This document shows, in pieces, positions 1-64,000 of a stretch of 64,000 bases of DNA. Location: contig NZ_LR027880.1 in assembly GCF_900537995.1 (NCBI RefSeq), positions 1,248,001 through 1,312,000 on the forward strand. Direction: 5' to 3'. The translations under genes were made by a program, and so were the position numbers. Numbering within the stretch: the stretch's first letter is position 1; each line of letters starts with the position of its first letter. The notes under the pieces were generated by a model. The model was not told the DNA's origin, searched no databases, and saw only the letters and a program-made list of their open reading frames with translations. The stretch comes from Roseburia intestinalis L1-82 (GTDB taxonomy: Bacteria > Bacillota > Clostridia > Lachnospirales > Lachnospiraceae).

Positions 1-323
1 CTGTGCTGCTATGCATTATCATTTTTTTTGGCTCCGCATTTACGATCATGGCATTTAACAATGATATTTCCGTGACGGATGTGTTTGACAAATTATACGG
101 ACAGGTGACGGGGACAAAGGCGGACGGTGTGAATGAGCTTGAAGTGTGCTACTGCATCGGACTTGGACTTGGCATCATTTTATTTTTCAATCATGTCGGA
201 AGAAAGAAGATCACGCCCGATCCAACGCCGATCCAGATCGAGATGCGGAAATACGAAAAAGATGTGGATACCACATTTATTGAAAATGCAGGCAGAGGAG
301 GTCACAGCATAGATGTTTCTTAA
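1..323 (+). CDS. spoVAA: Stage V sporulation protein AA, C-terminal part (5' cut by window)
   Basis: The reading frame is open from the window edge and ends at 323, giving about 106 residues of a protein whose start lies outside. It has two hydrophobic stretches (about residues 2-17 and 50-62) and a polar tail. I identify it mainly by position, because its stop overlaps the start of a recognisable spoVAB by 11 nt, as in spoVA operons. SpoVA proteins are inner-membrane components of the forespore channel that moves dipicolinic acid. The visible part alone would not prove the family, so the call leans on the neighbour. Confidence 0.7.
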   Translation, partial: VLLCIIIFFGSAFTIMAFNNDISVTDVFDKLYGQVTGTKADGVNELEVCYCIGLGLGIILFFNHVGRKKITPDPTPIQIEMRKYEKDVDTTFIENAGRGGHSIDVS

Positions 324-759
324 TCATATTCTGCTCGGATTTTTAGGAATTGCGTTTGGCGGCGCGGTCGCTGCGGGAACGTTTGCTTTTGTGATCGTCA
401 TCGGTGTTGTTCCCCGTATGATCGGAAAATGTAACCGTGCGGCGGGTACGCTCTGCTTTGAGCAGGCAATCATCCTTGGCGGAATCCTTGGAAATATCGT
501 CTCCGTATTTTTGCAGATGCATATTCCGCTTGGACAGGTATCAGGACATATCTTTCTCGGCCTGTACGGGCTCTCGGCGGGAATGTTTGTCGGCTGTATC
601 GCGGTGGCTCTCGCAGAGATATTAAACACATTCCCAATCCTGTTTCGCAGGGCAAAACTGAAAGTTGGTCTCCAGTGGGTCATGTGGACGATGGCGGTCG
701 GCAAGACGTGCGGGGCGCTTTATTATTTTGTGAAAAAAATCGGGGAAGGGTTGTCGTAG
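313..759 (+). CDS. spoVAB: Stage V sporulation protein AB
   Basis: A 148-residue, strongly hydrophobic protein with about four membrane segments. It matches the SpoVAB pattern: a glycine-rich first helix, then VIVIGVVPRM, a short polar segment and a second helix starting AIILGGILGN. SpoVAB usually has about 140 residues. It belongs to the SpoVA membrane complex acting in dipicolinate transport and germination. The start codon lies inside the end of spoVAA, 11 nt after a GGAGG, so the two are probably translationally coupled. Unlike the usual operon, spoVAC does not follow directly; 570 bp with another small gene intervene. Confidence 0.88.
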   Translation: MFLNHILLGFLGIAFGGAVAAGTFAFVIVIGVVPRMIGKCNRAAGTLCFEQAIILGGILGNIVSVFLQMHIPLGQVSGHIFLGLYGLSAGMFVGCIAVALAEILNTFPILFRRAKLKVGLQWVMWTMAVGKTCGALYYFVKKIGEGLS

Positions 760-806
760 GAGAGGTTTGACGTGTGAAAAATTTCAGATTAAAATGATAG
801 AGGTTT

Positions 807-829
807 GGAACAATTTTTTGTTCCGGATT
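807..829 (+). terminator. Possible terminator after spoVAB
   Basis: GGAACAA and TTGTTCC form a 7-bp stem around a four-T loop at 807-824, followed by GGATTTTT. The stem is short and AT-rich, so this may be a weak terminator or only a hairpin. It separates spoVAB from the unknown gene at 863. Confidence 0.35.
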
Positions 830-862
830 TTTCATAATGAATACAAACAGGGGGAATGAGAA

Positions 863-1189
863 ATGGTCACATCCATCGCACGTCAGAGTGTTATCATAAA
901 ATGCAACATGCAGAAATCTGTCCTGACCGGCAACTACGAATTTTATTATGCTGCAGGGCTTATTGCAAAATTATCCGGGGTTGAGATTTCAGATGACATC
1001 AAACCGATCGAACTGGGGGTACTTTTACATCAGGAAATCGAAAAGACAGAGCCGAAGGATGAACAGGAAAAGTACCTGTTTTCGATGCTAAAGGACTATA
1101 AGCCGACCGATGAGTATGATGAACAGATGAAGGAGCTGCTCCTGTGGGGAAAAGGCGAGCAGTATCTGTGGACGGTAACGATTCTGTGA
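863..1189 (+). CDS. Hypothetical protein of 108 residues between spoVAB and spoVAC
   Basis: I do not recognise this protein. It has no signal peptide or membrane helix. The first 40 residues are mixed and the second half is acidic and rich in Glu, Lys and Asp (about residues 55-95), probably alpha-helical. The start follows a GGGGGAATGAG segment that can serve as a ribosome site. It lies between two genes that are normally adjacent, so it is either an insertion into the spoVA operon or the remains of a larger gene. Whether it is expressed cannot be judged from sequence. Confidence 0.5.
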   Translation: MVTSIARQSVIIKCNMQKSVLTGNYEFYYAAGLIAKLSGVEISDDIKPIELGVLLHQEIEKTEPKDEQEKYLFSMLKDYKPTDEYDEQMKELLLWGKGEQYLWTVTIL

Positions 1190-1330
1190 ATCAACTGTTC
1201 AGGGTAATTTGGATTGGAGTCATAGGGAGCATCTGCCCATTCTAAGAGTTCTTTTGAAAAGCTGCGAATAAATATAGAAAAGATCTGACATACTATTCCA
1301 ATAAGAGGAAAATATACGGGAGGAAAAACC

Positions 1331-1876
1331 ATGGCACAACCAACCACCAAACAAAGCAGTTCAGCCAAAACATCAGATGAGCAAAAGCAGAAAAATTTAT
1401 CCAAAGTGTCATACGGCGCAGACAAAAAAGTACGAGACCAGGCATACAATGAATATGTGGAGTCCATCACCCCAAAACACAACCTTGCAGCAAATATGGC
1501 AAAGGCATTTGTGATGGGAGGGATTATCTGCTGCATCGGGCAGTTCATTTTAAATATCTGTAAAAGCCTTGGACTTGATAAAGAGATGTCGGGTAGCTGG
1601 TGCAGTATCCTGTTGATCTTATTATCTGTGATCTTAACAGGGCTTAATCTGTATCCGTCACTTGCAAACTGGGGAGGTGCCGGTGCGCTCGTGCCGATCA
1701 CCGGATTTGCCAACGGTGTTGCGGCACCGGCGATCGAGTTTCAGAAAGAGGGACAGGTCTTTGGAATCGGTTGTAAAATATTTACGATCGCGGGACCGGT
1801 CATTTTGTATGGTATTTTTTCGAGCTGGGTATTGGGACTGATCTACTGGGCGGCAAAAATGTTTGGATTTTGTTGA
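1331..1876 (+). CDS. spoVAC: Stage V sporulation protein AC
   Basis: A 181-residue membrane protein. The segment GAGALVPITGFANGVAAPA (about residues 118-136) and the following EFQKEGQVFGIG are close to the SpoVAC signature. SpoVAC is described as the mechanosensitive channel component of the SpoVA complex that releases dipicolinate during germination. The N-terminal 55 residues are polar and Lys/Ser-rich and longer than in B. subtilis SpoVAC (about 150 residues). GGGAGGAAAAACC precedes the ATG. No spoVAD or spoVAE follows; the downstream 1.2 kb holds decayed unrelated fragments. Confidence 0.9.
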   Translation: MAQPTTKQSSSAKTSDEQKQKNLSKVSYGADKKVRDQAYNEYVESITPKHNLAANMAKAFVMGGIICCIGQFILNICKSLGLDKEMSGSWCSILLILLSVILTGLNLYPSLANWGGAGALVPITGFANGVAAPAIEFQKEGQVFGIGCKIFTIAGPVILYGIFSSWVLGLIYWAAKMFGFC

Positions 1877-1887
1877 CAATAAGCTGA

Positions 1888-2439
1888 TTGCTATGCTTTA
1901 CTAAAAGAGTAAGGTTTCTTTTCGATATATTAGAAGTCAGTGAAACCACAGAAATAGTCTCGCAGAGTGAAGACACTGTGACAGAGCAAGCGGTGACAGA
2001 AGAAACCGCAGACAAAACAGAAAGTACAGAAAGCACAGATGCGACAGAGCTAGACGAAACAACGGAAATATCAGATACAGCAGAAACTGAAATATCGGAA
2101 GAAACAGAAACTGAAAAAGAGTCTGGCGCGACACAGATCTTAGCAGGAACCTACGATGCTGTTATCGGCGGAACATATTCAGGTGTGTGTGAAAATCAGG
2201 GGGATTATTACCTGTACTATGTTACACTGCCGGAAGCAGGAAAACTAACGATTGCGATGACGGCACAGATGGAGAAGTGTGAGGTATCCGTATATTCTAC
2301 GGATGAGGAAGAACTTTATTCACATACGGAAGATTGTAATGAAAATACGAAAAGAGTTGTGGCATCCTATGAAGTGTATCTGACTGCCGGTACATACTAT
2401 ATCAAGGTAATGGAAGCTACAGCGGTGTTAAATCTGTAA
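1888..2439 (+). pseudogene. Remnant of a secreted surface protein (Thr/Glu-rich linker plus beta-sandwich domain)
   Basis: An open frame of 183 codons starting only 11 nt after spoVAC. The sole early start is TTG without a ribosome site, and no signal peptide is present. Residues about 17-82 are a low-complexity Thr/Ser/Glu linker. Residues about 88-180 look like a small beta-sandwich with alternating Tyr/Val strands, resembling pre-peptidase C-terminal type domains (YYLYYVTLPEAGKL, LTAGTYYIKV). Such linkers and domains normally sit in exported proteins, so I read this as the C-terminal piece of a surface protein that lost its N terminus. A short intact protein of unknown function remains possible. 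Confidence 0.5.
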
Positions 2440-2475
2440 CAATAAAAAAATAAGCATGTAATAACGCAGCGATAA

Positions 2476-2508
2476 GGAGACGTGGATATAAAATCTGCGT
2501 CTCTTTTC
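2476..2508 (+). terminator. Probable terminator after the surface-protein remnant
   Basis: GAGACG (2477-2482) pairs with CGTCTC (2498-2503), with additional pairing toward the loop, followed by TTTTC. Confidence 0.5.
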
Positions 2509-2555
2509 TGCATAAACTATGGCTGTTTAAAACGTGATATTTCTGAGACTGAAAC

Positions 2556-2596
2556 ACCGGTGAACTTTGAGGTAAATTATTTTTTCACCGGTTTTG
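2556..2596 (+). terminator. Hairpin upstream of the kinase remnant, terminator-like
   Basis: ACCGGTGAA (2556-2564) pairs perfectly with TTCACCGGT (2584-2592), followed by TTTG. It may be the terminator of a gene that has since been lost. Confidence 0.4.
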
Positions 2597-2612
2597 TAAT
2601 CTTTAGCCCAAA

Positions 2613-3102
2613 ATGCTGGATAACGAGGAAAATCGAAAAGATTTGGATGAGATAGGATCTATCATCACAAATAAGATCAATCAGCAGCCGTCTTGTTCAC
2701 AAGATGGATTCCCAGATACAGTTAAAAGGTACACTGGGAAGGGAAGCAGATTTTATTTTACATTGCAGTTAAAACCGGTGGAAAGTGATCTGCTGCATGA
2801 GATGACACCGGATCTGTCCATGGATTTTACCAGAAAAGGAGTCTTTGTGGTGGAGGATAATGCATTGAATATGGAAATTGCATGTATGCTTTTAGATACA
2901 TTTGGCATTGAAGTTAAGGAGGTGTATAATAGAAAAGAAGCAGTGGAAGATGTGCGTACTACACCGCCAGGATATTATGATGCAGGAAATGGATGGACTG
3001 GAGGTAACGCGAATGATCAGACAGCCTGACAGGGAGGACTGCAAAACACTTCCGGTCAATGTCAGTCTGTTAAAGGAGACACTTGCGTCAATATTGGGTT
3101 GA
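2613..3102 (+). pseudogene. Frameshifted, internally deleted hybrid histidine kinase (ATPase end plus receiver domain)
   Basis: The first frame (2613 to about 2950) carries the end of a HATPase domain (GKGSRFYFTL) and the beginning of a receiver domain (VFVVEDNALNMEIA, then NRKEAVE). Just after PPGYYDA the sequence continues in another frame with MQEMDGLEVTRMIRQPDRED, the receiver segment that should follow the phospho-Asp. The phospho-acceptor segment itself is missing, and the stretch between KTLPV and LLKETLASILG is shortened by some 40 residues. One frameshift plus at least two deletions make this a dead gene. Confidence 0.85.
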
Positions 3103-3162
3103 TATTTCAGAGTATTGGTTAAAATAATTTAGAGAAACAGGGTAGTGAAAAGGAGAAACAGA

Positions 3163-4221
3163 ATGCAGACAGGAAAAGGTATTTCAATACCATCCATCTT
3201 AAAAGTTGGAAAAGGTGCTTTAACTAAAATAGGCAGTTATTTAAAGAATGAAGGAATCGAACAGGCCGTTATCTTTTTTGGAAATGGTCTGATCGATATG
3301 TTTGGAACGGATGTGATGAATTCATTAAAGCAGGAGGATATCAAAGTCTTAGAATACAGTGAATTGGATACCGTGGATATCGACGAAATCATTACACTGG
3401 CGTTTGCAATGCCAAATAAGACACAGGCGGTCATTTCCATCGGTGGTGGAAAGGTCATTGATGCGGGAAAATATGCGGCATTTTTACGCAATCTTCCATT
3501 TATCAGTGTGCCGACTTCCAGTTCGAGTGATGGATTTTCCAGTGCGAGTGCATCCCTTCTTGTCCACGGAAAGCGCACTTCGGTTCCGGCACGGCTTGCT
3601 TACGGCATTATTGTGGACACACAGGTCATAAGAACTGCACCGGAGAAGTTTATCTATTCCGGGATCGGCGATATGATCTCAAAGATCACAGCACTTTATG
3701 ACTGGATCTATGAGGAAAAATGTGGTTATAGTGAAGTGAATGACTTTGCTGTCATGATCGCGAAAAAGGCGGTCAACAGTTTTGTGCGGACACCGTATGA
3801 GAGCATCAAAGATGAACTTTTTTTAAAGGAGCTGGTGGATTCCCTTGCCATGAGCGGGATCGCCAATGAGATCGCAGGAAGCAGTGCACCGACAAGCGGA
3901 AGTGAGCATCTGATCTCACACGCATTGGATAAAATATTAGAAATTCCGCAGTTACATGGGATTCAGGTCGGAATCGCAACTTATATCATGAGTAAAGTGC
4001 AGGATCACCGTTATGTGCGTGTGGAGACGGTTCTGCGGGAAACAGGATTTTTTGATTATGCCGCGACGTTAAAGATGAAGCGTGATGATTTTATCAAGGC
4101 AATCGATATGGCACCATCCATCAAGCCGTTCCGCCACACTTATCTGCATGAGGAAAACTACCGTGAAGCGGCAAAAAAACTGGTACTTGAAGATGAAATT
4201 TTAAGTAAGATTCTCGTATAA
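3163..4221 (+). CDS. Glycerol-1-phosphate dehydrogenase-like (EgsA/AraM family) NAD(P)-dependent dehydrogenase
   Basis: A 352-residue protein of the iron/zinc-containing polyol dehydrogenase superfamily. The nucleotide-binding motif ISIGGGKVIDAGKYAA lies near residue 92, followed by FISVPTSSSSDGFSSASASL, which is typical of the sn-glycerol-1-phosphate dehydrogenase branch. Two downstream His segments (SEHLISHALD and LHGIQVGI) supply probable metal ligands. The family reduces dihydroxyacetone phosphate to glycerol-1-phosphate; bacterial members are usually of unproven substrate. I chose ATG 3163 because AAGGAG lies 7 nt upstream; an in-frame GTG at 3145 lies before that site. It stands alone between a pseudogene and its own terminator. 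Confidence 0.85.
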   Translation: MQTGKGISIPSILKVGKGALTKIGSYLKNEGIEQAVIFFGNGLIDMFGTDVMNSLKQEDIKVLEYSELDTVDIDEIITLAFAMPNKTQAVISIGGGKVIDAGKYAAFLRNLPFISVPTSSSSDGFSSASASLLVHGKRTSVPARLAYGIIVDTQVIRTAPEKFIYSGIGDMISKITALYDWIYEEKCGYSEVNDFAVMIAKKAVNSFVRTPYESIKDELFLKELVDSLAMSGIANEIAGSSAPTSGSEHLISHALDKILEIPQLHGIQVGIATYIMSKVQDHRYVRVETVLRETGFFDYAATLKMKRDDFIKAIDMAPSIKPFRHTYLHEENYREAAKKLVLEDEILSKILV

Positions 4222-4263
4222 AAACAGAAATACCGGAGAAAACTAAATAAAAATACAAATGAG

Positions 4264-4301
4264 AAAAGTAAATGTTCCTGTGATGGGGCATTTACTTTTT
4301 T
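4264..4301 (+). terminator. Rho-independent terminator after the dehydrogenase gene
   Basis: AAAAGTAAATG (4264-4274) pairs with CATTTACTTTT (4289-4299), followed by more T residues. Confidence 0.8.
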
Positions 4302-4309
4302 TATTTATG

Positions 4310-4344
4310 ACAATAGAATGTTCGCGGAGCGTGCATTCTATTGT
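4310..4344 (+). repeat. Perfect 11-bp hairpin upstream of the tandem repeat
   Basis: ACAATAGAATG (4310-4320) and CATTCTATTGT (4334-4344) enclose a GC-rich 13-nt loop. There is no T-run, so it is not a standard terminator. It may be part of the leader structure of the downstream genes. Confidence 0.6.
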
Positions 4345-4358
4345 TGGAAACAAGGTGA

Positions 4359-4476
4359 AAAACAGGGAGGAAAATCCTCTGCTCGCTAATGAGTTCGCAT
4401 TTTCCTCCGGAAAACAGGGAGGAAAATCCTCTGCTCGCTAATGAGCTCGCATTTTCCTCCGGAAAACAGGGAGGAT
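4359..4476 (+). repeat. Tandem 52-bp hairpin repeat (two full copies and the start of a third) ending in a ribosome site
   Basis: Copies at 4359-4410 and 4411-4462 differ at a single base; a third copy is cut after 14 bp at 4463-4476. Each full unit is a hairpin whose 10-bp stem pairs GGAGGAAAAT with ATTTTCCTCC. The partial third copy supplies the GGGAGGA ribosome site of the ORF at 4480. The TCCTCC of copy two (4455-4460) lies 9 nt before that GGAGGA and can pair with it, so the repeat can fold either into two closed hairpins or into a form that hides the ribosome site. Confidence 0.9.
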
Positions 4477-4479
4477 TGT

Positions 4480-4668
4480 ATGATTAAAGAAGATGGATTA
4501 CCGGTAGGACTTGGGTTTGGATTAGCGATGAATGAGAAAGCGTTAGGACAGTTTTCCATGATGACGGAAGACGAAAAGAGGCAGGTCATTGATGCGGCGA
4601 GAGGTGCACAGACAAAGGAGCAGATGGCGCAGATCGTAAAAGATATTGCGGATATGGAATTTTTTTAG
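4480..4668 (+). CDS. Small protein of 62 residues upstream of hcp
   Basis: A short protein without membrane segment or cysteine. The first half is Gly-rich (GLPVGLGFGLAMNEKA); the second half is a predicted amphipathic helix (about residues 28-60, EDEKRQVIDAARGAQTKEQM). ATG 4480 follows GGGAGGA by 4-5 nt. That ribosome site belongs to the truncated third copy of the 52-bp repeat, so translation probably depends on how the repeat folds. The stop is 14 nt before the hcp start, which suggests co-transcription. I do not recognise a family; small helical proteins of this type are common in Lachnospiraceae. Confidence 0.7.
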   Translation: MIKEDGLPVGLGFGLAMNEKALGQFSMMTEDEKRQVIDAARGAQTKEQMAQIVKDIADMEFF

Positions 4669-4682
4669 AATTGGAGATTATG

Positions 4683-6359
4683 ATGGGAAATAACATGGAT
4701 TTAAACTATGAGATGTTCTGCTACCAGTGTGAGCAGACGGCAAACGGAAAGGGATGCACCAAACTCGGTGTCTGCGGAAAGACGCCGGAGATCGCTAATC
4801 TGCAGGATCTTTTGATCTTTCAGGTAAAGGGGATCAGCTGCTACGGGAAAGTGCTGATGGAAAACGGTGCACATATGGATAAGACAGTGGTCAGTTTTAT
4901 TGAAAACGTGCTGTTTACAACATTAACGAACGTGAATTTTGATGTGGATGCACATTTAGAACTGCTACGGGAATCACAGCGGATCAAAGAGCAGGTCAGG
5001 GAGATGGCGGGAAGGAGCAGCAATCCGACGGCACATGCTGCCTACGATCTGCCGGAGAGCAAGAGCGATATGCTGCGCGATGCACCGCTTGCGGGAATCA
5101 TGTACGACAATACATTAGATCCGGATATCCGTTCCCTGCGCCAGACGATCATTTATGGATTAAAAGGCATCAGCGCGTACGGACATCAGGCAAGAGAACT
5201 TGGTTATTACAGTGACGAAGTGGATGATTTTTATCTTTTGGGGCTTGAGGCGACAACAGATGACAGTCTGACGGTGGAGGAGCTGATCCGCATGACGATG
5301 CGCACCGGTGAGATGGCGCTTGCGGTTATGAAAAAACTTGATGAGGCAAATACGACGATCTATGGAAATCCATATCCGCACAAGGTGGATGTGACAATCA
5401 AAAAAGGTCCGTTTATCATTGTTTCCGGGCACGACTTAAAAGACCTTGAGATGCTGCTGGAGCAGACAAAGGATATGGGCATCAATATTTACACCCACGG
5501 TGAGATGTTGCCGTGCCACGGTTATGAGGGGTTAAAAAAATATCCGCATCTGATCGGAAATTTTGGCGGTGCATGGCAGGAGCAGCAGAAGCAGTTTGAC
5601 AACCTTCCGGGCTGTATCCTGATGACGACAAACTGTCTGATGCGCCCGCGGGAAAGTTACAAAGACCGCATTTACAGCACGAACGTGGTCGGCTGGGAAG
5701 GTGTGAAGCATATCGGAAAAAATGAAAAAGGGGAAAAAGATTTCAGTGAGATTATAAAGCAGGCATTGGAGCTTGGAGGATTTAGGGAAGATCAGGAGAA
5801 GAAAGAGATTTTAGTCGGCTTTGGGCATGCCGCAGCTTTAAGTCAGGCAGATAAGATCGTGGAGGCGGTAAAAGGCGGACAGATCCGGCACTTTTTCCTG
5901 ATCGGCGGCTGTGACGGAGCCAGACCGGGAAGAAATTATTACACGGAATTTGCTCAGATGGTGCCGAAAGACTGTGTGATCTTAACACTCGCCTGTGGAA
6001 AATACCGGTTTAATAAGTTAGACTTTGGGGAGGTGGCAGGACTGCCAAGACTTTTAGATGTCGGACAGTGCAATGATGTATATTCGGCGGTCAGGATCGC
6101 CACAGCGCTTGCGGATGCGTTTGAAACTGATGTCAACGGACTTCCGCTTTCCATGATCATTTCGTGGTATGAACAGAAAGCGGTGGCAGATCTCTTGGCA
6201 CTTTTAAGTCTCGGTGTCCACAATATCTATCTTGGACCGACACTGCCTGCATTTTTAAGTCCGAATGTATTACAGTATCTGACCGATACGTTTCATTTGA
6301 GACAGATCAGTAATGCTGAGGATGATATTAAGACCTGTCTCAAACAAGATATTGCGTAA
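4683..6359 (+). CDS. hcp: Hybrid cluster protein (hydroxylamine reductase)
   Basis: A 558-residue Hcp. The N-terminal cysteines C13, C16, C25 and C31 (CYQCEQT then GCTKLGVCG, spacing Cx2Cx8Cx5C) bind the cubane cluster and fit the class found in strict anaerobes. Downstream segments typical of the hybrid Fe-S-O cluster site are present: HGEMLPCHGYEGL, TTNCLMRP, GGCDGARPGRNYY and LACGKYRFNK. Hcp proteins reduce hydroxylamine in vitro and are linked to nitric oxide and nitrosative stress defence in the cytoplasm. GGAG ends 6 nt before ATG 4683; ATG 4680 is also in frame. No Hcr reductase gene is nearby. The tandem hairpin repeat upstream may control this unit. Confidence 0.95.
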   Translation: MGNNMDLNYEMFCYQCEQTANGKGCTKLGVCGKTPEIANLQDLLIFQVKGISCYGKVLMENGAHMDKTVVSFIENVLFTTLTNVNFDVDAHLELLRESQRIKEQVREMAGRSSNPTAHAAYDLPESKSDMLRDAPLAGIMYDNTLDPDIRSLRQTIIYGLKGISAYGHQARELGYYSDEVDDFYLLGLEATTDDSLTVEELIRMTMRTGEMALAVMKKLDEANTTIYGNPYPHKVDVTIKKGPFIIVSGHDLKDLEMLLEQTKDMGINIYTHGEMLPCHGYEGLKKYPHLIGNFGGAWQEQQKQFDNLPGCILMTTNCLMRPRESYKDRIYSTNVVGWEGVKHIGKNEKGEKDFSEIIKQALELGGFREDQEKKEILVGFGHAAALSQADKIVEAVKGGQIRHFFLIGGCDGARPGRNYYTEFAQMVPKDCVILTLACGKYRFNKLDFGEVAGLPRLLDVGQCNDVYSAVRIATALADAFETDVNGLPLSMIISWYEQKAVADLLALLSLGVHNIYLGPTLPAFLSPNVLQYLTDTFHLRQISNAEDDIKTCLKQDIA

Positions 6360-6427
6360 AATAAAAGATGATCTGCATGATGAATGAATAGAATGTCCGC
6401 GGAAATTTTGGTGTCTGTGTAAAGAAA

Positions 6428-7228
6428 TCACGACTCGAAAAATCCAAGCTGCTCTAACGCATAAGCGATACCATCCTCGCTTGCGCGTTTTGTTACAAAA
6501 GATACCTGATCAAACAGGGAAGCCGGGGAAGCATTTCCCATGGCGACGCTGTTTGGTACATAAGAGAGCATCGGAAGATCGTTGTTGCTGTCGCCGATCG
6601 CATAGGCGGCGTCAAGATCCAGATGATAATAGTCAAGCACATACTGGATGCCGGTCGCTTTGCTGTAACCGATTGGAACAAATTCGCGGAAGGTACCGCC
6701 GCGGTCGATGCAGGTAAAATAAGGATCGCTGACTTTCCGGAATTCTTCTAACTGGTCAGGAGTCTGATACCAGACCACAAATTTATCGCAGAAAAAATTC
6801 GGATTTTCCAAATTCTCCGGCATATCATAGCCGCGGTTTAAAAATGCTTTATACTGGTGTATGGCATCCGGGTGTGTGAGGGATTTGCTTTTATCAAAGG
6901 CAACTTCTTTTCTGGATTCGAAAAGAATATCCACATTGGTTTTGCGTGCCGCCTCTAACAGCTGCATGGTAATGCTGTGTGTCTGTGCAACGTGCAGTGC
7001 CTCTGTGCCGGAACAGAAAATATTTGTGCCGCATCCGCAGACATATCCGTCAAAACCGATCCGTCTGAAACGTGGTTCCACGTTCTGAAAGCAGCGGCCG
7101 GTATTAATAAACATCAGATGACCAAAGGTGCGCGCATGTCTAATGGCATTTATGGCACTCTTCGGCAGGGAACCGTCGATCTCCGAGGTTAAGGTTCCGT
7201 CAATATCAAAAAAAGCAATTTTTTTCAT
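6428..7228 (-). CDS. HAD-superfamily Cof-type phosphatase
   Basis: A 266-residue member of the Cof/YwpJ branch of haloacid dehalogenase-like hydrolases. Motif I is FFDIDGTLTSE near the N terminus (nucleophile and acid Asp). The C-terminal motif AIGDSNNDLPML supplies Mg-binding Asp residues. A C2-type cap lies between (about residues 80-190). Members dephosphorylate sugar phosphates or flavin and pyridoxal intermediates; the substrate cannot be told from sequence. The gene is transcribed divergently from the gene at 7375, and their promoters share one -35 region. Confidence 0.9.
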   Translation of the reverse strand: MKKIAFFDIDGTLTSEIDGSLPKSAINAIRHARTFGHLMFINTGRCFQNVEPRFRRIGFDGYVCGCGTNIFCSGTEALHVAQTHSITMQLLEAARKTNVDILFESRKEVAFDKSKSLTHPDAIHQYKAFLNRGYDMPENLENPNFFCDKFVVWYQTPDQLEEFRKVSDPYFTCIDRGGTFREFVPIGYSKATGIQYVLDYYHLDLDAAYAIGDSNNDLPMLSYVPNSVAMGNASPASLFDQVSFVTKRASEDGIAYALEQLGFFES

Positions 7229-7276
7229 AGGCTGATCTCCGTAAAATAATGATGATAAATATTTTTAACCGAAAGA

Positions 7277-7305
7277 ATTGTACGGTATTTTTTTCGAATT
7301 GTCAA
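7277..7305 (-). promoter_or_regulatory. Promoter of the HAD phosphatase gene
   Basis: Reading the minus strand, TTGACA (7305-7300) and TACAAT (7282-7277) are separated by 17 bp. The -35 hexamer occupies almost the same bases as the -35 of the divergent plus-strand promoter. Confidence 0.65.
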
Positions 7306-7328
7306 AATGAAATGGGAAATGGTATAAT
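7299..7328 (+). promoter_or_regulatory. Promoter of the gene at 7375
   Basis: TTGTCA (7299-7304) and TATAAT (7323-7328) with an 18-bp spacer. The start site would fall about 40 nt before the ATG at 7375. Confidence 0.7.
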
Positions 7329-7374
7329 GATCAGAGAAAATACTGTGAAAACAGCGTGGGAATGGAGGATTACC

Positions 7375-7821
7375 ATGAAATATCATACGATAAATGAACT
7401 GGATCATTTTTGTTTTAAGGAGGCATACATTGCGCAGATCTGCGCGGTAAACGGGATGTTTGAAATCGTATTTGATAATGTGACGATTCTGCCGGCGAAT
7501 TCCTGCAACCGCGATATCCGGGAGATGCGTGCAAATGAACTGGTTTTAAAGATCAGTGAACCGAAAATTGAAGCACTGGTGGAGGAAGGCTATAAAGTCT
7601 ATGATGCGAACGGCAATTTAAAACAGAAAAATGAGGATATTACGATCGCACCGGAGGCGTATGCAGACAAATTCAAAGAATTAGAGGGCTGTGAAGTGTA
7701 TTCCATTGAGCAGGAAAACGGAAATTATGTTATTTCCATCGATACGGAGGATCATACCTTTTTGCTTCGCGTCAGCGGTTCCGGGGATACACAAGAGTGG
7801 GATCGTTTCTTGAACAAATAA
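7375..7821 (+). CDS. Hypothetical protein of 148 residues
   Basis: I do not recognise a family. The protein has no signal peptide or membrane helix, is acidic, and alternates predicted beta strands with short helices (about residues 1-50 and 100-140), with a small domain compatible with a substrate- or protein-binding fold. ATG 7375 is chosen because GGAGGA ends about 6 nt upstream; an earlier in-frame ATG at 7327 overlaps the -10 box and cannot be used from this promoter. The stop is 23 nt before pcp, so the two are probably one transcript. Confidence 0.75.
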   Translation: MKYHTINELDHFCFKEAYIAQICAVNGMFEIVFDNVTILPANSCNRDIREMRANELVLKISEPKIEALVEEGYKVYDANGNLKQKNEDITIAPEAYADKFKELEGCEVYSIEQENGNYVISIDTEDHTFLLRVSGSGDTQEWDRFLNK

Positions 7822-7844
7822 CCGGAGATAAAAGGAGCATACGA

Positions 7845-8489
7845 ATGAAAATATTAGTGACAGGCTTTGAACCGTTTGGCGGAGCAGTGATCAATCCTGC
7901 CTACGAGGCAGTCAAACTTCTCCCTGATGTGATAGCGGGGGCAGAAGTGATCAAAATTGAAATCCCGACCGTGTTTGGAAGGGATGAGGAAGTGGTCAGG
8001 GCTGCAGTGGAGAAACATCATCCGGATGCAGTTTTATGTGTCGGACAGGCTGGTGGAAGATCCGGGATCACAGTGGAAAAGGTCGCAATCAATCTGATGG
8101 AAGCGCGTATCCCGGACAATGAGGGAAAGCAGCCGCTCGATACACCAATCCGGGAAGACGGAGAGAATGCATATTTTGCGTCGCTTCCAGTCAAGAGCAT
8201 GGTACAGTATATGAAAGAGGCAAAGATCCCGGCGCGCGTTTCCTATACAGCCGGAACTTTTGTCTGCAACGATATCATGTACCGTGTCCTCTACATGATC
8301 GATAAGGAATATCCACATATGAGGGGCGGATTTGTCCATGTCCCATACTTACCGGAGCAGACGCTTGATCTGCCGGAGGGAACACCGAGCATGCCGGCGG
8401 AGATGATCGCAAAGGCATTAGCGTGCGGCATCCGGGCGATCGTTGAGAACGAGGCAGATGTGAAGACGATCAGTGGGGAGACGCACTGA
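7845..8489 (+). CDS. pcp: Pyroglutamyl-peptidase I
   Basis: A 214-residue cytoplasmic cysteine peptidase of family C15 that removes N-terminal pyroglutamate from peptides. It starts with the typical ILVTGFEPFGG and shows the catalytic triad E78 (GRSGITVEKVAINL), C141 (YTAGTFVCNDIMY) and H165 (GGFVHVPYLP). The length is normal for the family. AAAGGAG lies about 8 nt before ATG 7845. It follows the unknown gene at 7375 and is closed by a strong terminator at 8564. Confidence 0.96.
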   Translation: MKILVTGFEPFGGAVINPAYEAVKLLPDVIAGAEVIKIEIPTVFGRDEEVVRAAVEKHHPDAVLCVGQAGGRSGITVEKVAINLMEARIPDNEGKQPLDTPIREDGENAYFASLPVKSMVQYMKEAKIPARVSYTAGTFVCNDIMYRVLYMIDKEYPHMRGGFVHVPYLPEQTLDLPEGTPSMPAEMIAKALACGIRAIVENEADVKTISGETH

Positions 8490-8563
8490 CCTGGTGCACA
8501 TGACAACGTGAGTGTGTGACAACCGGCAATCATAAAAAAGAATATCATGAAAAACGAAAAATG

Positions 8564-8603
8564 CCGGAGTGGTGCAAAAAGATGTGTGCCACTCCGGTTT
8601 TTT
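8564..8603 (+). terminator. Rho-independent terminator after pcp
   Basis: CCGGAGTGG (8564-8572) pairs with CCACTCCGG (8589-8597), followed by six T residues. Confidence 0.9.
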
Positions 8604-8643
8604 ATATGACACACTTATTTAACGCTTTCTTCACATAACCATC

Positions 8644-8684
8644 ACATTGCAATCAGCTGTTCTTTAGGTTGCAGTGTTATTTTT
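8644..8684 (+). promoter_or_regulatory. Hairpin with T-tract in the leader of the export operon
   Basis: ACATTGCAA (8644-8652) pairs with TTGCAGTGT (8669-8677) with one G-U pair, followed by TATTTTT. It lies 46 nt before the first adaptor gene and could be a weak attenuator or simply the end of the preceding unit. Confidence 0.35.
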
Positions 8685-8729
8685 GTATTGTCAAAACGGA
8701 GCGCATGAGTATGGAAAGTGAGGAAGGCA

Positions 8730-10124
8730 ATGAGAAAACCAGGAAAAAGAATGGCAAGTGTGATCGCCAGCATCGCAGCAGTCTGTGTGATGACCGGCGG
8801 AATCGGATATCAGGCTGCAGTATCCGGAGCACAGACGGACAGTACGGAAAATAGTGTAAAAGCTCAGAATACAGACCAGCAGGAGAGTACAGACGGCTCT
8901 TTTTCGGAAGAAGGTACCACGCAGATCGGCACGGTCAGCCAGATGCCGGAATTTACGGTAAATGCAGTCACAATGACCGTGGAAGAAGTCTATGCTTCAT
9001 CCGGGGATACCGTGAGCAAAGGGGATGCCCTGTTTAAACTGACGGATGAGAGCATGGAAGCGGCAAAATCAGATTACGAAGATGCCATCAGTGATGCCGA
9101 GAATACATTAAAAACAGCCGAGGCGAATCTTGCAAGCGGAAAACTTTCTGCGGAGAGCACAAAGCAGGACGCCGATCTGACAGCTCAGACCGCAGCGGAC
9201 AGTTATCAGGCACAGGTAGATGCGCTAGATGCCGCAGTGGAAGAAAAAAAAGAAGCCTATGATGAGGCGGTAGAGCAGATTTCGGAATATCAGACGAAGA
9301 TCGATAACAATGATTACTATGTGGAGTGTGCGATTGATGAAAAAAAGGATGCAGTTGATGCAGCGACAACAGCATTAGCGCAGGCACAGGATACGCTGAC
9401 ACAGGCACAGCAGTCTGCAGATGCTGCACAGAGTACACTCGAACAGGCACAGAAGGAATTTGACTCCGCGGTCGAAACTTACAATAAAAATGTGGAAGAA
9501 ACCAACACTAAAATTACGGAACTGACGGATAGTCTGGATGATTTAAAATCTGACTATGAACAGGCAGAGCGTGATGCGACAATGCAGAAAGCAGAACTGC
9601 AAAATGAATATGACACTGCAGTGGTGGAAGGAAAATATGCGGGAAGTACCTATGAATCGACCGTCTCGGAACTGGAGAGTGCAGTGGAGTCCGCGCAGGA
9701 TACACTTGATACATTAAAAGAGGAACAGACAGCACTTCTTGCATTAGAAAATGGTGTTGTTACGGCGGATGAAGATGGAACGATCGCGGCAGTGCCTTAT
9801 GAGGCAGAAGATACGCTGCAGTCAGGTACTGCGTTTGCGCTGTATTGTGATACACAGACGATCATGATTTCCGTGGAAGTGCCACAGGAGAATATCGCAC
9901 AGGTTGGTGTCGGCGATGAGGTATCTGTCATGATAGCAGGCAACCGGGATGGAGCAGTGACAGGAACTGTCTCATCAATCGCATCTTCGGCAACGACCGG
10001 AGGCAGTGTTTCGAATGTTACTTATGCAGTGATCATTTCAATTGATAATTCGGATGGAAGACTTGGTTCTGGTTCTTCCGCAACCGTTACATTTCAGGGA
10101 GAGCAGGAGGAAAAAACAGAATGA
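8730..10124 (+). CDS. Membrane-fusion (HlyD/MacA-type) adaptor protein 1
   Basis: A 464-residue exported adaptor. It begins with a signal or anchor helix (about residues 9-30), a short lipoyl-like half motif (VEEVYASSGDTVSKGDALFK), then a long coiled coil rich in Ala, Gln, Asp and Glu (about residues 110-325) and the second lipoyl half with beta-barrel (GVVTADEDGTIAAV onwards). Such proteins connect an inner-membrane transporter to the envelope; in Gram-positives they work with MacB-like ABC permeases. ATG 8730 follows AGGAAGG closely; GTG 8718 is the alternative. Its stop overlaps the next gene as ATGA. Two adaptors in tandem with one permease is unusual. Confidence 0.85.
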   Translation: MRKPGKRMASVIASIAAVCVMTGGIGYQAAVSGAQTDSTENSVKAQNTDQQESTDGSFSEEGTTQIGTVSQMPEFTVNAVTMTVEEVYASSGDTVSKGDALFKLTDESMEAAKSDYEDAISDAENTLKTAEANLASGKLSAESTKQDADLTAQTAADSYQAQVDALDAAVEEKKEAYDEAVEQISEYQTKIDNNDYYVECAIDEKKDAVDAATTALAQAQDTLTQAQQSADAAQSTLEQAQKEFDSAVETYNKNVEETNTKITELTDSLDDLKSDYEQAERDATMQKAELQNEYDTAVVEGKYAGSTYESTVSELESAVESAQDTLDTLKEEQTALLALENGVVTADEDGTIAAVPYEAEDTLQSGTAFALYCDTQTIMISVEVPQENIAQVGVGDEVSVMIAGNRDGAVTGTVSSIASSATTGGSVSNVTYAVIISIDNSDGRLGSGSSATVTFQGEQEEKTE

Positions 10125-11569
10125 AAAAGAAAAAAGTGACAGTAGTTCTTTCATTGGGCGCAGCAGCACTTCTTTTGATCGGAGGGATCAGCGTATATGC
10201 ACATCAGACTTCGGACAGCGGCGAATCAGAAACGGTTTATAAAGAAACGACAGCAGAATATGGAACGCTTACCGTCGGGATTACAGAGAGTGGAAGTGTG
10301 ACAATCGGAAGCATTTCACAGGATATGGATGAAGATATCAGTACGTCTTCAAATTCTGGCAGCAGCCAGACAAGTGGAACCCAGACAACAGGAACATCCA
10401 CCAATAATTCATCGGTGGTACTGGAGGTAGAGGAAGTGTATGTTTCAGTCGGACAGCAGGTAAAAGCGGGCGATGCACTGTTAAAGCTGACAGATGAGAG
10501 CATTGAAAAATACAGGAAAAAATTAAAGGAAGCTGTGACGGAGGCTTCGGCAGATTATAACTCTGCAGCACTCAGTTCGGCAAAAGAAAAGGTAAGTGCG
10601 AACTATTCTTATAACTTAAGTGTGGCGGAGGGAAGTGTTGCACAGGAAGAATATGAGGCAACCATCAGTGAACTGCAGGATGCGGTGGATGAGGCCCAGG
10701 AGGCAGTGGATGAGTCACAGGCACTTCTTACCTATTATCAGGAAATGATCGACAGTGGAATGGATTTAAGTGAGTCACTTGCAGATGAGCAGGGAAATTA
10801 TGACAAACTGTACAATAAATTAAAAGCGGCAAAGAGTGCATACACTACAAAATCTGTGGAGGCAGAGAAAAAATACAAAGAGGCAATGTTATCCTACGAA
10901 AATGCAGACAGTCAGTATTCCGCAGATGTGGCAGGCGTGGATGTATCAGTGGATACGGCGCAGGACACGTTGACAGATGCCAAAGAGGCTTTATCTGAAT
11001 TTGAGATATTTGTCGGAGATGGCACAATCTATTCGGATTATGACGGCACGATCATGTCGGTCGGATATGAGGCAGGAGATGATCTGTCCACAAGTACGAG
11101 CATTGTGACATTTGCGGATACAGATGCAGTGACGATGACGGTATCCGTTTCCGAGGAGGATATCTCTGAGATCGCAATCGGGGACGAGGTCATGATCGAA
11201 CTGAATGCCTACGAGGATCAGACGTTTTCCGGTGAGGTCGAAAGCATTGATACTTCCGTATCGAGCGGTTCTTCTACGATTTCTTATAATGTGACGGTAA
11301 AAATAAATGGTGACGTGGACGGTATTTACACGGATATGACCGGAAATGTGACATTCATTGAAAAACAGGTGGCAGACGTTGTCTATGTTTCTAATAAAGC
11401 GATTATCAACGAGGGAACGGTTTCTTATGTGAAAGTCAAAGACAGTGATGGAACCATTGAGAAAAAAGAGGTGACCACCGGATTTTCCGATGGCGTCAAT
11501 GTGGAGATCACGGAGGGACTTTCCGAGGGAGAGACGGTTCTGATAGAAAGTCAGGTGACGGGCGAATGA
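10121..11569 (+). CDS. Membrane-fusion (HlyD/MacA-type) adaptor protein 2
   Basis: A 482-residue adaptor with an N-terminal signal-anchor (about residues 5-25), a Ser/Thr-rich segment (about 75-100), the lipoyl half motif VEEVYVSVGQQVKAGDALLK, a coiled coil (about 125-295), a second lipoyl half (GDGTIYSDYDGTIMSVGYEA) and beta-barrel plus membrane-proximal domains (to about 480). It is more complete at its C terminus than adaptor 1. The start overlaps the previous stop (ATGA), and its own stop overlaps the permease start in the same way, so the three are translationally coupled. The substrate is unknown. Confidence 0.88.
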   Translation: MKKKKVTVVLSLGAAALLLIGGISVYAHQTSDSGESETVYKETTAEYGTLTVGITESGSVTIGSISQDMDEDISTSSNSGSSQTSGTQTTGTSTNNSSVVLEVEEVYVSVGQQVKAGDALLKLTDESIEKYRKKLKEAVTEASADYNSAALSSAKEKVSANYSYNLSVAEGSVAQEEYEATISELQDAVDEAQEAVDESQALLTYYQEMIDSGMDLSESLADEQGNYDKLYNKLKAAKSAYTTKSVEAEKKYKEAMLSYENADSQYSADVAGVDVSVDTAQDTLTDAKEALSEFEIFVGDGTIYSDYDGTIMSVGYEAGDDLSTSTSIVTFADTDAVTMTVSVSEEDISEIAIGDEVMIELNAYEDQTFSGEVESIDTSVSSGSSTISYNVTVKINGDVDGIYTDMTGNVTFIEKQVADVVYVSNKAIINEGTVSYVKVKDSDGTIEKKEVTTGFSDGVNVEITEGLSEGETVLIESQVTGE

Positions 11570-13023
11570 AACCATCGGAATTATTAAGACTTGTCTGGAT
11601 CAATATTACCCAGAATAAATTTAAAACAATCATGACGTCGATCGGTATCATTGTCGGCGCGGCAACGATCGTGATGGTGATTGCCATCGGAAAAGGCGGT
11701 CAGGAGGATGTGGCAGACCAGTTTAAAAACTTAAATGCAGGTGCAATCGATATTTCCTATGACGGCGGTGATAAAAACCGTGGTGGAAATCAAAGTTCCG
11801 ATGACTCATCAGACTCAGGAATGATGATGATGCCTTCCGGCAGCGGTGCACCATCCGGCAGCAGTTCATCGGGAGGGTCAGGGGCTTCCGGTGGACCTTC
11901 GGGAGGATTTACGGGCGGTGGCGACTCTTCCGGCGGTGGACCGTCGGGTGGCCCCGAAGGTGGAAATGGTGGTGACGGAGGCGGCATGCCGGGTGACATG
12001 GGTGGCTTCTTTGGCGGCGGCAGTGATATGGAAGACCGCATGAACCAGGAAAATATCACGTTAGATGAAGATGACGTGGACGATATTGAAACTTTTGTCT
12101 CCGGGATCTCGGCGGCAACGATCTCCTATATGACAAGGTCTACCGTGGATGGCGGTGATCTCGATGAGGCACAGACCTACTCGATCGCCGGAGTCAAGGA
12201 CAGCTATGCAGCTATCAGTAATCTCAGTCTTGCAGTCGGAGATTTTATCACAGAATCCGATGATGAGAATAAAGAAAAAGTCTGCGTGCTAGGCGCTTCT
12301 ATTGCGGAAGAGATCTTTGGAAGTGCAATCGATGCATATGGCAGTGTGATCTATATCGATGACCGATCTTATGTGGTAAACGGGGTGCTTTCTTCTATGG
12401 GTACGGTGGCTTCCGGTATCAGCCCGGATGATTCCGTTTTCATTCCGTATGCGACCGGGGTGAAATATTTAGTGGGAACGAATGTAAGTCCGACTATCAC
12501 CGTGATCGCGGAGGATGTAAGCAATGTGTCCGGTGTCACGGAGGAGATCACGGAAGTGCTTGCAACTTCCTATCCGAATGCAGAATTTACCTTTGAGGAT
12601 GCGGGAAGCAAGATGGAAGCTGCATCGGCGTCCAATGAGATATTGACGATGCTTCTGATGGCTATGGCAGCCATTGTATTTGTGGTCGGTGGTATCGGCA
12701 TCATGAACGTATTGTTTGTATCTGTCAAAGAGCGCACCAATGAGATCGGTATTTTAAAGGCAATCGGCTGCTCCCAGAGGAATATTTTGTTTGAATTTTT
12801 AGCGGAGGCGGCTGCAATCAGTCTGATCGGCGGCGTGCTTGGCATTGTGTCAAGCCTGCTCGTCACTCCTGTGGCACAGTATCTTGGTGTGCGTGTTGAA
12901 CTGACACCGGCAGCATTCCTGATTGCACTGCTGTTTGCACTCATCACGGGAACACTGTTTGGATTCTATCCGGCGTATAAGGCGTCGAAACTGGTGCCGG
13001 TGGAGGCGCTGGGGGCAGAGTAA
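11566..13023 (+). CDS. MacB/FtsX-type ABC transporter permease with Gly/Ser-rich insert
   Basis: A 485-residue permease. The first helix (FKTIMTSIGIIVGAATIVMV) is followed by an extracellular MacB periplasmic-core-like domain and three C-terminal helices with the FtsX pattern (MLLMAMAAIVFVVGGIGIMN, then VKERTNEIGILKAIGCS). Residues about 65-155 are an extreme low-complexity insert rich in Gly, Ser, Pro and Met within the extracellular domain. MacB-like systems do not translocate through the membrane core but drive extracellular substrate export mechanically. The ATPase is encoded separately at 13700. The start overlaps the adaptor 2 stop. Confidence 0.9.
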   Translation: MKPSELLRLVWINITQNKFKTIMTSIGIIVGAATIVMVIAIGKGGQEDVADQFKNLNAGAIDISYDGGDKNRGGNQSSDDSSDSGMMMMPSGSGAPSGSSSSGGSGASGGPSGGFTGGGDSSGGGPSGGPEGGNGGDGGGMPGDMGGFFGGGSDMEDRMNQENITLDEDDVDDIETFVSGISAATISYMTRSTVDGGDLDEAQTYSIAGVKDSYAAISNLSLAVGDFITESDDENKEKVCVLGASIAEEIFGSAIDAYGSVIYIDDRSYVVNGVLSSMGTVASGISPDDSVFIPYATGVKYLVGTNVSPTITVIAEDVSNVSGVTEEITEVLATSYPNAEFTFEDAGSKMEAASASNEILTMLLMAMAAIVFVVGGIGIMNVLFVSVKERTNEIGILKAIGCSQRNILFEFLAEAAAISLIGGVLGIVSSLLVTPVAQYLGVRVELTPAAFLIALLFALITGTLFGFYPAYKASKLVPVEALGAE

Positions 13024-13048
13024 AAGAGGGAAAGGTTTAAGGCGGTTG

Positions 13049-13558
13049 ATGAAGAAGAAAGTAACGATTGTGGTTGTAATTGTATTAGTGATTGTACTTA
13101 TTGCGGCATGTGTGATGTGGCGGATAGGTGGAGTTGAGACGGAAAGTGCGCTGGGGGATCATCAGAAGTATGTCTATGCGTATGTTTCGTCGATTGAGGG
13201 GAATGAAGTTACTTATATGGAAGTGGATGAGTCGGTGGCGAAGGCGGCGGAAGAACGGGCGAAGGAGAAGGCAAAGGCGGAAGATGGTGCCGGTTCGGAC
13301 AGTACAGAGCAGTCCGGTCAGATGCAGATGCCGCCCGACATGGACAGCACCGAGATGCCGCAGGGCGCACCGGGCGGCATGTCCGATATGACAGGCGAGA
13401 CAGTCACAACTATGATACCTGTTGGCGTAACCGTACATACAACATCAGACACTACGACCACTTTTTCACGCCTTGCCTCAGGTGATCTGCTAAAAATATT
13501 GGTAGAAACAGACAGTGACGGCAACGAAGTGATCGAAGAAATCTGGATGTTACAGTAA
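13049..13558 (+). CDS. Small membrane-anchored extracytoplasmic protein of the export cluster
   Basis: A 169-residue protein with an N-terminal hydrophobic anchor (about residues 5-26: VTIVVVIVLVIVLIAACVMW), then an outside domain with a Lys/Glu/Ala helix (about 60-80), a Met/Pro/Gly-rich stretch (about 90-120) like the insert of the permease, and a Thr-rich beta region at the end. I do not recognise a family. ATG 13049 follows AAGGCGG. It is 25 nt behind the permease and precedes the ATPase, so it is probably an accessory part of the same transporter. Confidence 0.7.
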   Translation: MKKKVTIVVVIVLVIVLIAACVMWRIGGVETESALGDHQKYVYAYVSSIEGNEVTYMEVDESVAKAAEERAKEKAKAEDGAGSDSTEQSGQMQMPPDMDSTEMPQGAPGGMSDMTGETVTTMIPVGVTVHTTSDTTTTFSRLASGDLLKILVETDSDGNEVIEEIWMLQ

Positions 13559-13571
13559 CATAACGGCAGCA

Positions 13572-13669
13572 TGGCTGATTGTAAAACTCATCAAAAACTG
13601 AAAATAATTGTGAAACCAGTGCCAGTTTCACAATATCACAAAAGTAAAGCTGAGTTTTACAATCAGTCA
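13572..13669. repeat. Large nested inverted repeat before the ATPase gene
   Basis: The outer arms CTGATTGTAAAACTCA (13575-13590) and TGAGTTTTACAATCAG (13651-13666) are perfect 16-bp complements, and three more pairs extend the RNA stem. Inside the loop a second perfect hairpin pairs ATTGTGAAAC (13607-13616) with GTTTCACAAT (13625-13634). There is no T-run after the outer stem. It may stabilise or process mRNA between the permease part and the ATPase part, or be a remnant of a small mobile inverted repeat. Confidence 0.85.
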
Positions 13670-13699
13670 CGCGAGCCATACACACAGAAAGGAGCACAC

Positions 13700-14455
13700 A
13701 TGGACGCAGCACAAATCCTAAAACTATTTGCAAATGAACATATACCGGCAGACACCGAAAAAACTGCCACAGCAGAACACACATCCGAGATCATCACCAT
13801 GCAAAATGTCAACAAATCCTACAAGATGGGATCTGGTTCCCTGCATGTATTAAAAGACATTTCCCTGACCGTCGAACAGGGAGAATACCTTGCCATCTTA
13901 GGGCCATCCGGTTCCGGCAAAAGTACCCTGATGAATATCATCGGCTGCATGGATGTCTTAGACGAGGGAACCTATAACCTTGACGGTGTGGAGATCGAAA
14001 AGGCAAAGGAAAAAGAACTGACTAATATCCGCAACCAGAAGATCGGATTCATTTTCCAGAAATATCATCTGATTCCGACCTACAATGTACTTCAGAATAT
14101 TGTCATGCCACTTCTGATGCGTGGAATGACCTTAAAGGATGCAAGGGATGCCAGCATGGATACCATTGCAATGTTAGGGCTTGCAGAGCGTATCGACCAT
14201 AAACCGAATGAGCTTTCCGGTGGGCAGCAGCAGCGTGTTGCAATCGCGCGTGCCTTGGTCGGACAGCCGGCGATCCTCTTGGCAGATGAGCCGACCGGAG
14301 CCTTAGACCGCAACAGCGGAAAAGAAGTGCTGAAACTATTTCAGCGCCTGAGTGATATGGGAAATACGATCGTCATGATCACGCATGATTTAAGCGTTGC
14401 CGAACATGCGAAGAGAGTGGTTCGTATCGTGGATGGGGAACTCTGTGAAAATTAG
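13700..14455 (+). CDS. ABC transporter ATP-binding protein (MacB/LolD type)
   Basis: A 251-residue ATPase with Walker A ([10 protein letters not shown]), the Q-loop ([12 protein letters not shown]), signature [15 protein letters not shown], Walker B ([12 protein letters not shown]) and the H-loop (MITHDLS), all of the MacB/LolD/FtsE class. About 30 extra residues precede the first strand, an odd N-terminal extension. ATG 13700 is supported by AAAGGAG 5 nt upstream. It should energise the permease at 11566 with the two adaptors. The nested inverted repeat separates it from that operon, so it may have its own stability or expression level. Confidence 0.93.
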
Positions 14456-14533
14456 AGGTGGTTTTCATCTGTCCTGTGTGGTATGTTAATATAAAAGGCA
14501 TTTGGTTTACAATAAAAACAAGGAGAGCCGCAC

Positions 14534-15229
14534 ATGACAAACGAAGAGATCTGCGCATGGCTAAAGGCAGAAGCAGAACCAAAATTTCAGAAGTTTACAT
14601 CCGGTCTGATCCCCGGAACAGATCCGATCATAGGTGTGCGTATCCCAAAGCTGCGCACTCTTGCAAAAAAGATTGCAAAAGAGGACTGGCGCGGGTATTT
14701 AGAACACGCTGCCTGCGATACTTATGAGGAGATCATGCTGCAGGGACTCGTACTCGGATATGCAAAAGGAGAGATCGATGAGCTTTTGGAATATGTGCGG
14801 GCATTTATCCCGAAGATCCATGACTGGTCGGTCAATGACTGCTTTTGTGCAACTTTTAAAATTGCGCAGAAACACCGCGAAAAAGTCTGGAATTTTCTGA
14901 TGCCGTATGCGAAATCGGATCAGGAATTTGAGCAGCGCGTCGTTTCAGTCATGCTGATGGATCATTTTCTAACAGAAGAATATATTGCGCGCGTGCTGTC
15001 TGTGTGGGACAGACTCGACCATCCGGGATATTACAGGAAAATGGGAGTTGCGTGGGGCGTTGCAACTGCATATGCAAAGTACCCAAAGGAAACACATGCA
15101 TTTTTACTGGAGAATCATTTGGATGACGAAACATACAATAAGGCGCTCCAGAAAATGATCGAATCTTACCGGATATCGGCGGAGGATAAAGAGATATTGC
15201 GCGGAATGAAAAGGAAACTGCAAAAATAA
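14534..15229 (+). CDS. DNA alkylation repair protein, AlkD-like HEAT-repeat family
   Basis: A 231-residue, all-helical protein. It resembles the AlkD/COG4912 family: GVRIPKLRTLAKKIAK near residue 34, then Trp-containing repeats such as HDWSVNDCFCATF and a GVAWGVATAYAKYP segment. AlkD removes bulky or cationic alkylated bases from DNA with a HEAT-repeat scaffold; small members like this one are often only predicted. The start has a good AAGGAGAG. The 3' end is duplicated as a decayed 39-bp tandem repeat running past the stop codon. Confidence 0.85.
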   Translation: MTNEEICAWLKAEAEPKFQKFTSGLIPGTDPIIGVRIPKLRTLAKKIAKEDWRGYLEHAACDTYEEIMLQGLVLGYAKGEIDELLEYVRAFIPKIHDWSVNDCFCATFKIAQKHREKVWNFLMPYAKSDQEFEQRVVSVMLMDHFLTEEYIARVLSVWDRLDHPGYYRKMGVAWGVATAYAKYPKETHAFLLENHLDDETYNKALQKMIESYRISAEDKEILRGMKRKLQK

Positions 15230-15270
15230 GTGATATTGTGCGAAATGAAAAGGAAATTGTAAAAATAAAA
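15193..15270 (+). repeat. 39-bp tandem duplication over the 3' end of the AlkD-like gene
   Basis: The copy at 15193-15231 holds the last codons and stop of the gene. The copy at 15232-15270 repeats it with about seven base changes and lies in the untranslated spacer before the next gene. It is most simply a replication-slippage duplication. Confidence 0.8.
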
Positions 15271-15283
15271 GGGGAGCAGTAGC

Positions 15284-16054
15284 ATGAGTGTTGATACACA
15301 AAAAATCATAGAGATCGTAAAACAGGTCAAACCGTTATTTTTAGACCGTGAGGGCTCATCACAGATCAAGGTAAAGGGTGTTGCGGATTTTGTGACACAG
15401 ATCGATTTTAAAGTGCAGGCGCAGGTAAAAACCGCACTCTATGAACTGTACCCGGAAATTCAGTTTATGGGGGAGGAAAAGGACAACAGCGATATTGACT
15501 TTGACGGTGATGTCTGGATCTTAGATCCGGTGGATGGGACGACCAACCTGATCCATGATTTCCGAAACAGTACACTTTCACTGGCACTTGCAAGAAAGGG
15601 TGTACTAACGCTTGGAATCATATATCATCCGTATTCTGATGAAATATTTGTGGCAGAACGGGGAAAGGGAGCATTGTTAAATGGCAGTCCAATCTCCGTC
15701 AGCAAAAGGCAGAATTTTTCCGAGTGTCTGATCTCCATAGGAACAAGTCCATATTACCGCGAACTTGCAAAAGAAAATTTTAGAATTTTTGAAAAGGTAT
15801 TTACGGATTGTGCGGATATCCGAAGACTTGGTTCCGCAGCATTAGAACTTGCCTATGTGGCGGCAGGAAGAATCGATGCATACTTCGAACGCAGTTTAAA
15901 ACCCTGGGATTATGCAGCCGGAATGCTCCTTGTGGAAGAAGCGGGTGGAAAAGTCACGGATTATAAAGGAAAACCGGTGGATATCACCGGAAATTCCGAT
16001 ATTGTGGCGGGAAACCGGGCAATCGGGGAGATCCTGGTAGAGAAATATTTGTAA
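15284..16054 (+). CDS. Inositol monophosphatase family protein (SuhB-like)
   Basis: A 256-residue Mg-dependent phosphatase of the inositol monophosphatase/SuhB/CysQ superfamily. It shows GEE at 63-65, the metal motif LDPVDGTTN (D81 and D84) and the C-terminal LKPWDYAAGMLLVEEAGG. Possible substrates are myo-inositol-1-phosphate, fructose-1,6-bisphosphate or 3'-phosphoadenosine phosphate; sequence does not decide. The spacing of 54 nt to the AlkD-like gene and no terminator between them suggest a shared transcript. A terminator follows at 16060. Confidence 0.92.
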   Translation: MSVDTQKIIEIVKQVKPLFLDREGSSQIKVKGVADFVTQIDFKVQAQVKTALYELYPEIQFMGEEKDNSDIDFDGDVWILDPVDGTTNLIHDFRNSTLSLALARKGVLTLGIIYHPYSDEIFVAERGKGALLNGSPISVSKRQNFSECLISIGTSPYYRELAKENFRIFEKVFTDCADIRRLGSAALELAYVAAGRIDAYFERSLKPWDYAAGMLLVEEAGGKVTDYKGKPVDITGNSDIVAGNRAIGEILVEKYL

Positions 16055-16059
16055 AAAAG

Positions 16060-16086
16060 GGAGTCAACATGACTGACTCCTCTTTT
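16060..16086 (+). terminator. Terminator after the inositol monophosphatase-family gene
   Basis: GGAGTCA (16060-16066) pairs with TGACTCC (16074-16080), followed by TCTTTT. Confidence 0.65.
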
Positions 16087-16327
16087 AGGGTATCTTCTGT
16101 AAATATATGAGTTTCATATCCTCTCGATTTTTAAAATTTTTGTTCTTTCGCCGGATATTATATTTCCGGTGTTTCTACCATAGTTTTTCTCGACATCATC
16201 CTCTTTTCGTTACTTGTTTTCTTAGTTTTTATATTTTCTGCTTAACAAGCATAATTATAAGGCGCGTTTTATATATAAATAATATAAATTCTTCTTGACA
16301 AGCATATTTTATGGATGGAGAACATGC

Positions 16328-16468
16328 ATGAAAGCATTTTGGTATAACGATGATCGTAAAAATGTATGTGGCATCAAGATACGAGAACTTCGCAAGGAAA
16401 AACATCTTTCCACAAAAAAATTAGAGATTATTTTTTATGTGTTATCCGACTACGTTTTTGTGCAATAA
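16328..16468 (+). pseudogene. Truncated XRE-type helix-turn-helix regulator
   Basis: A 46-codon ORF with GGATGGAG upstream. Residues 15-32 (GIKIRELRKEKHLSTKKL) match the first helices of XRE-family DNA-binding domains, but the recognition helix and the rest of the domain are missing. It sits in an AT-rich 640-bp spacer (16055-16695) in which I see no other gene; a 63-codon hydrophobic frame at 16107-16298 has no ribosome site. I read it as a degraded regulator at the edge of the Rpn tandem. Confidence 0.55.
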
Positions 16469-16534
16469 TTACAAATATCATTAAAATAACGTCTTTTTGA
16501 TGACATAGTATAAGCAATATGCTAAAATCCATTC

Positions 16535-16695
16535 AAAGCATGACATTCTGAATTATCTACACGGGCATATACGCCATTCTATTCACAGATCAAAATCATA
16601 AGAATTTTCAATGCTTTTATTATCCATACATTTAAGCAGGGAGAATTCTAAAAACGCAGAGATTTCTCCCAGATAACACAGAGGAGGAGAAATGA
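16535..16695 (+). repeat. Conserved leader of Rpn copy 1 (direct repeat with 17846-18007)
   Basis: About 160 bp before the first Rpn gene recur before the second with scattered changes. Common features are an AAAGCAT...ATGCTTT pairing across about 80 nt, a GGGAGAA...TTTCTCCC hairpin near the gene, and a shared GAGGAGGAGAAA ribosome site. The whole unit of leader plus gene has been duplicated. Confidence 0.85.
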
Positions 16696-17817
16696 ATGGG
16701 GACAGCGGACATCGTAACAAAAGAGTATATGAGGGAAAATACCGTATTTGCGGATGCATTTAATTACCTGATTTACAATGGAAAAAAGGTGATTGACCCG
16801 GCAAATCTGAAAGAGATCGATCCGACAGAGATTGCACTGCCGTTTGATGATGAAGAAAAAGCCGGTAAAGAAAAAGATGGTGAAGATAAGAATAGAAAAG
16901 CGCAGGGAACAGAGTGGAGTTCTGTGAAAAATGAATCAGTGAGAAAGAAAACTGCCGGCAGAGCAGGCAAAAAAACAGATACAGTGCAGAGATACCGTGA
17001 TCTTTTAAAATTTGCGGTAATCAAACAGGATGAAAGAACGTCCTATATTCTTTTGGGCATCGAAAACCAGACGGATGTCCATTATGCGATGCCTGTCAGA
17101 AATGCCATCTATGATGCCCTGCAATATGGCAGACAGGTGGCGGACATAGCTGCCGGACACCGCCGGAACAAAAATGATTTTTCGGGAAAAAATAATGGTG
17201 AGTATCTGTCCGGATTTTTAAAGGAAGATCATATCAGACCGGTGATCACACTTGTGATTCATTTTGGAGCAGAGGAATGGGATGGTCCGTTATCATTGCA
17301 CGAAATGATGTCGACAAGAGATATGGAACTCTTAAGTTTTGTGGAGAATTACCGGATTCATCTGATCGATCCGGCGAAGTTGACGGAAGAACAACTAAAT
17401 AAATTTTCCACAAGTATGAGGGAGGTTATAGGGTATATCAAGTACTCGAAAAATAAAGATAAATTGTTAGAATTTTTGAGGACAGATACCCATAGAAGCA
17501 TAGAAATGAATGCGGTAAGAGTGATAAAGACGATCACGAATACACCGATTGAAGTATCAGAAGAAGAGGAGGAGATAGAGATGTGTAAGGCAATCGAAGA
17601 TCTGATCGCGGAGAGCGAAGCACGTGGCAGAGCAGAGGGAGAAGTTCGTGGCAGAGCAGAAGGAGAAACACGGGGAGAAGCGAAGGGCATGATAGAAATC
17701 TGCCTCGATATGAGTTTTTCCAAAGAGGATATTTTGAAAAAGTTACAGGAAAAATTAAATATATCCCTGCAGCAGGCGGGGGAGTATTTTGAGATGTATG
17801 GGAAACATATTGTTTAA
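16696..17817 (+). CDS. Rpn-family PD-(D/E)XK nuclease, copy 1
   Basis: A 373-residue protein of the Rpn/transposase_31 family (recombination-promoting nuclease or anti-phage toxin). The nuclease-like core includes the segment LLGIENQTDVHYAMPVRNA, with E123-N124-Q125 as probable catalytic E-x-Q. A charged, poorly conserved segment (about residues 50-100) is inserted before it. The C-terminal part carries a helical domain and short repeats of the type ARGRAEGEVRGRAEGE (about 312-335). E. coli Rpn proteins cut DNA and can be restrained by a C-terminal protein made from an internal start. ATG 16696 follows GAGGAGGAG by 6-7 nt. No transposon ends were found. Confidence 0.85.
   Translation: MGTADIVTKEYMRENTVFADAFNYLIYNGKKVIDPANLKEIDPTEIALPFDDEEKAGKEKDGEDKNRKAQGTEWSSVKNESVRKKTAGRAGKKTDTVQRYRDLLKFAVIKQDERTSYILLGIENQTDVHYAMPVRNAIYDALQYGRQVADIAAGHRRNKNDFSGKNNGEYLSGFLKEDHIRPVITLVIHFGAEEWDGPLSLHEMMSTRDMELLSFVENYRIHLIDPAKLTEEQLNKFSTSMREVIGYIKYSKNKDKLLEFLRTDTHRSIEMNAVRVIKTITNTPIEVSEEEEEIEMCKAIEDLIAESEARGRAEGEVRGRAEGETRGEAKGMIEICLDMSFSKEDILKKLQEKLNISLQQAGEYFEMYGKHIV
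17581..17817 (+). CDS. Possible internally initiated C-terminal Rpn product (78 aa), copy 1
   Basis: Inside Rpn copy 1, AGGAGGAG (17567-17574) stands 8 nt before an in-frame ATG at 17581, an ideal ribosome site. The product would contain only the C-terminal helical domain with the RAEGE-type repeats. In E. coli the rpn genes were reported to make such a small protein, which neutralises the full-length nuclease. The same bases encode four Glu codons, so the signal could be chance; copy 2 keeps a similar arrangement. Confidence 0.35.
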   Translation: MCKAIEDLIAESEARGRAEGEVRGRAEGETRGEAKGMIEICLDMSFSKEDILKKLQEKLNISLQQAGEYFEMYGKHIV

Positions 17818-17845
17818 AAACAATATAAATTAATATAATTCTTAT

Positions 17846-18007
17846 AAAGCATGACATTCTGAATTATCTACACAGGCATATGCGCCATTCTATGAACAGA
17901 TCGAAATCATAAGAATTTTCAATGCTTTTATTACTCACATATTTAAGCAGGGAGAATTCTTAGAAACCCAAAGATTTCTCCTAAACAACACAGAGGAGGA
18001 GAAACAA
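17846..18007 (+). repeat. Conserved leader of Rpn copy 2 (direct repeat with 16535-16695)
   Basis: Second copy of the leader described at 16535, keeping the long-range AAAGCAT/ATGCTTT pairing, the ribosome site GAGGAGGAGAAA and a near-gene hairpin in which one C-G pair becomes G-U. Confidence 0.85.
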
Positions 18008-19126
18008 ATGGGGACAGCGGACATGGTAACAAAAGAGTATATGCGGGAAAATGCCGTATTTGCAGATGCGTTTAATTATCTGATCTACAATGGGAAAAAG
18101 GTGATTGATCCGGCAAAGCTGAAAGAGATTGATCCGACAGAGATTGCATTGCCGTTTGGTGATGAAGAAAAAGCCGGTGAGGATAAGAAAGGGAAAGTGC
18201 AGGAAACAGAGTGGAGTTCTGTGAAAAATGGATCTGTGAGAAAGAAAACTGCCGGCAGAGCAGGAAAAAAAACAGATGCGGTGCAGAAATACCGCGATAT
18301 TTTAAAATCAGCAGTCATCAAACAGGATGAAAAGATGTCGTATGTTTTATTAGGTATCGAGAACCAGACGGATGTTCATTATGCGATGCCCGTCAGAAAT
18401 GCCATCTATGATGCCCTGCAATATGGCAGACAGGTGGCGGATATAGCTGCCGAACACCGTCGGAACAAAAAAGATTTTACAGGCAAAAGCAATGGTGAGT
18501 ATTTGTCCGGATTTTTAAAGGAAGACTGCATCAAACCAGTCATCACACTTGTGATTCACTTTGGAGCAGAGGAATGGGACGGACCGTTATCTTTGCACGA
18601 AATGATGTCTGTAAGTGATATAGAAATTTTAAGTTTTGTGGAGAATTACCGGATTCATCTGATCGATCCGGCGAAGTTGACGGAAGAACAACTAAATAAA
18701 TTTTCCACAAGTATGAGGGAGGTTATAGGGTATATCAAGTACTCGAAAAATAAAGATAAATTGTTAGAATTTTTGAGGACAGATGCCCATAGAAGTATTG
18801 AAATGAATGCTGCAAGAGTGATAAAGACGATTACAAATACACCGATCGAAGTATCAGAAGAAGAGGGGGAGATAGAGATGTGTAAGGCAATCGAAGATCT
18901 GATCGCGGAGAGTGAAGCGCGTGGCAGAGCAGAGGGAGAAGTTCGTGGAGAAGCGCGTGGCAGAGCAGAAGGAGAAACACGTGGAGAAGCGAAGGGCATG
19001 ATAGAAATCTGCCTCGATATGAGTTTTTCCAAAGAGGATATTTTGAAAAAGTTACAGGAGAAACTAAATATATCCCTGCAGCAGGCGGGGGAGTATTTTG
19101 AGATGTATGGGAAAAGGACGGTGTAA
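18008..19126 (+). CDS. Rpn-family PD-(D/E)XK nuclease, copy 2
   Basis: A 372-residue paralogue of the gene at 16696 with the same GIENQTDVHYAMPVRNA core. The two genes are diverged in the 5' half but identical over 156 bp (17332-17487 versus 18629-18784), which points to recent gene conversion. The charged linker after residue 55 is shorter by five residues, and the C-terminal repeat array is longer by one unit (GEAR). The array looks like a site of repeat-length variation. The start follows GAGGAGGAGAAACAA. The gene ends against a bidirectional terminator. Confidence 0.85.
   Translation: MGTADMVTKEYMRENAVFADAFNYLIYNGKKVIDPAKLKEIDPTEIALPFGDEEKAGEDKKGKVQETEWSSVKNGSVRKKTAGRAGKKTDAVQKYRDILKSAVIKQDEKMSYVLLGIENQTDVHYAMPVRNAIYDALQYGRQVADIAAEHRRNKKDFTGKSNGEYLSGFLKEDCIKPVITLVIHFGAEEWDGPLSLHEMMSVSDIEILSFVENYRIHLIDPAKLTEEQLNKFSTSMREVIGYIKYSKNKDKLLEFLRTDAHRSIEMNAARVIKTITNTPIEVSEEEGEIEMCKAIEDLIAESEARGRAEGEVRGEARGRAEGETRGEAKGMIEICLDMSFSKEDILKKLQEKLNISLQQAGEYFEMYGKRTV
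18878..19126 (+). CDS. Possible internally initiated C-terminal Rpn product (82 aa), copy 2
   Basis: An in-frame ATG at 18878 is preceded by GAGGGGGAG. The pairing to the ribosome is weaker than in copy 1. The product would be the C-terminal helical domain with one more repeat unit than copy 1. Confidence 0.3.
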   Translation: MCKAIEDLIAESEARGRAEGEVRGEARGRAEGETRGEAKGMIEICLDMSFSKEDILKKLQEKLNISLQQAGEYFEMYGKRTV

Positions 19127-19143
19127 TTGTACATTGAAAATGA

Positions 19144-19184
19144 AAAACGCTGAATCCATGATAAATCAATGGAAACAGCGTTTT
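19144..19184. terminator. Bidirectional terminator between Rpn copy 2 and the GH42 gene
   Basis: AAAACGCTG (19144-19152) pairs with CAGCGTTTT (19176-19184), with TCCAT/ATGGA pairing inside. A-rich and T-rich flanks suit both directions, and the flanking genes converge here. Confidence 0.8.
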
Positions 19185-19207
19185 GGCAAAATCAATAAAA
19201 CAAAGCG

Positions 19208-21274
19208 TTACATTTCAACCACAGCAACACCCCATCCGCCTAAGTCAATTTTATTTCCACAGACGATGGCTGTTTCTGAAATCAGCTCTACGCCGTTTTT
19301 TCCGTGGTGTGTGACAGAAACCGGATCTTTTGAATAGTTCAGATAGTAGCACAATTCTTTACCGGAATCATTGATGCCTCTTTTTATAATGAGTGGATAA
19401 TGCGGTGCGTCTGAGGAAAGATCTCCACCGGAAAAGCCGGTTTCGTGCAGGAAAGATAAAAGCACGGATTCTAACAGTTCATCATTTTCAAACATTGTTC
19501 CAAAATAAAGTGTGGAACCATTTCCATATTGATTTTTTGCAGCAGCTGCATAGCGTTCATATGCCGGATGGCTGTATTTTAATACCGGTACAGCGGTATC
19601 ACAGGTGATAAGTTCCATCCATTCACAGGCGGAGGAGGTCAGGGAAAAGGCAGAGTCGTCCGGATGTGAAAAATGCTTCTGTGCAGCCGCCATGACATCG
19701 CTTTGAACCGGCACGATATCCACATGATGCGGGTGTGTAAACTGATCGTAGTGAAGTCCCAGACATTCATGCAGGATATGTGGCTGCATGTCCGGATAAA
19801 TCTTTAAATATTCATCGGAAAAACCGCTTCGGAATGTGGTGATCAGATGTCCGCCGTTTCTGACATAGGAATCTAATGCCAGAAGCAGAGATTCCGGTGC
19901 ACTGTAGAGTGCCGGTACGATCAGACATTCATAGCTGGAAAAATCCCGTTCCTTAGAAGAAATCATATCGTATTCAATATTTAACCGGTAGAGGGCATCT
20001 GAAAACCAGCGCATCACAGTGTTGTAGCCGTTGGCTCCGGCATTTTCAAGCGGAAACTGTGTGAATCCGGTTAAAGAAGCATTATCAAGCATAATAGCGA
20101 TCTTATTTTCCTTTTTCAGGTTTTTTAAATGAGAACCAATCTTTTTCCATTCGTTTCCGATCACGACAGCTTCACGGTAAGTCTCATTTTCAGAAAAATC
20201 GTGGGAGAGCACACCTTTCCAGTAACTTTCAATTGCATTGTGGATCGAATGCCAGTGCCAGTACATCACACTGTTTGAGCCGTTTGCGATATGGCTGTAT
20301 GCCTGCAGGCGGAGCTGTCCCGGATAAGGAAGCCACGGAGTCAGTCCCTGAGCCTCGGTCTCTAAGATCAGATAATTGTCTTTTTTCAGACTTCGTGAGA
20401 TATTTCCACATACGGTGATCTCAGCACCGGTCAGTTCTTCATTGGAAGGATGATAAATATCAGCACCTGCCACTGTCATGCAGCGGGCTGCATCGTACTG
20501 GTCGACCTGGGACTGGTAACCGACCGAGTGTGTGGTCCAGTCAAAATCAAAATTCTGCGTGATAAACTGGTCGTCACGTTTATATTCACGGACAATGTCA
20601 GCCTGCCAGCTCAAAAATTTTGTGACAAGCGAACGCTGGAATTTATAAAATTCTGCGGCAAGACTCTGATTGATCGTACCTCTGACATCCGGGAAATCCT
20701 CCCAGTCATTCACACGGTTGCTCCAGTAATCGAGACCGAATTCATGATTAAATTCGTCGATATCCGGAAATTTTTCTTTTAAATAATCCACAAACATTGC
20801 CTGGACACGGGGACCGGCAGTTCCATAACTTTTGGTTTCATTGTCAAGCTGATAGCCGATCACATGCGGCACATCTTTCACATGCTCCATCAGAACGCGG
20901 ATCACACGCTCTGCGTGGGAGAGGTAATCCGGGTTTGTGATATCCATATTCTGGCGGTGGCCATATCGTTCGCGGCCGTTCTGGGTGATTGCCAGGATGT
21001 CCGGATATTTTTTTACCAGCCATGTCGGTACGGCATAGGTCGGTGTTCCGACGATCACGGAAATATGGTGGCATGCGGCAGCATTTAACATTCTGTCGAT
21101 ATGTGTAAAATCATACACGCCTTCCTGCGGCTCTAAAGTACTCCATGTTGATTCCGCGATACGGATGACATTCATTCCTGCTTTTTCCATCATTTCCATA
21201 TCCTTTTCCACACGGTCGTATGGAAGGTATTCGGAATAGTATGCAGCTCCAAAATAAAGTTTTTCTGTTTTCAT
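19208..21274 (-). CDS. GH42 beta-galactosidase
   Basis: A 688-residue cytoplasmic enzyme. The N-terminal barrel begins with LYFGAAYYSEYLPYD; the acid/base is E146 in YQLDNETKS and the nucleophile is probably E305 in YLILETEAQG. A trimerisation-type domain and a C-terminal beta domain follow (about 385-600 and 620-688), the normal GH42 layout. GH42 enzymes cut terminal beta-galactose from short galacto-oligosaccharides, including galactan fragments. ATG 21274 follows GGTGGGGG; a longer frame upstream to 21400 overlaps the promoter. Its promoter carries the same 17-bp motif as the galactan importer 19 kb away, so it probably belongs to that regulon rather than to the adjacent xylan genes. Confidence 0.93.
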   Translation of the reverse strand: MKTEKLYFGAAYYSEYLPYDRVEKDMEMMEKAGMNVIRIAESTWSTLEPQEGVYDFTHIDRMLNAAACHHISVIVGTPTYAVPTWLVKKYPDILAITQNGRERYGHRQNMDITNPDYLSHAERVIRVLMEHVKDVPHVIGYQLDNETKSYGTAGPRVQAMFVDYLKEKFPDIDEFNHEFGLDYWSNRVNDWEDFPDVRGTINQSLAAEFYKFQRSLVTKFLSWQADIVREYKRDDQFITQNFDFDWTTHSVGYQSQVDQYDAARCMTVAGADIYHPSNEELTGAEITVCGNISRSLKKDNYLILETEAQGLTPWLPYPGQLRLQAYSHIANGSNSVMYWHWHSIHNAIESYWKGVLSHDFSENETYREAVVIGNEWKKIGSHLKNLKKENKIAIMLDNASLTGFTQFPLENAGANGYNTVMRWFSDALYRLNIEYDMISSKERDFSSYECLIVPALYSAPESLLLALDSYVRNGGHLITTFRSGFSDEYLKIYPDMQPHILHECLGLHYDQFTHPHHVDIVPVQSDVMAAAQKHFSHPDDSAFSLTSSACEWMELITCDTAVPVLKYSHPAYERYAAAAKNQYGNGSTLYFGTMFENDELLESVLLSFLHETGFSGGDLSSDAPHYPLIIKRGINDSGKELCYYLNYSKDPVSVTHHGKNGVELISETAIVCGNKIDLGGWGVAVVEM

Positions 21275-21383
21275 ATAAAACCCCCACCGCCGGATGACAG
21301 GTTCGTATTGTCTGGCCTTAGAAGCAGATTTGAGCACTGTGGCGGTGATATCCTTTCTTAATTTAATATAAAATGATAAAATG

Positions 21384-21433
21384 AACAACCGCTTGCGCAT
21401 TCTTATTATACCATCTGAAAATTTACATGTAAA
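21384..21433 (-). promoter_or_regulatory. GH42 promoter with LacI-type operator
   Basis: On the minus strand TTTACA (21433-21428) and TATAAT (21410-21405) have a 17-bp spacer. Directly downstream, at the expected start site, lies the motif AACAACCGCTTGCGCAT (plus-strand 21384-21400). It is identical in 16 of 17 bases to the motif before the importer gene at 40075. Confidence 0.75.
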
Positions 21434-21494
21434 CGATAAGAAACAGTTTCCAAAAAAATATCTATGATTTACTCGGATATGATAAAAAATGGTG

Positions 21495-21523
21495 TAGACA
21501 GTGAACTTTTAATTTGCTAACAT
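21495..21523 (+). promoter_or_regulatory. Possible promoter of the GH3 gene
   Basis: TAGACA (21495-21500) and TAACAT (21518-21523) with a 17-bp spacer, 44 nt before the ATG at 21567. Both hexamers are imperfect. Confidence 0.35.
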
Positions 21524-21566
21524 AAAATCAATACTGGAAGTGTATATTGCAGGGAGGGTCAAACAT

Positions 21567-23699
21567 ATGGAATTAAATCAGAATACAGAAAAACTGGACA
21601 ATTATAGAAAACGTGCTGCAGAGCTGGTCGGGAAAATGACACTGGAAGAAAAAGTGGCACAGACTCTGTATCAGGCACCGGCGGTGGAACGGTTAAATAT
21701 AAAGGCTTATAACTGGTGGAATGAGGCATTGCACGGTGTGGCGCGGGCCGGCACGGCGACGGTATTTCCACAGGCGATCGGTCTGGCGGCAACGTTTGAT
21801 GAGGATCTGTTAGAGCAGGTCGGTGATGCAGTGTCGACGGAGGCACGGGCAAAGTTTAATATGCAGCAGGAGGGAAAGGATACGGATATCTATAAAGGCC
21901 TGACTTTCTGGGCACCGAATGTCAATATTTTCAGAGATCCAAGATGGGGCAGAGGACATGAGACGTTTGGGGAAGACCCATATCTGACCAGCCGTCTTGG
22001 AGTCCGCTATATTGAGGGTCTGCAGGGGCATGATGAAAATTATTTAAAGGCGGCTGCCTGTGCAAAACATTTTGCGGTACACAGCGGACCGGAAGCGGTG
22101 CGCCATGAATTTGATGCAGAGGTGACGGAGCAGGATTTAAGGGAAACATATCTTCCGGCATTTGAGGCGTGCGTAAAAGAAGGAAAAGTGGAGGCAGTGA
22201 TGGGGGCATACAACCGGACGAACGGAGTGCCGTGTTGTGGAAACAAACGTCTGCTGATCGATATTCTGAGAAAAGAATGGGGATTTTCGGGGCATGTGAC
22301 GTCAGACTGCTGGGCAATCCGTGATTTCCATGAGGGACATCATGTGACAGGCACTGCGATTGAATCGGTTGCGATGGCGATGAATAACGGCTGTGACTTA
22401 AACTGTGGTACTCTGTTTGGATTTTTAGTTCAGGCGGTGAGACAGGGACTGGTCAAAGAAGAACGCTTAGACGAGGCTGTCACAAATCTGTTTATGGCGA
22501 GGATGAAACTTGGTGTGTTCGATAAAAAAGAAGAAAACCCATACGATAAAATCCCTTATCTTGCCGCAGACAGCAGAGAGATGAAAAAATTAAATGAGGC
22601 GGTGGCAAGACGAACCGTTGTCCTGCTAAAAAATAAGGAGCATATATTACCGCTTGATAAAAATAAAATAAAAACGGTTGGCGTGATCGGACCAAATGCG
22701 GACAGCAGACGCGCGTTAGTCGGCAATTATGAGGGAACGGCATCACGTTACATTACTGTGTTAGAGGGGATTGAAGATTATGTCGGCGACGATGTGAGGG
22801 TGCTCTATTCGGAGGGCTGCCATCTTTATAAGGACCGCACCAGCAATCTGGCACAGGAAAATGACCGCATGTCAGAAGTACTTGGCGTATGCAAGGAGAG
22901 TGATGTGGTTGTCGCAGTGCTGGGACTTGACGCGGGCATTGAGGGAGAAGAGGGAGATGCCGGCAATGAGTACGGCAGTGGTGACAAACCGGATCTGAAC
23001 CTGCCGGGACTGCAGGAGGAGATCTTAGAGGCTGCTGTATCCTGTGGCAAGCCTGTTATTTTAGTTCTGCTATCGGGAAGTGCACTTGCGGTGAACTGGG
23101 CGGATGAGCATGTAGATGCGATCGTACAGGGCTGGTATCCGGGGGCAAGAGGCGGAGCTGCCATTGCGGATATTTTATTTGGGGAAGCAAACCCGGAAGG
23201 AAAACTGCCGGTCACATTTTACCGTACCACGGAAGAACTGCCGGATTTCGAGGACTATTCCATGCAGGGAAGAACTTACCGGTATATGGAACAGGAAGCA
23301 TTGTATCCGTTTGGCTATGGGCTTTCCTACACAGAGTATGCATATCAAAATGTGAGATTTTTAGAGCAGGAACCAGTGGTGTCAGAAGGAGTGACGATCG
23401 GTCTGTCTGTAAAAAATACCGGAAAAATGGATGGGACTGAGACAGTGCAGGTCTACGTGAAGGCAGAACATTCAAAGATGCCGCATGGCCAGTTAAAAAA
23501 GATCGTAAAACTTCCACTCTGTGCCGGGGAAGAAAAAGAAATCAATATCCGGCTGGAATCAGAGGCATTTATGCTGTATGATGAAAACGGTGAAAAGATC
23601 CTGCCGTCCGGACACTTCGAGATTTTTGTCGGAGGCATGCAGCCGGATTCACGCAGTGAGAAACTCACAGGAAAAACAGTGGAAAGTCTGATGTTATGA
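21567..23699 (+). CDS. GH3 beta-xylosidase-type glycosidase
   Basis: A 710-residue GH3 enzyme without signal peptide. The segment NWWNEALHGVARAG near the N terminus is typical of the beta-xylosidase branch. The nucleophile is D247 in GHVTSDCWAI; the (alpha/beta) sandwich domain (about 350-560) and a C-terminal fibronectin-like domain (about 610-700) follow. It would release xylose, possibly arabinose, from imported oligosaccharides. ATG 21567 follows GGGAGGG; the earlier GTG lacks a ribosome site. The stop overlaps the sensor kinase start as ATGA, tying enzyme and regulator in one operon. Confidence 0.9.
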   Translation: MELNQNTEKLDNYRKRAAELVGKMTLEEKVAQTLYQAPAVERLNIKAYNWWNEALHGVARAGTATVFPQAIGLAATFDEDLLEQVGDAVSTEARAKFNMQQEGKDTDIYKGLTFWAPNVNIFRDPRWGRGHETFGEDPYLTSRLGVRYIEGLQGHDENYLKAAACAKHFAVHSGPEAVRHEFDAEVTEQDLRETYLPAFEACVKEGKVEAVMGAYNRTNGVPCCGNKRLLIDILRKEWGFSGHVTSDCWAIRDFHEGHHVTGTAIESVAMAMNNGCDLNCGTLFGFLVQAVRQGLVKEERLDEAVTNLFMARMKLGVFDKKEENPYDKIPYLAADSREMKKLNEAVARRTVVLLKNKEHILPLDKNKIKTVGVIGPNADSRRALVGNYEGTASRYITVLEGIEDYVGDDVRVLYSEGCHLYKDRTSNLAQENDRMSEVLGVCKESDVVVAVLGLDAGIEGEEGDAGNEYGSGDKPDLNLPGLQEEILEAAVSCGKPVILVLLSGSALAVNWADEHVDAIVQGWYPGARGGAAIADILFGEANPEGKLPVTFYRTTEELPDFEDYSMQGRTYRYMEQEALYPFGYGLSYTEYAYQNVRFLEQEPVVSEGVTIGLSVKNTGKMDGTETVQVYVKAEHSKMPHGQLKKIVKLPLCAGEEKEINIRLESEAFMLYDENGEKILPSGHFEIFVGGMQPDSRSEKLTGKTVESLML

Positions 23700-25495
23700 A
23701 AATAATTGTGCGTCTCTGTAAAAAAATCGAAGAAAAAATTGACACTTACAGCATACAAAAGAAACTGATTCTTTTGTATGTCTGTTGTGTGGTCCTGCCG
23801 GTCGCCCTGACAGACAGTGTTGTAGTCGGAATGATATTTTCGGAGGAACACAATGCAAGAAAACAGGTGACAGAAAATATAGCGAGTGCGGCAGAGTACA
23901 GCATTGACAAGGCAGTAGAAGAAGCACTCACAATCTCAAAAAATATTTATATGAATAAGTATATCAACAATTTTCTGAATGCCGATTATGATTCCCATCT
24001 GGCATTTTATGAAGCGTATCAGGAGCTGATGCAGGATTCCCTGTTTGACAGTTCACTTGGCAACAGCAGCGTTGAGATCACGATGTATGCCGACAATGAT
24101 ACGATCGTAAATGGTGGAAAGTTCAAAAAGTTAGGACGTGTAAAACAGACGGAATGGTATCAGAAATTGCAGGATTCCGGGAACAATTTTGTATTTTGTG
24201 CCTACATGGATGAAACGCACGATACATCTCCGACGGATTTAAGAAAGGTGTCGATTATCCGGAAATTAAACCGTTATATGTTAGATCCGCATGAAAAAGT
24301 TTTAAAGATTGATCTGGATTATAATGCGGTCAATACCGGACTTTTGAGGGCAAATTATGAATCAGAGGTGTATATCTGCAGCAGTGATAAGATTATCTTT
24401 TCAAATACCGGACGAAACAATATAAAAGAATCTTTTGAGAGGTTTGATAAGGGTACCATGCAAAAGTGTTATGTGCAGGAGAAAGAATTATATGGACAGC
24501 TGATGAAGATCTATGTGCGGTATCCGGAAATACAGATCTCAAAAATTTTGTGGAACAATGCCATACCGATGATCTTGCTGGTGTTGATCAATATTTTTCT
24601 TCCGTGGGTATTTATGCAGTTTCTAAACCGTTCGTTTACAGTACGTCTGCATCTGTTGGAAGATACCTTTTCGCAGGATCATACCGGAAAATTAAAAGTG
24701 GTGGAAACAATATCAGGAACCGATGAGATCAGCCAGCTGATGCAGCATTATAATTCCATGGCAAACCGGATGAATCATCTGATCGAGACGGTTTATGAGA
24801 GCAGGTTAAAACAGCAGGAGTCGGAGATTGCCAGACAGGATGCTGATATTGCCAGACAAAAGGCGGAACTTCTGGCACTTCACAGCCAGATCAACCCGCA
24901 TTTTCTATTCAATGTATTGGAAAATATCCGCATGCGGAGCATCTTAAAACATGAGGATGAGACAGCGGAAATGATCGAACAGCTTTCGCTGATAGAACGG
25001 CAGTATGTGGAGTGGGGAACAGATATTGTGAGCCTTGGTGCGGAGATCGGTTTTGTGGAGTCGTATTTAAAACTTCAGAAATACCGTTTTGGTGACCGGC
25101 TAAGATACAGCATTGAAATGGAGGATGACTGCAGGGAGTACCAGATTCCTAAATTATCGTTAGTGACTTTTACGGAAAATTCATGTGTGCATGGTATTGA
25201 GGGAAAAGCGTCACAGTCATGGATCTTTGTCCGTGTATATAAAGATAAAAATAATCTGCATCTTGAAGTGGAGGATACCGGGGAGGGGATGCCGGAAGAA
25301 TATCTGAATTATCTGCAGGAACGCATGGAAGAGGCAAATATCGAGATGCTTAAAGAAAAAGGACGGGTAGGTGTGATCAATGCCTGCGTGAGACTGAAAA
25401 TGTATACAGGAGATCATGTAAAATTTCATATCGAAAGTGAAAGAGGTGTTGGAACAGAAGTATCTGTAGTGATACCTTTGAATGCAATTTCATAA
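23696..25495 (+). CDS. YesM-type sensor histidine kinase
   Basis: A 599-residue membrane kinase. A first helix (about residues 24-46) and a second (about 283-305) enclose an extracellular sensor domain of roughly 235 residues. A HAMP segment and a short coiled coil with QDADIARQKAELLALHSQ follow. The phospho-acceptor H402 lies in INPHFLFNVLEN, and the ATPase domain ends with VEDTGEGMPEE. This is the His_kinase family paired with AraC-type regulators for glycan sensing in Firmicutes. It overlaps the GH3 gene by 4 nt and precedes its response regulator by 50 nt. Confidence 0.95.
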   Translation: MKIIVRLCKKIEEKIDTYSIQKKLILLYVCCVVLPVALTDSVVVGMIFSEEHNARKQVTENIASAAEYSIDKAVEEALTISKNIYMNKYINNFLNADYDSHLAFYEAYQELMQDSLFDSSLGNSSVEITMYADNDTIVNGGKFKKLGRVKQTEWYQKLQDSGNNFVFCAYMDETHDTSPTDLRKVSIIRKLNRYMLDPHEKVLKIDLDYNAVNTGLLRANYESEVYICSSDKIIFSNTGRNNIKESFERFDKGTMQKCYVQEKELYGQLMKIYVRYPEIQISKILWNNAIPMILLVLINIFLPWVFMQFLNRSFTVRLHLLEDTFSQDHTGKLKVVETISGTDEISQLMQHYNSMANRMNHLIETVYESRLKQQESEIARQDADIARQKAELLALHSQINPHFLFNVLENIRMRSILKHEDETAEMIEQLSLIERQYVEWGTDIVSLGAEIGFVESYLKLQKYRFGDRLRYSIEMEDDCREYQIPKLSLVTFTENSCVHGIEGKASQSWIFVRVYKDKNNLHLEVEDTGEGMPEEYLNYLQERMEEANIEMLKEKGRVGVINACVRLKMYTGDHVKFHIESERGVGTEVSVVIPLNAIS

Positions 25496-25545
25496 AAAGG
25501 AGAAGATAGGGAAAATTTTATGGGAGAAAGAATGGAGGGGATAGA

Positions 25546-27144
25546 ATGCTTAAAGTGCTGCTTGTGGACGATGAGCCATTTATCGTACAGGGACTTTCTG
25601 CGTTGATTGACTGGGAAAAAGAAGGATTTGAGATTGTGGGAACTGCGGGGAATGGCAGTGAGGCGGTAGAATTTTTAAAGAGTAATCCGGTCGACCTGAT
25701 CTTAGCGGATATCAAAATGCCGGTTATGAATGGTCTGGAATTTTTAAAATATATCAGGGAAACGCATCTGTCAGAGGCATTTTTTGTAATACTGAGCGGT
25801 TATGGAGACTTTACCTATGCGAAAGAGGCAATCAAATGGCAGTGTACGGATTACATATTAAAGCCGATCCAGAAAAGCCAGCTCCTTGCACTGCTTTCAA
25901 AGGTAAAACAGATGCAGCAGGATAAAAAGGAAGAGAGCGAGCGAATCCGGAAAATCGGAAAAGCGTATTTTGTGCAGCAGATGCAGACACTTTTGCTCGG
26001 CAGACAGGAGGAAACGGCACTCTCTTATGTTAAAGGACAGGTGGATTTTGGAAGAGGGATCCGCTATATCGGGATCGAGTCGGAGGATGGCGAGACGGAT
26101 ACGGACATAGGACCGGAAAAGAAACGGCAGCTCCAGAGACAGATATATGAAGCCTGCATGCAGTATCTTGGAGGTGAATACAGCTGTCTTACATTCTTAG
26201 ACGCGGAAGGCAAGGAAGAATGTTATGATGTGGGATTTATTTTCTGTAAAAAAATTTCGCAGGAAAAGGGACTGCGGGAGCAGGAATATATCAATCTGCT
26301 ATTGGAAAAGATTCAGAAAAGCACAGTCCATCCGGTCGTGATGTATGTCGGCAGTGAGGTGGAAGATATCAGTGATATCTCAGAATCTTTCCGGTCGGCA
26401 GTGATCGCAAAGACTTTTTCCAATTTTAAGGTGATGCCGAATCTATTGTACTATTCGAAAGAGCAGAAAAATCCGTCCGGTATTGTGGTGAGCCACAAAA
26501 AAATCGAGGATCTGCTGCGGAGTGTGGAAGAGAATGACAAGAAAAGGATCGAGGATAATGTTGCAGCGATCTATGAGGAGATGAATGAGGCGGGAATGAA
26601 CCCGGAATTGGTACAGATGAACATGAATTATCTCCTGTACCGTCTGGTTTCCCTTGCGATGGAGCAGGATGACAGCGTCAATCAGGATGAGGTGTTACAG
26701 TATATCTGCGAAAATGCGTTTCAGGTACATATGATCCGAGGAAGCCTTTCACATTTCCGCAGATTCGTCATGGAGTATGCGGATTATCTGGTACAGTTAA
26801 GGCAGAATGCGTCCCGCGGTGTGCTTCTTGATGTGGAGGGGGAGATCCGGAAAAATTATGCAGAGAATCTGACGCTCAAAGAACTCGGGAAGAAATATTT
26901 TGTCAACAGTGCTTATTTAGGGCAGATGTTCCGGAAAAAATATGGTGTATCGTTCAAGGAATATCTGAATAATTACAGGATCGAGCGGGCAGCGGAGATC
27001 CTTCTTAGGACGGATGATAAAATCTATCTTGTGGCGGAAGAAGTAGGATACCGTGATCTGGATTACTTTATTAACCGGTTTATCCAGAGCAAAGGATGTA
27101 CGCCGACAACGTACCGCAAGAAGACACGCAGTGTAAATGAATAA
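25546..27144 (+). CDS. YesN-type response regulator (receiver plus AraC DNA-binding domain)
   Basis: A 532-residue regulator. The receiver domain (1-120) has LLVDDE at the N terminus, the phospho-acceptor D55 in LILADIKMPVMNG and K in YILKPIQ. A long middle region (about 130-420) of unknown fold is usual for this family. The last 105 residues are two AraC-type helix-turn-helix motifs (LGQMFRKKYGVSFKEYLN and VGYRDLDYFINRFIQ). It likely activates the xylan-related importer and enzymes downstream after a signal from the kinase at 23696. A strong terminator follows at 27172. Confidence 0.95.
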   Translation: MLKVLLVDDEPFIVQGLSALIDWEKEGFEIVGTAGNGSEAVEFLKSNPVDLILADIKMPVMNGLEFLKYIRETHLSEAFFVILSGYGDFTYAKEAIKWQCTDYILKPIQKSQLLALLSKVKQMQQDKKEESERIRKIGKAYFVQQMQTLLLGRQEETALSYVKGQVDFGRGIRYIGIESEDGETDTDIGPEKKRQLQRQIYEACMQYLGGEYSCLTFLDAEGKEECYDVGFIFCKKISQEKGLREQEYINLLLEKIQKSTVHPVVMYVGSEVEDISDISESFRSAVIAKTFSNFKVMPNLLYYSKEQKNPSGIVVSHKKIEDLLRSVEENDKKRIEDNVAAIYEEMNEAGMNPELVQMNMNYLLYRLVSLAMEQDDSVNQDEVLQYICENAFQVHMIRGSLSHFRRFVMEYADYLVQLRQNASRGVLLDVEGEIRKNYAENLTLKELGKKYFVNSAYLGQMFRKKYGVSFKEYLNNYRIERAAEILLRTDDKIYLVAEEVGYRDLDYFINRFIQSKGCTPTTYRKKTRSVNE

Positions 27145-27171
27145 ACGAGGACAATAGTACCTGTGATAGAG

Positions 27172-27221
27172 AGTCATGACAGATTTTAGATGAAAAACTA
27201 AAATTTGTCATGACTTTTTTT
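27172..27221 (+). terminator. Strong terminator after the response regulator
   Basis: An 18-bp stem pairs 27172-27189 with 27198-27215 with a single G-U, followed by seven T residues. It separates the regulator genes from the importer operon. Confidence 0.93.
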
Positions 27222-27234
27222 GATTTTTGTCCGG

Positions 27235-27262
27235 TTGTAGAAAAATGACAAATTGGTAAAAT
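27235..27262 (+). promoter_or_regulatory. Possible promoter of the xylan-related importer operon
   Basis: TTGTAG (27235-27240) and TAAAAT (27257-27262) with a 16-bp spacer. A poor -35 fits an activator-dependent promoter, as expected for a YesN target. Confidence 0.4.
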
Positions 27263-27325
27263 AAAATTACAAAATCTGATACAGATCTTACAGAAATCAG
27301 ATGTGATTAAGAAGGAGGAGAAAAA

Positions 27326-29047
27326 ATGAAACGAAGAAAAGCAGTGTCAGTATTGCTTGTTATGGCAATGGCAGCGTCAATGCTTACCGGATGTGGCGGG
27401 GGAAATACCAATACCACAGGAACAAATGGCGCAGCATCCACAGAGGGAGGCTCATCAGGGGAAAACACAAATGATTCATCCGGCGTGAAAGAGTTTACCG
27501 CATTTTTTGCAGTACCTGGTTCAGAGATCAATGATGACAATGAGATCGAGCAGAAGATCGCAGAGATCACAGGTGCAAAATGCAAGGAGACATGGCTGAC
27601 CGGACAGACAGCACAGGAGGCAGTCGGAACACTGATCGCAGGCGGTGAGTATCCGGATATGATCGATGGCGGCGACGGAATGAAACAGCTCTATGATGCG
27701 GGTGCGCTGGTAGCACTGGATGATTACATAGACAAATATCCAAACATCAAAGAATTTTTGACAGATCAGGAGTGGGATAAACTCCGTCAGGATGATGGAC
27801 ATATCTACTGGATCAATCAGTTTGGAAATATTTACGGGGAAGAAAAAGCAACCACCCACGGTGACGAGGCATTCTGGATCCAGACGAGAGTGTTAAAGTG
27901 GGCAGACTATCCTGAGATCCATACGATGGATCAGTATTTTGACCTGATCGAGAAATACAATGAAGCAAATCCGACCATGGATGACGGAACAGAAAATATC
28001 CCGTACACGATCCTCTGCGATGACTGGAGATACTTCTGTCTGGAAAATGCACCACAGTTTTTGGATGGCTATCCAAATGATGGAAGTTGTATCGTAGACC
28101 CGGATGAATTAAAGATCGTAGATTACAATACAACACCGACAGCAAAACGTTACTTCCAGAAATTAAATGAAGAGTACCAGAAAGGAATCGTAGATCCGGA
28201 GTCTTTTACACAGACCTATGATGAGTACATTGCAAAATTATCAACCGGTCGTGTACTTGGAATGATCGATCAGTGGTGGGATTTTGCATACAACGTAAAT
28301 GATGCATTTAAGCAGCAGGGACTTGACAAGGAAGGCTGCAATTATGTACCGCTTCCGATCACGATCGACGAAGGTATGAAGAACCAGTGGCACAACTCCG
28401 GCGGAACATTAAATGTGTCAAGTGGTCTTGCAATCACCACAAGCTGCGAAGACGTGGAGGGCGCCCTTCAGTTCATCAATGATCTGTTAGACCAGGAAGT
28501 ACATGATCTTCGTTTCTGGGGCGAAAAAGGTGTGGATTATGATGTGGATGAAAATGGTGAGTATTATTGTACCGAGGATATGAGAATGCAGTCCTCCGAC
28601 ACCGCTTACAAGGCATCCCACAGCTGTTCATATTCTTATTTCCCACAGTATTCCGGTACCAGCCGTGACGGCATTAATGCAATGAAACCGGAGGGTCAGG
28701 CAAAAGAGTTCTATGACGGATTGAGCGAGGACGTACAGAACTGCTTTAAAGCATATGGCGCAGAGACTTATGTGGATATGCTTGGAACCAGCGAGGCACC
28801 GGGACCGTGGTATCCGATGTATTCCTATTCAAACAACATGACGACTGCAACTGAGGGCGGCATGGCATGGACAAAGATGGGCGAAGTAAAACATGAATAC
28901 CTTCCGAAGGTCGTTATGGCATCTGACTTTGACAGTGCATGGGAAGAGTACATGGGTGTCTACAATAACTGTAATCCGCAGGCATTTATTGATGAGATGC
29001 AGGCAGAATTAGACCGCAGAATTGAGGAAGCAAAAAAATATCAGTAA
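27326..29047 (+). CDS. Lipoprotein extracellular solute-binding protein (LplA-like)
   Basis: A 573-residue lipoprotein. The signal peptide ends in the lipobox MLTGCGG with lipid-modified C23, followed by a Gly/Thr/Ser/Asn-rich linker and a large two-lobe binding domain with many Trp and Tyr. It is the size class of binding proteins that work with LplB/LplC permeases. Given GH8, GH115, GH43, GH3 and an esterase in the same run, I infer xylo-oligosaccharides, possibly branched, as ligand. GAAGGAGGAG precedes the ATG. No ATPase gene is in the operon, so a shared MsmX-type ATPase elsewhere is likely. Confidence 0.92.
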   Translation: MKRRKAVSVLLVMAMAASMLTGCGGGNTNTTGTNGAASTEGGSSGENTNDSSGVKEFTAFFAVPGSEINDDNEIEQKIAEITGAKCKETWLTGQTAQEAVGTLIAGGEYPDMIDGGDGMKQLYDAGALVALDDYIDKYPNIKEFLTDQEWDKLRQDDGHIYWINQFGNIYGEEKATTHGDEAFWIQTRVLKWADYPEIHTMDQYFDLIEKYNEANPTMDDGTENIPYTILCDDWRYFCLENAPQFLDGYPNDGSCIVDPDELKIVDYNTTPTAKRYFQKLNEEYQKGIVDPESFTQTYDEYIAKLSTGRVLGMIDQWWDFAYNVNDAFKQQGLDKEGCNYVPLPITIDEGMKNQWHNSGGTLNVSSGLAITTSCEDVEGALQFINDLLDQEVHDLRFWGEKGVDYDVDENGEYYCTEDMRMQSSDTAYKASHSCSYSYFPQYSGTSRDGINAMKPEGQAKEFYDGLSEDVQNCFKAYGAETYVDMLGTSEAPGPWYPMYSYSNNMTTATEGGMAWTKMGEVKHEYLPKVVMASDFDSAWEEYMGVYNNCNPQAFIDEMQAELDRRIEEAKKYQ

Positions 29048-29065
29048 AAATTGTGAGAAAACGGG

Positions 29066-29094
29066 ATGGGGACTGGACGAATGACAGTCCCCAT
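29066..29094 (+). other. Intercistronic hairpin between binding protein and permease
   Basis: ATGGGGACTG (29066-29075) pairs perfectly with CAGTCCCCAT (29085-29094). There is no T-run. A stem here would protect the upstream binding-protein mRNA and let it outnumber the permeases. Confidence 0.8.
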
Positions 29095-29117
29095 TCTTAA
29101 AAAAGAGGAGTGAAACT

Positions 29118-30083
29118 ATGGCTTCAATAACAGTAACGAAAAAAAAACAAAAACAAAAAATCAAAGAGCCGCAGATAAAAATCACATGGAAAGAAATAAA
29201 GCGGCAGAAGGTTCTTTTAATATGGTCAGCGATCATCGTAGTGTATGGAGTGATCTTCTGTTATCTGCCTCTTGGCGGCTGGCTGATGGCTTTTCAGAAT
29301 TATAAACCGAAGGATGGCCTGCTTCATTCTTCTTTTGTGGGACTTGCAAAATTCCAGCAGTTATTTTCCGATGCAACCTTTTTGCGGGTAATCAGAAATA
29401 CACTTGCCATGGGTGTGATCAATCTGGTCGTCACCTTTGTGATGGCGATCGTATTTGCAATTTTATTGAACGAGGTAAAATCACAGGGAGGAAAAAAGGT
29501 CGTACAGACCATTTCTTATCTGCCGCATTTCCTTTCCTGGATTATTGTTACCGGTATTTTACATGATGCATTATCGGGCACCGGTATTATCAACGAACTT
29601 TTAGTGAACTTTGGTATTTTAGACCAGCCTCTCAACTTCTTTGCATATCCGAAATACTTCTGGCCGATCGTGGCATTTGCAAATGTATGGAAAGAGACAG
29701 GATGGAATGCGATCATCTATTTATCTGCGATCACAGCAATCGATCCTTCACTCTATGAAGCTGCAAATATGGATGGTGCGGGCCGCTGGGCAAGAATCAA
29801 ATATGTCACACTTCCCGGAATTAAGCCGACGATCATGATCTTACTTTTAATGAATGTCGGAAACGTACTGAATGCAGGTTTTGAGATCCAGTATCTGCTT
29901 GGAAACGGTCTGGTACAGAGCGTATCGCAGACCATCGATATTTATGTATTAAAATGGGGCATCAGCCAGAATGATTTCTCCATTGGTACGGCAGCCGGTA
30001 TTTTCAAGAGTCTGGTTAGTATCATTCTGATCGTGATCGCCAATCAGATCGCAAAACGTAACGGCGAAGAAAGGCTGTTTTAG
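29118..30083 (+). CDS. ABC sugar transporter permease (LplB-like)
   Basis: A 321-residue protein with six predicted helices. The EAA loop is YEAANMDGAGRWARIKYVTLP (positions about 213-233), which contacts the ATPase. A Lys-rich cytoplasmic N terminus (about residues 1-30) precedes helix 1. It pairs with the next gene as the membrane part of the importer. Start after AAAAGAGGAG. Confidence 0.94.
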   Translation: MASITVTKKKQKQKIKEPQIKITWKEIKRQKVLLIWSAIIVVYGVIFCYLPLGGWLMAFQNYKPKDGLLHSSFVGLAKFQQLFSDATFLRVIRNTLAMGVINLVVTFVMAIVFAILLNEVKSQGGKKVVQTISYLPHFLSWIIVTGILHDALSGTGIINELLVNFGILDQPLNFFAYPKYFWPIVAFANVWKETGWNAIIYLSAITAIDPSLYEAANMDGAGRWARIKYVTLPGIKPTIMILLLMNVGNVLNAGFEIQYLLGNGLVQSVSQTIDIYVLKWGISQNDFSIGTAAGIFKSLVSIILIVIANQIAKRNGEERLF

Positions 30084-30094
30084 GGGGTATTGGT

Positions 30095-31009
30095 ATGGAA
30101 GCAGTAACAACAAAGAGAAGAAAATCAAGAAAGAAAACATCCGTTGCGGACAAAGTTTTCGTAACGTTAAATACATTATTTATGATCATGTTTGTGATCA
30201 TTACGTTATATCCGGTGTTAAATACGCTGGCAATCTCACTGAATGACGGAACAGATGCGCTGCGCGGCGGGATCTACCTGCTGCCGAGAAAATTTACATG
30301 GAAAAATTATATTACCGTGCTGCAGAAAGACAACCTGATTATGGGTGCCTACATCACGGTTGCAAGAACCGTCATCGGAACAGCACTTGCACTGTTTGCC
30401 AACGCGATTCTGGCATTTATTGTCAGCAGAAAACGTTTCATGTTTAAAAAACAGTTATCCCTGTTCTGGGTGATCACCATGTATGTCAATGGTGGAATGA
30501 TCCCGACCTTCCTGTTATTTAAGACACTTCACCTGACAAACAGTTTCTGGGTGTATGTCATTCCGGGAATGTTCAGCGCATTTAACATGTTAGTCATCCG
30601 TACTTATATGAATGGTATCTCAGACAGTCTGGAAGAATCCGCGCAGTTAGACGGGGCAGGTTACACCACGATCTTCTTAAAGATCATTTCCCCGCTCTGC
30701 AAACCGGTATATGCGACGGTTGCACTGTTTGTCGCAGTCGGACAGTGGAATTCATGGTTTGATGCAATGCTCTATAACCGTATGAGTGCGAACCTGACAA
30801 CTTTACAGTATGAGCTGATGAAATTATTATCTTCCGTCACAAACCAGGGAAATTCCGTGGAGGCAATGAAAAATGCGGCAGGATCTGTGACACCGACTTC
30901 CGTGCGTGCCGCTGCAACGATACTGACTATGCTGCCGATCATCTGTCTGTATCCGTTCTTACAGCGGTATTTTGTGACAGGACTTACCATTGGCGGTGTC
31001 AAGGAATAA
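30095..31009 (+). CDS. ABC sugar transporter permease (LplC/YtcP-like)
   Basis: A 304-residue permease with six predicted helices and the EAA loop ESAQLDGAGYTTIFLKIISP. The N-terminal 20 residues are strongly basic. It lies 11 nt after the LplB-like gene. Ending LTIGGVKE is typical of the family. It completes the importer; no ATP-binding gene follows, so an ATPase shared among sugar importers is expected. Confidence 0.94.
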   Translation: MEAVTTKRRKSRKKTSVADKVFVTLNTLFMIMFVIITLYPVLNTLAISLNDGTDALRGGIYLLPRKFTWKNYITVLQKDNLIMGAYITVARTVIGTALALFANAILAFIVSRKRFMFKKQLSLFWVITMYVNGGMIPTFLLFKTLHLTNSFWVYVIPGMFSAFNMLVIRTYMNGISDSLEESAQLDGAGYTTIFLKIISPLCKPVYATVALFVAVGQWNSWFDAMLYNRMSANLTTLQYELMKLLSSVTNQGNSVEAMKNAAGSVTPTSVRAAATILTMLPIICLYPFLQRYFVTGLTIGGVKE

Positions 31010-31028
31010 GAGGAAAGGATAAAGTTGC

Positions 31029-32180
31029 ATGAAAAGAGGAGCGTTTGAGACTGGAACTTACCGCAATGTATTTGCGGAGGCAGGCTATGATAAGGAAACC
31101 ATAGAAAAGCGGAAAAATGAGATCTTCCATACACTTTTTTACGGGGCAGAATCAGAGCGGATCTATCATCCCGTCGAGGACGATATGGCATATATCGAGG
31201 ACACGGGTAACCATGATGCGCGGACAGAAGGGATGTCCTACGGCATGATGATGTGTGTCCAGATGGACCGGAAAGAAGAATTTGACCGCCTGTGGAAATG
31301 GGCAAAAACTTATATGTACTTAGAGGAAGGCGAAAATGCAGGATATTTTGCATGGTCGGTGCAGCTGGATGGAACAAAAAATTCTTTTGGCGCAGCACCG
31401 GATGGTGAGGAATTTTTTGCGATGGCACTGTTTTTCGCAGCGCACCGCTGGGGAGACGGCGAAGGAATATTCAATTACAGCAGGGAAGCGAAAGAGTTGC
31501 TGCACACCTGCATCCACAAGGGAGAAAACGGAGAGGGTGGCAGAGCCATGTGGGATGCCTCAAATCATCTGATCCGTTTTATCACGGATGTGGATTTTTC
31601 GGATCCGTCCTATCATCTGCCTCATTTTTATGAGTTGTTCGCACTGTGGGCAAAAGAAGAGGACCGGGCATTTTTTAAGGAGGCGGCGGAGGCGAGCCGT
31701 AATTACTTAAAGCGTGCATGTCATCCGGTCACTGGTCTTAGTGCGGAATATGCAGAATTTGACGGAACACCGTATCAGCCTGTTTTAGACCAGTGGGGAG
31801 GCAGACATGACTGGTATTACAGTGATGCCTACCGGACGATCGCAAACATTGCCCTTGACTATGAGTGGTTTGCAAAGGATGAGTGGGAGAGTGAGAATGT
31901 TGACCGGTTTTTGAATTTTTTCTGTGATACCGTGCAGGAGAAAGACAGGGACGGTATTTTCCTGACCGACGGAACCATTCTGGAAGGAAAGGCACTGCAT
32001 CCGGTTGCGATGACTGCGGTCAATGCGCAGGCGGCACTTGCCTCAGACCAGAAAAATGCATTTCTCTGTGTCCACCGTTTCTGGGAGACACCGCTTCGCA
32101 CTGGGGACAGAAGATATTATGACAACTGTCTGTATTTCTTCGCATATCTGGCACTGAGCGGCAATTATAGAATTTATTAG
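31029..32180 (+). CDS. GH8 reducing-end xylose-releasing exo-oligoxylanase
   Basis: A 383-residue GH8 enzyme without signal peptide. The general acid is E67 in DARTEGMSYGMMM. Size and cytoplasmic location match Rex enzymes (EC 3.2.1.156), which cut xylose from the reducing end of xylo-oligosaccharides, rather than secreted GH8 cellulases or chitosanases. It is 19 nt after the permease and 10 nt before the GH115 gene, within the same operon. Exact specificity is inferred from the family branch and neighbours. Confidence 0.88.
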   Translation: MKRGAFETGTYRNVFAEAGYDKETIEKRKNEIFHTLFYGAESERIYHPVEDDMAYIEDTGNHDARTEGMSYGMMMCVQMDRKEEFDRLWKWAKTYMYLEEGENAGYFAWSVQLDGTKNSFGAAPDGEEFFAMALFFAAHRWGDGEGIFNYSREAKELLHTCIHKGENGEGGRAMWDASNHLIRFITDVDFSDPSYHLPHFYELFALWAKEEDRAFFKEAAEASRNYLKRACHPVTGLSAEYAEFDGTPYQPVLDQWGGRHDWYYSDAYRTIANIALDYEWFAKDEWESENVDRFLNFFCDTVQEKDRDGIFLTDGTILEGKALHPVAMTAVNAQAALASDQKNAFLCVHRFWETPLRTGDRRYYDNCLYFFAYLALSGNYRIY

Positions 32181-32190
32181 GAGTGCTCGT

Positions 32191-35049
32191 ATGGAAGCAA
32201 TTTTGGTAAAGGATCAAAAAGCGGCGGCATTTGTGATGGAGGATGGGACATTTGAGGGTGTCTATAGAATCACAGAAAAGGTTTGTGGGGATGTGGAGCA
32301 GGTCACAGGTGTCCGCCCGAAGATCATAAAATGGCAGGGAGAGTTGCAGCCGGCGCAGGTGTATGTGGCAACGCTCGGAAACAGTGAGATGTCAGAGGCG
32401 ATCGCAGAAGAGGAAGGGATAGAACTTTCCTCTCTGTGTGGAAAGCGGGAATGTTTTCTGTTTCAGGTGTTGAAAAATGGCAGTCTGCTGATCGCAGGAA
32501 GTGACAAGCGGGGAACAATCTATGGGTTATTCCATATCTCAGAGCTTATGGGGGTATCGCCGTTTGTCCACTTTGCAGATGTGGTCCCTGCCCCGCAGAA
32601 AGAAATCATTTTTTCCGAAAAAGACTCGATGCAGAGCAAAGAACCCTCCGTGAAATACCGGGGGTTTTTTATCAATGATGAATGGCCTGCGTTCGGAAAC
32701 TGGACATTTTCCCATTATGGTGGATTTACTGCAGAAATGTATGACCTGATCTTTGAGACACTGCTTCGGCTGAAAGGAAATTATCTGTGGCCGGCAATGT
32801 GGACATCGTCTTTTTCACTGGATGGACCGGGGGAGGAAAATGCCCGCCTTGCAGACTGCTACGGGATCGTGATGAGCAATTCCCACCATGAACCATGTTT
32901 AAGACACAGCGAAGAATGGGATCTGGTGCGTGGAGAGGATTCTGTTTATGGAAATGAGTGGAGCTATCTTACTAACCGTGAGGGACTGATCCGTTACTGG
33001 CGCGACGGGCTTTTGCGCAGTGGAAAATATGAAAATATCATCACGATCGGCATGCGCGGGGAGAGAGATTCTCTGATGCTTGGGGAGGATGCATCCTTAG
33101 AGCAGAATATTTCCCTGTTAAAAGAGATCATCACAGAACAGAGAAAACTCATCCGGGAATGTGTCGGGGAGAATGAACCGGAAATGCTCGCACTTTATAA
33201 AGAAGTGGAGGCTTATTATTACGGGGATGAGACAACGCCTGGGCTTAACGACTGGGATGGCTTAGACGGTGTGACGCTGATGCTCTGCGAGGATAACTAT
33301 GGAAATATGCGGACACTTCCGACGGAGGAAATGCGCTCCCACCGCGGGGGCTTTGGTATGTATTATCACTTTGATTACCACGGATCGCCGGTCTCTTATG
33401 AGTGGGTGAACAGTTCTTATCTGCCTAAAATCTGGGATCAGATGACGATGGCATATGACTTTGGTGTGCGGGATATCTGGATCGTCAACGTCGGTGACCT
33501 GAAATTTCAAGAGTATCCGCTCAGTTTCTTTATGGATCTCGCATATGATTATGAGAAATGGGGAAGCAACAGGATTCATGCGCCGCAGGACTATCTGGCG
33601 TACTGGGTGAAACGTGAATTTGGCGGATGGTTCTATGAGGCACAGCAGGATGCAGTTTATCGGATCATGCAGCAGTATACAAAAATGAATCATAACTGCA
33701 AGCCGGAAGCGATGCGCGCAGATACTTATCATCCGGTGCACTTTGGGGAGGCAGACAAAAGACAAAAGGAAAATGAAAGGTTAGAAGCGGAGACAGAAAA
33801 GCTTTTATCTTCTGTGCCGGAAGAGATGCTGCCGGCTTTCTGGGAACTGGTATATTACCCGGCAATGGGAAGTGCAAACGCATCTGATATGCAGCTTTAT
33901 GCAGGAAAAAATTCATTTTTTGCAAAAATGGGAGCGGTATGTGCAAATGATTATGCAGAAAAAATAAAAGCATGTATCGAAAAAGACCGTTTACTCACAG
34001 AACGGTTTCATCAGCTTCTGGATGGAAAATGGGATGGAATGGCACTCTCAGAGCACATCGGCTTTGTGAACTGGAACGATGAGGAGTGCAGGTATCCGCT
34101 CATGACCTTCATAGAACCGGCAAATAAGCCGAGGATCTTTGCCATGTCAGAGGGCGGTGATGTCTGTACGGCAGGCGGGGACTGGACGAAAAAATTGATC
34201 GTGATGCGGCAGTTTTTAGATCCGGCTGTCAGTGAAGCCTCCCTGTTATTGTTTGGCGGCTCGAAAGAAAAAGTGCCTTATCATATCGAGTGCAAAAGTC
34301 CGTGGGTTCTGCCTGGAAAAATGCAGGGAGTCACAGACCGTGAGGAAGTGCTCACGGTGCAGATAAAAAGAGATGAGATCACAGACTGGGAGAATGACCA
34401 CAGGACATATGATTTTGAGGTTTGCTATGAGGGTGGAAGGATACCGGTAAAAATTTTGCTGGAAAAAGATCTGCCGGGATGTCTGGCGGAGGCATTTTAT
34501 GAGACAGACGGGATGCTCTCTGTCGAGGCAGAGCACTTTATCTGCAATGAAAAGGCGGATGCGGGAGCATTTTATGTTTTGCCGGAGTACGGAAAAACGT
34601 TATCTGGTGTGAAAGCATATCCGCAGACAAAGACTTTTTTTGAAATGGCAGAGCAGATCAGACAGGCACCAAAACTGACGTATCAGATCTATGTCAGGGA
34701 GGCGGGAGAATACGAAATGATTTGCTATACCGCTCCGGCAAATCCGGTCTGTCAGGGAGGCAGTGTCTATTTTGGCTGCGCCGTCAATGGAAATGCACCG
34801 CAAAAGATAGAGATGATTCCGGATGGATACCGTTCCGGCGAGCCGTCCTGTGCGGAATGGGCGAAAATGGTGGTGGATCAGATCCGCGTTGTCCGTGTGC
34901 AGGTCACGCTGCAGAGCGGAGAGAATGAAATTGGAATTTATGCGGGGACACCGGGATTTCTGCTGGAAAAACTGACGTTTGTGCGCAAGGGAAAGCATTT
35001 GCCGGAGTCAGGTCTTGGACTGCCGGAGACAAGGAGGACGAACAGATGA
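32191..35049 (+). CDS. GH115 xylan alpha-glucuronidase
   Basis: A 952-residue protein with the GH115 layout: N-terminal beta/alpha domain (about 1-150), a TIM barrel beginning near KYRGFFINDEWP, with LKGNYLWPAMW and NSHHEPCLR, then helical and C-terminal domains (about 560-950). GH115 enzymes remove glucuronic or 4-O-methylglucuronic acid from internal or terminal xylose. There is no signal peptide, so it acts on imported aldouronic oligosaccharides. Its stop overlaps the esterase start as ATGA. Confidence 0.93.
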   Translation: MEAILVKDQKAAAFVMEDGTFEGVYRITEKVCGDVEQVTGVRPKIIKWQGELQPAQVYVATLGNSEMSEAIAEEEGIELSSLCGKRECFLFQVLKNGSLLIAGSDKRGTIYGLFHISELMGVSPFVHFADVVPAPQKEIIFSEKDSMQSKEPSVKYRGFFINDEWPAFGNWTFSHYGGFTAEMYDLIFETLLRLKGNYLWPAMWTSSFSLDGPGEENARLADCYGIVMSNSHHEPCLRHSEEWDLVRGEDSVYGNEWSYLTNREGLIRYWRDGLLRSGKYENIITIGMRGERDSLMLGEDASLEQNISLLKEIITEQRKLIRECVGENEPEMLALYKEVEAYYYGDETTPGLNDWDGLDGVTLMLCEDNYGNMRTLPTEEMRSHRGGFGMYYHFDYHGSPVSYEWVNSSYLPKIWDQMTMAYDFGVRDIWIVNVGDLKFQEYPLSFFMDLAYDYEKWGSNRIHAPQDYLAYWVKREFGGWFYEAQQDAVYRIMQQYTKMNHNCKPEAMRADTYHPVHFGEADKRQKENERLEAETEKLLSSVPEEMLPAFWELVYYPAMGSANASDMQLYAGKNSFFAKMGAVCANDYAEKIKACIEKDRLLTERFHQLLDGKWDGMALSEHIGFVNWNDEECRYPLMTFIEPANKPRIFAMSEGGDVCTAGGDWTKKLIVMRQFLDPAVSEASLLLFGGSKEKVPYHIECKSPWVLPGKMQGVTDREEVLTVQIKRDEITDWENDHRTYDFEVCYEGGRIPVKILLEKDLPGCLAEAFYETDGMLSVEAEHFICNEKADAGAFYVLPEYGKTLSGVKAYPQTKTFFEMAEQIRQAPKLTYQIYVREAGEYEMICYTAPANPVCQGGSVYFGCAVNGNAPQKIEMIPDGYRSGEPSCAEWAKMVVDQIRVVRVQVTLQSGENEIGIYAGTPGFLLEKLTFVRKGKHLPESGLGLPETRRTNR

Positions 35050-36749
35050 GTGGACCTGTGGCACCGAAAGATCCGGAAAAAGACAGATCTTATTTTTACA
35101 TTATGAAAGAAAAAGAAACCTTTGGCTCGCTCCAGACGCAGGGGGAGTATCAGGGCAGGGGAGTCCAGTTTATCTACGAGAGTGATGGAAGGCTTGAAAG
35201 CAGTGCGGAAGTGACCGGTGAGGTCTGTGATGAAGAAATTTTAAAGAAACTTGGCACGGTGGAGGGCTTTAAAAGCCTGGTGCACAGCATCGGTATATCC
35301 GTGGAGATGGAACATAGCAGAGAACCGGTCACATTTGTATTTCAGATGTACGGGAAAGAGGATCTCTACGGCGGCGGAACGCTCATAGAAACAGAACTGC
35401 GTGGGGATGGCGCAGAAGTCAGGATCACGCTTGATACGGTAAAGTGGAAAACAGATGATGATGTGCCGGGGCAGATCCGGTTTGTCTTTGAGACGCCGGA
35501 ACAGTCTGCAAGGGTCAATGTCCGTTTCTTTTTAAAGGATGGATTTTTCGTACCAAAGCCGCAGGAAGAGCGCGTGGTGGATATGGAATCCCACGGATAT
35601 CAGGAAATGATAGAGCGGTCACTCCTTTCTATGGGAGATGCGGGCAGGATCAGAAGAGTCGTAGAAAAAGCGCGGGCTGGGGAGCCGGTAACCATAGCAT
35701 ATATAGGAGGATCCATCACGCAGGGAGCCGGGGCAGTTCCGCTTCACACACAGTGCTACGCATACCGGTTCTGGAAGGCATTTGCCGGAAAATACGGAAA
35801 AAATAACAATGTGAAACTGATAAAAGCGGGAGTGGGCGGAACCCCGTCGGAGCTTGGGATGATCCGTTTTGAGAGGGATGTCCTGCGGGATGGAAAAGAA
35901 AAGCCGGATCTGGTAGTCGTGGAATTTGCAGTAAATGACGAGGGGGATGAGACAAAGGGCAGGTGTTATGAGAGCCTTGTAACAAAAATTTTATCCATGC
36001 CGGATGCACCGGCTGTCCTGTTATTGTTTGCTGTTTTTGCAAATGACTGGAATTTACAGGAACGCCTTGCTCCGGTGGGAGAGCGGTATCAGCTCCCGAT
36101 GGTAAGCATCCGGGATGCCGTGACACCGCAGTTTCGGCAGACAAAGGACAGAGTTGTTTCAAAAAATCAGTTCTTTTATGATGCGTTTCACCCGACAAAT
36201 CTGGGACATAAAATCATGGCAGACTGTCTGATGTATCTGATTGACCGGGCAGTCTGTGAGCCTGATATTTTAAGAAGAATGCATGAAAAACCGGTTTATG
36301 GGGATGAATTTGCGCAAGTGAAATTATTAGACCGCAGAGACGGCTATGAACGTGCGAAGATCTGCTGTGGCGCATTTTCCGGTACAGATCAGGAATTACA
36401 GTGTGTGGAGATGGATGACAGTTTAACGCCGGTTCCTGAATTTCCGTACAATTGGCAGTATGATGGGGCAAATGGCAGATCAGAAGATGCATTCCAGATG
36501 GATATCTACTGCCGGTCGCTGCTTCTCATCTTTAAAGATTCCGGAGCGGTGGACGCCGGACGGGCAGATGTGTTTGTGGACGATACCAAAGTTCTGACCG
36601 CAGATCCGCATGTGAACGGCTGGACGCACTGCAATCCGGTCATTCTTCTGGAAGAAAAAGAAAGCGGATGGCATCAGGTGAGGATTCAGATGACACCTGG
36701 GGAAGAAGAAAAGAAATTTACAATACTTGGTTTTGGCTATGTGGAATAA
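35046..36749 (+). CDS. SGNH/GDSL carbohydrate esterase, probable acetyl-xylo-oligosaccharide esterase
   Basis: A 567-residue, three-part protein. Residues about 1-190 are mainly beta. The SGNH domain follows with nucleophile S223 in YIGGSITQG, the oxyanion Gly in AGVGGTPSE, Asn in VEFAVNDEGD, and D379/H382 in YDAFHPTNLG. A C-terminal beta region (about 420-567) completes it. The domain layout resembles cytoplasmic acetyl esterases of glycan loci that bear a flanking beta-sandwich. Removing acetyl groups from imported xylo-oligosaccharides is inferred from the neighbours. Translation is coupled to GH115 by a 4-nt overlap. Confidence 0.85.
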   Translation: MSGPVAPKDPEKDRSYFYIMKEKETFGSLQTQGEYQGRGVQFIYESDGRLESSAEVTGEVCDEEILKKLGTVEGFKSLVHSIGISVEMEHSREPVTFVFQMYGKEDLYGGGTLIETELRGDGAEVRITLDTVKWKTDDDVPGQIRFVFETPEQSARVNVRFFLKDGFFVPKPQEERVVDMESHGYQEMIERSLLSMGDAGRIRRVVEKARAGEPVTIAYIGGSITQGAGAVPLHTQCYAYRFWKAFAGKYGKNNNVKLIKAGVGGTPSELGMIRFERDVLRDGKEKPDLVVVEFAVNDEGDETKGRCYESLVTKILSMPDAPAVLLLFAVFANDWNLQERLAPVGERYQLPMVSIRDAVTPQFRQTKDRVVSKNQFFYDAFHPTNLGHKIMADCLMYLIDRAVCEPDILRRMHEKPVYGDEFAQVKLLDRRDGYERAKICCGAFSGTDQELQCVEMDDSLTPVPEFPYNWQYDGANGRSEDAFQMDIYCRSLLLIFKDSGAVDAGRADVFVDDTKVLTADPHVNGWTHCNPVILLEEKESGWHQVRIQMTPGEEEKKFTILGFGYVE

Positions 36750-36827
36750 AAAAGGCATGGCTGCCTGGAAAGCAGAGAAATTTGTGTGAAAAATAAGATT
36801 TTAGAATAGTAGAAATGGAGCGATAAA

Positions 36828-38393
36828 ATGAGTATAGCAAAGAATCCGGTTCTGTCCGGTTTTTATCCAGACCCATCTATCTGTAGGGTGGGGGAAGATT
36901 ATTATATGGTAAATTCGAGTTTTGCATATTTTCCGGGGATTCCTGTGTTTCATAGCAGGGATTTAGCGCACTGGGAGCAGATCGGCAATGCGTTGGACAG
37001 GGAAGAACAGCTTCCACTGTCCGGCAGTGAGATCTCACGGGGGATCTTTGCACCGACGATCCGTTACCACGAGGGCACTTATTACATCATAACAACAAAT
37101 GTGGATCATGGTGGAAACTTTGTGATAACGGCACAGGATCCCAAAGGGCCGTGGTCAGTTCCACATTATCTGGGAGATGCGGCGGAGGGGATTGATCCGA
37201 GCCTCTTTTTTGATGAAGATGGGAAATGTTATTATGTCGGGACAAGACCGAATCCGTCCGGGGTCAGACACAATGGTGACTGGGAGATCTGGATAGAGGA
37301 GCTGGATCTTCATGCAATGTGCTTAAAAGGTGCGGGGACGGCGGTCTGGAAAGGTGCATTAAAAGATTGTATCTGGCCGGAGGGACCGCACCTTTACAAA
37401 AAAGACGGCTGGTATTATCTGATGATCGCAGAAGGCGGTACGGGACCGGAACACAGCATCAGTATCGCAAGAAGCAGGTCGTTAAGAGAATGGTTCTGTG
37501 GATGCAAGAGAAATCCAATTTTCACGCACCGCAATCTTGGCAGGGATTATCCGGTGATCTATGCAGGACACGGAGATCTTGTGGATGATGCAGACGGAAA
37601 CTGGTATGTCGTCATGCTTGCATCGAGGCCATGTGAGGGACACTGTAGTATTGGCAGGGAAACTTTTCTGGCAAAAGTGGAATGGGAGGACGGATGGCCC
37701 GTCATCAATCCGGGGATTGGACATCTGACAGAGAAAACAGAACTTCCGATCGGTGAGTATCGCCTGGAAAAGGAAGTGACCCATGCGGATTTTATTACAT
37801 TTGATCAGAAAAAAATAGATGACAGACTCCTGTCGCTGCAGAGAAGGGATGAAAATACATATTCACTGATCGAGAGAAAAGGTTTTCTCAGGATGTATCT
37901 GAAAAAACAGAAACTTACAGAGAAAACGGACGCGCAGTATTTCGGGCTGCGGCAGAAAGATTATGATTTTACATTTTCGGCATGCATGGAATTTGATGCG
38001 GAGCGGGAAAATGAACAGGCGGGGATCGTCTGCTATCAGAATCATGCAAATCATCTTTCGATGCGCATCTGCGGTGGAAAAGAGAAGAGAAAGCTGCAGG
38101 TAATCGCACATATAACAGAAAACGATACGCTGCTTGCGGAAGAAGAAATCAATGCAAAAGGAATGCTGGAACTGTATTTGAAGGCAGCAGGACAGAGGGC
38201 AGAATTTTTTGTCAGAGATGAGGAAGGAAAGGTATTAAAACTCATTAAAGACGTGAGCCTGCTGCCGTACAGTACAGAGGAAGCAGGGGGATTTGTGGGC
38301 TGCACGCTCGGTGTGTATGCGTCTTCAAACGGTGAAATATCGGATCGTTTTGCGGATGTAGCATGGATTTCGTATGAGGGAATACCGGGTTGA
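36828..38393 (+). CDS. GH43 beta-xylosidase/alpha-L-arabinofuranosidase
   Basis: A 521-residue GH43 enzyme without signal peptide. The five-bladed propeller shows D15 in GFYPDPSICR (base), Asp in EGIDPSLFFD and Glu in IWPEGPHLY (acid). The C-terminal domain (about 330-521) is the beta-sandwich common in xylosidase and arabinofuranosidase members. It would remove non-reducing xylose or arabinose side groups. It lies 78 nt after the esterase gene, probably as the last enzyme of the xylan operon. Sequence alone does not decide between the two activities. Confidence 0.92.
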   Translation: MSIAKNPVLSGFYPDPSICRVGEDYYMVNSSFAYFPGIPVFHSRDLAHWEQIGNALDREEQLPLSGSEISRGIFAPTIRYHEGTYYIITTNVDHGGNFVITAQDPKGPWSVPHYLGDAAEGIDPSLFFDEDGKCYYVGTRPNPSGVRHNGDWEIWIEELDLHAMCLKGAGTAVWKGALKDCIWPEGPHLYKKDGWYYLMIAEGGTGPEHSISIARSRSLREWFCGCKRNPIFTHRNLGRDYPVIYAGHGDLVDDADGNWYVVMLASRPCEGHCSIGRETFLAKVEWEDGWPVINPGIGHLTEKTELPIGEYRLEKEVTHADFITFDQKKIDDRLLSLQRRDENTYSLIERKGFLRMYLKKQKLTEKTDAQYFGLRQKDYDFTFSACMEFDAERENEQAGIVCYQNHANHLSMRICGGKEKRKLQVIAHITENDTLLAEEEINAKGMLELYLKAAGQRAEFFVRDEEGKVLKLIKDVSLLPYSTEEAGGFVGCTLGVYASSNGEISDRFADVAWISYEGIPG

Positions 38394-38421
38394 TGCCGGG
38401 AAAAAATAGAAAAAAATAGGA

Positions 38422-38471
38422 TTGATTTTTGCCCCTGTTTGTACAATAATAAACTTAGTTGCGCAACTAAG
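38422..38471 (+). promoter_or_regulatory. lacI-type regulator promoter with 18-bp palindromic operator
   Basis: TTGATT (38422-38427) and AATAAT (38445-38450) with a 17-bp spacer. CTTAGTTGCGCAACTAAG at 38454-38471 is a perfect 18-bp palindrome right after the -10. Its core TTGCGCA is shared with the sites at 21393, 39852 and 40000, so self-repression by the LacI protein is likely. Confidence 0.7.
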
Positions 38472-38497
38472 CGCAAAAAAGCGAGGAATGAGAGTTT

Positions 38498-39511
38498 ATG
38501 GATAAGGGGTTAGAAAAGAATATTACGATTGCGGACGTGGCGGAGGCGCTTGGAGTATCGAAGACAACCGTGTCACGTGCAATTTCCGGTAAAGGTCGTA
38601 TTGGCAGGGAGACAAGAGAGCGCGTGCTCGCCTACATAGAAGAACATGATTATAAGCCGAATGTCATTGCGAAAGGGCTTGCGCAGTCTAAAACTTATAA
38701 TATCTGTGTGGTCATGCCGGGGGAGTATGATGTTGTGGATCTTACATTTTTTCAGGAATGTCTGTTTGGGATACAGGAGATTGCGGGCAGCATGGAATAT
38801 GATATCCTGCTTTCTATCTGCAGGAAAAACGATATATCTTCTCTTGAGCGTATCATAGCAAACCATAAAGTGGACGGTGTGATCCTGATGCGCACTTTTG
38901 TGGAAGATGAACAGATCGATTTTCTGCAGACAAAAAATGTACCGTTTGTCACGATCGGAAGTACCAGTGCCAATTACAAAGGCGTGATTCAGATCGATCA
39001 CAATCACAAGAGTGCATGCAAAGAGCTTACATCGATCATTTTGATGAAGCAGATGGACAAAATTGCACTGATCGGCGGCAATGAAGAGCATGTGGTTACA
39101 CAGAGCCGTCTGCGGGGATTTCGTGAGGCATATGCGAAGATGGGGAAAACGTTAGATGAGGATCTGATGTTTTTAAGCCAGGATAACCAGGTTCTGGTGG
39201 AAAAGGCAGTCAAGGAAGCATTAAACAGACAGGCAGACTGTATCCTCTGTATGGATGACGCTGTCTGCAGCCGTGTTTTAAAGACACTGCGCCAGCAGCA
39301 TGTCAAAGTGCCGGAAGATGTCCGGGTGGCATCGTTTTATAACAGCATGGTACTTGAAAACAATGTTCCCTCGATCACATCGCTTTCATTTGATGCAAAG
39401 GAACTCGGCATGGTGGCATGCCGTACACTGCTTGATCTGACGGAGGGACTTGAGGTGAAAGAGCGCACATTGCTTCCGTATGAGGTGGTGCTGAAGGAAT
39501 CGACGAAATAA
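38498..39511 (+). CDS. LacI-family transcriptional regulator
   Basis: A 337-residue regulator. The N-terminal helix-turn-helix and hinge are ITIADVAEALGVSKTTVSRA and YKPNVIAKGLAQSK. A periplasmic-binding-like sensor domain (about 60-335) would bind a sugar effector. It stands between the xylan and galactan operons. The palindrome in its promoter and related sites at the GH42 and galactan importer promoters suggest that it represses the galactan set and itself; control of the xylan genes is left to the two-component pair. A strong terminator follows. Confidence 0.93.
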   Translation: MDKGLEKNITIADVAEALGVSKTTVSRAISGKGRIGRETRERVLAYIEEHDYKPNVIAKGLAQSKTYNICVVMPGEYDVVDLTFFQECLFGIQEIAGSMEYDILLSICRKNDISSLERIIANHKVDGVILMRTFVEDEQIDFLQTKNVPFVTIGSTSANYKGVIQIDHNHKSACKELTSIILMKQMDKIALIGGNEEHVVTQSRLRGFREAYAKMGKTLDEDLMFLSQDNQVLVEKAVKEALNRQADCILCMDDAVCSRVLKTLRQQHVKVPEDVRVASFYNSMVLENNVPSITSLSFDAKELGMVACRTLLDLTEGLEVKERTLLPYEVVLKESTK

Positions 39512-39575
39512 ATATAATCAGGAAAATACAGTTCTGAGAAAATTGAAGATCATCCTGTTGGAGAGAATAAGCAAT

Positions 39576-39617
39576 GGGCGAAACACATAGCGAATAAATG
39601 TGTTTCGCCCGTTTTTT
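39576..39617 (+). terminator. Strong terminator after the LacI gene
   Basis: GGGCGAAACACAT (39576-39588) pairs with ATGTGTTTCGCCC (39598-39610), followed by six T residues. Confidence 0.93.
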
Positions 39618-39646
39618 ATGCTGAAATTGTCGGAAATCACATGAAA

Positions 39647-39736
39647 TGGGCGAAATGATTACAATGATTACCGGAATAGCCCGCAGATCAGCGGGAATGA
39701 GGGTGAATCTGAAGCAATGTGATGGAAATTCGCCCA
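39647..39736. other. Structured non-coding stretch in the 563-bp lacI-importer spacer
   Basis: TGGGCGAA (39647-39654) can pair with TTCGCCCA (39729-39736), enclosing a second hairpin CCCGC (39680-39684)/GCGGG (39691-39695). It lies upstream of the importer promoter, so it would not be in that mRNA. It may be a read-through hairpin, a small RNA, or a paired protein-binding site. The rest of the spacer (39737-39850) is AT-rich without a recognisable gene. Confidence 0.35.
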
Positions 39737-39846
39737 AAACAAAGGAAAAGGCAGGAAAATCCCTGATTCAAAAAATATCAAAAACGAGCCAAAATATCCA
39801 TAAAAAGATGATATAAGAATTGAAAATGCACGGAAAATCAATAGTT

Positions 39847-39862
39847 AACGGTTGCGCAAAAG
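39847..39862 (+). promoter_or_regulatory. Upstream LacI-type operator candidate
   Basis: AACGGTTGCGCAAAAG holds the 8-bp palindrome TTGCGCAA (39852-39859). It lies about 100 bp before the importer promoter, a distance compatible with repression by looping to the site at 39991. Confidence 0.5.
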
Positions 39863-39951
39863 TCGAATTTGAAAAAAATAAAAGAAAAAATAGAAGATGA
39901 TATTGTGCAAAATGGCTAAAAAATGGTCGGATTTATTATAAAATGTGGATA

Positions 39952-40014
39952 TTGACACAAGGATGTGACGGAGATATACTCTAACCATAGAACAACCGAT
40001 TGCGCATAGCGCAA
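39952..40014 (+). promoter_or_regulatory. Galactan importer promoter and main LacI-type operator
   Basis: TTGACA (39952-39957) and TATACT (39975-39980) with a 17-bp spacer form a near-consensus promoter. AACAACCGATTGCGCAT (39991-40007) follows and is identical in 16 of 17 bases to the site at the GH42 promoter. TTGCGC-ATA-GCGCAA (40000-40014) adds a second inverted half. An operator just after the start site fits repression. Confidence 0.8.
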
Positions 40015-40074
40015 CACGAAAAAGTGTTCTAAAAGAACAATTTTTTCTATCAAGGAAAAGGGAGGAATTTTCAA

Positions 40075-41421
40075 ATGAAGAAAAAAGTCATCAGCACAGT
40101 ATTATGTGCAGCAATGGTAGCATCCATGTTTGCAGGATGTGGAAACAAAGCAGCCGATAACAGCAGCGCAGCAGACAATAGTGCAGCAGACAACAGCGCA
40201 GCAGAGAGCACAAACAGTGCAGCAGCAACAGAGACAGGTGATGCTGCAGATAATGCAGAAACAGCTTCCGGTGATGCAATCGCAAATCTGATCGCATCTA
40301 CAGATGGAACCGTAGATATCCAGCTCTGGTGTTCAGAACTTGAGGCTTATCAGAACGTTATGAAAGAGCTGACAGACAAATTTAAAGAGCAGTACTCAGA
40401 TGTAGATTTTAACATCACGATCGGTGCTGTATCTGAGGCAGATGCAAAAGATAAGATTCTTGAGGATATCGATGCAGCAGCAGATGTATTCGTATTTGCA
40501 GATGATCAGGTAAATGATCTTGTAAATGCAGGTGCGCTTCAGGAAGTGGCAGCTACTTATACATATGATCCGAAAGAAACAAACTCAGAGGCAACTGTAG
40601 CAGCAGCTACCAAAGACGGAAAACTTTACGCTTATCCGTTAACAGCATCGAATGGTTACTTCTTATACTATGATTCAAACATCTTCTCTGAAGAGGATGT
40701 GGCTTCCTGGGAAAACCTTACAGCAAAAGCGGAAGAAGCAGGAACAAAAGTTGGCATGAATGTAGCAGATGGATGGTATCTGTATGGATTTTTCTCTGGT
40801 GCAGGCTGTGAACTTTCCATGAATGAAGATAACTCAAACAACTGTGACTGGAACTCTGAGACCGGTCTTGCAGTAGCACAGAGTATTGAGAATATCACTT
40901 CTTCCCCGGCATTTGTAAGCGTACAAGATCAGGATGCAATTACCATGTTAAATGACGGTACACTTGGCGCATATGTTTCCGGTACATGGAACACCGGATC
41001 TTTTGAAGCAAAATACGGTGACGGATATGCAGCATGTAAATTACCTACTTTCGATGTAAATGGAACAGCTACACAGATGGGATCTTATGCAGGATACAAA
41101 TTCGTAGGTGTTAACTCCCATGCTAAAAATGTTGGCTGGTCAATGCTCCTTGCTGAGTATCTCACAAATGAGGAGAGCCAGTTAGCAATTGGTAACGCTA
41201 CATCAGAGGGACCGGCTAACACAGTAGCAGCAGCTCAGATTGATTCCCCGGCACTTGCAGCACTTGCAGCGCAGTCAGAGTTTGCAGATCAGCAGGTTGT
41301 AGGCAATAATTACTGGGATCCGGCAAAGGCACTTGGACAGAACCTGGTTGACGGTGCAACAGATCTTCAGGCTGTACTTGATGATGCAGTAGCTGGTATT
41401 ACACAGCCGGTAGCTGAATAA
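40075..41421 (+). CDS. Lipoprotein sugar-binding protein (MalE-type) of the galactan importer
   Basis: A 448-residue lipoprotein with lipobox MFAGCG (C22), then a low-complexity Ala/Asn/Ser linker (about 27-60) and a MalE-like binding domain (VDIQLWCSELEAYQNVMKE onwards). It is first in an operon with MalF- and MalG-like permeases. Galacto-oligosaccharides are the inferred ligand because GH53, GH2, galK and galT follow. AGGGAGGAA precedes the ATG. A hairpin between this gene and the permease probably keeps its transcript level high. Confidence 0.92.
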   Translation: MKKKVISTVLCAAMVASMFAGCGNKAADNSSAADNSAADNSAAESTNSAAATETGDAADNAETASGDAIANLIASTDGTVDIQLWCSELEAYQNVMKELTDKFKEQYSDVDFNITIGAVSEADAKDKILEDIDAAADVFVFADDQVNDLVNAGALQEVAATYTYDPKETNSEATVAAATKDGKLYAYPLTASNGYFLYYDSNIFSEEDVASWENLTAKAEEAGTKVGMNVADGWYLYGFFSGAGCELSMNEDNSNNCDWNSETGLAVAQSIENITSSPAFVSVQDQDAITMLNDGTLGAYVSGTWNTGSFEAKYGDGYAACKLPTFDVNGTATQMGSYAGYKFVGVNSHAKNVGWSMLLAEYLTNEESQLAIGNATSEGPANTVAAAQIDSPALAALAAQSEFADQQVVGNNYWDPAKALGQNLVDGATDLQAVLDDAVAGITQPVAE

Positions 41422-41473
41422 TCAAATATCTGTAAAACTCAGATTTCCACATGGCTTTGGAATAACTTTTATG

Positions 41474-41555
41474 AGGAGGGCATTATCTCCTGCCAGACAG
41501 GACATTGCTTTCCGGCAGAGGCGGATATTTTCCTGCTGGAAACCAATGCCTTCCT
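41474..41555 (+). other. Long stem-loop between the binding-protein and permease genes
   Basis: AGGAGGGCATT (41474-41484) pairs with AATGCCTTCCT (41545-41555) with one G-U pair; inside, CTGCC (41490-41494) pairs with GGCAG (41514-41518). No T-run follows. It resembles the mRNA-stabilising hairpins that follow binding-protein genes in sugar operons. Confidence 0.75.
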
Positions 41556-41643
41556 TGTGACAGGCTATGTGAAATTTTTAAAAAGAGAAAAGTTTTTGCG
41601 ACTTAGCCAAAAATTCTCATTCACGCGCATAGGGAGTGAATCT

Positions 41644-43062
41644 ATGAAAACATTTTTAAACGCAATCAAAAAATACTTTGCCGATTTTGGGACAGCCGTG
41701 GCAAAGGGCGATATCTGGTGCAAGCTTTCACTGCTTGTTATGGGTGCAGGATACTGGGGACGGAAACAGATCGTCAAAGGTGTCTTAATAACAGCCCTTG
41801 AAGTGGTAGTGATCCTGTTTACAGGAATGTTCTCTATTAATTACATTAAGGATTTAAATACACTTGGTACCGTTCAGTATGAGTCCGTATTTGATCCGCT
41901 GACCTTGAAAAATACTGTTAATGATTACGATAACTCATTGCTGATCCTGCTATATGGTATTATTGGTGTTCTCGTAATCGTAGCATTCATATTTTTATAT
42001 ATAAGCAATTTGAAAGCTGTTTATCGGCTTCAGCTTATGAAAGAAGAGGGAGAACATGTCAATACATTTGCAGAAGATATAAAATCTCTTTTCAATGGTA
42101 AGTTTTATATCACATTGCTTACCCTGCCGAGTATCGGTGTTATTATGATGAACATTATACCGATCATTTTTATGTCCTGTGTGGCATTTACCAATTATGA
42201 TATGGATCATATGCCGCCAAACTACCTGTTTACATGGGTTGGACTTAGAAACTTTAAGAACATGTTTACAGGCGGCACCACAATCACATTCTCCTATGCA
42301 TTCGTAAGAATTCTTGCATGGACAATGATCTGGGCAGTATCGGCAACATTTACAACTTTCATCGGTGGTATTCTTTTGGCAAAGCTGATCAACCATGAAG
42401 ATACACATTTTAAAAAAATGTGGAGATCACTTTTTGTTGTGACAATCGCGATTCCACAGTTCGTAACATTGCTTCTTGTAAGCAAAATGTTCAGCGACCA
42501 CGGTATTGTAAATACATTATGTTCCAACATCGGTCTGACAGGATGGTTACAAAGTATCGGACTTGTTTCCGGAAACTATATTCCGTTTCTCTCTAAACCG
42601 GGCTGGTCTCATGCAATGATCATTCTTATTAATATCTGGGTCGGTGTTCCATATCAGATGCTTTCCGCTACCGGTATTCTGATGAATATTCCGACAGATC
42701 AGTTGGAGAGTGCACGTATCGATGGTGCAAATAAATGGCAGATCTTCTGGAAGATCACAATGCCGTATGTATTATTTATCTGTGGACCATCCCTGATTCA
42801 GAGCATTATTGCAAACATCAATAACTTTAACGTTATTTATCTGCTGACAAGTTCCAATGCAACAGCAAACATGGCATTTGCAAACTCTAATGCAAAAGAG
42901 ACAGACCTTCTCATTACATGGCTGTTTACATTGACCAACGATAACTCAAACTATAAGATGGCATCGGTAATTGGTATTATTTCATTTGCTATCTGTGCGC
43001 TTCTTACATTGCTTAGCTATACAAGAATGATCAGTGGTGATAAAGAGGAGGTGTACCAATAA
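41644..43062 (+). CDS. ABC sugar transporter permease (MalF-type)
   Basis: A 472-residue permease. Two N-terminal helices (about 45-70 and 100-125) precede the six-helix core, as in Gram-positive MalF/MalC proteins. The EAA loop is LESARIDGANKWQIFWKITM. ATG 41644 is chosen because AGGGAG lies 7 nt upstream; the frame is open to 41557 but that part falls in the stem-loop region. The stop overlaps the MalG start by one base (TAATG). Confidence 0.93.
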   Translation: MKTFLNAIKKYFADFGTAVAKGDIWCKLSLLVMGAGYWGRKQIVKGVLITALEVVVILFTGMFSINYIKDLNTLGTVQYESVFDPLTLKNTVNDYDNSLLILLYGIIGVLVIVAFIFLYISNLKAVYRLQLMKEEGEHVNTFAEDIKSLFNGKFYITLLTLPSIGVIMMNIIPIIFMSCVAFTNYDMDHMPPNYLFTWVGLRNFKNMFTGGTTITFSYAFVRILAWTMIWAVSATFTTFIGGILLAKLINHEDTHFKKMWRSLFVVTIAIPQFVTLLLVSKMFSDHGIVNTLCSNIGLTGWLQSIGLVSGNYIPFLSKPGWSHAMIILINIWVGVPYQMLSATGILMNIPTDQLESARIDGANKWQIFWKITMPYVLFICGPSLIQSIIANINNFNVIYLLTSSNATANMAFANSNAKETDLLITWLFTLTNDNSNYKMASVIGIISFAICALLTLLSYTRMISGDKEEVYQ

Positions 43063-43907
43063 TGAAAAAGAAAACATGGAAAATCATTGTGAGACATTTA
43101 GTACTTGCTCTTTTGGCAATCATCTGGCTGATTCCGATTGTATGGCTGGTTGTAACATCCCTTTCCACTACAAAGGGTGTAAGTTACCAGCACTTCTTCC
43201 CGGAACACTGGACACTGGCAAACTATCATCAACTGTTCTTCAAGACAGATACAGCAGCAAACTTCCCTGCATGGTTTAAAAATACTTTTATCGTAGCATT
43301 TTTTACCTGCATCGTTTCATCCGCTTTTGTACTGATGGTCTCTTATGCATTCAGTTGTATGAGATTCAAGGCGAGAAAACCTCTGATGAGCTTTTCTATC
43401 ATTCTTGGAATGTTCCCAGGTGTACTTTCCATGATCGCTGTTTATTTTGTCTTAAAAATGATCGGACTTACTGATTCACTTGCAGGTCTGGTTATCGTAT
43501 ATTCTGCAGGTTCGGGACTTGGGTTTTTAGTATTGAAAGGTTTCTTTGATACCATCCCGGTTTCACTGAGAGAGGCTGCCCGCTTAGAGGGTGCTTCCGA
43601 GGCAACAATTTTTGGAAAAATCATTATTCCGCTGTCAAAACCGATGATAGTATATACGATTATCAACTCTTTCCTGAATCCATGGATGGATTTTGTTCTG
43701 GCACGAATCATGATCAAGTCCAAAGAGTCCGCAGACTGGACAGTCGCGATCGGTCTTTATAACCTGTTACAGAAGACATTAATCGGAGATTACTTCGCAA
43801 TCTTCTGTGCAGGCGGTGTTATGATCGCAATCCCGATTTCAATTCTCTTCGTAGTGATGCAGAAGTTCTATGTTGAGGGTGTTACCGGTGGAGCTGTAAA
43901 AGGTTAG
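43062..43907 (+). CDS. ABC sugar transporter permease (MalG-type)
   Basis: A 281-residue permease with six helices and the EAA loop REAARLEGASEATIFGKIII. The C terminus YVEGVTGGAVKG is typical of MalG. It overlaps the MalF-like stop by one base. The importer has no ATPase in the window, which again points to a shared MsmX/UgpC-type ATPase. Confidence 0.95.
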   Translation: MKKKTWKIIVRHLVLALLAIIWLIPIVWLVVTSLSTTKGVSYQHFFPEHWTLANYHQLFFKTDTAANFPAWFKNTFIVAFFTCIVSSAFVLMVSYAFSCMRFKARKPLMSFSIILGMFPGVLSMIAVYFVLKMIGLTDSLAGLVIVYSAGSGLGFLVLKGFFDTIPVSLREAARLEGASEATIFGKIIIPLSKPMIVYTIINSFLNPWMDFVLARIMIKSKESADWTVAIGLYNLLQKTLIGDYFAIFCAGGVMIAIPISILFVVMQKFYVEGVTGGAVKG

Positions 43908-43936
43908 AAAAATATTTTTAGAGGAGAAAGAAAAAA

Positions 43937-45787
43937 ATGGATAAATTTGTACTGAATCTTATTCATCGTCCGGAGCTGGTTCCAGAGTATTCTGCAACAG
44001 TGACTGGACAGGGAAAAGAAGAGGATATCGGAGATAAGGCACTGCTGACAGAGTCTTTGGATATCTTTAAGACACAGCAGAGATTAGCTCATGAGAATGG
44101 ATTAAAAGTAACCATTCAGATGACATACGCTTCACTGTTCAATGATGAGGCAGTGGAGATCGCAAAACATGATCATGAAGTATATGGCGATGAGATCGCA
44201 TTATCTTTATTAGGACTTCCTTGTGAGGAGTTCCGTGAAAAATATAAGACCAAGGATTTCTGTATCTGGATGTTTTCCATGGAAGATAAGAAAGCCATCG
44301 TAAATGATGTATTCGAGAAATTCCATGACAGATTCGGTTTTTATCCGGAATCCACAGGTTCTTATTATATGGATGCTGACCTGACAAACTATATCAAGGC
44401 AGCATACCCGACTGTAAAATGTGCAGTTGCTACCTGCTGGGAGGAAGGCCCGAAGGCATATCATACCTGCAACAACTCCTGGTATACATTATTTGATGGA
44501 GGCCCATGGGCACCATGGATTCCGTCTAAACAGAACACACATGCACCGGCTGCAAATAAAGAGGAAGACAGTGGTATCGTAGCGATCCCTCATCTTTCCC
44601 GTGACCTGATCGCATGTTACGATGGAAATGGTTCGAACTTCGGAACACATCCGCAGAACGTACTCCGTGGTATGATCTATGACACAAAGACATGGGAGTA
44701 TCCATATCTTTACAATCTGATCGACCAGTACCGTTCCTTAGAGAAATATAACAACGGATATTCCTACAACATGATGTTCGTTGGACCGGGCTGGATGAAC
44801 AAGATGGGACGCTGGGAGCAGCCATATGAACTCCTTTACAAATCCTACAGCGACGGCTGTGCTTACTACGGCAAACTGAAAAAAGAGGGTCAGTTAGTAG
44901 ATATGACGATGTCGGAGTTCGCTGATTATTATCGTGAGAAGAAAGGTGTCAACCAGAACAATTACAACGAGCCGGAATGTGCTCTCTGGAGAGATATCTT
45001 ATATGGTTCCGACAAACAGTTATTCTGGTACTGCGATCCATACATGAGAGCATGTGTCAACATGGATCAGGGCGGTGCGATCGTTGACCTTCGTCCTTAT
45101 GCAGCAAAATTAGAGTGGCCGGTCGGCATCGGAACAAAACATGTTCAGGATGCATCCTACCCATTCTTAATTCAGGAGAAATACCGTGCAGGTTATTTCA
45201 CCCACTATGCAGGAGAGGGAACCGTAAGAAGTGCAAAACTTTCTTACAAAGGAGAGGAAGTAGATCTCTGCCTCTGCCCGACACATGCACATTTCTCACA
45301 GGAAGGAAAGACAAGAATCCTTACATTAGACCCGGTTACGATCGAGTTCAGGGATCTGACTGTAAAACTTCAGACAAAAGAGTACTTTGAGGAAGGTTCT
45401 TCGAACATCAGGATCGAGCGTCACATTTTAGAGATGAGTGATCCGACTGCGGAAGTAACATTAAATGAATACATGGTTGCATGCTATGGTACAACTGAGT
45501 ATTCCGAAGATATGAGTCATATCACATTAAAGATCGACGGACCGGAAGAGAAGACGATCAACTATGAATACAAATGCCGTGAGGAAGGCGTTGTGGGAGC
45601 TGCAGAGGTTTCCGCAGTTATTCCTGAAATCGAGACAAGAGTATCCATGACAGCATCCGATGCAAATGCAGAAGGATATGTAAAAGAAGGATATGCATTC
45701 TCACCAATGTTCACATTGGGATACAGAAAAACAATCTCAGATAAGGAGGTATTTGCAACATGGCTCAACTTGGCAAAGGCAAATTAA
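43937..45787 (+). CDS. Unrecognised 616-residue cytoplasmic protein in the galactan operon
   Basis: I do not recognise the family. There is no signal peptide or membrane helix. The first 350 residues look like a (beta/alpha) barrel: strand-helix alternation, KVTIQMTYASLF, a HDHEVYGDEIALSLLG segment and GFYPESTGSYYMDADLTNYI, which recall polysaccharide-deacetylase (NodB-like) or GH57-like folds. Conserved-looking Trp, Asp, Glu and His clusters (TCWEEGPKAYHT, DGGPWAPWIPSKQ) suit a carbohydrate site. Residues about 400-600 look like a beta-sandwich. It lies 29 nt after the MalG gene with GAGGAGAAAG before the ATG, so it is co-transcribed with the importer. A role on imported galactan or related oligosaccharides is inference only. 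It is not GH112 by its motifs. Confidence 0.75.
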   Translation: MDKFVLNLIHRPELVPEYSATVTGQGKEEDIGDKALLTESLDIFKTQQRLAHENGLKVTIQMTYASLFNDEAVEIAKHDHEVYGDEIALSLLGLPCEEFREKYKTKDFCIWMFSMEDKKAIVNDVFEKFHDRFGFYPESTGSYYMDADLTNYIKAAYPTVKCAVATCWEEGPKAYHTCNNSWYTLFDGGPWAPWIPSKQNTHAPAANKEEDSGIVAIPHLSRDLIACYDGNGSNFGTHPQNVLRGMIYDTKTWEYPYLYNLIDQYRSLEKYNNGYSYNMMFVGPGWMNKMGRWEQPYELLYKSYSDGCAYYGKLKKEGQLVDMTMSEFADYYREKKGVNQNNYNEPECALWRDILYGSDKQLFWYCDPYMRACVNMDQGGAIVDLRPYAAKLEWPVGIGTKHVQDASYPFLIQEKYRAGYFTHYAGEGTVRSAKLSYKGEEVDLCLCPTHAHFSQEGKTRILTLDPVTIEFRDLTVKLQTKEYFEEGSSNIRIERHILEMSDPTAEVTLNEYMVACYGTTEYSEDMSHITLKIDGPEEKTINYEYKCREEGVVGAAEVSAVIPEIETRVSMTASDANAEGYVKEGYAFSPMFTLGYRKTISDKEVFATWLNLAKAN

Positions 45788-45978
45788 ATTATAGATGCCC
45801 ATCCTGTTTTTTAAGAGATCTCGACATCGATATGTTCTACAATAAAGAAACCGGTATTTACAGCTGCATCCGCTGCCAGTATCGTGGAACGGAAGAGGAT
45901 GTATTAGAGAAAAACGAAATGATCCGTTTCCGCTATAAAGCAATGCATGACAGAATTACAAAATTTGATTTTGACTAA
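45760..45978 (+). CDS. Small zinc-ribbon protein overlapping the 616-residue protein gene
   Basis: A 72-residue protein with one zinc ribbon: YRCPSCFLRD and SCIRCQYRGT, giving CxxC pairs 22 residues apart. The ATG lies 28 nt inside the upstream gene in another frame, and a perfect TAAGGAGGT (45742-45750) stands 10 nt before it, so translation is strong and coupled. The basic C terminus (RFRYKAMHDRITKF) could bind nucleic acid or a partner protein. I do not recognise a function; tight coupling suggests it works with the 616-residue protein. Confidence 0.85.
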   Translation: MAQLGKGKLNYRCPSCFLRDLDIDMFYNKETGIYSCIRCQYRGTEEDVLEKNEMIRFRYKAMHDRITKFDFD

Positions 45979-46001
45979 ATTCTGGTAACAGAAACAAAAT
46001 G

Positions 46002-46034
46002 ACTGCCGTACTGAAATATTGTACGGCAGTTTTA
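46002..46034 (+). terminator. Terminator or attenuator after the zinc-ribbon gene
   Basis: ACTGCCGTAC (46002-46011) pairs with GTACGGCAGT (46021-46030), followed by only four T residues. The short T-run may allow read-through into the AraC gene 17 nt later. Confidence 0.7.
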
Positions 46035-46050
46035 AAAAGAGGTAATAACC

Positions 46051-46989
46051 ATGGGAAAAAAGAAAAAAGACACAATGGAATTGAGGTTTTACGAAGTTCC
46101 GCAGGGTGAATATGTTCTGGCACTTTTAGGAGACAACTGGATTCGTGATTACGGACATGATGAAAGTAATCTTCATTTTCACAATCTCATGGAAATCGGA
46201 TATTGTAAAAACGGTACCGGCGAGTTGATCTTAAATGAAGAGACAAAACGTTATGAACCGGCAATGGTCAGTATTATTCCACAGAATTACCCGCATGTGA
46301 CGATCAGTGACATTGCGGAGGGACCAAGCTATTGGGAATATTTATTTTTTGATCCGATGGTCATGATCCAGGAATTATATCCGGATAATGCTGTCATGCA
46401 AAAAAAAGTATTGCAGATGATCAATCGTAAGGCTTTATTTTTCCATGAGTGGGAAAACCGCGGAATTTCCGTTCTTGTGAAGATGCTCATGGATGAAATG
46501 AGACAGAAAAAAAATCATTTTAATGATTGTGTCAGAGGTCTTTTGATCGCTTTTTTTGCTGAATTGCTCCGCATGTGTGAGAGCGATGTCTCGGAGAATG
46601 AAGTAAAGAAAAAGACAGGTGTTTCCCAGATCACGGCGGCACTTGATTATGTCAGGTTAGAGTATGCAAACAATATCCGTGTCGAGGAACTTGCAAAGGC
46701 AAGCCATATGAGTGAGACACATTTCAGAAGAGTCTTTGAATCTTATATGAATATGTCACCGATGGATTACATCAATCTGATGCGGGTGCAGAAAGCCTGT
46801 GATATCATGAAAAAGACAAATGACCCGATGGATGTGGTCGCCCAGAAAGTAGGATTTACCACGACATCCACATTTAACCGGAACTTCAAAAAATATCTGA
46901 ATACATCTCCGTATCAGTGGAAGATCAGTCCGGAAAATTATGAGAGAAAGCTGCTGAATTATAATATTTCCGCATTGAAGGGCTGGTAA
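46051..46989 (+). CDS. AraC-family transcriptional regulator
   Basis: A 312-residue regulator. The N-terminal cupin sensor domain has LHFHNLMEIGYCKNGTGE and PQNYPHVT. The C-terminal 100 residues hold two helix-turn-helix motifs (ELAKASHMSETHFRRVFE and VAQKVGFTTTSTFNRNFKKY). It lies between the importer set and the beta-galactosidase/galactanase genes, so it likely activates one or both. Start after AAAGAGGTAATAACC. Confidence 0.94.
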   Translation: MGKKKKDTMELRFYEVPQGEYVLALLGDNWIRDYGHDESNLHFHNLMEIGYCKNGTGELILNEETKRYEPAMVSIIPQNYPHVTISDIAEGPSYWEYLFFDPMVMIQELYPDNAVMQKKVLQMINRKALFFHEWENRGISVLVKMLMDEMRQKKNHFNDCVRGLLIAFFAELLRMCESDVSENEVKKKTGVSQITAALDYVRLEYANNIRVEELAKASHMSETHFRRVFESYMNMSPMDYINLMRVQKACDIMKKTNDPMDVVAQKVGFTTTSTFNRNFKKYLNTSPYQWKISPENYERKLLNYNISALKGW

Positions 46990-47032
46990 ATAAATGGGCG
47001 AAAATGCGTGTTTTGTGTTGAGATACAGATGC

Positions 47033-47046
47033 AAAATGCGCATTTT
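47033..47046 (+). promoter_or_regulatory. 14-bp palindrome in the beta-galactosidase promoter region
   Basis: AAAATGCGCATTTT is a perfect palindrome whose core TGCGCA is also the centre of the LacI-type sites at 21394, 38460 and 40001. It lies 43 nt before the GH2 start. It may be a degenerate LacI operator or a target of the adjacent AraC regulator. No convincing -35/-10 pair was found around it. Confidence 0.45.
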
Positions 47047-47088
47047 TCCGTTAAAATGGAGATAAGAAAAAGATAAGGAGGACATGAC

Positions 47089-50000
47089 ATGTCATTCGAA
47101 ATAAAAAAGATCCATGATCCGAAGTTTTTTAAGGAAAACTGCATGGCAGCACACTCCGATCATGTGGCATATGCGAATGAAACAGAAGCAGAAGAAAAAA
47201 AGAGCAGCTTCCGGTTATTACTGGATGGCGTCTGGAAATTTCATTATGCGAGAAATTATGCGCAGACCGTCAGTGGGTTTGAGGCAGAAGATTTTGATTG
47301 TAAATGCTGGGAGGATATTCGGGTGCCGGCACATATCCAGATGGAGGGCTATGATATCCCGCAGTATGTAAACATCCAGTATCCGTGGGATGGAAGGGAA
47401 GATGTGTGGCGCGACGCAGTGCCGAGTGAATTTAATCCGGTGGCAAGCTATGTAAAATATTTTACACTGCCGGAAGGTTTTAGAAAAAGCGGACTTTATA
47501 TTTCTTTTCAGGGTGTGGAGAGCGGTTTTGCATTGTGGTTAAACGGTCATTATGTCGGATACAGTGAGGACAGTTTCACCCCGTCAGATTTTGATCTTAC
47601 TCCGTATGTAAAAGAGGGCGAAAATAAGCTGGCAGTCCAGGTGTTTAAGTGGACTTCTTCAAGCTGGTGCGAGGATCAGGATTTCTACCGGTTCTCCGGT
47701 ATTTTCCGTTCGGTTTATCTGTATACCATGCCAAAGGTGCATGTGTATGATTTAAAAGTGCAGCCGGTTGTCGATGAGGCGGTTTTAAATGCAGATCTTC
47801 TTGTCACAATGCAGATGCGCGGCGAGGGAAAAGCAAGACTGACCCTGACCGGCAGCAGAAATTATTCCGTTTTGGAAGAAAAAGAAGAACAGATTGTTTT
47901 CTCTGAGGAGCTGCCAGTCTCTGAGGGGGAAGTTCATTTTGAAAAAGAGGTGAAAAAACCGGATCTGTGGAGTGCGGAGATCCCGAATTTATACACGCTT
48001 ACGATCGAATGTTTTGATCAAAACGGGGAGAGAAGCGAGCTTGTCAGCCAAAGAATCGGATTCCGCCGTTTTGAAATGAAAGACGGTATCATGACATTAA
48101 ATGGAAAGCGCATTGTATTTAAGGGTGTCAACCGTCATGAGTTCAGTTCCAAAACAGGACGTGCAGTGACAAGGGAAGAGGTTTTAAAAGACATCGTTAC
48201 GATGAAACAGAACAACATCAATGCGATCCGCACCTGCCACTACCCGGATGCTTCCATTATATATGATCTCTGCGATGAGTACGGACTCTATATGATCGCG
48301 GAAAACAATCTCGAATCACACGGTTCATGGGATGCCGCGATGCATGGTTCTGTGCCGAAAGATATGATCGTTCCGGGGGACAACATGGACTGGGAACCGA
48401 TGATGCTTGATCGTGTCAATTCCTGTTACCAGAGAGATAAAAACCATCCGGCAGTTCTGATCTGGTCAGTCGGAAATGAATCTTACGGCGGAAAAGTAAT
48501 TTTTGACATGTCCGAAAAATTCCGTGCCTTAGATCCATACCGTCTGGTTCATTATGAGGGAATTTTCAATGACCGCAGATATGAGGCGACCAGCGATATG
48601 GAAAGCCAGATGTATACGAGCGTGGAAAATGTGAAAAAATTCCTCGCCGAGCATAAGGAAAAACCGTTTATTATGTGTGAATATACACATGCGATGGGAA
48701 ATTCCTGTGGTGCCATGCACAAATACACGGATCTGACCGATACGGAACCGAGATATCAGGGCGGTTTTATCTGGGATTACATTGACCAGTCCATCTTGAA
48801 AAAAGACCGCTATGGAAAAGATTTTCAGGCATATGGCGGCGATTTCTTAGAGCGTCCGACGGATTATAATTTCAGTGGAAATGGAATCTGCTATGGTGGA
48901 GACCGAGATCCGTCCCCGAAGATGCAGGAAGTGAAATTCAATTACCAGAATATCAGTATTCTGTTTGAAAAGGAAGGGAAGTTTACCGTTGTAAATAAAA
49001 ACCTGTTTGCAAATACCGACCGGTTCCGCTGTGTGGCAGTTTTACAGAAAAACGGGGTTGTTGTGAAAAAACAGGAGATAGAGACAGCAGTACCGCCGCT
49101 TAGCACGAAGGACTATGAGATCCCGTTTGCCATTTTGCGTGCAGATGATAAGGATCAGAAAAAAGACCCGGATGCAGAATACACACTCACCGTTTCATTC
49201 TGGTTAAAGGAGGATATGAGCTGGGCAGATGCAGGACATGAGGTCGCTTTTGGACAGAAGATTTATAAAAAGATCCCTGCTTTCCATGCATCCGAAAAGC
49301 CGATCCGCGTGGTTCACGGCAAGGTAAACATCGGAGTAAAAGGCGAAGATTTTGACTGCCTGTTTTCCATGTTGAGTGGGGGACTTGTTTCCTACCGCTA
49401 TGCGGGGAAAGAAATGATCGAGAAGATCCCGATGCCGAATTTCTGGAGGGCACCGGTGGACAATGATAACGGAAGCATGGCTCCGGCGCGCTATGCACAG
49501 TGGAAGATCGCAAGCATGTATATCAGTCACAGAAACGGTGGGATGTTTGACAATGTCCCGACCAAAGTGGAAGAAAAAGACAATACCGTGACAGTCACTT
49601 ACACCTATTTTATGCCGACAACACCGGCGGGCAAATGTCAGGTTTCCTACACCGTTTTTGGTGATGGAACGATCGAGACAAAACTGATGTATGATCCGGT
49701 AGAGGGACTTCCGGATATGCCGGAGTTTGGCATGATGTTCTGGTTTAATGCAGATTATGACAATCTTACCTGGTATGGCATGGGACCGGATGAGACCTAT
49801 GCAGACCGGAGACATGGAGCAAAGCTTGGAATCTACAGCAATAAAGTGGCTGACAATATGGCAAAATATTTAGTTCCGCAGGAATGTGGCAACAAAGTCG
49901 GTGTGCGGTATGCGCGCCTTGTGGATGCAAAAGGCAGGGGAATGATGTTTGAGGGAGATGAATTAAGCTTCTCGGCACTTCCGTATACACCACATGAACT

Positions 50001-50175
50001 TGAAAATGCAGCCCATGTTTATGAACTGCCGCAGGTACATCACACGATCGTCCGTGTGGCATTGGCGCAGATGGGAGTCGGCGGTGATGACAGCTGGGGA
50101 TCTTTAGTGCACCCGGAATACCATATTGATGTGACGAAACCGTTAGAATTTACGTTCCGCTTTAAAGGAATATAG
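47089..50175 (+). CDS. lacZ: GH2 beta-galactosidase (LacZ type)
   Basis: A 1028-residue LacZ-size enzyme with the five-domain layout: sugar-binding domain (about 40-225), Ig-like domain, TIM barrel with acid/base E464 (WSVGNESYGG) and nucleophile E531 (FIMCEYTHAMGNS), a second Ig-like domain, and the large beta-galactosidase small-chain domain (from about 760). There is no signal peptide. It would split galactose from imported galacto-oligosaccharides and lactose. GAGGACATGAC lies before the ATG with AAGGAGG. The GH53 gene follows after about 95 nt. Confidence 0.96.
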   Translation: MSFEIKKIHDPKFFKENCMAAHSDHVAYANETEAEEKKSSFRLLLDGVWKFHYARNYAQTVSGFEAEDFDCKCWEDIRVPAHIQMEGYDIPQYVNIQYPWDGREDVWRDAVPSEFNPVASYVKYFTLPEGFRKSGLYISFQGVESGFALWLNGHYVGYSEDSFTPSDFDLTPYVKEGENKLAVQVFKWTSSSWCEDQDFYRFSGIFRSVYLYTMPKVHVYDLKVQPVVDEAVLNADLLVTMQMRGEGKARLTLTGSRNYSVLEEKEEQIVFSEELPVSEGEVHFEKEVKKPDLWSAEIPNLYTLTIECFDQNGERSELVSQRIGFRRFEMKDGIMTLNGKRIVFKGVNRHEFSSKTGRAVTREEVLKDIVTMKQNNINAIRTCHYPDASIIYDLCDEYGLYMIAENNLESHGSWDAAMHGSVPKDMIVPGDNMDWEPMMLDRVNSCYQRDKNHPAVLIWSVGNESYGGKVIFDMSEKFRALDPYRLVHYEGIFNDRRYEATSDMESQMYTSVENVKKFLAEHKEKPFIMCEYTHAMGNSCGAMHKYTDLTDTEPRYQGGFIWDYIDQSILKKDRYGKDFQAYGGDFLERPTDYNFSGNGICYGGDRDPSPKMQEVKFNYQNISILFEKEGKFTVVNKNLFANTDRFRCVAVLQKNGVVVKKQEIETAVPPLSTKDYEIPFAILRADDKDQKKDPDAEYTLTVSFWLKEDMSWADAGHEVAFGQKIYKKIPAFHASEKPIRVVHGKVNIGVKGEDFDCLFSMLSGGLVSYRYAGKEMIEKIPMPNFWRAPVDNDNGSMAPARYAQWKIASMYISHRNGGMFDNVPTKVEEKDNTVTVTYTYFMPTTPAGKCQVSYTVFGDGTIETKLMYDPVEGLPDMPEFGMMFWFNADYDNLTWYGMGPDETYADRRHGAKLGIYSNKVADNMAKYLVPQECGNKVGVRYARLVDAKGRGMMFEGDELSFSALPYTPHELENAAHVYELPQVHHTIVRVALAQMGVGGDDSWGSLVHPEYHIDVTKPLEFTFRFKGI

Positions 50176-50269
50176 TATAAGTAATAAAGTATAAGAAATA
50201 AGCTCGGCTGCCTGATTTATTTATGTTTTGGCACAAATATTACAGCTTATGAAAAGGAAGGGAATGACT

Positions 50270-51430
50270 ATGAATTTTGTAAAAGGAATGGATTTGTCTA
50301 CACTTGCAGAGTTGGAGAAGTGTGGTGCGAAGTATTATGACAACGGAGAAGAAAAGGATATTTTGGAGATCATGAAATCTTATGATGTGGATACGATCCG
50401 TATCCGTGTCTGGAATGATCCGTGGTCAGAAACAGGAGAATCTTACGGTGCAGGAGAAAATGATCCAAAGACATCTCTTGAGATCGCCAAAAAGGTGACA
50501 AAAGCAGGTTTTGGTGTGCTTTTAAATCTGCATTACAGTGATTTCTGGGCAGATCCGGGAAAACAGTTTAAACCGAAGGCATGGGAAAATTATGGTGTCA
50601 AAGAGTTAGAGCAGGCAGTTTATGATTTCACGTTAGAGATGATGCATCTTTATTTGGAAAACGGTGTTAATATCACGATGGTACAGGTCGGAAATGAACT
50701 TTCAAATGGTCTGCTCTGGCCGGAAGGCAAGGTGCCGAACTATGATAACATCGCAACATTTGTCAATGCCGGTATCCGTGCTGTCCGCAAAGCAGATGAA
50801 GAGCGTCTCGCAGGCTCTATCAAAGGTGTATGCCCGCAGATGAAGGAACTGTCAAAGATTCTGGTTATGATCCATCTTGACAATGGCGGCAACAATGCAC
50901 TTTACCGTGAATGGTTTGATAATTTTACAAAACGCGGTGAGGATTTTGAACTGATCGGATTGTCCTATTATCCATTCTGGCATGGATCTCTTCAGATGTT
51001 AAATGACAACATGAATGATATTGCCAAGCGCTACGGCAAAGATCTGATCGTGGCAGAAGTCTCCATGGGATATACGATGGACGACTACAAGGATTATGAG
51101 AAACTTGCCGATGAGGAGCGCAAGGGTTATGCGACGAAACCGGCGCTGGTTGAGAAAATCGAATACCCGATGACCGTACAGGGACAGTATGACTTTATGG
51201 AAGACTTCTTAAACCGCATCAGCCATATTGATGATGGAAAAGGGAAGGGCTTCTTCTACTGGGAGCCGGCATGGATCCCGGTTCCGGGTTCCGGCTGGGC
51301 AACGCCTGCTTCCTTAAAATACATACAGGATCCGGGACCGTGCGGCAACGAGTGGGCAAACCAGGCATTGTTTGATTATGAGGGCAATGCGCTGCCGACG
51401 TTAAAACTGATCCGTGATTTTAAGGCATAA
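50270..51430 (+). CDS. GH53 endo-beta-1,4-galactanase, apparently cytoplasmic
   Basis: A 386-residue GH53 enzyme. E143 in MVQVGNELSNGLLWPEG is the acid/base and E263 in LIVAEVSMGYT the nucleophile; FVKGMDLSTLAELE at the N terminus is typical. GH53 cuts beta-1,4-galactan side chains of pectin. Most described members are secreted, but this one has no signal peptide from any start in the frame. ATG 50270 follows AAGGAAGGG by 7 nt. It would act on imported oligosaccharides, together with the GH2 enzyme in front. A terminator follows at 51466. Confidence 0.93.
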   Translation: MNFVKGMDLSTLAELEKCGAKYYDNGEEKDILEIMKSYDVDTIRIRVWNDPWSETGESYGAGENDPKTSLEIAKKVTKAGFGVLLNLHYSDFWADPGKQFKPKAWENYGVKELEQAVYDFTLEMMHLYLENGVNITMVQVGNELSNGLLWPEGKVPNYDNIATFVNAGIRAVRKADEERLAGSIKGVCPQMKELSKILVMIHLDNGGNNALYREWFDNFTKRGEDFELIGLSYYPFWHGSLQMLNDNMNDIAKRYGKDLIVAEVSMGYTMDDYKDYEKLADEERKGYATKPALVEKIEYPMTVQGQYDFMEDFLNRISHIDDGKGKGFFYWEPAWIPVPGSGWATPASLKYIQDPGPCGNEWANQALFDYEGNALPTLKLIRDFKA

Positions 51431-51465
51431 AAAGTATTGCTGTCTGGAGATAAAAGAGTGTATAG

Positions 51466-51507
51466 AAAATCCTGCAATATTTATGTAAAAATGTTGCAGG
51501 ATTTTTT
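51466..51507 (+). terminator. Terminator after the GH53 gene
   Basis: ATCCTGCAATATT (51469-51481) pairs with AATGTTGCAGGAT (51490-51502) with one G-U pair, flanked by A's and T's. Confidence 0.85.
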
Positions 51508-51536
51508 GCACTTTGTTGCAGTTTGCGTTTCAGCCA

Positions 51537-51564
51537 TTGCAAAGGAATTCGGATGCGTTATAAT
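51537..51564 (+). promoter_or_regulatory. galK promoter
   Basis: TTGCAA (51537-51542) and TATAAT (51559-51564) with a 16-bp spacer. galK is therefore probably transcribed separately from the GH2/GH53 genes. No LacI-type motif is seen here. Confidence 0.65.
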
Positions 51565-51680
51565 AGGATTATCAGAGAAAACGAAACAAATGCATCCTGC
51601 TTTTACGGGAAAGGAAAACAGACGGGATGACGTGGAACAAAATAAGAACAAATGATGTATTGTAAAAAGGAGGATTTAAG

Positions 51681-52850
51681 ATGGTTTGGGAGAACGTACT
51701 GGCAAAGTTTAAAGAGTTATTTGGCGGCGAAGGAGAGATTGGTGTTTATTTTGCACCGGGACGTGTGAATATGATCGGAGAGCATACCGATTACAACGGC
51801 GGTCATGTATTTCCATGTGCACTGACGATCGGTACTTATGGTGTGGCAAGAAAAAGAGAGGATAAAAAACTTCGTTTTTATTCGATGAATTTTGAGCAGC
51901 TTGGCGTGTTAGAGTCATCTGTAGAGAATTTAAAACCGGAGAAAGAAGCTGACTGGACCAACTATCCGAAGGGCGTGATGTGGGCATTCGGAGAGAAAGG
52001 CATGAAGGTAGAACAGGGTATGGATCTTGTATTATTCGGAAATATCCCGAATGGTTCCGGACTTTCTTCTTCCGCATCCGTAGAGGTTTTAACAGGATTT
52101 ATCTTACGCGATATGTTTGGATTTGATGTGACAAATCAGGATCTTGCACTGATCGGTCAGTATTCGGAAAATAAATTCAACGGTGTCAACTGTGGTATCA
52201 TGGATCAGTTTGCTATCGCAATGGGCAAAGCAGGCCATGCGATCTTCCTTGACACTGCAACTTTAAAATATGAGTATGCACCGATCAAACTGGAGAATGC
52301 AAAGATTGTGATTTCCTGCAGTAATAAAAAACGTGGACTGGGCGATTCCAAATACAATGAGCGCCGCAGTGAGTGTGAAAAAGCACTGGCAGAGTTACAG
52401 AAAGTTGTCTCCATCGACGCACTTGGAGATCTGACAGAGGTACAGTTTGAAGAACACAAAGATGCCATCAAAGAGGAAGTGTGTGTAAGACGTGCAAAAC
52501 ATGCAGTTTATGAGAATCAGAGAACGATCAAAGCAGTAGAGGCACTGAAAAATAATGATGTTGCCTTATTTGGAAAACTGATGAATGAATCCCACGTTTC
52601 TCTCCGCGATGATTATGAAGTAACCGGTATTGAGCTGGATACTTTGGTTGAGGAAGCATGGAAGATTGATGGTGTGATCGGCTCAAGAATGACAGGTGCG
52701 GGCTTTGGCGGATGTACGGTCAGCATCGTAAAAGATGAGGCTGTGGATACCTTTATCAAAGAAGTCGGTGCAGCTTATGAGAAGAAGATCGGATATGCAG
52801 CAGATTTCTATGTTGTTGAGATTGGTGACGGTCCAGTGAAATTAGCCTGA
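51681..52850 (+). CDS. galK: Galactokinase
   Basis: A 389-residue GHMP-family kinase. It has the galactokinase signature PGRVNMIGEHTDYNGGH (about 27-43), the ATP loop NGSGLSSSASVEV and the C-terminal MTGAGFGGCTVSIV. It phosphorylates galactose released by GH42, GH2 and GH53 action, the first Leloir step in the cytoplasm. AAAAGGAGG precedes the ATG. galT follows after 122 nt; galE and a galactose mutarotase are not in the window. Confidence 0.97.
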   Translation: MVWENVLAKFKELFGGEGEIGVYFAPGRVNMIGEHTDYNGGHVFPCALTIGTYGVARKREDKKLRFYSMNFEQLGVLESSVENLKPEKEADWTNYPKGVMWAFGEKGMKVEQGMDLVLFGNIPNGSGLSSSASVEVLTGFILRDMFGFDVTNQDLALIGQYSENKFNGVNCGIMDQFAIAMGKAGHAIFLDTATLKYEYAPIKLENAKIVISCSNKKRGLGDSKYNERRSECEKALAELQKVVSIDALGDLTEVQFEEHKDAIKEEVCVRRAKHAVYENQRTIKAVEALKNNDVALFGKLMNESHVSLRDDYEVTGIELDTLVEEAWKIDGVIGSRMTGAGFGGCTVSIVKDEAVDTFIKEVGAAYEKKIGYAADFYVVEIGDGPVKLA

Positions 52851-52972
52851 TGAAAAGAAGTTTTTCATTTCTGAAAATAAGAGGCTCATTGAAAATAATA
52901 TAGAGACTTAAAAATATATGTCTGGCAGAGTATTGCAAAGACACGTTAAACAGTGTAGAAGTGAGGAAGAAT

Positions 52973-54535
52973 ATGATACAGGAAAAGATTTTAGAGTTGA
53001 CAGAATATGGTCTGGTGACAGGACTTGCTGCACCGGAAGATAAAAGATTTACTATCAATCGTCTGTTAGAACTTTTTCAATTAGATGAGTTAGAAGATGA
53101 AGTCGCTGCAGCATATGAAAAGAGAGAGCCGATGACACAGGAGACCGCTGAGGATGCCTTAGAGGGAATTCTCACAGAAATGCTTGACTATGCGGCAGAG
53201 CAGGGACTGATGCCGGAGGATACGATCACATACCGTGATCTGTTTGACACAAAGATCATGAGCATGCTGATGCCAAGACCAAGTGAAGTCATCACAAAAT
53301 TCCGTGGACTTTATAATCATCAGTCCGCACAGGCGGCAACCGATTATTTTTACAAATTAAGCTGTGATTCGAACTATATCCGCAGATACCGTATTAAGAA
53401 GGATCTGAAATGGACTGCAGATACCGAGTTTGGTATCTTGGATATCACGATCAATTTATCAAAACCGGAAAAAGATCCGAAAGCAATCGCTGCAGCAAAA
53501 CTTGCAAAACAGAGCGGTTACCCGAAATGCTTACTCTGCAAGGAAAATGAGGGATACGCAGGACGTGTGAACCATCCGGCAAGACAGAATCACAGAATCA
53601 TCCCGGTAACGATTAATGGCAGTGACTGGTTTTTTCAGTACTCTCCGTATGTATATTACAATGAGCACTGCATTATATTCAACGGACAGCACACACCGAT
53701 GAAAATTGAGCGTGCAACGTTCGGCAAACTGCTTGATTTCGTGGAACAGTTTCCACATTATTTTGTAGGATCAAACGCAGATCTTCCAATTGTCGGCGGT
53801 TCTATTTTAAGCCATGATCATTTCCAGGGTGGTCATTACGAATTTGCCATGGCAAAAGCACCGGTCGAAAAAGAAATCTCATTCAAGGGATTTGAGGATG
53901 TAAAAGCAGGCATTGTAAAATGGCCGATGTCCGTGATCCGTATCAGTGCGGAGAAAAAAGAGCGTCTGATCGAGCTGGCAGATAAAATTTTACTTGCATG
54001 GAGAGGTTATACGGACGAGGCAGCATTTATTTTTGCTGAGACAGACGGGGAACCACATAATACGATCACTCCGATCGCAAGAAGACGTGGAGATTTATAT
54101 GAACTTGATCTGGTACTGCGTAACAACATTACCACAGAAGAGCATCCGCTTGGTGTTTATCATCCACATGCAAAGCTGCACCATATCAAGAAAGAAAACA
54201 TTGGTCTGATCGAGGTTATGGGTCTTGCAGTACTTCCGGCACGTCTGAAAAAAGAGATGGCGGACTTAGAGCAGGCACTGCTTGACGGTACGTCCATCCG
54301 TGAGGATGAAGTTCTTGCAAAACATGCAGACTGGGTAGAAGAATTCCTTCCGAAATACGGATTTACATTTGGCAGCGGTTTAGAGGGAGAGGTAACCCCG
54401 GAAAAACTGCATGAGATCGTGCAGACAGAGATCGGTCTGGTATTTAAGGAAGTATTAAAAGACGCCGGTGTTTATAAATGTACCGAAGAAGGCAGAACTG
54501 CGTTCATGCGTTTCGTAGACAAAGTGAATGCATAG
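52973..54535 (+). CDS. galT: UDP-glucose--hexose-1-phosphate uridylyltransferase (Firmicutes type)
   Basis: A 520-residue GalT of the long Gram-positive type, unrelated in length to the 350-residue enterobacterial form. Segments such as FFQYSPYVYYNEHCIIFN, SILSHDHFQGGHYEFA and GVYHPHAKLHHIKKENIGLI are characteristic. It converts galactose-1-phosphate and UDP-glucose into UDP-galactose and glucose-1-phosphate. ATG 52973 is preferred over GTG 52961, which overlaps the ribosome site. It ends the galactose module and is followed by a hairpin terminator. Confidence 0.96.
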   Translation: MIQEKILELTEYGLVTGLAAPEDKRFTINRLLELFQLDELEDEVAAAYEKREPMTQETAEDALEGILTEMLDYAAEQGLMPEDTITYRDLFDTKIMSMLMPRPSEVITKFRGLYNHQSAQAATDYFYKLSCDSNYIRRYRIKKDLKWTADTEFGILDITINLSKPEKDPKAIAAAKLAKQSGYPKCLLCKENEGYAGRVNHPARQNHRIIPVTINGSDWFFQYSPYVYYNEHCIIFNGQHTPMKIERATFGKLLDFVEQFPHYFVGSNADLPIVGGSILSHDHFQGGHYEFAMAKAPVEKEISFKGFEDVKAGIVKWPMSVIRISAEKKERLIELADKILLAWRGYTDEAAFIFAETDGEPHNTITPIARRRGDLYELDLVLRNNITTEEHPLGVYHPHAKLHHIKKENIGLIEVMGLAVLPARLKKEMADLEQALLDGTSIREDEVLAKHADWVEEFLPKYGFTFGSGLEGEVTPEKLHEIVQTEIGLVFKEVLKDAGVYKCTEEGRTAFMRFVDKVNA

Positions 54536-54701
54536 GAAATCATTCTGCAAATACCAGAATGCAAAATTTGATTAAATTTTCATCTGTGTTTTTTGTCCGA
54601 CAAATTTTTGTATGTTGTGCTAGGACGAAAGAGATAGGCGATTTATTTGATCAGAATGTATATGGATTTAAAAATAAATATGTGATAGGCATGATAGGCA
54701 G

Positions 54702-54736
54702 ATGTCAGCATCTTCAGTGAGGATGCTGGCATTTTC
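54702..54736 (+). terminator. Terminator after galT
   Basis: ATGTCAGCATC (54702-54712) pairs with GATGCTGGCAT (54722-54732) with one G-U, followed by TTTTC. The 54536-54701 part of the spacer is AT-rich with no recognisable gene. Confidence 0.7.
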
Positions 54737-54789
54737 TATCTACCGAAATTGATTTTACACTCAGGCATTGTTTCGCGTTTGTCAGCGGT

Positions 54790-54935
54790 AAAATTTGTAC
54801 CGGATTCTTGGAAAACAGCATTTACTTCTTTATGGTGCTGTGGTAAAGTATTTAGAGATCATGTTACAGGATGCGCCCTGTTTTAGCGAGGCTGGTGTGG
54901 TCTGTAACATCCGAAATGTACACGAATGGAGATAG
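54790..54935 (+). promoter_or_regulatory. Structured leader of the aminotransferase gene, family not identified
   Basis: AUGUUACAG (54861-54869) and CUGUAACAU (54902-54910) form a perfect 9-bp closing stem over a GC-rich 32-nt loop region that can fold further (CGCC with GGUG). Just upstream ACAGCA/TGCTGT and TTTAC/GTAAA can form mutually exclusive hairpins. The closing stem ends 17 nt before GGAG. The arrangement is like a small riboswitch or attenuator, but it matches none that I can name. Confidence 0.45.
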
Positions 54936-54939
54936 AACT

Positions 54940-56148
54940 ATGGTTTCAAAAAGAATACAAAAAGCACTGCTTGGAAATTCCGCGATCCGTGCAATGTTTG
55001 TGGAAGGAAAAGCGATGGCGGAAAAATATGGTGCGGAGAATGTCTATGATTTTTCACTCGGCAACCCTGCAACACCGGCTCCGGCAGCATTAAACGACAG
55101 TATCAGAGATTTGTTGGATGAGGCAGATAAGAAAGGAGCGGCAGGTTCTTTAGAATTGCACGGATATATGGAAAATGCAGGTTATAAAGATGTGCGTGAG
55201 ACGATCGCGGCAAACTTAAATAAACGTTTTGGTACCGCATTTGACGATCATAATATCGTGATGACAGTCGGTGCAGCGGGAGGCCTCAATATTATTTTTA
55301 AAACGGTCTTGGATCCTGGTGATGAGGTGATCGTGTTTGCCCCGTTTTTTGGTGAGTACCGTCAGTATGCAGCCAATTTTGATTCAGAGATTGTAACGGT
55401 AAATCCGGATCTTAAGACTTTTCTGCCGGATCTGAACGATTTTGAGGCAAAGATTACGGAAAAGACCAAGGCACTGATTGTCAATACGCCGAACAATCCG
55501 ACCGGTGTCATCTATAAACCGGAGACGATGGAGGCGATCGCTTCTATCTTAGAAAAGAAGCAGAAAGAATTTGGACATGACATTTACCTGGTTTCGGATG
55601 AGCCGTATCGGGAACTGGTTTATGATGGAAATAAAGAGGATTTTCTGACGAAATATTATAAAAATACGATTGTTGGATATTCGTTCAGTAAATCGCTGTC
55701 ACTTCCTGGAGAGCGTATCGGTTACGTGGTAGTTCCGAACGAGGCATCCGATGCTGAAGAACTGATCCGCGGTATTGAAATTTCAAACCGTACGCTTGGA
55801 TTTGTCAATGCACCATCTCTGATCCAGAAAGCGGTTGCAAGATGTTTAGATGAGAAAACAGATGTTTCTTTCTATGATGAAAACCGAACAATGTTGTACG
55901 ATGGCTTAACGGAACTTGGATTTACCTGTATCAAACCGGAAGGAGCATTTTACCTGTGGGTGAAATCCCCGGTCGATAATGAGGAAGAATTTGTGGAAGA
56001 GGGCAAAAAGCTGCATCTTCTGATGGTAAAGGGAAGTGCATTTGGATGTGGTGGATTTGTACGTCTTGCTTATTGTGTTTCCCATGAGACGGTCAAAAAT
56101 TCACTGCCCGCTTTTGAAAAACTTGCACAAGTGTATGGACTGAAATAA
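54940..56148 (+). CDS. PLP-dependent class I/II aminotransferase (AspB-like)
   Basis: A 402-residue fold-type I aminotransferase. The Schiff-base Lys is K251 in YSFSKSLSLPGERIGY; NTPNNPTGVIY and VSDEPYRELVYDG carry PLP-binding Asn, Asp and Tyr; the substrate-binding Arg lies in FVRLAYCVS. The branch is annotated as aspartate or broad-specificity aminotransferase; substrate is not fixed by sequence. ATG 54940 follows GGAGATAG; a longer frame to 54871 runs through the leader structure. HisC follows after 53 nt. Confidence 0.92.
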   Translation: MVSKRIQKALLGNSAIRAMFVEGKAMAEKYGAENVYDFSLGNPATPAPAALNDSIRDLLDEADKKGAAGSLELHGYMENAGYKDVRETIAANLNKRFGTAFDDHNIVMTVGAAGGLNIIFKTVLDPGDEVIVFAPFFGEYRQYAANFDSEIVTVNPDLKTFLPDLNDFEAKITEKTKALIVNTPNNPTGVIYKPETMEAIASILEKKQKEFGHDIYLVSDEPYRELVYDGNKEDFLTKYYKNTIVGYSFSKSLSLPGERIGYVVVPNEASDAEELIRGIEISNRTLGFVNAPSLIQKAVARCLDEKTDVSFYDENRTMLYDGLTELGFTCIKPEGAFYLWVKSPVDNEEEFVEEGKKLHLLMVKGSAFGCGGFVRLAYCVSHETVKNSLPAFEKLAQVYGLK

Positions 56149-56201
56149 CGCAGTGTAAAAAAGGAAAATTGTAGAAATCAACGTAAGCATGGAGGAGTAG
56201 A

Positions 56202-57257
56202 ATGAGCAGCTGGGAATCTTATGTAAGAAAAGTAGTGCCTTATGTTCCGGGAGAACAGCCACAGGAACAGCATATGATAAAATTAAATACAAATGAAAAT
56301 CCATATCCGCCGGCACCGGGAGTGATCCGTGCACTGAAAGAATTTGATACAGACCGGCTTCGGTTATATCCGGAACCGACCTGCAAGGTTTTGGTGGATG
56401 CAATCGCAGAGTATTATGGATTAAAGAGCAGTCAGGTGTTTGTCGGTGTGGGATCGGATGATGTGCTTGCCATGATCTTCATGACTTTTTTTAATTCCAA
56501 AACACCGGTCTGGTTCCCGGATATCACATATTCCTTTTATGATGTCTGGGCAGACATGCTGCGGATTCCATATGAGGTAAAGCCGTTAGATGAAAATTTT
56601 CAGATTGTAAAAGAAGATTATTATGGCGAAAATGGCGGTGTGGTTTTTCCAAATCCAAATGCACCGACGGGAATTTTAATGCCGTTGTCTGAAATAGAGG
56701 ATATCATACAACATAACCGGAATGTCATCGTGGTGGTGGATGAGGCATATATCGATTTTGGCGGGGAGAGTGCACTTCCGTTAATCGAGAAATATGATAA
56801 TCTGCTGGTAGTCCAGACATTTTCAAAATCGCGCTCCATGGCAGGCATGCGTATCGGTTATGCGATGGGAAATGAGAAACTGATCAAATATATCAATGAT
56901 GTGAAATATTCATTCAATTCCTATACCATGAATCAGACAGCGCTTGCACTTGGTGTGGAAGCAATCAAAGATAAAGCCTACTTTGAAGAGACAAGACAGC
57001 GTGTAATAGCAACCCGTGAATGGACGAAGCAGGAACTCACAAAACTTGGTTTTTCATTTGGCGATTCCATGAGTAATTTTATCTTCGCGACACATGAGCG
57101 TGTATCGGCAAAAGAACTGTTTGAGGCTTTGAAAAAAGAACACATTTTTGTGCGGTATTTTTCGAAGGAACGAATCAGCAATTATCTCAGGATCAGTATT
57201 GGAACGAAGGAAGAGATGGAGGAGCTGATCCGTTTCCTGAAAAATTATCTGCAGTGA
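56202..57257 (+). CDS. hisC: Histidinol-phosphate aminotransferase
   Basis: A 351-residue aminotransferase. The N terminus KLNTNENPYPPAPGV is a HisC hallmark; K209 in QTFSKSRSMAGMRIGY binds PLP, and Arg in NYLRISIGTKEE binds substrate. It transfers an amino group to imidazole-acetol phosphate in histidine synthesis. No other his gene is nearby, and it follows another aminotransferase, so a broader aromatic or phosphonate-type role is possible. ATGGAGGAGT precedes the ATG. Confidence 0.88.
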   Translation: MSSWESYVRKVVPYVPGEQPQEQHMIKLNTNENPYPPAPGVIRALKEFDTDRLRLYPEPTCKVLVDAIAEYYGLKSSQVFVGVGSDDVLAMIFMTFFNSKTPVWFPDITYSFYDVWADMLRIPYEVKPLDENFQIVKEDYYGENGGVVFPNPNAPTGILMPLSEIEDIIQHNRNVIVVVDEAYIDFGGESALPLIEKYDNLLVVQTFSKSRSMAGMRIGYAMGNEKLIKYINDVKYSFNSYTMNQTALALGVEAIKDKAYFEETRQRVIATREWTKQELTKLGFSFGDSMSNFIFATHERVSAKELFEALKKEHIFVRYFSKERISNYLRISIGTKEEMEELIRFLKNYLQ

Positions 57258-57309
57258 TAAAAAGTGAACTGGTCATAGTTACAAAAACTGGAAACATAAC
57301 CAGAAGACA

Positions 57310-58218
57310 CTAATTGGATGGATAAAAAGTATCGTATCCGGTATTTTCAAGGTACAGTGGAGCCGCCTGCTTTTGAGCCAGCCGGTTTGTGCCGAAACGA
57401 AAGAGAATGAGACCGCTAAAAGTACAGATCACTCCGGTGGCAAAATAAAGAACGAAAAAGAGTGTGCTGTTGCCGGTCGGTAAAATGCCGCTTATAATGG
57501 TTCCCCAGAAGTTAAACATCATATGAAACAGGATAGACTGATAAATACTGCCGCCTTTTTCACAGATGTAACCTAAGACCATGCCGAGGAAAAAGGCATA
57601 GATTCCCTGGATCATATTCATATGAAAAAGTCCAAATAAAAGCGCCTGCATGATATTGGCTGCCCAGAATGGGAACACTCTTTTTGCCTGATGCATCGTG
57701 ACACCGCGAAAGAGAAGCTCTTCGCCGATCGGGGCAAGCAGGATGGAATAAAAAAACATGGAAACGGTCAGTCCACTGTTTATTCCGGTACTTTCCATTA
57801 ATTTTTCATATGCCTTCATCCACTGCGGAAACAGCGAGGCTGTGAAAGAGACCAGATAGGTCGAAAGGCACTGAGTACCGGGAACTAAAAGGATGATCCC
57901 GACAATGGAAAGCGGATGAAAAACTTTTCGTGGATGAATCAGATAGATTCCATTATACCCGGCATGATACCAGAAGCCAAATGCTCCGATACAGAGAAGG
58001 GAAAATACAATCATGATCAGGGTATTTACACGTGTCGTGGACCATAAATCTAATGTTTTGTTCCAAAGATCTGCGTAGATACGGTTGGAAGAAAAAATAT
58101 AGCGGATATGTTCGTAAAACAGAGTGACTCCCATAACAAAAAACATGGCAAGGTACTGAAATACAAGTGCAAGTAAAAACGGTATAAATGTAAAGAAAAA
58201 AGAACCGATTTTTTTCAT
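57310..58218 (-). CDS. CPBP-family intramembrane metalloprotease
   Basis: A 302-residue membrane protein with about eight helices. The Abi/CAAX-protease motifs are GEELLFRGV (catalytic Glu pair and Arg), FGLFHMN and a later Asn-containing helix (FHMMFNFWG). Bacterial CPBP proteins process membrane substrates or bacteriocin-related peptides, but most are unassigned. ATG 58218 is supported by AAAGGAG about 8 nt upstream; the longer frame to 58236 starts inside that site. It faces hisC convergently, with no clear terminator in the 52-bp gap. Confidence 0.92.
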   Translation of the reverse strand: MKKIGSFFFTFIPFLLALVFQYLAMFFVMGVTLFYEHIRYIFSSNRIYADLWNKTLDLWSTTRVNTLIMIVFSLLCIGAFGFWYHAGYNGIYLIHPRKVFHPLSIVGIILLVPGTQCLSTYLVSFTASLFPQWMKAYEKLMESTGINSGLTVSMFFYSILLAPIGEELLFRGVTMHQAKRVFPFWAANIMQALLFGLFHMNMIQGIYAFFLGMVLGYICEKGGSIYQSILFHMMFNFWGTIISGILPTGNSTLFFVLYFATGVICTFSGLILFRFGTNRLAQKQAAPLYLENTGYDTFYPSN

Positions 58219-58416
58219 GTGAATACTCCTTTGCAAGGTGAAATAACTGTTAGTGATGAAAATATTATAGCAAACATATGTTTGAAAATCAATAGAAAAG
58301 AGATAAAAGCAGAACGTATGTTCTTGAAATGATAATCTATATATTTCATTGCATATATGGGGAGAAAATGATATAATGGCGGTCTGCGAAAAAAATAAAA
58401 TTACATAAAATATGTA

Positions 58417-58445
58417 TTTACTTTAAAACTTTAATATGCTAAAAT
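58417..58445 (+). promoter_or_regulatory. Promoter of the YerC-type gene
   Basis: TTTACT (58417-58422) and TAAAAT (58440-58445) with a 17-bp spacer, 56 nt before the ATG. Confidence 0.55.
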
Positions 58446-58501
58446 GTATCGTAGGTGTATAGCGCATATAGCGTGTAATTAATAAAAAAGGAGAAAGGAA
58501 T

Positions 58502-58801
58502 ATGAGCAAGAAACTTAGGACAGAGGCAGTCGATCATCTTTTTGATGCTATCTTAAGCCTCCAGAACAAGGAAGAATGTTATACATTTTTTGAAGATGTA
58601 TGTACTGTAAATGAGCTGCTTTCTTTATCACAGAGATTTGAAGTTGCAAAGATGCTTAGAGATCAGAAAACGTATCTCGATATTGCGGAAAAGACCGGTG
58701 CTTCCACTGCAACGATCAGTCGTGTGAACCGTTCATTAAATTATGGAAATGACGGATACGACATGGTTTTTTCAAGACTTCAGGACATGGATAAAGAATA
58801 G
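58502..58801 (+). CDS. YerC/YecD family TrpR-like regulator
   Basis: A 99-residue helical protein of the TrpR-like YerC/YecD family. DVCTVNELLSLSQRFEVAKM and YLDIAEKTGASTATISRVNR form the helix-turn-helix; GNDGYDMVFSRL ends the domain. Members bind DNA as dimers; the ligand and targets are unknown in most species, and it is not assumed to sense tryptophan. AAAGGAGAAAGG precedes the ATG. It is followed by a bidirectional terminator. Confidence 0.93.
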   Translation: MSKKLRTEAVDHLFDAILSLQNKEECYTFFEDVCTVNELLSLSQRFEVAKMLRDQKTYLDIAEKTGASTATISRVNRSLNYGNDGYDMVFSRLQDMDKE

Positions 58802-58811
58802 AAATAAAAAG

Positions 58812-58890
58812 AACCGCTATTTTTAATTTGCGACAACAGGACATTCTGCAAAGTGTGCAGCCTGTTGTTCCATTGAAAATAGCGGTTTTT
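58812..58890. terminator. Bidirectional terminator between YerC and DUF1836 genes
   Basis: AACCGCTATTTT (58812-58823) pairs with AAAATAGCGGTT (58876-58887); ACAACAGG (58833-58840) pairs with CCTGTTGT (58861-58868) inside. Flanking A- and T-tracts suit both strands. Confidence 0.85.
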
Positions 58891-58944
58891 CTGTTAAATA
58901 CGGTAAAACATAACAAGTAATCTGAGCGGGAAGCATGCAGCCTG

Positions 58945-59556
58945 TTATTTTTTGGATGGCTTTGTCTCAGGATTTTTTGAAGCCATCTGATCGATCATCT
59001 TTTCAATCAGAGTTTTTTTGATGTAAACGTCATAGCTGAGCATACAGATAAAGCTGAATGTATGCAAAAGATCTGCTTCATCTTCTGACGCATCCGGGAA
59101 TGTGTTCATGGAAGTGTTGAATTTTTTTGCGAGATCTTTCATCAGGTTCTGTGTTTCCGGATGTTCTAAACTGAAAACTTCTTTGTAGATATCTTCGAGA
59201 CTGTAGTTCTCGTCATTGCCGAAATATTTTTCAGTGATCGGGTTTAAAATACCCTGAATGTCGCTGATGCTTAAAATACTTTTCAGATAATAAATAAAGA
59301 TCAGGACCAGTACATGCTCTTTGGTATACTTCTTTTTCTCCGGTGGAGGAAGAAGATTGTTTTTTGCATAATTGTTGATCATTGTTTTGGTCAGGATCTT
59401 GTCATCATCATGACGTTTTGAAGCGGCAAGCTGTGAATCCATGAATGTGGTTACCTGATCCATATATAAATCAATATTCGGAACATCTTCCGGTTTGACA
59501 TAATCAATCTGCTGCAGGGAATCTAAGATTGAACGTAAAAATTGTTTTGTATCCAT
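58945..59556 (-). CDS. DUF1836 domain protein
   Basis: A 203-residue, mostly helical protein. The segment LTKTMINNYAKNNLLPPPEK followed by YTKEHVLVLIFIYYLKSIL is typical of DUF1836. The start of the domain resembles a MerR/winged-helix module, so DNA binding is likely; targets are unknown. ATG 59556 follows AGAGGTGA; the longer frame begins upstream of this ribosome site. It points away from the helicase gene and shares a 150-bp intergenic region with it. Confidence 0.88.
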   Translation of the reverse strand: MDTKQFLRSILDSLQQIDYVKPEDVPNIDLYMDQVTTFMDSQLAASKRHDDDKILTKTMINNYAKNNLLPPPEKKKYTKEHVLVLIFIYYLKSILSISDIQGILNPITEKYFGNDENYSLEDIYKEVFSLEHPETQNLMKDLAKKFNTSMNTFPDASEDEADLLHTFSFICMLSYDVYIKKTLIEKMIDQMASKNPETKPSKK

Positions 59557-59706
59557 ATTTGTGTCACCTCTGATCACATTATATAGTATTGAAAACTAGA
59601 TGACAAGATATAAATGAAGAAAAAATAATTCAATATGGGTTTTATTACATGAAATATTTATGTTATAGTATAAGAACAAGCAATGAAAGAAAAGGAAAAT
59701 ATAACC

Positions 59707-61950
59707 ATGAGTATATATGATACGTTGAATGAACAGCAGAGAGAAGCGGTATATCAGACGGAAGGTCCGGTACTGATCTTAGCCGGGGCTGGCTCCGGTA
59801 AAACACGTGTGCTGACACACCGCACTGCTTATTTAATCGAAGAAAAGGGTGTCAATCCTTACCATATCATGGCGATCACTTTTACCAACAAAGCGGCAGG
59901 AGAGATGCGGGAGCGAATTGATAAAATTGTCGGATTTGGCTCGGAGAGCATCTGGGTATCGACCTTCCATTCAAGTTGTGTGAGAATTTTGCGCCGTCAT
60001 ATCGACCGGATCGGATTTGACACCAATTTTACGATTTATGATGCGGATGATTCAAAATCACTGATGAAGGATATATGCAAGCGTTTAGAGATTGATACCA
60101 AGATTTATAAAGAAAAAAGTTTTTTGGCAGCGATTTCATCGGCAAAAGATGAACTGATCACACCGACAGAGCTGATGCGGCGTGCACTGACATCTTCCGA
60201 TTATGCAAAGCGTAAACAGGCGGAGGTATACCGGGAATATCAGGAGGCGTTACATAAGAATAATGCGCTGGATTTTGATGATCTGATCATGAAGACGGTG
60301 GAACTTTTGCAGTCTGATCCGGAGGTAAAAAATTATTATCAGGAACGTTTTCATTATATTATGGTGGACGAGTATCAGGATACAAATACGGCACAGTTTG
60401 AGCTGATCCGTCTTTTGGCAGGCAAATATCAGAATCTTTGTGTGGTGGGTGATGATGATCAGTCTATTTATAAGTTCCGTGGAGCAAATATTTATAATAT
60501 ATTAAATTTTGAAAAACATTTTCCGGATGCAAAGACGATCAAGTTAGAGCAGAATTACCGGTCTACGCAGAATATTTTAAATGCTGCAAACAGTGTGATC
60601 GCAAACAATGTCGGCAGAAAGTCAAAGACACTCTGGACTGCAAATGATGAGGGAAAGAAGATTGACTTTGAACAGTTTAATACCGGCTATGAGGAAGCAG
60701 ATTATATTGCGCGTGATATTGCAGGCGGGGTAAGAAACGGAGATTACCATTATGGGGATTATGCTGTTTTGTACCGGACGAATGCGCAGTCGCGTCTGTT
60801 TGAGGAGCGTTTTATTGTATCAAACATTCCATATAAGATCGTTGGCGGTGTAAATTTCTATGCGAGAAAAGAAGTGAAAGATCTGCTCGCTTATTTAAAG
60901 ACGATCGACAATGCGCGCGATGATTTGGCGGTGCGCCGTATTTTAAATGTTCCGAAACGCGGTATCGGCGCAACAACCGTAAACCGTGTGTCTGATTATG
61001 CGGAGGCATACGATATCAGTTTTTACGATGCCTTAAAGCGTGCGGACGAGATTCCTTCGATTGGAAAAGCAGCGTCAAAGGTAAAACCGTTTGTAAATCT
61101 GATCCAGGTATTCCGCAGTAAGCTGGAATTTATCAGCATTTCCGATCTTCTCCGGGAAGTGATTGAGGAAACCGGATATGTCAAAGAGCTTGAAGCGGAA
61201 GGTACGGATGAGGCAGAAGCGAGGATCGAGAATATCGACGAGCTCTTAAGTAAAGTTGTGAGTTACGAGGAAAGCGAAGAACATCCGACACTGAGTGGCT
61301 TTTTAGAAGAAGTAGCACTGGTGGCAGACATTGACAGTCTGGAAGATGACAGCGATTATGTTGTATTAATGACTCTGCACAGCGCAAAAGGACTTGAATT
61401 CCCGAAAGTGTATTTAGCAGGTATGGAGGATGGTCTGTTTCCAAGTTATATGTCGATCACATCGGATGATTCGAGTGAGCAGTTAGAGGAAGAACGCCGT
61501 CTTGCCTATGTGGGTATCACCCGTGCCATGAAAGAGCTGACGATTACCTGTGCAAAGCAGAGAATGATTCGTGGGGAGACACAGTACAATAAAGTTTCCC
61601 GTTTTGTCAAAGAGATACCGCTGGAGCTTTTAGAAGGAAAAGCCCCCGTTGTTTCGCGAAAAGAATCAGATTCTTCGATTGAAAATACATGGAATGTGAA
61701 ACCAAAGCGCATGACGATGAGACAGCAGCCTTCCGGACAGAGCATGCAGGCGCGTGCATTTGCCTCTGTTCATACGAAAGAAGAAAAGCTGCCGTATGAT
61801 ATTGCAGACCGTGTTTTACATACGCGGTTTGGAGAAGGAACGGTGGTTGCCATTGTTGAAGGTGGGAGAGATTATGAGGTTACAGTCCAGTTTGACACGG
61901 TGGGAATTAAAAAAATGTTTGCTTCTTTTGCAAAATTAAAAAAGTTATAA
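59707..61950 (+). CDS. pcrA: UvrD/PcrA-type ATP-dependent DNA helicase
   Basis: A 747-residue superfamily 1A helicase. Motif I is LAGAGSGKTRVL (K32), motif Ia ITFTNKAAGEMRER, motif II VDEYQDTN, motif III GDDDQSIYKFRGA, motif IV LEQNYRST, motif V LMTLHSAKGLEF and motif VI EERRLAYVGITRA. A Tudor-like RNA-polymerase-binding tail (RVLHTRFGEGTVV) ends the protein. It unwinds DNA in repair and clears blocked polymerase or plasmid replication forks. ATG 59707 gives the usual MSIYDTLNEQQ start; ATG 59683 would add eight residues and overlaps the ribosome site. Confidence 0.96.
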   Translation: MSIYDTLNEQQREAVYQTEGPVLILAGAGSGKTRVLTHRTAYLIEEKGVNPYHIMAITFTNKAAGEMRERIDKIVGFGSESIWVSTFHSSCVRILRRHIDRIGFDTNFTIYDADDSKSLMKDICKRLEIDTKIYKEKSFLAAISSAKDELITPTELMRRALTSSDYAKRKQAEVYREYQEALHKNNALDFDDLIMKTVELLQSDPEVKNYYQERFHYIMVDEYQDTNTAQFELIRLLAGKYQNLCVVGDDDQSIYKFRGANIYNILNFEKHFPDAKTIKLEQNYRSTQNILNAANSVIANNVGRKSKTLWTANDEGKKIDFEQFNTGYEEADYIARDIAGGVRNGDYHYGDYAVLYRTNAQSRLFEERFIVSNIPYKIVGGVNFYARKEVKDLLAYLKTIDNARDDLAVRRILNVPKRGIGATTVNRVSDYAEAYDISFYDALKRADEIPSIGKAASKVKPFVNLIQVFRSKLEFISISDLLREVIEETGYVKELEAEGTDEAEARIENIDELLSKVVSYEESEEHPTLSGFLEEVALVADIDSLEDDSDYVVLMTLHSAKGLEFPKVYLAGMEDGLFPSYMSITSDDSSEQLEEERRLAYVGITRAMKELTITCAKQRMIRGETQYNKVSRFVKEIPLELLEGKAPVVSRKESDSSIENTWNVKPKRMTMRQQPSGQSMQARAFASVHTKEEKLPYDIADRVLHTRFGEGTVVAIVEGGRDYEVTVQFDTVGIKKMFASFAKLKKL

Positions 61951-61995
61951 AATCGTTTAATTTATAAATTTTTTATAGGCGAAATGGGAAACATA

Positions 61996-62004
61996 TGATA
62001 TAAT
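61996..62004 (+). promoter_or_regulatory. Extended -10 promoter of the small acidic membrane protein gene
   Basis: TGATATAAT is an extended -10 (TGnTATAAT). The -35 region is weak, which extended -10 promoters tolerate. It lies about 120 nt before the ATG at 62126. Confidence 0.5.
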
Positions 62005-62125
62005 AAACATATGCAATAAGCAGTGCGGAATTATTTGTTTTCTGAACAAGTACTGCAATACGGGAATAATATGTATCATATGACTGTAAGATGTCACAGT
62101 CTGAAAATAGAAGGAGGGGAGCCCC

Positions 62126-62422
62126 ATGAACAAGATGGATGATTTAAAAGATTTAGTTAACATTTCAAAATTAAATGAACTGCTGAACAAAAAAGAAGCA
62201 GAGGAAGAGAAGAAAGCTTCCAAAGTTGTCTGGGTATTCGCAATTATCGGAATCATTGCCGCAGTTGCAGCAGCAGTTTACGGAATCTATCGTTTCTTTG
62301 CACCGGACTATTTAGAGGATTTCGAAGACGACTTCGAGGATGATTTTGATGATGATTTCTTCGAGGACGAAGAAGATGACGACAAAGCAGAAGAGCCGGC
62401 AGAGGACAAAACAGAAGAGTAA
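62126..62422 (+). CDS. Small single-pass membrane protein with highly acidic tail
   Basis: A 98-residue protein. Residues 1-33 are charged and cytoplasmic-like, residues about 34-56 are one membrane helix (VVWVFAIIGIIAAVAAAVYG), and residues about 60-98 are almost only Asp, Glu and Phe, with repeats such as FEDDFEDDFDDDFFED. There is no lipobox or sorting motif. AGAAGGAGGGG precedes the ATG. I do not recognise a function. An acidic tail could bind divalent ions or basic proteins. It has its own promoter and terminator. Confidence 0.85.
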   Translation: MNKMDDLKDLVNISKLNELLNKKEAEEEKKASKVVWVFAIIGIIAAVAAAVYGIYRFFAPDYLEDFEDDFEDDFDDDFFEDEEDDDKAEEPAEDKTEE

Positions 62423-62436
62423 GAAATATCTTTAAG

Positions 62437-62461
62437 GGGCTGCAGTGTTGCAGCCCTTTTT
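62437..62461 (+). terminator. Terminator after the acidic membrane protein gene
   Basis: GGGCTGCA (62437-62444) pairs with TGCAGCCC (62449-62456) around a four-base loop, followed by five T residues. Confidence 0.92.
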
Positions 62462-62492
62462 AAATTCATAGGAAAAGAGAAAGGAACTGGTT

Positions 62493-64000
62493 ATGAAAAA
62501 AGGGCAGATCGTAGAAGGAATCATTGAACGGGTGGATTTCCCGAATAAAGGAATTTTAAGAGCGGAAGATGGCACGCGTGTCATTGTAAAAAATGCGATC
62601 ATGGGACAGAAAGTATCAGCAGCAGTCAATAAGGTCAGAAAAGGAAAATGCGAAGGACGATTGCTTGAGGTGTTGGAAAAGTCAGCACTTGAATTGCCGG
62701 AGCCGGGATGTGTTCATTATGGTATCTGCGGCGGCTGTACATTCCAGAGCCTTCCGTATGAAGAACAGCTTTCCATGAAGGAGCAGCAGGTAAAAGATCT
62801 GATCGATGCGGTCATCACCGAGGAAAATAAGGGATATGAGTTTTTACCGATCAAGGCGAGCCCAAGACCGAAGGCATACCGCAATAAGATGGAGTTTTCA
62901 TTTGGAGATGAATATAAGGACGGGCCGTTAGCACTTGGCATGCATAAACGGGGCAGTTTTTATGATATCGTAAACGTAGGGGAGTGTCAGATCGTAGATG
63001 AAGATTTCCGCCGTGTGCTTAAGATCACATTGGAATATTTTAAGGAAAGACAGATCCCATTTTACCATAAACTCCGCCACACCGGATATCTGCGTCATTT
63101 TCTTGTGAGAAAGGCGGCAAAAACAGGAGAGATTTTAGTTGACCTGGTAACAACAACGCAGACGGACGGACTTGGTGCGGAAACCGAAAGCATATTATTA
63201 GACGGATGGGTAAAGGCACTCTGTGAGGAAACATATGACGGTGTGTTAAAAGGAATTCTCCACACGAAAAATGACAGTGTTGCCGATACGATCAAAAATG
63301 AGGGGACAGATATTTTATTTGGACAGGACTTCTTCTATGAGGAGCTGCTCGACCTGAAATTCAAGATCACGCCGTTTTCCTTTTTCCAGACCAATTCCCT
63401 TGGCGCAGAAGTGCTTTATCAGACGGCGCGAGAATTTATCGGAGATGCGCTCGATGATGAGGCGAGCCAGACGGTATTTGACCTGTATTCCGGAACCGGA
63501 ACGATCGCACAGATCTTATCCCCGGTTGCAAAGAAAGTGATCGGTGTGGAAATCGTGGAGGAAGCAGTTGTGGCCGCAAGGGAAAATGCTGCCTTAAACG
63601 GACTTACCAACTGTGAATTTATCGCGGGAGATGTATTAAAAGTCATTGACAAGATCGAAGAAAAACCGGATTACATCGTACTTGATCCGCCAAGAGACGG
63701 GATCCACCCGAAAGCACTTGAGAAGATCATCCGCTATAATGTGCCGCAGATGGTTTATATTTCCTGTAAACCGACCAGTTTAGCGAGAGATCTTGAGGTG
63801 CTGCAGGCGAGAGGATATAAGGTGAAGAAAGTGCAGTGCGTGGATATGTTTCCTTCGACAGGAAATGTGGAGACGGTTGTCTTGCTTTCCAAGGGTGAGG
63901 TCGACTCGAAAAAGATTCGGGTTGAGTTCTCTTTGGAAGATATGGATATGTCCGAATTTCAGGATGGGGCAACCTATCCGCAGATCAAGGAGTATGTGTT
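62493..64000 (+). CDS. 23S rRNA (uracil-5-)-methyltransferase, RlmD/RlmCD type (3' cut by window)
   Basis: The frame is open from ATG 62493 to the window end (502 codons). A TRAM domain (1-60) comes first. Cys residues C73, C79, C82 and C166 (CVHYGICGGC and GECQIVD) should bind a 4Fe-4S cluster. The SAM site is FDLYSGTGTIAQ; DPPRDG and the catalytic C425 in YISCKPTSLARD complete the TrmA/RumA signature. After VETVVLLSK, where the enzyme normally ends, the frame continues with at least 35 residues (VEFSLEDMDMSEFQDGATYP). This looks like the start of an added C-terminal domain seen in some Firmicutes members. AAAGGAACTGG precedes the ATG. Confidence 0.93.
   Translation, partial: MKKGQIVEGIIERVDFPNKGILRAEDGTRVIVKNAIMGQKVSAAVNKVRKGKCEGRLLEVLEKSALELPEPGCVHYGICGGCTFQSLPYEEQLSMKEQQVKDLIDAVITEENKGYEFLPIKASPRPKAYRNKMEFSFGDEYKDGPLALGMHKRGSFYDIVNVGECQIVDEDFRRVLKITLEYFKERQIPFYHKLRHTGYLRHFLVRKAAKTGEILVDLVTTTQTDGLGAETESILLDGWVKALCEETYDGVLKGILHTKNDSVADTIKNEGTDILFGQDFFYEELLDLKFKITPFSFFQTNSLGAEVLYQTAREFIGDALDDEASQTVFDLYSGTGTIAQILSPVAKKVIGVEIVEEAVVAARENAALNGLTNCEFIAGDVLKVIDKIEEKPDYIVLDPPRDGIHPKALEKIIRYNVPQMVYISCKPTSLARDLEVLQARGYKVKKVQCVDMFPSTGNVETVVLLSKGEVDSKKIRVEFSLEDMDMSEFQDGATYPQIKEYV

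Follow-up and report, generated by a model that had tools for sequence, protein, structure and literature searches.

P616, a 616-residue protein encoded beside a sugar ABC importer in Roseburia intestinalis L1-82, and Zn72, a 72-residue zinc-ribbon-like protein whose gene begins inside the 3′ end of the P616 gene, form what is, in all subfamily members tested, an obligate pair. Computation established how the genes are arranged, that their overlap is under selection, that they co-occur and in which genomic context they lie; this part is firm and was complemented by a predicted fold. We tentatively propose, with confidence somewhat short of even, that the two proteins define a new carbohydrate-active family in which a GH57-like chain would need a co-translated zinc-ribbon microprotein, with a long-loop branch acting on β-1,4-galactan oligosaccharides in gut and rumen Clostridia and short-loop branches acting on other glycans. 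Novelty of the family was judged against Pfam, NCBIfam and PHROGs.

Both open reading frames claimed in a preliminary description of this DNA are present in the window, meaning the whole stretch of 64,000 nt that was analysed, and P616 does lie directly behind MalFG-like permease genes, 29 nt after the MalG-like one (Table 1). The start of the MalF-like permease was set by eye, the listed frame opening at GTG 41557, and the solute-binding protein is also weakly similar to NCBIfam GanS (70 bits against a cut-off of 700). The statement that all neighbours are galactan or galactose enzymes holds for the GH2, GH53 and galactokinase genes downstream, but not for the GH43 gene at 36828, on the far side of the LacI gene, whose product is no galactose enzyme. 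Likewise, the proposed position inside a galactan operon is borne out for the importer genes, which adjoin P616, but is less certain for the galactan enzymes, as a hairpin behind Zn72 may end the transporter-P616-Zn72 unit and thus place GH2, GH53 and galactokinase on a separate transcript. The T run of this hairpin is short (four T, two of them inside the stem), and a terminator scan with a loop limit of 8 did not list it.

Table 1 Features of the P616-Zn72 locus (coordinates within the window).
Feature	Position	Strand	Evidence
LacI-family regulator	38498..39511	+	NCBIfam ccpA-like match, 176 bits vs cut-off 442
Solute-binding protein SBP_bac_8, sugar ABC importer	40075..41421	+	Pfam 1.4e-28
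MalF-like permease	41647..43062	+	Pfam BPD_transp_1 2.5e-17
MalG-like permease	43062..43907	+	Pfam BPD_transp_1 1.9e-13
P616, 616 aa, ATG start	43937..45787	+	putative new family
AAGGAGG, Zn72 ribosome-binding site, within P616	45743..45749	+	sequence
P616/Zn72 dual-coding overlap, 28 nt	45760..45787	+	sequence
Zn72, 72 aa, ATG start, zinc-ribbon-like	45760..45978	+	CPxC-x19-CxxC, C-terminal helix
Terminator-like hairpin directly 3′ of Zn72	46001..46031	+	folded stretch -22.9 kcal/mol, z -5.3
AraC-family regulator	46051..46989	+	Pfam HTH_18 1.6e-20
GH2 beta-galactosidase	47089..50175	+	Pfam Glyco_hydro_2_C 9e-104, Bgal_small_N
GH53 endo-1,4-galactanase	50264..51430	+	Pfam 2.1e-115
Galactokinase	51681..52850	+	Pfam GalKase_gal_bdg 1.1e-22

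Zn72, a CxxC/CxxC protein, is read in the -1 frame relative to P616, and its ATG follows the end of the AAGGAGG site by 10 nt, as had been described. Across the window and the 80 best loci, the overlap is 28 nt long in 81/81 cases and the ribosome site reads AAGGAGG in 77, AAGGAG in three and GGGAGG in one. Synonymous diversity was computed from 71 distinct P616 coding sequences (one from the window, the others from 70 of the 120 loci offered; the remaining loci did not satisfy the sequence pattern, contained N or were duplicates). The lowest value among 591 segments of 16 codons is that of the segment starting at codon 600 (-0.447, with a standard deviation between segments of 0.052, i.e. about 8.5 standard deviations under zero). 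Seven residues within it (K603, E604, T608, L610, E613, K614 and A615) use one codon each wherever the residue is present, and these invariant codons spell the ribosome site, start and first codons of Zn72; the codons of V605 and L612 still vary. The overlap thus exceeds chance, and selection acts on Zn72 as a genuine gene. The P616 residue lying over the Zn72 start codon is Trp in 119 and Cys in one of 120 close homologues, and in a wider set (118 readable of 120) Cys in 77, Trp in 28, Arg in ten and Phe, Val and Ser in one each. Cys and Trp are chemically unlike but both have TGN codons, as demanded by an ATG in the -1 frame, so that their alternation at the P616 C-terminus is a trace of the Zn72 start codon. 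The ten homologues with Arg (P0272, P0286, P0291 and seven more, one of them named Opitutus) are predicted to have lost the zinc ORF or to start it elsewhere, whereas the Trp codon of the Paenibacillus homologues P0262 and P0279 predicts an overlapping zinc ORF in them.

Co-occurrence was examined in both directions. Strong Zn72 matches were found in 40 of 299 genomes drawn from the same family, and P616 overlaps the match in 40/40, although in two pieces in G711 and G875; four further genomes with weak matches alone (E > 0.005) yielded no P616. At one of the broken loci (L172, G875:C3:173432-175281), P616 is split over two frames next to an intact zinc ORF, which could be a natural break or an assembly error. 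A profile search of 341 class genomes gave 13 further full-length P616 members in 12 genomes from 8 families, and each of the 13 overlaps a zinc ORF by 19-34 nt. Two relatives with 39% identity, G197 from another family of the order and G712 from among the 40 genomes, also carry it. Starting from Zn72, in a profile search of 236 class genomes, all ten strong matches coincided with P616 places, and a single marginal one lay away from them. The question whether homologues always carry the zinc-ribbon gene can thus be answered with yes for every full-length subfamily member examined at the DNA level; these checks cover related sequences from one class of bacteria, with Paenibacillus homologues seen as proteins only. 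No zinc ORF was found beside 11 remote superfamily genes, for which either whole loci of 16-19 kb (L082, L090, L154) or between 132 and 1077 nt of DNA behind the gene (L208, L209, L215 and L217-L221, L212 and L213 being the same genes as L220 and L221) were available. The frames of L210 and L211 reach the end of their stretches, leaving no downstream DNA; the gene of L210 is covered by L219, L211 is uncounted and no long frame exists in L214. That the overlap is conserved, that the start region of Zn72 is under selection and that the two genes co-occur in both directions strongly supports the idea of a dedicated small partner put forward in the preliminary description.

The four cysteines of Zn72 are invariant in 44/44 aligned homologues, and its model (pLDDT 79) contains two short strands. 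Based on these two CxxC knuckles in a predicted small β-ribbon, Zn72 is probably a zinc ribbon and would bind zinc. The window's Zn72 matched no Pfam zinc-ribbon model above its cut-off, a fold search gave nothing below E = 0.8, and similarities to McsA chain 8gqd (profile E 0.14) and to primase and TFIIB-type ribbons are weak.

Genomic context was analysed in 114 loci, namely the 80 best of at least 572 and 34 from other genomes, which are not mutually independent. The loop after strand 1 of P616 is long (28-35 residues by a scripted measure) in 106 loci and short (8-16 residues) in eight. GH53, called by tblastn at E <= 1e-8 over more than 100 residues, is present in 58/66 long-loop versus 0/6 short-loop loci whose flanks each span 7.5 kb or more; over all loci, the figures are 86/106 versus 0/8. 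GH53 genes are rare, the window's own 4.49-Mb genome having three. Seven long-loop loci come from other families of the class; all six with flanks contain GH53, while the seventh (L201) is a 3.4-kb contig. Another seven, among the 66, lack GH53, GH42, galK and galT within the stretch; five of these have a GH2 gene 59-62% identical to that of the window and two (L156, L158) do not. Just behind P616-Zn72 in L158, a 2209-residue, apparently secreted protein is encoded (L158:11259-17888) with FIVAR, Big_2 and F5/8 type C domains, in which Pfam named no catalytic domain. In L164 and L166, the pair sits among seemingly housekeeping genes as judged by eye, the next large gene in L166 being galT (Pfam). 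Three larger genes on each side were counted as neighbours, with 102 loci entered, one of which (L079) was lost, and with cluster labels assigned by eye from one example; L154, a remote paralogue, was omitted from this count and from that of GH53 by loop type. The most frequent were GH53 (60 loci), MalF-like permease (43), GH2 (36), LacI (34) and AraC (29), followed by GH42 (16), galactokinase (10) and galT (9), and GH53 occupies the first downstream place, Zn72 not counted, in 43 loci. Transporters beside P616 are of distant types from locus to locus, suggesting that P616 tracks the glycan and not one importer. Short-loop relatives neighbour other genes, for example those for a GlcNAc 2-epimerase-like protein (L089), an alpha-L-fucosidase (L153) and a radical-SAM protein (L227), but carry the zinc gene as well. 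The pairing is thus wider than galactan use. The preliminary description had named homologues regularly lacking the small protein and lying outside glycan loci as evidence against its proposal; the latter is seen, with respect to galactan, in the short-loop relatives, the former in none of the subfamily. The long loop is a probable mark of the galactan-linked members and may help to form the site where substrate binds; however, its link to GH53 may also be one of inheritance, long and short types differing by descent.

P616 itself matched no Pfam family up to E = 1, and searches of NCBIfam, PHROGs and PDB sequences gave nothing beyond chance. A protein database contains 2426 homologues at E <= 1e-3; the best 120 listed are 82-94% identical and, where a source name is given, are called 'hypothetical protein'. 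The 80 best contig loci are by title mostly from Lachnospiraceae, e.g. Roseburia, Eubacterium and Agathobacter. Full-length members are patchily distributed, being found in 6/295 order, 13/341 class and 1/398 phylum genomes drawn, with the window's own genome counted each time. Viral or plasmid carriage was considered and rejected: a scan of viral contigs yielded no relative, a search with a Paenibacillus homologue as query gave none either, and the one plasmid-borne relative is a remote one from Parabacteroides. That plasmid encodes an unnamed superfamily member next to a DUF3863 one (L082:7587-10710), behind a SusC/SusD-like pair, a Bacteroidetes two-gene arrangement of the same superfamily.

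In a high-confidence model, residues 1 to about 340 of P616 form a GH57/NodB-type barrel and residues about 345-616 a mutarotase-like β-sandwich, and structure comparison agrees with this architecture, which had been anticipated from the sequence. The only close structure is 3lm3 (16% identity). The GH57 features of a (β/α)7-type barrel, in part, and a C-terminal β-sandwich are present; however, the GH57 enzyme 1k1x is about 10% identical and fails to superpose as one body (rmsd 21 Å, TM 0.28) because the domains are oriented differently. P616 matched neither the GH57 Pfam model (PF03065) nor, up to E = 1, that of GH38. When the genomes of 40 relatives were scanned for GH57, 14 had matches, 12 of them over the cut-off (best E 1.5e-9) and all partial; ten of the 22 match places lie in frames of 1013-1073 residues that may be GH38, and the window's genome has none. 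PF12979 (DUF3863; gathering score 27 bits) does not match P616, but three of nine wider relatives score 16.4-17.6 bits, the other six giving no match, and PF12979.14 is precomputed for four of 120 listed wider relatives (P0241, P0280, P0304, P0310) and for 0/120 listed close ones. The P616 barrel is homologous to the DUF3863 superfamily in a wide sense. The earlier statement that P616 fits no known glycosidase or phosphorylase family is accurate for Pfam, NCBIfam and PHROGs. To our knowledge, no activity is known for P616 or 3lm3, and fold likeness alone shows no function. No signal peptide was seen by eye in P616, whose N-terminus directly forms the first strand of the barrel; the protein is therefore expected in the cytosol. 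The same seems to hold for the window's GH53, in which, again by eye, no signal peptide is evident. The GH53 of locus L163, by contrast, seems to have one, and P616 is apparently accompanied by both cytosolic and secreted GH53 forms.

Residue conservation was assessed in 47 core and three remote sequences. E86 and D223 never vary, D146 occurs in 48/50 and position 169 holds either Glu or Asp throughout. In the model, D146 follows strand 4 and D223 strand 6, and active-site groups of such barrels sit after strands like these. E86, D146, E169 and D223 are candidate catalytic carboxylates. H10, R11, E170, H219, R222, H238 and R244 are shared by all, or almost all, core sequences and for the most part not by the remote ones, and DUF3863 proper (L082:9277) has Ser aligned with D146. 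As read from the sequences, this pocket appears to fit a glycosidase-like enzyme better than a deacetylase.

At roughly even odds, our best explanation is that P616 is a cytosolic glycoside-acting enzyme of a new family and Zn72 its obligate subunit. P616 would be a hydrolase or transglycosylase similar to GH57 and GH38, with its active site at the strand ends of the barrel and a mutarotase-like β-sandwich behind it. Galactan-linked members would process oligosaccharides delivered by the adjacent ABC importer alongside GH53 and GH2/GH42. Since galactan breakdown is already accounted for by beta-galactosidases and GH53, the reaction of P616 itself is not obvious; it could remove side groups, transfer glycosyl units or cleave a linkage that those enzymes leave. 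Ribosomes ending P616, or loading at the inner AAGGAGG, would initiate on the overlapping ATG, and both chains would then be made together in the same place, where the zinc ribbon of Zn72 may dock on P616 and hold its active form. Catalysis and substrate of P616, as well as zinc binding and docking of Zn72, are inferred.

An enzymatic role could also take the form of a NodB-type carbohydrate esterase or deacetylase acting on imported acylated oligosaccharides. CE4 proteins carry TFDD and H(S/T)xxH metal motifs, and usually have no mutarotase-like second domain. P616 does have this domain, does not match PF01522, reads N-x-x-H-R in strand 1 without the TFDD (metal and base) motif and shows no conserved HxxxH, making such an activity improbable. 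It is still less probable that P616 serves the importer as a sugar-binding or regulatory protein without catalytic activity, as might be suggested by its gene following those of the permeases in the window; transporters of distant types occur across loci in which GH53 is often kept, and the invariant pocket of E, D, H and R is retained.

With respect to Zn72, zinc ribbons are most often nucleic-acid binders, and the weak resemblance to primase and TFIIB-type ribbons would suit an independent nucleic-acid binder or metal chaperone that is translationally coupled to P616 but no subunit of it. We consider this unlikely, though the most serious of the alternatives: no strong Zn72 match was found apart from P616 in the 299 genomes of the family and the 236 of the class, and neighbouring regulators and transporters change, whereas a protein with an independent role should sometimes separate from P616. 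Finally, Zn72 might not be a separate protein but a C-terminal extension of P616 made by -1 frameshifting, in line with the -1 frame, the short overlap and an AAAG run kept within it. This was rejected as very improbable, given a strong ribosome site and properly spaced ATG in 81/81 loci, no classical slippery heptamer by eye, and a fused zinc motif in 0/240 listed P616-family proteins (two sets of best 120) and 0/120 remote ones. The most economical reading is that of an enzyme for imported galactan oligosaccharides that has Zn72 as a subunit.

Gut Clostridia use pectic galactan and galacto-oligosaccharides as fibre and prebiotic substrates, and P616 is highly conserved but has no name. Should P616 prove to be an enzyme, experiments could address a step in galactan use by Roseburia-like bacteria that is so far unexplained. 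The result also gives a handle on DUF3863 and 3lm3. GH2/GH53 loci of Roseburia and E. rectale have been listed, with hypothetical genes drawn, in passages of a paper (PMC5320581) that do not name the P616 gene. Literature searches found no paper joining most terms on zinc ribbon, glycoside hydrolase and translational coupling, or on GH57, GH38 and NodB.

Among known systems, the closest is 3lm3 (BDI_3119 of Parabacteroides distasonis, DUF3863/DUF3864, released 2010), which at 434 residues is shorter than P616 and for which, as for both domains, a literature search found no described function; 3LM3 occurs once each in two papers with unrelated titles, and DUF3863, DUF3864 and BDI_3119 occur in none. 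Unlike P616, the DUF3863 relative in the 16-kb locus L082 has no zinc-ribbon ORF. GH57 enzymes (4-alpha-glucanotransferase 1k1x, amylopullulanases) share the architecture of P616 without a Pfam match to it; their catalytic Glu, which is paired with an Asp, follows strand 4, where P616 has an Asp (D146), and we know of no zinc partner for GH57. CE4/NodB deacetylases and PuuE allantoinase differ by metal and base motifs not seen in P616, which in turn has an extra β-sandwich domain. We also know of no glycoside hydrolase whose gene shares a dual-coding overlap with that of an obligate zinc-ribbon subunit. McsA, a zinc-binding activator of the McsB kinase, is like Zn72 a small Cys-rich protein serving a larger enzyme encoded beside it; however, homology past the zinc ribbon is not evident and the enzyme class differs. 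In translationally coupled overlapping pairs such as trpB-trpA, the second gene, like that of Zn72, starts within the end of the first and has its own ribosome site. Unlike in trpB-trpA, however, the second product here is a probable zinc ribbon found only with the first gene.
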